Source: a virus. From it: a DNA stretch of 23,693 bases. The notes under the pieces are model-generated. The model saw only the letters and a program-made list of their open reading frames with translations. It made no database searches and had not been told where the DNA came from. Made by a program: the position numbers and the translations under genes. Shown here one piece after another: positions 1-23,693 of this stretch; positions within the stretch are counted from its first letter, which is position 1; each line of letters opens with the position of its first letter. Location: positions 1 through 23,693 of the IMG/VR virus record IMGVR_UViG_3300042373_001105, one strand, 5' to 3'.

Positions 1-854
1 TTATTTAGTTGTATAACGGATACACGAGATCCAAGCTTTTCTAAAAGCCTTTTTTTCATGTTTCCGCCTGCTTCATCATTATCTGCAATAACAATTACGT
101 TATTGAAATATTTTTGAAGAAGTTCTATTTGCATTGCCGAAACATTTGCACCTAAGGTAGCAACTGCTGGAAATCCTATTTGGTCTAATCTAATTGCGTC
201 AAAAGATGATTCTACTACATAAACTTTGTCTGCAGTCTTAACACGATTTAGATTAAAAAGAGTTTTGCTTTTTGGTAATCCTGGGGTATTTTTAAAGTCT
301 TTACCCTCAACAGATCTTCCAACAAAGCCAAGCAGCATGCCGTCTGGAGAGTGTACTGGTATAGTGACCATATCTTGATTTTCAGAAAATCCTAGGCCAA
401 ATTTTAAAATAGACTCTTGGGTAATCCTTCTGCCATAGAAGTAGCTAGTTGCTCTTGGAGAGTCTACAGCTTGCTGGTGAAGTCTTTTAACTTGCAGCTC
501 GTCATAAAGAACATAGTCTTGCTTTGTGTGAAGCTGCCTAACCATCTCCTGCTCAAGGTTGCTTTCTTGTTCTTTGCTTTTAATAAAACGTACTGACTCA
601 AAGTATGTTCTATTGGAAGTAAACATTACAAACTCAACAAGGTCAGATGTTTTTTGACAAGAAAAGCAATAAAAAATTCCTGTGCTTTTATTTATTTCTC
701 CAGCTGGGCTGCGGTAGTTATTGTGAAAAGGACAGAAGATTATGAAGTCAGCGTCTAGTTCAGAATAAACATCTACACCTGATCCTGCAAGAACTCTTTG
801 GACTTGCTCTTTTGTGTATAGATTACCTTTGTTCCGTCTAGTCCTATTATCCAC
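1..854 (-). CDS. DnaG-like DNA primase, CHC2-type zinc finger plus TOPRIM (3' end cut by window)
   Basis: Makes RNA primers for phage DNA replication, probably with the helicase encoded just upstream. The frame is open to the left edge, so the C-terminus is missing; 284 codons are visible. The only possible start after the upstream in-frame stop (897-899) is GTG at 852-854; AGGA lies about 14 bases before it, a long spacing. Counting from it, Cys41, His44, Cys63 and Cys66 form the zinc finger (CPFH ... YCFSC). The TOPRIM domain follows, with the conserved glutamate in VYVVESSFDAIRL (about residue 207 on) and the acidic motif VIVIADNDEAGG (about 248-260). These are standard metal-binding motifs of the DnaG family. 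The start overlaps the preceding gene by 82 bases in another frame, a large overlap for this genome. Family assignment is firm; the exact start is less so. Confidence 0.9.
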   Translation of the reverse strand, partial: MDNRTRRNKGNLYTKEQVQRVLAGSGVDVYSELDADFIIFCPFHNNYRSPAGEINKSTGIFYCFSCQKTSDLVEFVMFTSNRTYFESVRFIKSKEQESNLEQEMVRQLHTKQDYVLYDELQVKRLHQQAVDSPRATSYFYGRRITQESILKFGLGFSENQDMVTIPVHSPDGMLLGFVGRSVEGKDFKNTPGLPKSKTLFNLNRVKTADKVYVVESSFDAIRLDQIGFPAVATLGANVSAMQIELLQKYFNNVIVIADNDEAGGNMKKRLLEKLGSRVSVIQLN

Positions 855-1099
855 TCTGTCTTTTTCTTTCCTATGTATATTCCGTATATTGATAACTTAA
901 ATTCAAATATTTCTGCTTTTTCATTATACACTATTGTGAAGTCTGGGTCAATGTCAAATCTTGGAACATACCCCGAAATTCTCATTTCAGAAACTAATAG
1001 CCTTATGTATTCAGTTTTTAGTCTTAAAATTGCTGAATCATCATAGATGTTTCCATCAAGGATAAATCTTTTAATGGGTTTATGGTGAAATGTTTCCAT
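773..1099 (-). CDS. Hypothetical protein between helicase and primase
   Basis: A 108-residue protein of unknown function. It begins METFHHKPIKRF, has a charged helical stretch, then an apparent beta-rich half (around residues 45-95: PRFDIDPDFTIVYNEK, FEFKLSIYGIYIG). No signal peptide, membrane segment or catalytic motif is visible. It sits 12 bases downstream of the helicase stop, and its 3' end overlaps the primase start region by 82 bases, so all three are probably co-expressed. The position suggests a small replisome accessory protein, but this is inference from context only. The ATG has no good Shine-Dalgarno; a TATAAT hexamer lies exactly 5 bases before it, discussed as a possible leaderless start. 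Confidence 0.75.
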   Translation of the reverse strand: METFHHKPIKRFILDGNIYDDSAILRLKTEYIRLLVSEMRISGYVPRFDIDPDFTIVYNEKAEIFEFKLSIYGIYIGKKKTEWIIGLDGTKVIYTQKSKSKEFLQDQV

Positions 1100-1104
1100 A
1101 CACC

Positions 1105-1110
1105 ATTATA
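1105..1110 (-). promoter_or_regulatory. TATAAT box 5 bases before the 108-residue gene
   Basis: TATAAT followed by GGTGT then ATG (1099). Same 5-base spacing as at 3854-3862. Consistent with a promoter giving a leaderless message, but lacks the TG extension (AG here) and a clear -35. Confidence 0.3.
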
Positions 1111-1111
1111 A

Positions 1112-2332
1112 CTACTTATCTTCATAATCCTTGTACTTGTACCAGCCTTTATCAAAGTCTGCCTGAACTAAGAAATCCCCCATAAATCCGTTACGGTTCT
1201 TTCTAAATACGCATTCTAGGATATCACTGTTAGCAGCCCTACCCATTGCAAGCACCCAGTCAGCATCATAAGCTATCTGACGTGACCAAGCTGTTTGCCC
1301 CAAAGTAGGAACGGTATCTAGTTTTGTTACATCGTCTGGTGTAGCTGAAGAGATTGCCATAATAGGAACCTCTTCTCCAATTGCCATAAGCTTTAGCTCA
1401 CGAGATAAATTTTTCATTCTAACAGTTTCGTTGTCAGACTTTTGGTTTGGGCTCATGAGCTGTAGGTAGTCTACAATAACAAAGTCTGGCTTATACTGAT
1501 CAATTTTTCCACGAAGAACGGATGGGGTAATTTCTCCGCCAGTATCATTAGAAATAATGTGAAACTCTGGCTTGCCCTCTACGTTAGCCTTGTGCCAACG
1601 CTTTAGGTCATCAATATCAATTTCGCCATTACTAATCTTTCTGTGGGACCAAAGACCTTCACCCATGATTGTAAAGACACGATTACGAACTTCTGTTTCA
1701 GACATCTCAAGGCTAATAACCATTGGAGACTTACCCTGTTTCCAAGCTTGAACTGCAAAGTATAAAGACAGCCAAGACTTACCAATACCAGGATAGGCAA
1801 GAAATACTCCAAGCTGTCCTGGCATAATTCCAGATGGAAGATAGTTGTCAAAACCTGGCAATCCAGTTTTAATACCCAACATTCCTAAATCTTTTTGACG
1901 CTGAACATTCTCAAAATACGCAACTGCTGAATCAATATCTGTAACATCAATGTCTCTAATTACTGCAGTGTTCTTTTTAAGCTCTGAAGTTTTTGTAATT
2001 ATGTTTTCTAATGCTTCTGAACCTTTGCCACCCTGGACATCAGAGGCCGTCGTCATTAAGATTTCTTTTAAGCTGTCGTTTAGATACTGCCCCTGTAATT
2101 CTTCTAAGTGATGTTTTGTTGCACCTACATTATCTACAACAGAAAAATCTCTAAACTTTTCTACGACTAGGCTTGTAGGAGGAACTGTTCCATTAGCCTC
2201 AGCATATTTACGAATAAACTGCCAGACGTCGTTGTGTGTTCGCAAGATATTTTCTACGTTTGCTTGCAACAATACGTGAACCTGTTTGTCTTGCAACACT
2301 GCAGATATTAGTCTGGCCTCTGTGTTATTCAC
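1112..2332 (-). CDS. DnaB-type replicative DNA helicase
   Basis: Hexameric 5'-3' helicase that unwinds the replication fork. The 406 residues comprise a short N-terminal helical domain (about 1-110), a linker, and a RecA-like ATPase domain. Walker A is AYPGIGKS (about residues 179-186); DnaB proteins also tend to have Ala in the first position. Walker B is FVIVDYLQLMS (about 281-291), close to the DnaB signature DYLQLM. Near the C-terminus FRKNRNG (about 374-380) matches the KNRNG segment carrying the arginine finger. The start is GTG (2330-2332), overlapping the end of the upstream 102-residue gene by 8 bases, which indicates translational coupling. It lies in one cluster with the primase. 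At 406 residues it is slightly shorter than bacterial DnaB (about 450-470), mostly at the N-terminus, as is common in phages. Confidence 0.95.
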   Translation of the reverse strand: MNNTEARLISAVLQDKQVHVLLQANVENILRTHNDVWQFIRKYAEANGTVPPTSLVVEKFRDFSVVDNVGATKHHLEELQGQYLNDSLKEILMTTASDVQGGKGSEALENIITKTSELKKNTAVIRDIDVTDIDSAVAYFENVQRQKDLGMLGIKTGLPGFDNYLPSGIMPGQLGVFLAYPGIGKSWLSLYFAVQAWKQGKSPMVISLEMSETEVRNRVFTIMGEGLWSHRKISNGEIDIDDLKRWHKANVEGKPEFHIISNDTGGEITPSVLRGKIDQYKPDFVIVDYLQLMSPNQKSDNETVRMKNLSRELKLMAIGEEVPIMAISSATPDDVTKLDTVPTLGQTAWSRQIAYDADWVLAMGRAANSDILECVFRKNRNGFMGDFLVQADFDKGWYKYKDYEDK

Positions 2333-2633
2333 TTAACCACTCTTTTGCTTTCTTTCGTCTTTCAGTTCGTTCTCTTAAATCTTGAATAAGCTGTTCCCTA
2401 GAATTAATAATGTTGTCTGCGTAATTTGCAAAATACTTCCAGCTTGGATTTGGGCTAACATCAAAATAGTATTGTAGCATATCATAGCAAATGTCTAGGC
2501 CAAACGATTCAATGAGGGCATCAGCCGCCCACTGCTCTACATTTAAATTAACTATTGGCTTTTCTTGATACTTTATCTTATGAAGTTTACTGTATCTGCT
2601 TAGCAAAGCCATTCGGTCTTTGCGGTCTGCCAT
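2325..2633 (-). CDS. Small protein coupled to helicase; possible helicase-loading or accessory factor
   Basis: A 102-residue protein, predicted mostly helical and rich in Tyr, Trp and charged residues (LLSRYSKLHKIKYQEK, ALIESFGLDICYDMLQYYFD, WKYFANYADNII), ending in a basic tail (LRERTERRKKAKEWLSE). I do not recognise a named family with certainty. The stop overlaps the GTG of the helicase gene by 8 bases and its own ATG overlaps the stop of the preceding 69-residue gene (TAATG), so it is co-translated with the helicase. Small helical proteins immediately upstream of phage DnaB-like helicases are often loaders or adaptors, and the basic tail could bind DNA or the helicase. That role is inference. 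Confidence 0.75.
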   Translation of the reverse strand: MADRKDRMALLSRYSKLHKIKYQEKPIVNLNVEQWAADALIESFGLDICYDMLQYYFDVSPNPSWKYFANYADNIINSREQLIQDLRERTERRKKAKEWLSE

Positions 2634-2842
2634 TATCTACTTTCGATTTCGGCAGAAGCCTCTTTAACCTTTTCTGCTAGCTTGTTTTCAACAAACTCAT
2701 AAACTCGCTCGAAAGCCTCGTTTGTAGTTTCGGCTTCACGCTTATTGTCAGAAACCTCTAGATCGATTCTTAGTGACTGAAAGTTGCCAAGATTCAATGT
2801 GTATCCTAGTGCTACCTTGACTTTAGTGTTTTCGTTTTCCAT
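2633..2842 (-). CDS. Small NLGN-motif protein of the replication module
   Basis: A 69-residue acidic protein. Its N-terminal half reads as beta strands (KVKVALGYTLNLGNFQSLRI, then DLEVSD) and the C-terminal half as one long helix (EAFERVYEFVENKLAEKVKEASAEIESR). The NLGN(F/Y)xS segment resembles small proteins I have seen in phage replication regions, but I cannot attach a tested function. Its TAA overlaps the ATG of the next gene (TAATG). The ATG is preceded by AGAAAGATACGGGT, a poor Shine-Dalgarno. Possible roles such as single-strand DNA binding or recombination accessory are guesses from position. Confidence 0.75.
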   Translation of the reverse strand: MENENTKVKVALGYTLNLGNFQSLRIDLEVSDNKREAETTNEAFERVYEFVENKLAEKVKEASAEIESR

Positions 2843-2857
2843 ACCCGTATCTTTCTA

Positions 2858-3400
2858 TTAAATAGATTCAGACCAAACTGGAATGAATCGCCCATCTTCT
2901 GTTTTAGTATAAGTAAGTATACCATCTCCCATACGCCTTGTCAACTCTTGACGTGTTGGCGTAATATCGTTGGTTATCAGCTTATCCAATCTTGGTCTAC
3001 CCATGTGGTAGGTAGCAAGTATATCACGAATTTCTCTTACCTGTGATTCTGAATAATATGATCTAACTTGCCATGCAGTTTCTCCACCTTTTTGAGATCC
3101 TGTAGGAAGGGGAATTACCCCTCTTTTCATTAGACTAGGCATATACTTTTTATGACGATTAACCAAAGAGGCTGTTTCACCAACTGTATAAGCTCTCTCT
3201 CTGTTCTTTTTAAAGTCTGAGATTAGGCAGCTTTCTATTTGATCTTTAATAATATTATAAACAGACATGATTCCGTTTGACTTATTCAAGTGATGAACTC
3301 TTACAAGGTGCCCGTTTAAAAACCAAACTTTTTTGTTTCCTGGAATTGCTGGGGCAGAATTATATTCTGACATATCCATTGGACCATGTTTTTTGCCCAT
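2858..3400 (-). CDS. MerR-like winged helix-turn-helix DNA-binding protein
   Basis: A 180-residue protein. Residues about 70-130 read AYTVGETASLVNRHKKYMPS, then MKRGVIPLPTGS, then RSYYSESQVREIRDIL. This is the MerR/excisionase plan: a helix-turn-helix that begins with a (Y/F)TxxEtA-like segment, a wing with a Gly-Pro turn, and an RxYxxxQVxxI helix. The N-terminal ~65 residues (VWFLNGHLVRVHHLNKSNGI) look beta-rich and are unassigned. No C-terminal effector domain is obvious. It lies at the junction between structural and replication genes, a sensible place for a transcription regulator; a role in DNA replication or packaging is also possible. The ATG lacks a clear Shine-Dalgarno. Confidence 0.75.
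   Translation of the reverse strand: MGKKHGPMDMSEYNSAPAIPGNKKVWFLNGHLVRVHHLNKSNGIMSVYNIIKDQIESCLISDFKKNRERAYTVGETASLVNRHKKYMPSLMKRGVIPLPTGSQKGGETAWQVRSYYSESQVREIRDILATYHMGRPRLDKLITNDITPTRQELTRRMGDGILTYTKTEDGRFIPVWSESI
2914..2924 (-). promoter_or_regulatory. Possible internal -10 element (TGGTATACTTA)
   Basis: On the minus strand TGGTATACTTA lies inside the 3' end of the HTH gene and is identical to the element upstream of the major tail protein. It has an extended -10 form (TG-G-TATACT). A start about 7 bases downstream would give a leader of about 67 bases to the 69-residue gene, and so could feed the replication genes. It is inside coding sequence and no convincing -35 is seen, so this is weak. 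Confidence 0.25.
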
Positions 3401-3404
3401 TATA

Positions 3405-3848
3405 TTAGTCTGGAATACCTATTGCAATGATGTGAACTTTAAGGGCCAAAGACCCTCCTGTATTAAAGCGAACAATGCCGTTAACAGATGAGTTGGTAAC
3501 GCTTTGAATAATAACTGACACGTTTTGGCCAGAAGAAGTTCCTTCAATTAAAACTGGAGTAATCGTTACAATTGGCGGGTACCTGTATTCTCCCTTAAAA
3601 GAGTAAGAAAAAGACTGTGTGGTTTCGGCTGTCACATTTGTAAGGGTGGGATAGATTACTTTTTCTCCAGCGACTACCTTGGTGTCTGTAAGCAAGGTGC
3701 TTTCATTTCCACTTGTAGTATCAATAGATGCGTACTTATATCTTGCTGAAGATATTTGTGACGAAAGGTCATTAATTGCTTCTACAATTTGATAAACATA
3801 TGATACGTCTAGAGGCTGTCCTCTATCTGGAGTTGGTATTTTGGCCAT
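3405..3848 (-). CDS. Minor tail / tail fibre tip-like protein
   Basis: A 147-residue probable virion protein. Residues 1-35 (PTPDRGQPLDVSYVYQIVEA, then INDLSSQISS) form a helical segment like those that trimerise or attach small fibre proteins. The rest is beta-rich: FSYSFKGEYRYPPIVTITP, then QNVSVIIQSVTNSSVNGIVR and LKVHIIAIG. This resembles compact beta-sandwich tip domains of the H-type lectin kind, which bind sugars. It is the last structural gene before the replication module. It likely decorates the tail tip and contributes to receptor recognition. No Shine-Dalgarno precedes the ATG; TATAAT sits 5 bases upstream. Confidence 0.65.
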   Translation of the reverse strand: MAKIPTPDRGQPLDVSYVYQIVEAINDLSSQISSARYKYASIDTTSGNESTLLTDTKVVAGEKVIYPTLTNVTAETTQSFSYSFKGEYRYPPIVTITPVLIEGTSSGQNVSVIIQSVTNSSVNGIVRFNTGGSLALKVHIIAIGIPD

Positions 3849-3853
3849 AGCTA

Positions 3854-3862
3854 ATTATAACA
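3854..3862 (-). promoter_or_regulatory. Extended -10 promoter element, leaderless geometry
   Basis: TGTTATAAT reads on the minus strand in the 42-base gap between two minor tail genes. It is a perfect extended -10 (TG-N-TATAAT). The hexamer ends 5 bases before the ATG at 3848, so transcription would begin at or next to the A of the start codon. No clear -35 is seen. Confidence 0.45.
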
Positions 3863-3890
3863 CAAACCTGGCAAAATAGCTATCTACTTG

Positions 3891-4340
3891 CTATCTTGAT
3901 GTTGCCTCTAGGCTGCAGATTGTCAAGACGTTGTTTACAACCTTTTCAATCCCAGCAAGTTGAATTTTTACACGGATATCCGTGTGAACCTCTTGCTTTA
4001 AAAATGAGTATGTGTGTATTGGAGAAGACCCGTGATAGAAATATTCTTGCCAAGCAATTGTACTAGTTCCTGGATTATAGATACCAAAACTTACAAAAAT
4101 ATCATATAATGATTTAAGGTTTGTGTCTCCCCAGATCGCCGTCACACCAGAGGCACTATTTATTTGTAAGTCTCCAGAAACTTGCTCTATAAACGGTGTG
4201 GCATCTAATTTATAAACTGGGGACCAGTGAGAGGTTCTGTTTTTGTCTTCTGAAATAATTCTATATCTTAGCAAGTATTCACCATCAGGAGATAATGGTG
4301 GAAAATCTTTTTTTTCAATAGTTACTTTTTTAACTGACAA
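3891..4340 (-). CDS. Fibronectin type III-like minor tail protein
   Basis: A 149-residue probable virion protein. Residues about 14-45 (SPDGEYLLRYRIISEDKNRT, then SHWSPVYKL) match the strand pattern of a fibronectin type III domain, common on phage tails. A second beta-rich part follows (VTAIWGDTNLKSLYDIFVSF, HTDIRVKIQLAG), possibly another beta-sandwich. The start is TTG at 4338-4340: an in-frame stop lies just two codons upstream, so no other start exists. GGGGA is about 7 bases ahead. It overlaps the end of the upstream gene by 11 bases, so translation is probably coupled. The exact role in the tail is unknown; weak surface adhesion is the usual proposal for such domains. Confidence 0.65.
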   Translation of the reverse strand: MSVKKVTIEKKDFPPLSPDGEYLLRYRIISEDKNRTSHWSPVYKLDATPFIEQVSGDLQINSASGVTAIWGDTNLKSLYDIFVSFGIYNPGTSTIAWQEYFYHGSSPIHTYSFLKQEVHTDIRVKIQLAGIEKVVNNVLTICSLEATSR

Positions 4341-5499
4341 CGTCTATCCCCAAGTCAACATCTAAAGCAAAACGAAATTCTACTAGGTTTGCAGTATTAG
4401 GAATTTTAACAATTGGCAAAGCATCTTGAGATTTTACTACAGAATATCCCGTTAATCCGTAAAGAGGATTGACAGATGTAGTGTTTTCTAGCCTCAAAGC
4501 ATCTAAGGCAACGTAGTAATCGTCTGTTGGATTTCCTACAGAGTCTAATACTGATGCCCAAATTTTAACAACAGTCACAGAGTTCCAAGTAAAGGTTGAA
4601 CTTTTAACTAAATCTTTTAGTGGTTTTGTGACTACGACATATCTATTATTCTCAAAGTCTTGTTGACCAGACCCAGTTCCGTTTTGAATATCTACCTGAA
4701 GCTGAGCATAGTTTGTTGCAGAGTCGCTATCTGATGAAGCAAACTCCACCAAAACCTTTACTCTGCTTGGCTCTACACTATCATATGCATTTTTGTTAAC
4801 TACAGAAAAAGCAAACCTTAACTCATCAGAAGCAGAATTTCTATTAAAATCAATACTTGCTCCAGTTAAATGTATATGATTTGAACCCACTGCTGGAACC
4901 ATTCTTGAACCACTTAGAGACAAAGTTGATTCTCCGCCAGCCATTAAAATAATATTGTTTAAATACCTACAAGATTCATACCTTGTTATCCTAGACTCAT
5001 TAAGCAGTGTTCTGTTGTCTGCATTAGTTTGAAAAACTGGTGATGTCTGAATAATATCGTCTGGGTCTGCTTCTGTTCCTAGCGGCTGAGTAATTGTTGG
5101 AATTGTGACGGCAGCTGTATCAGTATGATATTCCCAATTTTCGGTTCTAGTAAAAGAGTAAATTGGTTTGCTGTCATAGGCTCCTGCAGTTGGATTTGAT
5201 CCTGAAGAGTAAACTCCAATCTCAGTAATTTCATATCTTTCAATAGTTGGAAGCTCTGCAGTTAAAACAATTTTTGATATTCCATTTTCATTGACATACC
5301 CTCTTGAAGTAATGGGCACACGAAACATTTCAAAGTCTAGCTGCTTTTTATCTAATATATCTTGAATATCATTACCCGTAAAGGCATAATCTATAGCCTT
5401 TGGAGTTGCCCCACATCCTAAAGCAATGTGCGATGCATAGGCTGGAGCCTGGCCAATTAAATATTTGGCTAATATGTTTTTTCCAACATTAGTAATCAT
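4330..5499 (-). CDS. Minor tail protein with collar-like N-terminus and beta-sandwich C-terminus
   Basis: A 389-residue probable tail-tip protein. The N-terminus (MITNVGKNILAKYLIGQAPA) and the stretch IVLTAELPTIERYEITEIGV resemble the virion-attachment module of tail collar or fibre proteins (about residues 1-110). Residues about 185-340 look like a jelly-roll, carbohydrate-binding-like domain, ending DDYYVALDALRLEN, a pattern typical of the last strands of such modules. The final ~40 residues (VKIPNTANLVEFRFALDVDL) may be an oligomerisation strand. The ATG at 5497-5499 overlaps the upstream stop (ATGA), with GAGGA about 6 bases before it. Probably part of the adhesion apparatus. Confidence 0.7.
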   Translation of the reverse strand: MITNVGKNILAKYLIGQAPAYASHIALGCGATPKAIDYAFTGNDIQDILDKKQLDFEMFRVPITSRGYVNENGISKIVLTAELPTIERYEITEIGVYSSGSNPTAGAYDSKPIYSFTRTENWEYHTDTAAVTIPTITQPLGTEADPDDIIQTSPVFQTNADNRTLLNESRITRYESCRYLNNIILMAGGESTLSLSGSRMVPAVGSNHIHLTGASIDFNRNSASDELRFAFSVVNKNAYDSVEPSRVKVLVEFASSDSDSATNYAQLQVDIQNGTGSGQQDFENNRYVVVTKPLKDLVKSSTFTWNSVTVVKIWASVLDSVGNPTDDYYVALDALRLENTTSVNPLYGLTGYSVVKSQDALPIVKIPNTANLVEFRFALDVDLGIDVVS

Positions 5500-6272
5500 G
5501 AGACATCCTCTTCATATATTGTATCATTAAAAATTTGGCCAGAAGCCATCATCTGGACCTCTATCTCATAGTCTGCTTTTAAATTTACAGTTTCAATAAC
5601 TATATTTCCATTAACAGAATCAATATAAACAGATTCTGGGGGTGTTTCATTTGTATCCTGTACAATATGATTTTCCATCTTTATGGCAAAATTCTTAAAG
5701 TATATCTCTGCAGTATCTGGAATATTTATAATGTTTTGTGGATTATAGCTAATTGCTATATCTGAAATATTTTTAACTGGCTGATAAACTATGTTCTGTC
5801 CATTAACAGTATCATGTCTTACAAGGCTTATTAATTCCTGTGCCCCAATTTTTTCTAAAGTTAATTTTAAGATTAAGTCTATTGGTAAATCGTTTTGATC
5901 AACAAGAATTATATCTGGAGATGCTGATTTTATAGACTTATCTTCTGTTACTGGAACTGGTTGCGGAACGGCTGGGACTGCGGGTACTGAAGCTACCACT
6001 GGACTAGACGGTACAAACGCTCCGCCTGGATCCATGTTTGCTGGAGAATAAAGCCTTACATTATCTAAAGGTGTAGATGATGGGGTTGATATGCTCACAC
6101 CTTTTCCAAGTTTTACATTTTCTCCAGAGTCAAAAGCAGCCCCTCTTTTTTGATTGTTAAGCTCCAGTATTTGATCTGCTAAAGCTCTTTGCTGCTTAGC
6201 TGTACCGTCTGGCAATGCTTGTTTAGCAAGACCAATTGCTTTTATTGGCTGTACTACTTTTGTTTTTGCCAT
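5496..6272 (-). CDS. Minor tail protein with proline-rich linker
   Basis: A 258-residue protein of unknown exact role. It has a helical, basic N-terminus (KQQRALADQILELNNQKRGA, about residues 25-45), a low-complexity Pro/Val/Ala linker (about 85-110: SSPVVASVPAVPAVPQPVPV), then a beta-rich C-terminal domain (about 118-258) of probable virion type (YIDSVNGNIVIETVNLKADY). The linker suggests two modules joined flexibly: one bound to the tail and one exposed. Its ATG overlaps the stop of this gene's large upstream neighbour (TAATG), with GAGGT 7 bases before, and its own stop overlaps the next ATG. Assigned to the tail tip by context only. Confidence 0.65.
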   Translation of the reverse strand: MAKTKVVQPIKAIGLAKQALPDGTAKQQRALADQILELNNQKRGAAFDSGENVKLGKGVSISTPSSTPLDNVRLYSPANMDPGGAFVPSSPVVASVPAVPAVPQPVPVTEDKSIKSASPDIILVDQNDLPIDLILKLTLEKIGAQELISLVRHDTVNGQNIVYQPVKNISDIAISYNPQNIINIPDTAEIYFKNFAIKMENHIVQDTNETPPESVYIDSVNGNIVIETVNLKADYEIEVQMMASGQIFNDTIYEEDVS

Positions 6273-9200
6273 TATATAACCTCACTTAAATAAATAGTCA
6301 TGCCTGGACCAGAAACATCTTTTTGATGCTCAATACTGTACACAACAAACCTTTGCTGAGGATCAAGGACATACCCCGTATCTGTTTCTGAATAATCAAT
6401 TGTTACAATATCACCAAGCTGAATTGTCGGTGTTGCGAATATTCTTACACCAACAGACTTTCTGGGCTTCATAGTTTTAGAAATAATCCACTCCATAATT
6501 TTTGTAGCTTCATCTTTGCTTTGTATGTATAAAGAATCTAACGAAAACTCATTACGTCCGTAGGTTATGCGACTATTTTTTACATCATTATATAGCTCTT
6601 TTTGCTTTACTGGAGATAAAATAGTCATGTCTTCTTTTGTTTGTGGATTTGAAAAATCCGAAGTTTTACTAAAATAATCATCTACTGTTAGTTCGCTTTT
6701 TGAGTCTTGGGTAAAAGTGATTCCCTGAATTCTTAAGTAGTTCCCAACCATTTCATCAAAACGTAAGAATGTGTCTGTGGCATTAAAGATTAAGAACTCT
6801 GCTCCGTATGCCCCAGCAAAAAATCCAGATACGGTATAGCCACGAATCTTGTTAAAGGTTGGAGAAATTGTTGCGTATAAGGCTGGGTAGGCTTTATCAT
6901 ATTTTACATTAAAGTAAGCAACCTCTCTCATGATAGTTCCGAACTCATCATAAAAAATATTATACTTTGGTGGTTCAGAGGGGCTAATCCCAGAAAGATA
7001 TGTTGGCTGAATAATTCCACTAATTGCATACTTTCTAAAAGATTCATTGGCAGAAATATCAATTTTATTAGTAAATATAGAATTTGCCACTGAGTCTAAA
7101 GTAAAGCTAGTGTTTTGACTATAGTTGTTTGCTAGGGCATAAATGTTTTCAAACATACACTGAGACCCTCCACGAACAAAAAGAGCCATATTGTTTGAAT
7201 TAACTATTGGCAATGGCTTTGTGTCATCTACAGTTGCAACTTGGGTATCATTTATATAGAGGTAGAATCTTCTAAAGGAGCCAAAGTCTTGATACTCTAG
7301 AGCAAGATCGTACACGTTTGTGTTTTCTTCTGCAACAACTCTAGCCTGTCCAGCAAAATTTCCATCATCAACAATTATTGTAGTCAAGCCGCTCCAAAGC
7401 TTAACTGGAATTCCAGCCTCATCTCTTGTTAGCAACCACTTTTCAGTTGATGAGCCAACAGCCGTTACTTTGTAATATCCGTCGTTGTCCGCAATCGTTT
7501 GGTTAGTTAAACGAATTCTTTCTCCTACAGATACAGCAGATCCTCCAATAGTCAGTGCCCCATTTGTTTGTGCGGTTAGAGTTGTTGTAGTAGAGGCCCC
7601 TGGAAGATTTGTTGAAGATGTTTTGTCATAGCTTTGATTTTCAACTATTTTATAAAAGAAAACATTTGCAACACCATCAGTTGGAGCATACTTATCAACA
7701 TTGCTTTCTGATAAAGCTGCTATTTCAAAATAATAACCGTTATTTGTTTGAGGATTAAGAAGTGCAACAATTCCTCCGCTGCCTCCGCTAACAGCTAAGT
7801 TTTGCTCTGGGGTAGTTGTTGGAACATTGTAATAAGTCGTAGCTCCCGCAGCTGTTTGAACAGAGGTTTCATTATTTTCAACTTTTCCAACTATTCTCAT
7901 TCTTGTTCCAAAATGCTTAAAAGAATCATTTAAAGGTTTGTTTATATATGAAATAAAATCAATTGAATTTTCTTGTGCAGAAAATGATGGACCCTTCATA
8001 ACAAGGGCTGAAGACTGAACAGTTTCTGATGTTGCAGATAGCTTGTTCTTTCTAGAAACTTCTTCATTATATGAGTAAGACAAATAATTTTTTATCAAAC
8101 TAGATCTTGATGATTTAGTGGCAAGAGATTTGTTGATACCAGCCTTGCCAGTGCCTGTGGTTTTTTCAAAAACAGAATTTCCAAATAAATATTTAGAGTC
8201 CATGGAGCATCCAAAAACATTATCGTTACTTGTCCAGTATTGATTAAGCCCAGCAGAGTGTTCTGTAATTTTAGTTCCAAACTGCTCTCTTCCGTGCTTG
8301 GAGACTGGGCCATTTGACATCTTAGTCACTCCAGCTTGAGTCTCATAGTTTGGCTCGGCATATATCCTTACACGGCCTGTTGGATAAATTTTTCCATTAA
8401 AGGAAAGTTTTGAGAAATAGTTTTCGTACTCCTCTGCATTTGTTATCCAAACGTTACCGCCAACAAACCCAGAATTAAGAACGCTAGAGGGCAATACGGA
8501 TACGTTATACTCTACAGCATCATACTTTATGACTTCCCCATTAGAATAAAAGTATCCATTGTACTGACCTATATATAAAATTCCATCGCCAAAATCAATA
8601 ATGTTATTGACAATTTCATGATTAACGACTTCTGGAATTTGACTGCTTAAGTCTGAATTCAAAGGAATGGCTGACAAAGCATACTTATTTCCAGTTGCTG
8701 CCTGACCGTTTGTCGGTGTCATGTTTTCTGTTCCCGAAACTTCCCAAAGAAGAGATGGCTTGTATATCCAAGTAATGTCTTTATCTGCAACATAAGCTTG
8801 CTTAATAGAGCCCATTGTTTTTTGAATATATCTAGTTATATAACTAATCTTTCCATCGTTGTATGCATTATTGTCTTGAGAGCTTATATCTATAATATTT
8901 GCAATTGATGGTATTATTGGATTAGTCAAATTTTCTACAATGCCCTGCTTAATTTGATCTTTTGAACCTACAAGAACAAGATCAGATTCTCTGTCAGTCC
9001 TAGAAGGCAAAATATAATTTTTGCTCATCATTATAAAATTATTATACTCATCAAAGAACATTGCCGTTTGAGTTGATCTTGCCAAATCTTGCAGTACTTC
9101 AGCAATGCTTTTGTCTGGAGCAACAAAGAAAAATGGAATTATAGGGTCTGGTTCGCCTGGAATTCTTTTAAAAGAGTAGTTGCTAAAACCAATACTGTCG

Positions 9201-10909
9201 AATATAGTGGCTATGGCATAGGACAGAGAGGTGTTAGGAATTAAAATTTCTGGAGCAGTTTGTGATTCAAAATAAAAAAACAAATCTCTTAGCTCAATGC
9301 TCAGCTCTCTTGTTTTTGGATTTGAGGCTGGAAAAAATTCAGAGTACATAGTTTTTAATGGAACATAAAAAGTTTTTTTAATTATGTTATTATCTATGTC
9401 AGTAATCTCTATATCTGAAATAATTTCATAAAACTTTATCTGAATATTTTTATTTATATATTGAGCAATAACGCTTCCAGTTTGAGAATCTGGGTTCCAG
9501 GTATTGTTAGGGTTAAAGGATTGGTCATAATCAAATAAAGCTAAGCTGCCTGTAGAAGCCAGCAACTGACCTACTGGCAAACCACTAATGCCAAGGTCTG
9601 AGGCATTCTTCTTTAAATTATAAGCAATTGTTTTGCCAGTTAAGTCTACTGCTAATCTGGGGGAAAGTTCAATTAGGTCAAAGGTTGCACCAAACTTATT
9701 CATTGTATCTACAACTATTCTAATTCCAGATATAAAAGTAAATTCTTCATAATCTAAAATACCGTTTTGGTTTGAACCATACTTTTGTGGAGTTGTGGTA
9801 TCAGTTAAAAAGTTTGTAAGCTGATCAACATTTTCGTCAGCAACGTACCAGCCATACTGTGGGATAAAGGTTTTGTACTCTCCAGAATTCCAAATATAGA
9901 AAACTCCTACGTCAGAGCTGTTTGCTTTAACTAGATATGCCTGACCCTCTTCATTTTCGTCTGGCAAGACAGTAGTTGAAGCTAGAATGCCGTTATTAAT
10001 AAAACTTTTTCTAAATTTTTCTGGGACGATTAAGCCATAACCAAGCTCTAGATATCCATCTGTTCCAAATATAGAATCTCCGTTTGACCGTACAGAATTT
10101 TTGTCAAAAGAAATTGCATCTATCCAAATATTATTTTTTAGGTATTGAACCTTCCATTTGGTTGGAACGGTCTTATTCTGTTCTCCAAAAAATGGATCTG
10201 CAAAGGTTCCAGCTGGGCCAGAGAATGGCCCTAAGTTTATGTCTCCAACGTTTGTCTGTGTCTTTATAATAATTCTGTTAACTGGAATTTCTTCCTTATA
10301 AACAATATAAGGGGCTGCATCTTGTATAAAATAGTCAAGCCCTTCCTGGCTAAGCTCTTCAAAGCCAATTCCAGTCAGTGAGTTTGTTTCAAAGGCAATC
10401 CCATACTCTTGTCCATTTTCAGTTCTATACGATGTCCAGTATTTAAATTTATCATTTTTATCTGGCATATAGTATCTGGGACGATTAAACATTTCAGTAT
10501 TGCTGTGATGTAAGTAATTACCTGTAATGCCATACCTAAGTTTGTTAATTCCAGATCTTGGTCTAAACTTTCCAAAGCATTCTTCTAAAGAAAATAAAAG
10601 CTTTTCTTTTTCTTTTTTAGGTTTAAACAACACAGGAGTCTGACCGTCTTCTTCAAAACCGCCGTCAACAACTATGTCTGCATCTGTTGCATCAGTATAA
10701 AAATTACCTGTATCTCTAGGATCATAAAAATTTATTAATGATCTATACTTTTCATCTTCAACAGAAGAAGAGTATGGCCTATATCTGTAGTTTCCAATAT
10801 CAGCAATATTGTCAGAAAAGTTCATATTCCATTCTGCAATTACTGCTGTCTGAGATTTAATTGTAGAAGAATTTTTTAAGTGGTCGTTTAGCTCTTTGCT
10901 CTCAAACAT
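6272..10909 (-). CDS. Large hub-like tail protein with embedded carbohydrate-binding-like modules
   Basis: A 1545-residue tail-tip protein, second gene after the tape measure gene, where siphoviruses encode the central hub (Tal/gp27-like). Hub-like evidence: DKSIAEVLQDLARSTQTAMF, then FDEYNNFIMM (about residues 593-625), and near the C-terminus IMEWIISKTMKPRKSVGVRI, then FATPTIQLGDIVTIDYS (about 1460-1500), as in hub domains. Other modules: about 200-276 is discoidin-like (PVNRIIIKTQTNVG ... PTKWKVQYLKNNIWIDA); about 975-1255 looks like a LamG/concanavalin-type sandwich (FGTRMRIVGKVENN ... DLALEYQDFGSFRRFYLYIN), interrupted by a small inserted domain (about 1097-1165). Starts at ATG directly after the upstream stop (TAAATG), with AGAGG 5 bases before. 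The hub role is likely; module names are from patterns only. Confidence 0.75.
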   Translation of the reverse strand: MFESKELNDHLKNSSTIKSQTAVIAEWNMNFSDNIADIGNYRYRPYSSSVEDEKYRSLINFYDPRDTGNFYTDATDADIVVDGGFEEDGQTPVLFKPKKEKEKLLFSLEECFGKFRPRSGINKLRYGITGNYLHHSNTEMFNRPRYYMPDKNDKFKYWTSYRTENGQEYGIAFETNSLTGIGFEELSQEGLDYFIQDAAPYIVYKEEIPVNRIIIKTQTNVGDINLGPFSGPAGTFADPFFGEQNKTVPTKWKVQYLKNNIWIDAISFDKNSVRSNGDSIFGTDGYLELGYGLIVPEKFRKSFINNGILASTTVLPDENEEGQAYLVKANSSDVGVFYIWNSGEYKTFIPQYGWYVADENVDQLTNFLTDTTTPQKYGSNQNGILDYEEFTFISGIRIVVDTMNKFGATFDLIELSPRLAVDLTGKTIAYNLKKNASDLGISGLPVGQLLASTGSLALFDYDQSFNPNNTWNPDSQTGSVIAQYINKNIQIKFYEIISDIEITDIDNNIIKKTFYVPLKTMYSEFFPASNPKTRELSIELRDLFFYFESQTAPEILIPNTSLSYAIATIFDSIGFSNYSFKRIPGEPDPIIPFFFVAPDKSIAEVLQDLARSTQTAMFFDEYNNFIMMSKNYILPSRTDRESDLVLVGSKDQIKQGIVENLTNPIIPSIANIIDISSQDNNAYNDGKISYITRYIQKTMGSIKQAYVADKDITWIYKPSLLWEVSGTENMTPTNGQAATGNKYALSAIPLNSDLSSQIPEVVNHEIVNNIIDFGDGILYIGQYNGYFYSNGEVIKYDAVEYNVSVLPSSVLNSGFVGGNVWITNAEEYENYFSKLSFNGKIYPTGRVRIYAEPNYETQAGVTKMSNGPVSKHGREQFGTKITEHSAGLNQYWTSNDNVFGCSMDSKYLFGNSVFEKTTGTGKAGINKSLATKSSRSSLIKNYLSYSYNEEVSRKNKLSATSETVQSSALVMKGPSFSAQENSIDFISYINKPLNDSFKHFGTRMRIVGKVENNETSVQTAAGATTYYNVPTTTPEQNLAVSGGSGGIVALLNPQTNNGYYFEIAALSESNVDKYAPTDGVANVFFYKIVENQSYDKTSSTNLPGASTTTTLTAQTNGALTIGGSAVSVGERIRLTNQTIADNDGYYKVTAVGSSTEKWLLTRDEAGIPVKLWSGLTTIIVDDGNFAGQARVVAEENTNVYDLALEYQDFGSFRRFYLYINDTQVATVDDTKPLPIVNSNNMALFVRGGSQCMFENIYALANNYSQNTSFTLDSVANSIFTNKIDISANESFRKYAISGIIQPTYLSGISPSEPPKYNIFYDEFGTIMREVAYFNVKYDKAYPALYATISPTFNKIRGYTVSGFFAGAYGAEFLIFNATDTFLRFDEMVGNYLRIQGITFTQDSKSELTVDDYFSKTSDFSNPQTKEDMTILSPVKQKELYNDVKNSRITYGRNEFSLDSLYIQSKDEATKIMEWIISKTMKPRKSVGVRIFATPTIQLGDIVTIDYSETDTGYVLDPQQRFVVYSIEHQKDVSGPGMTIYLSEVI

Positions 10910-11611
10910 TTAAACCTCTTCTAGAGTTACAGAAATATTCCAGAAATCATAATTTGATCCACCACGTTTTTCAACAGAGTAACTAAAATCAGAGATATAC
11001 ATTTCTATGATTTGGTTATACTGTCCAAGTTTTTTATATCTATTTACATCGTCTTCGCTAAAGTTAGTATACTTATCGTAAGCTAAATACACCCAAAAAG
11101 AATCCTGATGGCTGTTATACCAATCTAAAATTTCTACCCCGCCAGCTCCGCCATCAGTTGTATACTGCTCTGAAGCTGTAGTTGCATTCGGAAGAATTTT
11201 AAAAGATCCATCTGTTCCAGGACTACGAACTCCAGAAACTATCAGGTCTGGATCTGCTATTTCAGAATCAAAATTCGGGTATTCTGAAAATGACCTAGAT
11301 GGAAGCATATTCCAAGATGTTGAAATAGTAAGCTTATCTGCAATGTGATAAGACCTCATTCTTCCGTTAATCATTCTTTCTCTGCGTTCCAACCTAAAGG
11401 GCTGAAACTGTAATGGCTGACGATTATCATCAGACAACACAATAAATTCATTTAAAAGGTCTCCAGACTCAGTCTGTGAAATATCTTGACCAACCTCAAA
11501 GCCGTTAGGTATGTAAAGGCCAGATGAAAGAGTCCCTGGATTATTTGCCCATAGCATTGCCTGAGGCCTTTGGTACTTTTTCCTACTGGTCATATATACG
11601 TTAGTAGCCAT
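10910..11611 (-). CDS. Distal tail / minor tail protein
   Basis: A 233-residue protein immediately downstream of the tape measure gene, the usual place of the distal tail protein that joins the tube to the tip hub. The sequence is beta-rich, with a conserved-looking C-terminal half (DSFWVYLAYDKYTNFSEDDV, then IIEMYISDFSYSVEKRGGSN and DFWNISVTLEEV). The closing pattern (SDFSYSVEKRG ... DFWNISVTLEEV) is like that of tube-fold proteins, which tend to end in a strand describing a tube or ring subunit. No signal peptide or membrane segment. Its ATG overlaps the tape measure stop (TAATG), with AGGT about 5 bases before. The distal-tail role is inferred mainly from order; it could be another baseplate ring protein. 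Confidence 0.65.
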   Translation of the reverse strand: MATNVYMTSRKKYQRPQAMLWANNPGTLSSGLYIPNGFEVGQDISQTESGDLLNEFIVLSDDNRQPLQFQPFRLERRERMINGRMRSYHIADKLTISTSWNMLPSRSFSEYPNFDSEIADPDLIVSGVRSPGTDGSFKILPNATTASEQYTTDGGAGGVEILDWYNSHQDSFWVYLAYDKYTNFSEDDVNRYKKLGQYNQIIEMYISDFSYSVEKRGGSNYDFWNISVTLEEV

Positions 11612-14600
11612 TAGAACCTGTTGCTCCTTATTCTTTGAGAATCGATTCTACGAATCTGCCCCATAACTGTTTGTGCAATAGCATTTGGATCTGATACAGA
11701 AGACACATTTACACTCAAGTTATAATTATACACTGAACTGTTGTCTGATATCGAAGGTACATTAATGTTTACTGGAGCAGAGTCAACTCCATAGTTGCCA
11801 GTTGTACCCTTAAAGCTTGGATTATTAAAAGATGGAATCATTCCATTATTAAGTTGTTCAAAGAACTTTGGTCCAAATTTTCTAACTGCTGGTCGTCTTA
11901 TTACAAACTCTCCAGGAGTCAGCATTGCGGGGACGATATCTGATCCTAGAGGAGACCCTCCATTTGAGTAGTTAGCCATAATCTTGCCACCCATGGCCCT
12001 CTTAACCCACTGGACTCCATTCCAAATAAACTGTCCTCCAGGCCCTACCTGACCAGGCTTATCTCCAGGCTTTTCTGGTCCAGGTCTTGTATTGCCAGGA
12101 GTTGGTTTAAATTCTGGATTAGGAGTTAAGATATTCTTTCCTGTTTCGCTACCTATCTTTACCCAAGACTTTCCATCCCAGACAAAGTTGCCCTGAGGAC
12201 CAAGCTGTCCAACAAAAGACCCATCTTTTTCTGGTCCAGGTCTTGAACCTTCAAATCCTCCTGATCCTCCTGGCAACTGCATTCCCGCCATCTGCTGCAA
12301 GGTAGCCAAAGCTTCTTTAAGACTATCCGCATACTCTTTAGTAGAAAACTTTGCACTGTTAATCTTATTAACAAGATCATCATACTTTAGGCTTTGCAGC
12401 TTCAAGCTTGCCAAAGCCGTTTCTCTTTCAACCTCTATAAGCCTTACTCTTTCCCTTGCTGGCTCAAGCCTATCTTCTTCAATCGCAAATATTTCTTTTT
12501 CTTTTTTAAGAATATCTTCTTCAAGCTGCAACCTTGACTTGCCCTTTGAAGAACGTACAAAGCCTAGCTCTTTTTCTCTTGCTGACTCAAGAGCAGAAGA
12601 CTGTCTTTCAAAAGCTTGCTCAGCCTGAGTTTCTCTTATATTTTGAACTGCTTGAGCCGCAGCTGAAAGGTCTCCTCTAGTGATAGCTTCTGCAAGTGAT
12701 AGCTGTCCTTTTTGCTGATCAGAAATATCAGAGTTTATGCGTCTTACTTTATCTAGAGCTTCTGCTCGTTTATCATACTTATCATTGATAGCATCTTCTT
12801 TCCAGCTTATCTCCTGAAGTCCTGCTTGGAAGTCATCTATTTGGAATTGTAAAGCAGCAATATCAGATTCAGCTGAACGTATTGCCGTCATGTCTCCAGA
12901 TACTGCAAACTCAAAATTAATCTCAACTCTTTCTGTTGCAGAGTCTATGCTTTCTTTTAAGAAGCTAGCAAGGCTTTCTGGGCTTATCTCCCTTATTGCT
13001 TTTTCTGCTTCTTTTGCAGAGTTAACGATAGTCTTTAATTCTTCCCTGCCTTTTTTACCAAGTTTCATTGTTGCAATACCAGCAGCAAAGGCAGCATCCT
13101 CCACTGCACTGTAAGCATCTGAGGCAGCCATTCCAGCAGAGATTAGTCTTTCAGCCGCTATCTTTTGGTTTTTTGAATTTGCAATAGCTCTTTGCTGATC
13201 TATAACAAAACCACCGATAGAAATTTCATTAAAGGTTTTTTGCAAAGCCTTTCCTTCATTGGTTAGCTTTGCTACACCCTTGCTAATTTTAAATAGCTTA
13301 TTTTGTTCTGATTTATCTAAGCCTGATATAAAGCTTTGAAACTCTTCTGTTGTTCCTCCAGCTACAAGGGCGTTCATAGTGCCCTTAAAAGGCCTCATGT
13401 CTTTAGCCTTGCCCAACCACTTAGTTAGCTCCTTAAGGCCTCCTGTGGCCTTCACAGCGTCTTGGCGGAGCTCTTTAAGATCTGTTAGGACATTCTTGTA
13501 AGGGCTTTCTTTTTTAGTTCCACCTGTAGGGGTTTTCTCGGTGTCAATTTCACCAGTAGGATCTTTTGCTAGGTTTCCTGTAACATATTGCTCTGCATCT
13601 TCTCCCGCAATAATTGAAGCAACTTGCTCATCTGTAAGTTTGCTTTCAAAAGCTGGCTTTTGTGTATTTCTCCAGGCTTGAATCATATCAGGAGCTTTCA
13701 AAACTGTTTCATATTGAGTAGCATATACCTGTGTGTAAACAACCTTTTGATCTGGTGGAAGATCTTTGTAGAAGTCGTCGAACTGTGCACCCTGCTCTGC
13801 AGTAATAATTTTTTGTTCTATAAGACTTTCTACATTGAGCATTCCTTTATTCTCTAGGTCTTTTAGCTTGTTAAATTTTTCCGTTAGCTCTGTTAGTTTA
13901 TTTAAATTTTCTCCATAAAATTTCAAAACAACTTCTGGCTCAATTGCATTGCCATCAAATGTTGCTATTTGGGTTAAGGTATCTACTGTATCTTTTGCCT
14001 GCTTTTCGCTTTTTCTATTGATGCTTAATGAAATTTGATAAGCAACCTCTGGATCTTTTAATATTGCAAAAACTGTTTCAAGCTGGCCCAAAGACTGAGG
14101 CCCAACCTTTGTGCTTATGTCTGCTAAAACTGATAAAGTAGCCTGCCCCTTACCAGTAGTTGGATCAAACATTTTCATTAACCCATTAAAAGTTTCGGAA
14201 TCTATGTTTCCTGCTGTAAGCTCTCCCAAAATTTGAAGCTTAACCTCTTGAAAGGCTGCCTCTTTTGCAATATTTTCTGCTCCAGTTAATCTGCCACCAC
14301 CAGTAGCTCTAAGAGTCTTTGTAGAAACATCTTGGCCAAATGCATTTTTGGCCACTACAGCTGAAGAGCCTTGTAACTTTCTAGCAGCTTCACCAACCTT
14401 TGGGTCTAAGCCTATTGCAGTGTTTGCTAGTTGTGATAAAATTCCTTGTTGGTTTGCAAAATCCGCTGCCGAAAAGTCTTTTTGCAACTTATAAATTTCT
14501 GATGTATAAGTCTCTATAAGTCCAGCTCTTTCAATTTGATACTTTTCTTCTAAAGCAAGAGCTTCATCGTATTTTCCTTCAGCATAAAGCTTATCAATAT

Positions 14601-17600
14601 TTTTTAGATTTTCTACATCAAAAGCATCAACTAGTTGTTGGTTTTCATCATAGAAATTAGCAACTATTCCAGCTGCTTCTCCTTCTAATTTTGCAACTCG
14701 TTCAGTATCCATCCACCAGAGTGGGCCAGCTTTATCTGTAAAGTCTTTTGACTGAAGAATTCCTCCTGCTCCAGCGATGCCAGAGGTTGACCCTTTGACA
14801 AACTCTGTGTAAATCTTTATAGTGTTTCCTTCTAACAACTTTCCGTCTGGTCCAATAATTGATTGAATTGACGCATTTATGTTTGCAGTTACATTGTAGT
14901 CGTTTAGCTTTTGCCCTAAAGAATTTGCTATGCTCTTTGCTTGCTCTGGACTTAATACTCCTGTGGCTACGGCTGTGGTTAGTTTTTTCTGTAAAGATTC
15001 TATAGCCTTAGATCGTCCAAATTTTTCTGTTTGATTTTCAAATTCAGAAAGCATTCCTTGGCCAGCTTCTGATTGAACAAACGACTGGCCAAAAGTTGTC
15101 TTTCCTGTCTGTACAGTAAATGGAGAAAATTGCTGTTGCCTTCTTTTTTCCATAAATTCAGATGGCGTTACTGTTCCTGCAGCTTCAGCAAACCTTGACA
15201 TTGCATCTTTACCAGAACTTAGCGATCTAGTTGCATCGAACGATTCTTTTCTAATGTTTTGTAAAGCTATTTGAACAGCTACAAAACCGCCAACAACGGC
15301 TGCAAGAGCAGCAACAACTAGTCCGACTTTGCTTGCTAGCATTGGAGCTATCATAGAAAGCATCATCACTGGCATCATTAGCTGATTTGCAATTTCTCCA
15401 ATTTGTCCACCAACCATGGATCCGCCAATTACACCAACCATTGCAGCTGCTCCTACCCCGCCAGCAACTTTTCCTCCCATACCTCGCATCTTAGATTGAC
15501 GAGCTAACCGCTTTTCTTCTTTAGTCGCTAGGCGTGTCTTTTCTTCTGCAACTTTTTGTTCGTCAACAAGTCTAGCTTTTGTCTCAGCCACTCTTCTTTG
15601 TTTTTCTGCAGCTTCATTCTTTTTTCTTTGTGCCCGAAGTTTTGCCTGCTCATCCTTTGTAGCCTTATCCCAGTCTTTTGAGGACATCCCATAAGCTTGA
15701 CTAATGCCAGAAGATCTTCTATCTGGAGTTTGCCCCTCTGGAAAACCATCCGCAAATCCTGGAAGTCTTGGGAAATTACTTGACCCTAATGTAGCAAGCC
15801 TTCCTATTCCAGGAAGCATAACTCCCCTACCCCGCATTAACTCTCTGTTTGTTTTTTTAGTTAGAATTGTTTCCCCAGGAGTTACTGCAGCCATTCGTGT
15901 ATCTGATGCTGAGCCACCAGATACCCTAGCCCCAGCTGGAACCTTTTCATCTGATCCACCGATAGTTTGAGACTGCCTCCTTTTGTCCTCAATAACGTTT
16001 TCGCCTATAAGTTGAGAATAAGTCCTTAGACCTCTATCGTAAAGGTTGCGTTCAAATCTTCGATCTAAAAGCTTTCTGGTTAGTATGGCCTGATATTTTC
16101 CTTCTCTAACCTTACTGTTTCTGCTGTTTTTTGACCATACCTTTTCATCAAATGTTGTAATTGCTTTAAGGGTTGCAGCTGCAGCTTTGGTTTTTGGATG
16201 ATCACCAGACACTAGTTTTTCAAGCTCTTTTCGATCTTTAATTTTTAATCGTCTTAGCTGTCCATCACTTAAAGACATTAGGTGTTTTCCTAGGTTTCCG
16301 CTTACTCTATTTAGGTAATTATTTAGACCACCAACGTCTGGACCTATCTTAGATATATCTTTCCAGTCTTTAATGCCGTCGCCTTTTGCCGCAAAGTGTG
16401 ATGCATCAATTTTTGTAAATCTTGCAAGCTGGCTGTTAGAAATACCTAGCTTTTTAGCCTCAGCTTCTAAAAATTTTATTTCGTCATTAAAGAGTCCTGA
16501 TTTAATAACACTACCAGTTAAAGTTCCAACTCCCGAACCTGAACCTCCAGAAATTGTGTATTCGTGTCTTTTTCCACTTGAGGTAGCAGTATTGTTAACT
16601 CTAGAAGGAGTTAAAATTTGTTCTCTGTCAGAAAGATCTGTTAGCCTTCTTAAAATGCTCTCATCTGGTCTTCCGCTTACTCGCATTGCTTCAATAGTCT
16701 CTGGAAGTTTTTTAGCATTTCTTTCAGCAAATCTACCTCTAGTTTTAAATCTTTTGCCCAAGAATTCAACCCAATGTTCTCCATCGGTACTGCCACTAAT
16801 TGCTTTTGATCCTTGACTATACCCAGGAACACCCATCTTTTTAAATAGTCTTGCAACAAAGCCAGATCCAACAACACGAACTGACCCCATGCCTGCAGCC
16901 CTTAACTCTTGTTTTAGCTGTTTTGCAATGGCTGGGTCACGAGCAATAATTTTGTCAATTTCTTTAAATGCAAATCCGCCAGGAGTATAGGTCTCTATGT
17001 ATGGTGGTTTTGGATTAGTTGTAAAGCTGTTTCCACCAGTTGGGATATTTCCAAATGGCTGTCCAAATCTTCCAAATTGAGCTGCTTGTGACTGACTTCT
17101 TGTTGCCCCACGCATTGGTGCTGGAGAACTTGATAAGTTTCTGTTTCTAGAATAATCTAAAAGAATATCTCCAGCATAAGCAGATGATCTTTTGGCTACA
17201 GATCCCTTTGTTATTAAGGAAAGATCTCCGTATCTATCTAGCTTAGATGATCTTGGGTTCATTGCTCCTGAAGCTCTTGCTCCAGTTTTTCCAAAAAGAA
17301 GTGTGTTTAAAATTGTTTGAAGAGGTGATGATGAAGCAAACCCATATGTTGGACGTTGACCTGCTGAGGTAGAGCCTGGCAGGCCAAAAACATCTTGCTC
17401 TAATTTAGTTCTTAATTGCTTTTGCTTAGGCTTCTTTAGTCCATATTTACTTAAGAAGTCGTCTCCAGTTCCTGTAGCAAAACCACTTTGATACTTTTTG
17501 TTTCCAGATGCTAGTGCCTGAGAAAAAGCCTGAGATTGCATCCTAACGCCAACATTTGATCTTCCAAGCATTGAAGCAAATGGATTTCTACCAATTCTAA

Positions 17601-19743
17601 ATCCAGGAACGTTGTCTGAAATAAGAGAAGAAATAATTCCGCTGTATTTCTTTGATTGCTTAGCTGGAATAACTGCTTCTCCTGGGGAAAGCATTGCTGG
17701 AACAACATCTCCAGCCCCCTTTGGTCCAGGAACAGACAGAACTCCAGAGGCATACTTTTTAGGAGCTCTTGTCCTTCCAATTACACCACCACTCATGGCT
17801 GTTTGAGCTGCCAAGGATCTTCTGTATGCAGCTGTCAAGGCATCTACGGCACCAGCTTCTGAGGTAAAAGTCTGCCTTAGTGTTTGGTGTACCTGGTTCA
17901 AGGATGAGGCTACTGCAGCAGCTTCAAGCTGTTGCTGAGTCATATACTCTGTTTGTAATCCTAGCTGTGTGCTAGAGCTTGCTGCTTTATTCATTGCAGT
18001 TTTAAAGAATACAAATCCTTTTATTACGTTTGCAACACCGTTAGCAATAAGACCAAAGCCCATTAAGAATACTGGACCAATTACTCCAGCAATTGCTGTT
18101 AAGCCCACAACAAACTGTTTAGCTCCAGCATCCAGTTCATTAAACTTTTCAAGAATCTTTGTTCCAAATTCTAGAACTGGAGTTACAGCCTTTAAGAATG
18201 CCTCTCCAAGAGGAACAAGTGTGACCTTGATATCTTCAACAGCTTTTTGGAACTTAAACATTGGAGAGTCTTCAACTTTTTTCAACTCTCGCTCAGAAAG
18301 GATTGCTAGCTCTTCAGTAGTTGCATTTGCTAGCTTTAAAACACGACTAGCTTGGTTACCTTCTTTAATAACGTTTTGGAACAATGTAGATAGACGTGCA
18401 AACTGGAACTTACCAAATAGCTGTTCAATTGCCTGTGCACGATTTAGCGGGTCTAAGGTATCTAAAGCCTTAGCAAAATCTATTACAATTCCTTTAACGT
18501 TCCCCTTGTTTGCTTCAACAATACCCTTAAGATTAATCCCAAATCCTTGAAGCATTTCTGCAGCTTTACCAGTTGGGTTAATCATGGATGCAAGACCAGA
18601 CTTTAGTGCGTTTGCACCTTCTGAAGCATTAATGCCTCCCTCACGCATGGCGGTGAGGAAGAAGGTCAGGTCTTGAACATCTCCACCAAGCTGCTGAACT
18701 ACTGGACCAGCTTTTGGAATAGCAATTGTAAGATCTTCAATAGAAGTAACCGTTTGGTTTTCAACAGCGTTTAGGAAGTCAATCTTACCTGCTAGATCTT
18801 CTGCAGAAACTCCAAATGCGTCTGTTAATGATATTGTAGCTTTAAGGGCTTCTGCTTGCTCTACCCCACCCAAAACAGCAAGGCGTGTAGATTCTGCAAC
18901 TTGAGCAGTTAGGTCTGCACCCATTTTACCAGTAGCAGCAATGTCAGCAGCTAGCTCCATGGTTTTTGATACAGCTATGCCATACCTTGTAAACTCATTA
19001 GCAAGGTCTTTTATTTCTGCTAAAGCTTTGTTTGTTTGTTCTGTTGTAGTAAACAACTCTCCATAAACACGTTTAAACCTAATAGCCTGTTTTTCCATGT
19101 CCATGAATGTTTTTGATGCAACGCTACCAAACATTACTAGAGGAATTGTAAAACCAACCATAAGCTGACGTCCAGCCCACTGGGTATTCTTACCAAAGTT
19201 TAGAAGATTGGTTGAGCCTTGCTTTAACATTTGGTTTAGCAAAGCTTGACGTTGAGCAGCAATCTGAGTTTTTGTTCCCAGACTTTCCATATCTAAAGCA
19301 AGCGGTCTAACTGCAATTGCTTTTATTGCACCGTTTGCATCACGGCCCATTCTAATGTACTGGGTCTGAAGGTCTTTGACACGTTCACGTGCGACCTTGT
19401 TTATTGTATCAAATTCAGTTCTAAAGAATCTACCAAAAGTTTTTGTTGCAGCACCAGAGTATCTAAAATACTCTCGCATAGAAAGCTTATTTTTTTCTAA
19501 TGCGTTTGTAAAGGACTCTGTGGTAGATTTTACATTTTTTATAGTTGCAGAGAATTGGCCAGTTCTGTTTATACTATTAAGCAGTCCCTGCTGCAAATTC
19601 ATGGAGGTGGCAGCGGCAGCTGCACCACCCTTGGCCATATTAGTATGGAAGGCTGAAATCTGCCGTTGAAGATTCTTGATACTTGCCAATGCGGCAGCGG
19701 TATCAATATCAACTCTTATATTGGCATTGGCGTCTTCAGCCAT
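11611..19743 (-). CDS. Tape measure protein
   Basis: A 2710-residue protein that sets tail length and is carried inside the tube. Layout by residue: 1-200 helical (coiled-coil); about 248-403 the conserved tail tape-measure core (LAADIAATGKMGADLTAQVA, then AVLGGVEQAEALKATISLTD); about 540-584 hydrophobic region 1 (TAIAGVIGPVFLMGFGLIAN); about 675-700 PGE motif 1 (DVVPAMLSPGEAVIPAKQ); about 700-1280 a non-coiled basic insertion; about 1283 PGE motif 2; about 1361-1419 charged coiled coil; about 1420-1495 hydrophobic region 2; about 1500-2484 long helical part; 2501-2582 two 30-residue repeats; about 2604 PGE motif 3 (DIVPAMLTPGEFVIRR). Start ATG at 19741-19743 with AGAGGTG 8 bases before. Assignment is firm; the meaning of the insertion is not known. 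Confidence 0.95.
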   Translation of the reverse strand: MAEDANANIRVDIDTAAALASIKNLQRQISAFHTNMAKGGAAAAATSMNLQQGLLNSINRTGQFSATIKNVKSTTESFTNALEKNKLSMREYFRYSGAATKTFGRFFRTEFDTINKVARERVKDLQTQYIRMGRDANGAIKAIAVRPLALDMESLGTKTQIAAQRQALLNQMLKQGSTNLLNFGKNTQWAGRQLMVGFTIPLVMFGSVASKTFMDMEKQAIRFKRVYGELFTTTEQTNKALAEIKDLANEFTRYGIAVSKTMELAADIAATGKMGADLTAQVAESTRLAVLGGVEQAEALKATISLTDAFGVSAEDLAGKIDFLNAVENQTVTSIEDLTIAIPKAGPVVQQLGGDVQDLTFFLTAMREGGINASEGANALKSGLASMINPTGKAAEMLQGFGINLKGIVEANKGNVKGIVIDFAKALDTLDPLNRAQAIEQLFGKFQFARLSTLFQNVIKEGNQASRVLKLANATTEELAILSERELKKVEDSPMFKFQKAVEDIKVTLVPLGEAFLKAVTPVLEFGTKILEKFNELDAGAKQFVVGLTAIAGVIGPVFLMGFGLIANGVANVIKGFVFFKTAMNKAASSSTQLGLQTEYMTQQQLEAAAVASSLNQVHQTLRQTFTSEAGAVDALTAAYRRSLAAQTAMSGGVIGRTRAPKKYASGVLSVPGPKGAGDVVPAMLSPGEAVIPAKQSKKYSGIISSLISDNVPGFRIGRNPFASMLGRSNVGVRMQSQAFSQALASGNKKYQSGFATGTGDDFLSKYGLKKPKQKQLRTKLEQDVFGLPGSTSAGQRPTYGFASSSPLQTILNTLLFGKTGARASGAMNPRSSKLDRYGDLSLITKGSVAKRSSAYAGDILLDYSRNRNLSSSPAPMRGATRSQSQAAQFGRFGQPFGNIPTGGNSFTTNPKPPYIETYTPGGFAFKEIDKIIARDPAIAKQLKQELRAAGMGSVRVVGSGFVARLFKKMGVPGYSQGSKAISGSTDGEHWVEFLGKRFKTRGRFAERNAKKLPETIEAMRVSGRPDESILRRLTDLSDREQILTPSRVNNTATSSGKRHEYTISGGSGSGVGTLTGSVIKSGLFNDEIKFLEAEAKKLGISNSQLARFTKIDASHFAAKGDGIKDWKDISKIGPDVGGLNNYLNRVSGNLGKHLMSLSDGQLRRLKIKDRKELEKLVSGDHPKTKAAAATLKAITTFDEKVWSKNSRNSKVREGKYQAILTRKLLDRRFERNLYDRGLRTYSQLIGENVIEDKRRQSQTIGGSDEKVPAGARVSGGSASDTRMAAVTPGETILTKKTNRELMRGRGVMLPGIGRLATLGSSNFPRLPGFADGFPEGQTPDRRSSGISQAYGMSSKDWDKATKDEQAKLRAQRKKNEAAEKQRRVAETKARLVDEQKVAEEKTRLATKEEKRLARQSKMRGMGGKVAGGVGAAAMVGVIGGSMVGGQIGEIANQLMMPVMMLSMIAPMLASKVGLVVAALAAVVGGFVAVQIALQNIRKESFDATRSLSSGKDAMSRFAEAAGTVTPSEFMEKRRQQQFSPFTVQTGKTTFGQSFVQSEAGQGMLSEFENQTEKFGRSKAIESLQKKLTTAVATGVLSPEQAKSIANSLGQKLNDYNVTANINASIQSIIGPDGKLLEGNTIKIYTEFVKGSTSGIAGAGGILQSKDFTDKAGPLWWMDTERVAKLEGEAAGIVANFYDENQQLVDAFDVENLKNIDKLYAEGKYDEALALEEKYQIERAGLIETYTSEIYKLQKDFSAADFANQQGILSQLANTAIGLDPKVGEAARKLQGSSAVVAKNAFGQDVSTKTLRATGGGRLTGAENIAKEAAFQEVKLQILGELTAGNIDSETFNGLMKMFDPTTGKGQATLSVLADISTKVGPQSLGQLETVFAILKDPEVAYQISLSINRKSEKQAKDTVDTLTQIATFDGNAIEPEVVLKFYGENLNKLTELTEKFNKLKDLENKGMLNVESLIEQKIITAEQGAQFDDFYKDLPPDQKVVYTQVYATQYETVLKAPDMIQAWRNTQKPAFESKLTDEQVASIIAGEDAEQYVTGNLAKDPTGEIDTEKTPTGGTKKESPYKNVLTDLKELRQDAVKATGGLKELTKWLGKAKDMRPFKGTMNALVAGGTTEEFQSFISGLDKSEQNKLFKISKGVAKLTNEGKALQKTFNEISIGGFVIDQQRAIANSKNQKIAAERLISAGMAASDAYSAVEDAAFAAGIATMKLGKKGREELKTIVNSAKEAEKAIREISPESLASFLKESIDSATERVEINFEFAVSGDMTAIRSAESDIAALQFQIDDFQAGLQEISWKEDAINDKYDKRAEALDKVRRINSDISDQQKGQLSLAEAITRGDLSAAAQAVQNIRETQAEQAFERQSSALESAREKELGFVRSSKGKSRLQLEEDILKKEKEIFAIEEDRLEPARERVRLIEVERETALASLKLQSLKYDDLVNKINSAKFSTKEYADSLKEALATLQQMAGMQLPGGSGGFEGSRPGPEKDGSFVGQLGPQGNFVWDGKSWVKIGSETGKNILTPNPEFKPTPGNTRPGPEKPGDKPGQVGPGGQFIWNGVQWVKRAMGGKIMANYSNGGSPLGSDIVPAMLTPGEFVIRRPAVRKFGPKFFEQLNNGMIPSFNNPSFKGTTGNYGVDSAPVNINVPSISDNSSVYNYNLSVNVSSVSDPNAIAQTVMGQIRRIDSQRIRSNRF
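11998..12087 (-). repeat. Tape measure C-terminal repeat, copy 2
   Basis: Encodes residues 2553-2582, starting RPGPEKPGDKPGQ and ending FIWNGVQWVKR. It is exactly 30 codons, like copy 1, with 18 of 30 residues identical (RPGPEK, G, GQ, GP, F, W, G, WVK conserved). Seen directly in the sequence. Confidence 0.85.
12154..12243 (-). repeat. Tape measure C-terminal repeat, copy 1
   Basis: Encodes residues 2501-2530, starting RPGPEKDGSFVGQ and ending FVWDGKSWVKI. It is separated from copy 2 by 22 residues. The spaced tryptophans and Gly-Pro content suggest a small exposed beta-hairpin-like unit rather than coiled coil. Confidence 0.85.
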
Positions 19744-19761
19744 CCATTAACACCTCTTTAT

Positions 19762-20085
19762 TTAGTTGCTAACAAGACCGTTAAGAGAAACTTCTCCAAG
19801 CTTAACGCCTGATGCTTCCTCAACAATCTTGTAAACTGTAGGGAGATCTAGAATCTCCTCTAAAGCCTTTAAATCTTCAGCCAGTTCTGGCTTGTACTGC
19901 TTCATTGCGATTTGAACACAGTCCATCAAAATACTCATTGACTTGTCGTTATCCTCTGCAACTTCTGCAATACCCTCAAACTTCTTCATAAAAGGACGAA
20001 GCAAAGAAATCTTCAAGGGACGAACCTTGATCTCTGTTCCGTCAATTAGCTTAATTGTCTTTTCTTCGTATACTTCTGTGCTCAT
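19762..20085 (-). CDS. Short tail assembly chaperone (G-type), paralogue of the upstream gene
   Basis: A 107-residue protein that helps the tape measure protein fold and tube subunits assemble. It aligns from end to end with the N-terminal ~96 residues of the next-upstream gene: STEVYEEKTIKLIDGTE against ATEAYESKNITLIDGTE, and DLPTVYKIVEEASGVK against NLPTIYKILDIAAGIK, roughly 40% identical by eye. It lacks the T-like domain; only 18 bases separate it from the tape measure gene, so no frameshift extension is possible. ATG at 20083-20085 with GGAAGGA about 10 bases ahead, and TGTTATAAT further upstream. Sample 60-base lines run at about 40% GC, above the ~30% of its paralogue. The chaperone role is inferred from position and paralogy. 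Confidence 0.8.
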   Translation of the reverse strand: MSTEVYEEKTIKLIDGTEIKVRPLKISLLRPFMKKFEGIAEVAEDNDKSMSILMDCVQIAMKQYKPELAEDLKALEEILDLPTVYKIVEEASGVKLGEVSLNGLVSN

Positions 20086-20119
20086 ATTATTTTAGTCCTT
20101 CCGCTATGAGGCTTTACCT

Positions 20120-20128
20120 ATTATAACA
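20120..20128 (-). promoter_or_regulatory. Extended -10 promoter element for the short chaperone and tape measure
   Basis: TGTTATAAT in the 53-base gap between the two chaperone genes is identical to the element at 3854-3862. A start about 7 bases downstream would give a short leader of about 28 bases that keeps the GGAAGGA ribosome site. No good -35 at 17 bases. Overlaps no coding sequence. Confidence 0.45.
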
Positions 20129-20138
20129 TAAAAGGCTT

Positions 20139-20840
20139 TTAATTTATAGGCTTTTTGGTTAAATCTTCGTATCCAAGGCCCATCCCAATACCAAATCCTG
20201 CCTTTTGAGCATTAACCCCCTGTAGGGCAAGAACATCGTTTGCATTGGCAGCTTTACCACCACTAAAGACTTTGGCCTTCATTTCTTCCCATTTATTACC
20301 AGAACTATTCCCATTATTTTTATCTAAATCTACCCCTTGCATTGCTGCAAGAAACTTTTTTTCCTGATAGTCTAAGTCTCTTTTAGATTCAAGAGTTAGC
20401 ATTAGTTCTGGCATAGATAAAGATATCTCAAGCTCTTCATAATCTTTCCAAATACCAAGCAAAAATAGCTCAGCTTCAAGCTTTGCCAAATCTAGTTTTT
20501 CCCAAGAAGATCCGCTGTCTTCTGCCTGCTGCTTTACTGGATTTTCAGATTTTCCATCAATTTTTATTCCAGCAGCAATGTCTAAAATTTTATAGATTGT
20601 TGGCAAATTAACGCTGTCTTCTAGTTCTGATATAGTTGATATTTTAGGATAGTATTGCCTCATTGCTATTGCTGCACAATTTGACAAAAAGATAATAGCT
20701 TCTTCATCATTGTCAGCTGTTTTTACAAGCTCAAAAGCCTCCATAAACTGTCTTAAATATTTTATTTTTAGCGGTACCAGAGTTAGTTCTGTGCCATCTA
20801 TAAGAGTAATGTTTTTTGATTCATATGCTTCTGTTGCCAT
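20139..20840 (-). CDS. Long tail assembly chaperone (G+T type) in one reading frame
   Basis: A 233-residue protein from ATG 20838-20840. A TTG eight codons upstream (20864) could extend it, but the paralogue aligns at the ATG. Residues 1-96 are the G-like domain (LTLVPLKIKYLRQFMEAFEL, then PTIYKILDIAAGIKIDGK), then a linker (ENPVKQQAEDSGSSW), then a helical T-like domain (about 115-205: DLAKLEAELFLLGIWKDYEE) and a Gly-rich tail (GFGIGMGLGYED). In many phages T is reached by a -1 frameshift; here both halves lie in one frame and I see no usable slippery heptamer at the junction. No Shine-Dalgarno precedes the ATG; a TATACT box lies 6 bases before it. Sample lines are about 28-32% GC. Confidence 0.85.
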   Translation of the reverse strand: MATEAYESKNITLIDGTELTLVPLKIKYLRQFMEAFELVKTADNDEEAIIFLSNCAAIAMRQYYPKISTISELEDSVNLPTIYKILDIAAGIKIDGKSENPVKQQAEDSGSSWEKLDLAKLEAELFLLGIWKDYEELEISLSMPELMLTLESKRDLDYQEKKFLAAMQGVDLDKNNGNSSGNKWEEMKAKVFSGGKAANANDVLALQGVNAQKAGFGIGMGLGYEDLTKKPIN

Positions 20841-20846
20841 ATTATA

Positions 20847-20852
20847 AGTATA
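20847..20852 (-). promoter_or_regulatory. -10-like TATACT directly before the long chaperone gene
   Basis: TATACT followed by 6 bases (TATAAT) and the ATG at 20840. It lies just beyond the terminator T-run, so transcription stopped after the major tail gene could restart here, giving a leaderless message. It is part of the shared GGTATACTTA. No -35 is obvious. Confidence 0.35.
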
Positions 20853-20856
20853 CCGC

Positions 20857-20892
20857 AAAAACAAAACTGCCCAGCCTAAAAAGACTGGACAG
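20857..20892 (-). terminator. Rho-independent terminator after the major tail protein
   Basis: On the minus strand CTGTCCAGTC (20892-20883), loop TTTTTA, then GGCTGGGCAG (20876-20867) gives a 10-pair stem with two G-U wobbles, followed by TTTTGTTTTT (20866-20857). It starts 27 bases past the major tail stop codon. The plus strand has no T-run after the hairpin, so it acts on the minus strand. Typical after a highly expressed structural gene. Confidence 0.85.
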
Positions 20893-20919
20893 CTTCGTGT
20901 TATTAAGTTATATATTAAA

Positions 20920-21588
20920 TTATGATACTGCTGGGATAGTGCGGTCTACGATCTTACCGTATGATGCATCATCGTTTGGTAGCAAACGGAATGAAACTTC
21001 GTACATTGTAGGCTCGTCACGCTTTGCAGATACTGTAACACTCTCAATTGAAAGTGCACGGTATGCTACATAGATACGCTCAATCTGCTCGTCTGGGTTA
21101 CAGTCACCTGTACCTGGACCAACAGCTACGAGTCCACGCTCTACTGGACACTCACCAATGTCACCTGCTGTTAGGTTTAGGGTTGGAGATCCAGCCTTAA
21201 TACCTGTAGCACCTGCACTTGCGGTTAGGTCATCGTCCTTACCAGCTAGTGAGAATAGCAAGTTCTCTAGTGTTGCCTCAGCAAAAGCAGTGTTCAGGTT
21301 AACCTGCATACCCTGCTTGTATAGCTTTGCAACGTCAAGAACCTGGTCAACCTGTACCTCACCGAAGTCAGGCTGGAACTGTAGCTCTAGACCATTCATT
21401 GTGTAACCTACGTTACGGTAGTCTGCGTCATTTGCTAAAGTCTCACGGTAAGTTCCTGTTGTGTTTCCAACAGTTCCTTCAGCCTGGTAGGCTGGAAGAT
21501 CTGCATCCGTCAATACACCTGCTTCGTATGTAAACAAAGCGGCTGCACCAACGATAATGTTGGTACTTGTACCTCTTGTATATGCCAT
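20920..21588 (-). CDS. Major tail (tube) protein
   Basis: A 222-residue subunit of the tail tube, polymerised around the tape measure protein. Start chosen at ATG 21586-21588 (MAYTRGTSTNIIVGAAALFT): AGAGGTG sits 6 bases before it, and an upstream in-frame GTG (21597) overlaps that ribosome site, so is unlikely. The fold reads beta-rich (LQFQPDFGEVQVDQVLDVAK, then IERIYVAYRALSIESVTVSA and EPTMYEVSFRLLPND), as for tube proteins. It is flanked by tail-terminator and chaperone genes, with its own leader, -10-like element and a terminator after it. Two sampled 60-base lines have 45 and 50% GC against about 30% in the long chaperone gene, suggesting codon selection for high expression. Confidence 0.9.
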   Translation of the reverse strand: MAYTRGTSTNIIVGAAALFTYEAGVLTDADLPAYQAEGTVGNTTGTYRETLANDADYRNVGYTMNGLELQFQPDFGEVQVDQVLDVAKLYKQGMQVNLNTAFAEATLENLLFSLAGKDDDLTASAGATGIKAGSPTLNLTAGDIGECPVERGLVAVGPGTGDCNPDEQIERIYVAYRALSIESVTVSAKRDEPTMYEVSFRLLPNDDASYGKIVDRTIPAVS

Positions 21589-21600
21589 GTAATTCACCTC
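21589..21600 (-). promoter_or_regulatory. Strong ribosome binding site of the major tail protein
   Basis: GAGGTGAATTAC lies directly before the ATG; together with the preceding A-rich run (AAGAAAAAGAGGTG) it is the best Shine-Dalgarno in the window. It decides the ATG start over the overlapping in-frame GTG. Confidence 0.8.
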
Positions 21601-21638
21601 TTTTTCTTAGAAATAGGGGGCTTGTTTCCTCAAAATTA

Positions 21639-21647
21639 AGTATACCA
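21639..21647 (-). promoter_or_regulatory. Extended -10 promoter element for the major tail protein
   Basis: TGGTATACT on the minus strand, within the 66-base gap between the tail terminator gene and the major tail start. A start about 7 bases on would give a leader of about 44 bases containing the strong ribosome site. The -35 position shows no good match. It is part of TGGTATACTTA. Confidence 0.45.
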
Positions 21648-21654
21648 GTCTATT

Positions 21655-22239
21655 TTAAATAATTTGTTTTGTTGCTAGTTTACGCTCTGGAGTCCAGTCT
21701 GAGCCAGTGAGTTCTGGCATTGCGTGGTAGTCATACTCTATAATAATCTTATTTCCACCATAAGTTCTGGCGGTTCCAAAGTCAATAATATCTCTGGATT
21801 CTTCTAGCTGGTATACCTTAAAATCATGAAAGAAAAACATGTTATCTATTAGGTCTGGAGACTGAGATGTCCCTAGGTTTACCTGACGGTTCATGGCCCA
21901 GTTATTAATTTCTTCTGCTGTTTCATTGCCACGGTCCATTAGCCTCAAAACTTGCTCTTGAATTTGAACCATTTTTTCTATGGGGTTGTCACCAGTTGCG
22001 TAAAAGTAATACATAATCTGCTCACATTTTATGTGTGGAAAGCTTTTCTTGTTCATTTTAATAAGTCTATCCCAAGTAGCCATGGTTCCGCCTGTTGGAA
22101 AATATTGAGTTAAGTCATTAATAGTTGCTGGCAAAGTTGGAAAAAATGGAGTATCCAAACCAGTACTATTAAGAATTTTGCTTTGAAGATATTTGTTTAT
22201 CCAAAGAATTGGTGTGTTTAATAATGTATCGTTAGCCAA
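21655..22239 (-). CDS. Probable tail terminator protein
   Basis: A 194-residue protein located just before the major tail gene, the usual place of the ring protein that caps tube growth and docks the tail to the head. It has helical stretches (EKMVQIQEQVLRLMDRGNET) and a beta-rich C-terminal half (NMFFFHDFKVYQLEESRDII, then GGNKIIIEYDYHAMPEL), consistent with the tail terminator/completion fold. The start is TTG (22237-22239; ANDTLLNTP follows), overlapping the upstream stop, with GGGGTG about 8 bases ahead. The role rests chiefly on gene order: adaptor, stopper, gp10-like, terminator, tube. Confidence 0.65.
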   Translation of the reverse strand: MANDTLLNTPILWINKYLQSKILNSTGLDTPFFPTLPATINDLTQYFPTGGTMATWDRLIKMNKKSFPHIKCEQIMYYFYATGDNPIEKMVQIQEQVLRLMDRGNETAEEINNWAMNRQVNLGTSQSPDLIDNMFFFHDFKVYQLEESRDIIDFGTARTYGGNKIIIEYDYHAMPELTGSDWTPERKLATKQII

Positions 22240-22909
22240 CCTTAATCACCCCTGCATTTGCTATCCATCGATATCCAGTTGACAACCCTTTTGAACGGCC
22301 AGCACGTTTACCAGCTGCTAAATTATTCTTATAAGCAACAGGGTTTTCAAGATATGAAGCCATTCCGCTAACCCTTAAGAATGCCTGTGTAAAGTATTTA
22401 TTAAAGAAGCTGTCAAATGCTTGCTCAAATCTTCCTTGTACATTTCCTCCTGGGTTTTGAACAGTTACTTCTGACTTTGTAAAAACTTCTTCTCCATCTT
22501 GAATAAACCTTAAGGCCTGGGCCTGCTTTGGCCTAATCTTTACTGGAATGCCCTCTTCCATAATCTTAGCCTTATTATAGAACGGGGTATTAGATCCGTC
22601 CTGAATACTATTTGACTGCCTAAATGAAGACCTAAAAGAAAGCCCTAAATTGCTAATTGAATAGTCAATGTCGTATAGCCTAGCTGCTGGGCTTCCCGTC
22701 TGGTTCCACTCGTATACGTGATGAAGTATTGATGGGTTGGTTTTTGCATTAGCATCTATGTAGCTTTTTAAAACTTCTATTGTTTGTACTCCTATAGAGT
22801 GCATTAATTGCTGCTTTCCCATCTGAATACCGTCCAAAAATCCAGCAGAGTAATCCATTATGTTTTTCATATCTTTTGCAAACTGTCTTCCATCAAAGCG
22901 AACTCTCAT
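22232..22909 (-). CDS. HK97 gp10-like neck / tail completion protein
   Basis: A 225-residue protein. The N-terminal half is helical (DGIQMGKQQLMHSIGVQTIE, then VLKSYIDANAKTNPS), followed by HHVYEWNQTGSPAARLYDID, a pattern common in the HK97 gp10 family: His, Trp and Gly-Ser-Pro-x-x-Arg-Leu segments before a beta sheet. A basic C-terminus follows (AAGKRAGRSKGLSTGYRWIA). The ATG overlaps the upstream stop (ATGA); the Shine-Dalgarno (AGGCGG) is weak. Members act in head-tail joining or tail completion, the exact biochemical role often unclear. Family match is fairly good; function is inferred from it and position. Confidence 0.75.
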   Translation of the reverse strand: MRVRFDGRQFAKDMKNIMDYSAGFLDGIQMGKQQLMHSIGVQTIEVLKSYIDANAKTNPSILHHVYEWNQTGSPAARLYDIDYSISNLGLSFRSSFRQSNSIQDGSNTPFYNKAKIMEEGIPVKIRPKQAQALRFIQDGEEVFTKSEVTVQNPGGNVQGRFEQAFDSFFNKYFTQAFLRVSGMASYLENPVAYKNNLAAGKRAGRSKGLSTGYRWIANAGVIKVG

Positions 22910-23355
22910 AGGTCTACCGCCTGATTCTCGGACCTGCGTACAACAACCTTGTAATATTCTGGAGACCCAAAAGGTCCCACAAAAGGCTCAACAGTAGCAA
23001 CCTCAAATAAGGTTGACTTGCCAGCTCTTGGGCCAGAGGTTTCTAGGTAAACCTCATTAAGATTTCTATCTTTAATATTTGTCACAATTATATTGGTAAT
23101 TGAGTTTTTATTTTCTGTACTAGAAAAACGAATATCTGATTTTACACGGCCTAGCATAACACTATCCTGTGTAATATTAGCATTTGGCTTTACGTCTTCT
23201 TTCCAGGCTGTTCCAGCTGAATTAAAGTTACAAGCAATTGTCTTGTCATGTATCCAAGTTTTTTGAACATTTCCGTACGCTCCTTGATCTACAATTGGAT
23301 AGTAAATATCTGCAAGCATTGGAAATATAAAAGAGGTCTCTTCGCAGGTAGCCAT
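22906..23355 (-). CDS. Head-tail stopper protein
   Basis: A 149-residue beta-rich protein (IYYPIVDQGAYGNVQKTWIH, DSVMLGRVKSDIRFSSTEN, SITNIIVTNIKDRNLNEVYL, ATVEPFVGPFGSPEYYKVVV). The small beta-barrel with a Gly-rich wing, and its place between the adaptor and gp10-like genes, suit the stopper that plugs the connector after packaging. The Tyr/Pro-rich start resembles the opening strand of such proteins. ATG at 23353-23355 overlaps the adaptor stop (TAATG), with GGGGTG 7 bases before. Assigned by order and fold-like pattern, not by a catalytic motif. Confidence 0.7.
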   Translation of the reverse strand: MATCEETSFIFPMLADIYYPIVDQGAYGNVQKTWIHDKTIACNFNSAGTAWKEDVKPNANITQDSVMLGRVKSDIRFSSTENKNSITNIIVTNIKDRNLNEVYLETSGPRAGKSTLFEVATVEPFVGPFGSPEYYKVVVRRSENQAVDL

Positions 23356-23693
23356 TATAGCACCCCAAGTCTAGTAATAGATTTAGCATACTTTGACAGT
23401 ATCTTATCTACAACAATGTTTCCTGTTCCCTCAAACATTCTCTTGTCAAACTGAAGCCTAAACTGGTCAGTATTGTAAGACGTAATGTACCTCTGGTAGT
23501 AATCAATTCTTCCACACTTGATATCATCAATTAGCAAAGTCGCAGCTCTTGCAATATCTGATGGAACAGCTGGGTATCCTGATTCTAAAATAAACTTGTA
23601 GTCGTATCCGTTAGGGAATCCTTTAAGTGGTGGTAGGTTTGCGTCAACAATATCAGAGCTTGCAAGTGGAATAATTAGAGGGGCCTGCTCGTT
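23355..23693 (-). CDS. Head-tail adaptor protein (5' end cut by window)
   Basis: The frame is open to the right edge; 112 codons are visible, so the N-terminus lies outside. It begins in mid-sequence (NEQAPLIIPLASSDIVDAN) and continues YPAVPSDIARAATLLIDDIK, then CGRIDYYQRYITSYNTDQFR and FEGTGNIVVDKILSKYAKS. Helix bundle with an exposed loop (FEGTGN) followed by a C-terminal helix is the pattern of connector adaptors of many siphoviruses, which form a ring under the portal. An in-frame TTG at 23537 is internal and not a real start. Function from pattern and gene order. Confidence 0.75.
   Translation of the reverse strand, partial: NEQAPLIIPLASSDIVDANLPPLKGFPNGYDYKFILESGYPAVPSDIARAATLLIDDIKCGRIDYYQRYITSYNTDQFRLQFDKRMFEGTGNIVVDKILSKYAKSITRLGVL

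Follow-up and report, generated by a model that had tools for sequence, protein, structure and literature searches.

A fused G-T tail chaperone gene followed by a G-only paralogue in relatives of Streptomyces phages

Ribosomal frameshifting in the tail chaperone genes of phages is a standard example of conserved recoding. In phage lambda the longer product contacts the major tail protein through its T part and the tape measure through its G part, G is present in many copies for each G-T, and both products are required in a set ratio (PMC5009743, available portion). The locus examined here lies in a 23.7-kb stretch of a virus record, the whole of which we call the window, and it carries a chaperone gene with both halves in one open frame, followed by a second gene that encodes a G domain only. 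It raises the question of how a balance between G and G-T could be reached from two genes rather than by a ribosomal slip.

The locus and its two chaperones

The tail genes of the window all lie on the minus strand and read, in order, major tail protein, hairpin with T run, long chaperone, short chaperone and tape measure. The features are as follows.

20920..21588, minus strand: major tail protein gene, 222 aa (phrog_885, E 4.6e-4), the upstream neighbor
20857..20897, minus strand: intrinsic-terminator-like hairpin (20897-20862) with a T run (20861-20857)
20847..20852, minus strand: -10 box TATACT, its end 6 nt upstream of the long-gene ATG; predicted leaderless-type promoter
20139..20840, minus strand: long chaperone gene, 233 aa, G and T halves fused in a single frame, ATG at 20840
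20142..20525, minus strand: T half of the long protein, about residues 106-233, as aligned with the Streptomyces T ORFs
20120..20128, minus strand: extended -10 TGTTATAAT of the short gene, 34 nt upstream of its ATG
20096..20102, minus strand: Shine-Dalgarno sequence GGAAGGA of the short gene, upstream of its ATG
19762..20085, minus strand: short chaperone gene, G domain only, 107 aa, paralogue of the long G half
11611..19743, minus strand: tape measure gene, 2710 aa (PhageMin_Tail, PF10145, E 4e-24), the downstream neighbor

A preliminary description of this DNA had put the long gene between an ATG at 20840 and a stop at 20139 and the short gene at 20085-19762, both on the minus strand, and these coordinates are correct. 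It had also counted 18 bases after the short gene, and exactly 18 nt do separate the short-gene stop from the tape measure ATG; reading in either of the other two frames runs into a stop no later than where the short gene region ends. The spacer between the long and the short gene is 53 nt. The GC content of the short gene is 39.8%, as in the earlier estimate of about 40%, whereas the figure of about 30% for the long gene did not stand, the whole gene being at 35.6% (31.7% for the G half alone and 38.0% for the T half). The major tail protein of the window also matches phrog_2175 (protein with Ig domain; E 9e-31), and the gene in the corresponding position in phages EGole and Coruscant is annotated as the major tail protein. 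An extended -10, TGGTATACT, is found at 21639-21647 on the minus strand, 50 nt 5' of the major tail protein ATG, and may be that gene's own promoter.

The structure of the long protein as a G-like and a T-like half in one frame, proposed in the preliminary description, is borne out by the open frame itself and by separate PHROG matches: the T half is matched on its own by phrog_10474 (residues 130-213, E 1.7e-14), and the G parts of the long and short proteins both match phrog_10504. The downstream gene is, as had also been proposed, a G-only paralogue, with 44% identity between the long G half and the short protein over 102 aligned residues (E 5e-28). The two PHROG families carry the label "unknown function"; our results suggest that 10504 is the chaperone G part and 10474 the T part, and the two families could be named accordingly.

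In Streptomyces phages the homologue of the T half is the ORF in the -1 frame. Measured against the first row of alignment A1 (L017), identity is 40-43% for three Streptomyces T ORFs and 80% for the window row. The nearest relatives in the phages collection are 127 Streptomyces phage records, each with a single matching place, and many of these relatives are annotated as tail assembly chaperones. A PHROG family that is annotated in this way, phrog_1932, was matched weakly, with a best E of 0.0011, by 14 of the 36 sequences in alignment A4, which comprises 33 short genes and three frameshift-type G. For a model of the short protein (pLDDT 73) the best viral fold match, in BFVD, was a tail assembly chaperone (TM 0.77, E 1.3e-7), and in a re-alignment against PDB entries the HK97 chaperone 2ob9 came second (Z 4.5, rmsd 4.2 over 85 residues), a match that is weak when taken alone and is tied with unrelated rows. 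It is on homology to annotated chaperones together with gene position, both genes sitting between those for the major tail protein and the tape measure, that the tail chaperone assignment rests. The model of the long protein had no PDB match at E 0.001, an absence that is no sign of a new fold; Pfam held no useful family for either chaperone, and a plasmid search with the short protein gave no match. The top entry in the re-alignment of the short model was 5ir0 (Z 4.8, also weak), the Vibrio cholerae PICI-like element protein ORF19 of unknown function, which, judged from the model, may be chaperone-like.

Arrangements among relatives

Related genomes were surveyed for the same gene order. Loci came from IMG/VR, from species genome scans and from three named phages, and 324 of them had a match; the set is redundant and was built from the best 80 of 598, 482, 547 and 336 confirmed relatives (two of these totals being "at least" values), so the ratio of 255 to 55 given here is no census. 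Among the matches listed, 255 of the 324 redundant loci have the fused G-T gene and then G, the order anticipated in the preliminary description, and 55, Streptomyces phages included, have a single locus with T in another frame, which is the -1 frame in all 55. The comparison left out 13 loci cut by contig ends, as well as L122, and apart from L122 a frame-split pair with an extra G was not present among the matches listed at the 324 loci. The duplicated pair of G-T and G is real and conserved. In L122 (positions 1-650, near a contig end) there is one base fewer than in L121 inside the G half of the long gene, a frame break that reflects either a sequencing error or a damaged copy.

A canonical heptamer (CCCAAAT, CCCAAAC, CCCAAAA, GGGAAAT, GGGAAAC or AAATTTA) lies in the G frame at 23 of 40 distinct frameshift-type junctions, a count made with no chance control, and the phage Sham, a Streptomyces relative, is annotated with G and a joined two-piece chaperone; we infer from sequence that frameshifting occurs at loci of this type. 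At the remaining 17 junctions (L162, L164 and relatives) a non-canonical C CCG GAA stands at the same position and is a possible slip site.

At the fused loci the picture is different. The preliminary description had seen no slippery heptamer at the domain junction, and we find no in-frame XXXYYYZ heptamer in the linker of the window's long gene (codons 85-115); two in-frame heptamers occur elsewhere in the gene, at codons 8 and 160. Nor are slippery heptamers enriched in fused linkers generally, where 14 of 99 genes have them and the mean is 0.141, against 0.176 in 50 synonymous shuffles. A hidden slippery site in the fused gene was rejected on these figures.

We then consider whether the two arrangements could be related by one switch. 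A concatenated tree was built from T, the N-terminal part of the tape measure and the major tail protein, with 30 dereplicated rows (20 of the frameshift type, and 10 of the 20 duplicated loci for which all three genes were available). In this tree, which carries long-branch warnings, the duplicated type is monophyletic with a support of 99 and the frameshift rows fall on successive outer branches. A two-gene tree of 89 rows, quick and unconstrained, needs two changes; holding the duplicated type together gave a tree for these rows that was better by 38 log-units, and one clade was not rejected (AU p 0.877). The tree of T only (98 dereplicated rows) also needs two changes. A single switch from frameshifting to duplication fits these data, with two of the three quick trees requiring two changes. 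The central claim of the preliminary description, duplication instead of frameshifting, is thus well supported by the frameshift-type homologues, by the nesting in the 30-row tree and by the unenriched heptamers.

Start signals and the balance of products

The long gene had been described as lacking a Shine-Dalgarno sequence and as sitting behind a terminator, and both features were found. The hairpin has 16 pairs and a computed energy of -23.8 kcal/mol (calculated on L002, which is identical over this stretch). Ahead of the long gene, a hairpin followed by a T run is present in 60 of 60 dereplicated regions, compared with 9 of 60 mononucleotide shuffles; by the same test it was found ahead of 4 of 63 short genes (shuffles 3) and 14 of 32 frameshift-type genes (shuffles 1). 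A Shine-Dalgarno-like motif is absent from all 142 distinct long-gene upstream regions, and judged by duplex energy (-6 kcal/mol or lower) a Shine-Dalgarno is present in none of 60 dereplicated long genes, compared with 56 of 63 short and 28 of 32 frameshift-type genes. The preliminary description missed a promoter-like signal of the long gene, TATACT, placed 6 nt ahead of its ATG. The motif TGN-TANNNT occurs in 131 of the 142 distinct long-gene regions, mostly with a spacing of 6 nt to the start (101 regions), and the window's form, a -10 box that has no TGN extension, is among the other 11. Among dereplicated regions, TANNNT is located exactly 6 nt upstream of the long ATG in 48 of 60 (shuffles: mean 4.0, maximum 12) and within 5-9 nt of the start in 59 of 60. 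We saw no -35 element for the long or the short gene of the window, and the promoter scan of the window, which demanded a -35, listed neither -10 box and did not list the long-gene hairpin. With TGN missing at the window's long promoter and no -35, promoter strengths are guesses.

The short gene is differently equipped. The good ribosome site and -10-like box attributed to it are present as GGAAGGA and TGTTATAAT, and such signals recur among its homologues: TGN-TATAAT precedes the short gene in 142 of 148 distinct regions (60 of 63 when dereplicated), the extended -10 being 23-30 nt from the start in 119 of the 148, and a permissive Shine-Dalgarno motif is found in all 148. Frameshift-type genes have the permissive Shine-Dalgarno in 39 of 39 cases and TGN-TATAAT in 26 of 39, most commonly at 24 nt; their starts were chosen by a simple rule (15 ATG, 15 TTG and 9 GTG), so these leader lengths are uncertain. 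Given that the frameshift-type genes resemble the short gene, the short gene would have the old-looking cassette and the long gene the new one. Separate signals for each gene, as first proposed, are hence supported and can be put more specifically, with a leaderless-type start for the long gene versus an extended -10 and a Shine-Dalgarno for the short.

Starts of the leaderless type appear, from their motifs, to be general in the duplicated-type phages. One record, of 124.5 kb and with an identical long protein, contains 82 extended -10 sites; for 15 of these an ATG follows after exactly 6 nt, whereas the other 59 spacings together account for 90, or ∼1.5 each. The exact pattern TGNTATAAT-N6-ATG has nine copies in this record, and with one mismatch allowed there are 23, versus 2 for the reversed pattern. 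Seven other duplicated-type records have 7, 8, 6, 9, 8, 8 and 3 exact copies, two frameshift-type records have 0 and 6, and three Streptomyces phages have 1, 0 and 1; the reversed TGNTATAAT pattern had no exact match in those twelve records. Within the window, a gene at 3405-3848 on the minus strand (147 aa) has TGTTATAAT 5 nt ahead of its ATG, a leaderless-type start.

All 12 genomes tested (the window, a fragment, is not among them) gave a WhiB match above the cut-off, and among 14 control genomes Corynebacterium glutamicum alone did so. Because WhiB is present in all 12, the hosts of these phages are probably actinobacterial; their Streptomyces-phage relatives (Stanwilliamsviridae-like) share the tail module. 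Leaderless mRNAs can be well translated in actinobacteria, so that "leaderless" does not imply "weak." Leaderless genes have been reported to make up more than 20% in actinobacteria (PMC3160421, available text). A frameshift-type chaperone locus of the same family was also met in a metagenome-assembled genome labeled as an uncultured cyanobacterium (L340, contig CAINGU010000031.1); a WhiB match lies on contig 31 of this genome, by its number probably the same contig, and L340 has the appearance of an actinophage contig that was misbinned.

From the start signals, backed by codon adaptation and transcript layout, we infer that the ratio of short to long protein is set with G in excess, and we think it probable that this excess of G over G-T is governed by a pair of promoters and by two ways of starting translation, which arose after gene duplication. 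A frameshifting chaperone gene would have been duplicated once. The downstream copy would have retained the ancestral-type cassette of extended -10, leader and Shine-Dalgarno together with the G domain, and lost T; in the upstream copy G and T would have been fused in frame behind a new promoter giving a leaderless mRNA. As there is no terminator-like hairpin between the window's two genes, both promoters would give transcripts that include the short ORF, whose translation would start from a good Shine-Dalgarno, and the long ORF would be carried on one transcript and start without a leader. The predicted outcome is that free G exceeds G-T, the balance required for lambda tail assembly. In phage TP901-1, particles made with G and T permanently fused were intact in appearance yet non-infectious, a result that its authors take as confirming an essential ratio of gpG to gpGT (PMC4493119, available text). 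A natural fusion would on this basis require a separate source of G, and the short gene could supply it. That the frameshift has been replaced by this particular division, a leaderless start for G-T and a Shine-Dalgarno start for G, is a proposal that we advance tentatively and hold to be unlikely as it stands; if true, the G to G-T ratio would no longer be fixed by a slip site and could change as infection proceeds or according to the condition of the host's ribosomes.

Indirect measures of expression agree in direction with an excess of G. In 85 of 89 loci (the test covered 89 of 99) the short gene comes nearer than the long G half to the codon usage of the phage's own major tail protein, with means of 0.606 for the short gene, 0.480 for the long G half and 0.487 for the T half, and values of 0.613, 0.375 and 0.350, respectively, in the window. 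The GC content of the short gene exceeds that of the long G half in 89 of 89 loci. These data fit a short protein that is more highly expressed than the long one, the proxies being indirect and the loci phylogenetically dependent. Recombination avoidance was considered as a reason why GC is low in the long G half and set aside: identical residues in the long G and the short protein use identical codons in 704 of 1485 cases (0.474), against an expected 0.418, and so give no sign of selected codon divergence. The longest exact match between the paralogues is 14 nt at most (41 loci).

The two G domains also differ in how fast they appear to change. Mean pairwise identity between phages is 0.578 for long G and 0.718 for short G, with short G the higher in 227 of 250 sampled pairs (41 loci). 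This greater variation of long G between the same phages, and its long branch, could mean that the paralogues have divided roles and not doses, the long G half having a distinct binding job, for example at one end of the tape measure, and short G serving as the general tape-measure coat. A less expressed copy is also expected to change faster, however, long G and short G retain similar predicted secondary structure, and divided roles would be compatible with control of the ratio; we regard this explanation as unlikely, while ranking it first among the alternatives.

Somewhat less likely again is that the fused G-T was acquired from another phage and placed before a resident frameshift gene that then lost T. 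The G tree (95 dereplicated rows, with every second duplicated locus) has long G as one clade (support 97) and short G as one clade (support 92), and when left free it joins short G to the nearest frameshift G and sets long G outside, on a long branch, as acquisition would have it. The four nearest frameshift G resemble short G more than long G in all of 256 comparisons (means 0.581 and 0.429), a result that speaks for the two-gene reading given above. The Streptomyces G are equally distant from both (0.374 each), and this equality counts in favor of acquisition. Against it, a long branch can falsely be drawn outwards, and a single clade of long and short G was not rejected (AU p 0.431; 74 rows, two long-branch rows out). 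Furthermore, no donor was found in the phages collection, where the long protein matches the 127 records in one place each, and each of the 60 sampled evenly by rank is matched in two pieces, the pattern of a frame-split locus.

An improbable alternative to the two-promoter reading is one long transcript that continues past the hairpin, the -10-like boxes being inert and the ratio arising only from the presence or absence of a Shine-Dalgarno. The failure of a simple scan to give a two-hexamer promoter at either site accords with this, as does the lack of a Shine-Dalgarno, by energy, in 60 of 60 long genes. It would leave without a function, however, the position-specific conservation ahead of the long gene of TANNNT at 6 nt and TG at -15/-14, the TGN-TATAAT conserved ahead of the short gene and the conserved hairpin with its T run. 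The same motif and ATG spacing moreover recur genome-wide, with between 3 and 9 exact copies per record in eight records of the duplicated type, and the reversed pattern has no exact match in the seven, of these eight, that were so tested. A last alternative is that truncated G is still made from the long gene, by an unseen frameshift or by slippage in transcription, the short gene being a spare. It might appeal to the heptamers of the 14 fused linkers, which are mostly A-rich, and to those at codons 8 and 160 of the window gene, but it is scarcely credible with linker heptamers no commoner than in the synonymous shuffles and none in the window's linker.

Comparison with known systems

The closest isolates that we found are the Stanwilliamsviridae Streptomyces phages EGole, BillNye, Coruscant and Sham. 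Their chaperone genes have homologous G and T, in the same gene order as in the window, and in EGole and Coruscant a hairpin and then TGN-TATAAT with a Shine-Dalgarno precede G. They differ in having one locus with T in the -1 frame, the junction being CCCAAAT in BillNye and C CCG GAA in EGole and Coruscant.

Two separately expressed chaperone ORFs with no evident frameshift are reported for the Microbacterium cluster EA1 (PMC7302621 and PMC11659878, available portions), and there, as here, the two ORFs lie between the major tail protein and the tape measure. In Ilzat, a phage of this cluster, neither chaperone is a paralogue of the other (best E 6.2), and the two align to successive portions of a single 312-aa family, so that the order is G and then T, not G-T and then G. 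On this one genome we rejected EA1 as an instance of the same arrangement.

In its start signals the long gene resembles the leaderless genes of Actinobacteria, which have TANNNT ∼12 bp ahead of the start (PMC3160421, in the text available); the first T of its TANNNT is at -12 and it has no Shine-Dalgarno. Unlike those genes, it is a phage tail gene paired with a Shine-Dalgarno-led paralogue. Leaderless promoters have been predicted in the cluster O mycobacteriophages, but on other genes, and the available part of that account describes the chaperones as frameshifted and contains no chaperone duplication (PMC4351075).

In the portions of the open-licence literature that were available, we found no description of a duplicated pair of G-T and G replacing frameshifting, and a paper on frameshift prediction presumes, in its available text, a joined frameshift gene wherever there are two chaperone genes (PMC10885494). 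As with gpG and gpG-T of lambda, the locus described here stands before the tape measure and encodes G alone as well as G-T, with T joined to the same G domain. Unlike the -1 programmed frameshift of lambda, it has two genes, the long one first, and no slippery site at the junction, and the ratio therefore cannot come from frameshift efficiency at that junction. Two products that share a G domain, one of them with T, are thus present by virtue of two encoded genes, whereas production of G-T by programmed ribosomal frameshift is not, G-T being an in-frame fusion. Hence, we regard the duplicated pair as a gpG/gpG-T system that departs from the known one in its lack of the frameshift, and as a new variant. 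A clade that has seemingly lost the frameshift and yet keeps both products is a natural experiment, which argues that the product ratio, and not frameshifting as such, is under selection, and two promoters with two modes of initiation offer a testable route by which recoding of the lambda kind could be replaced.
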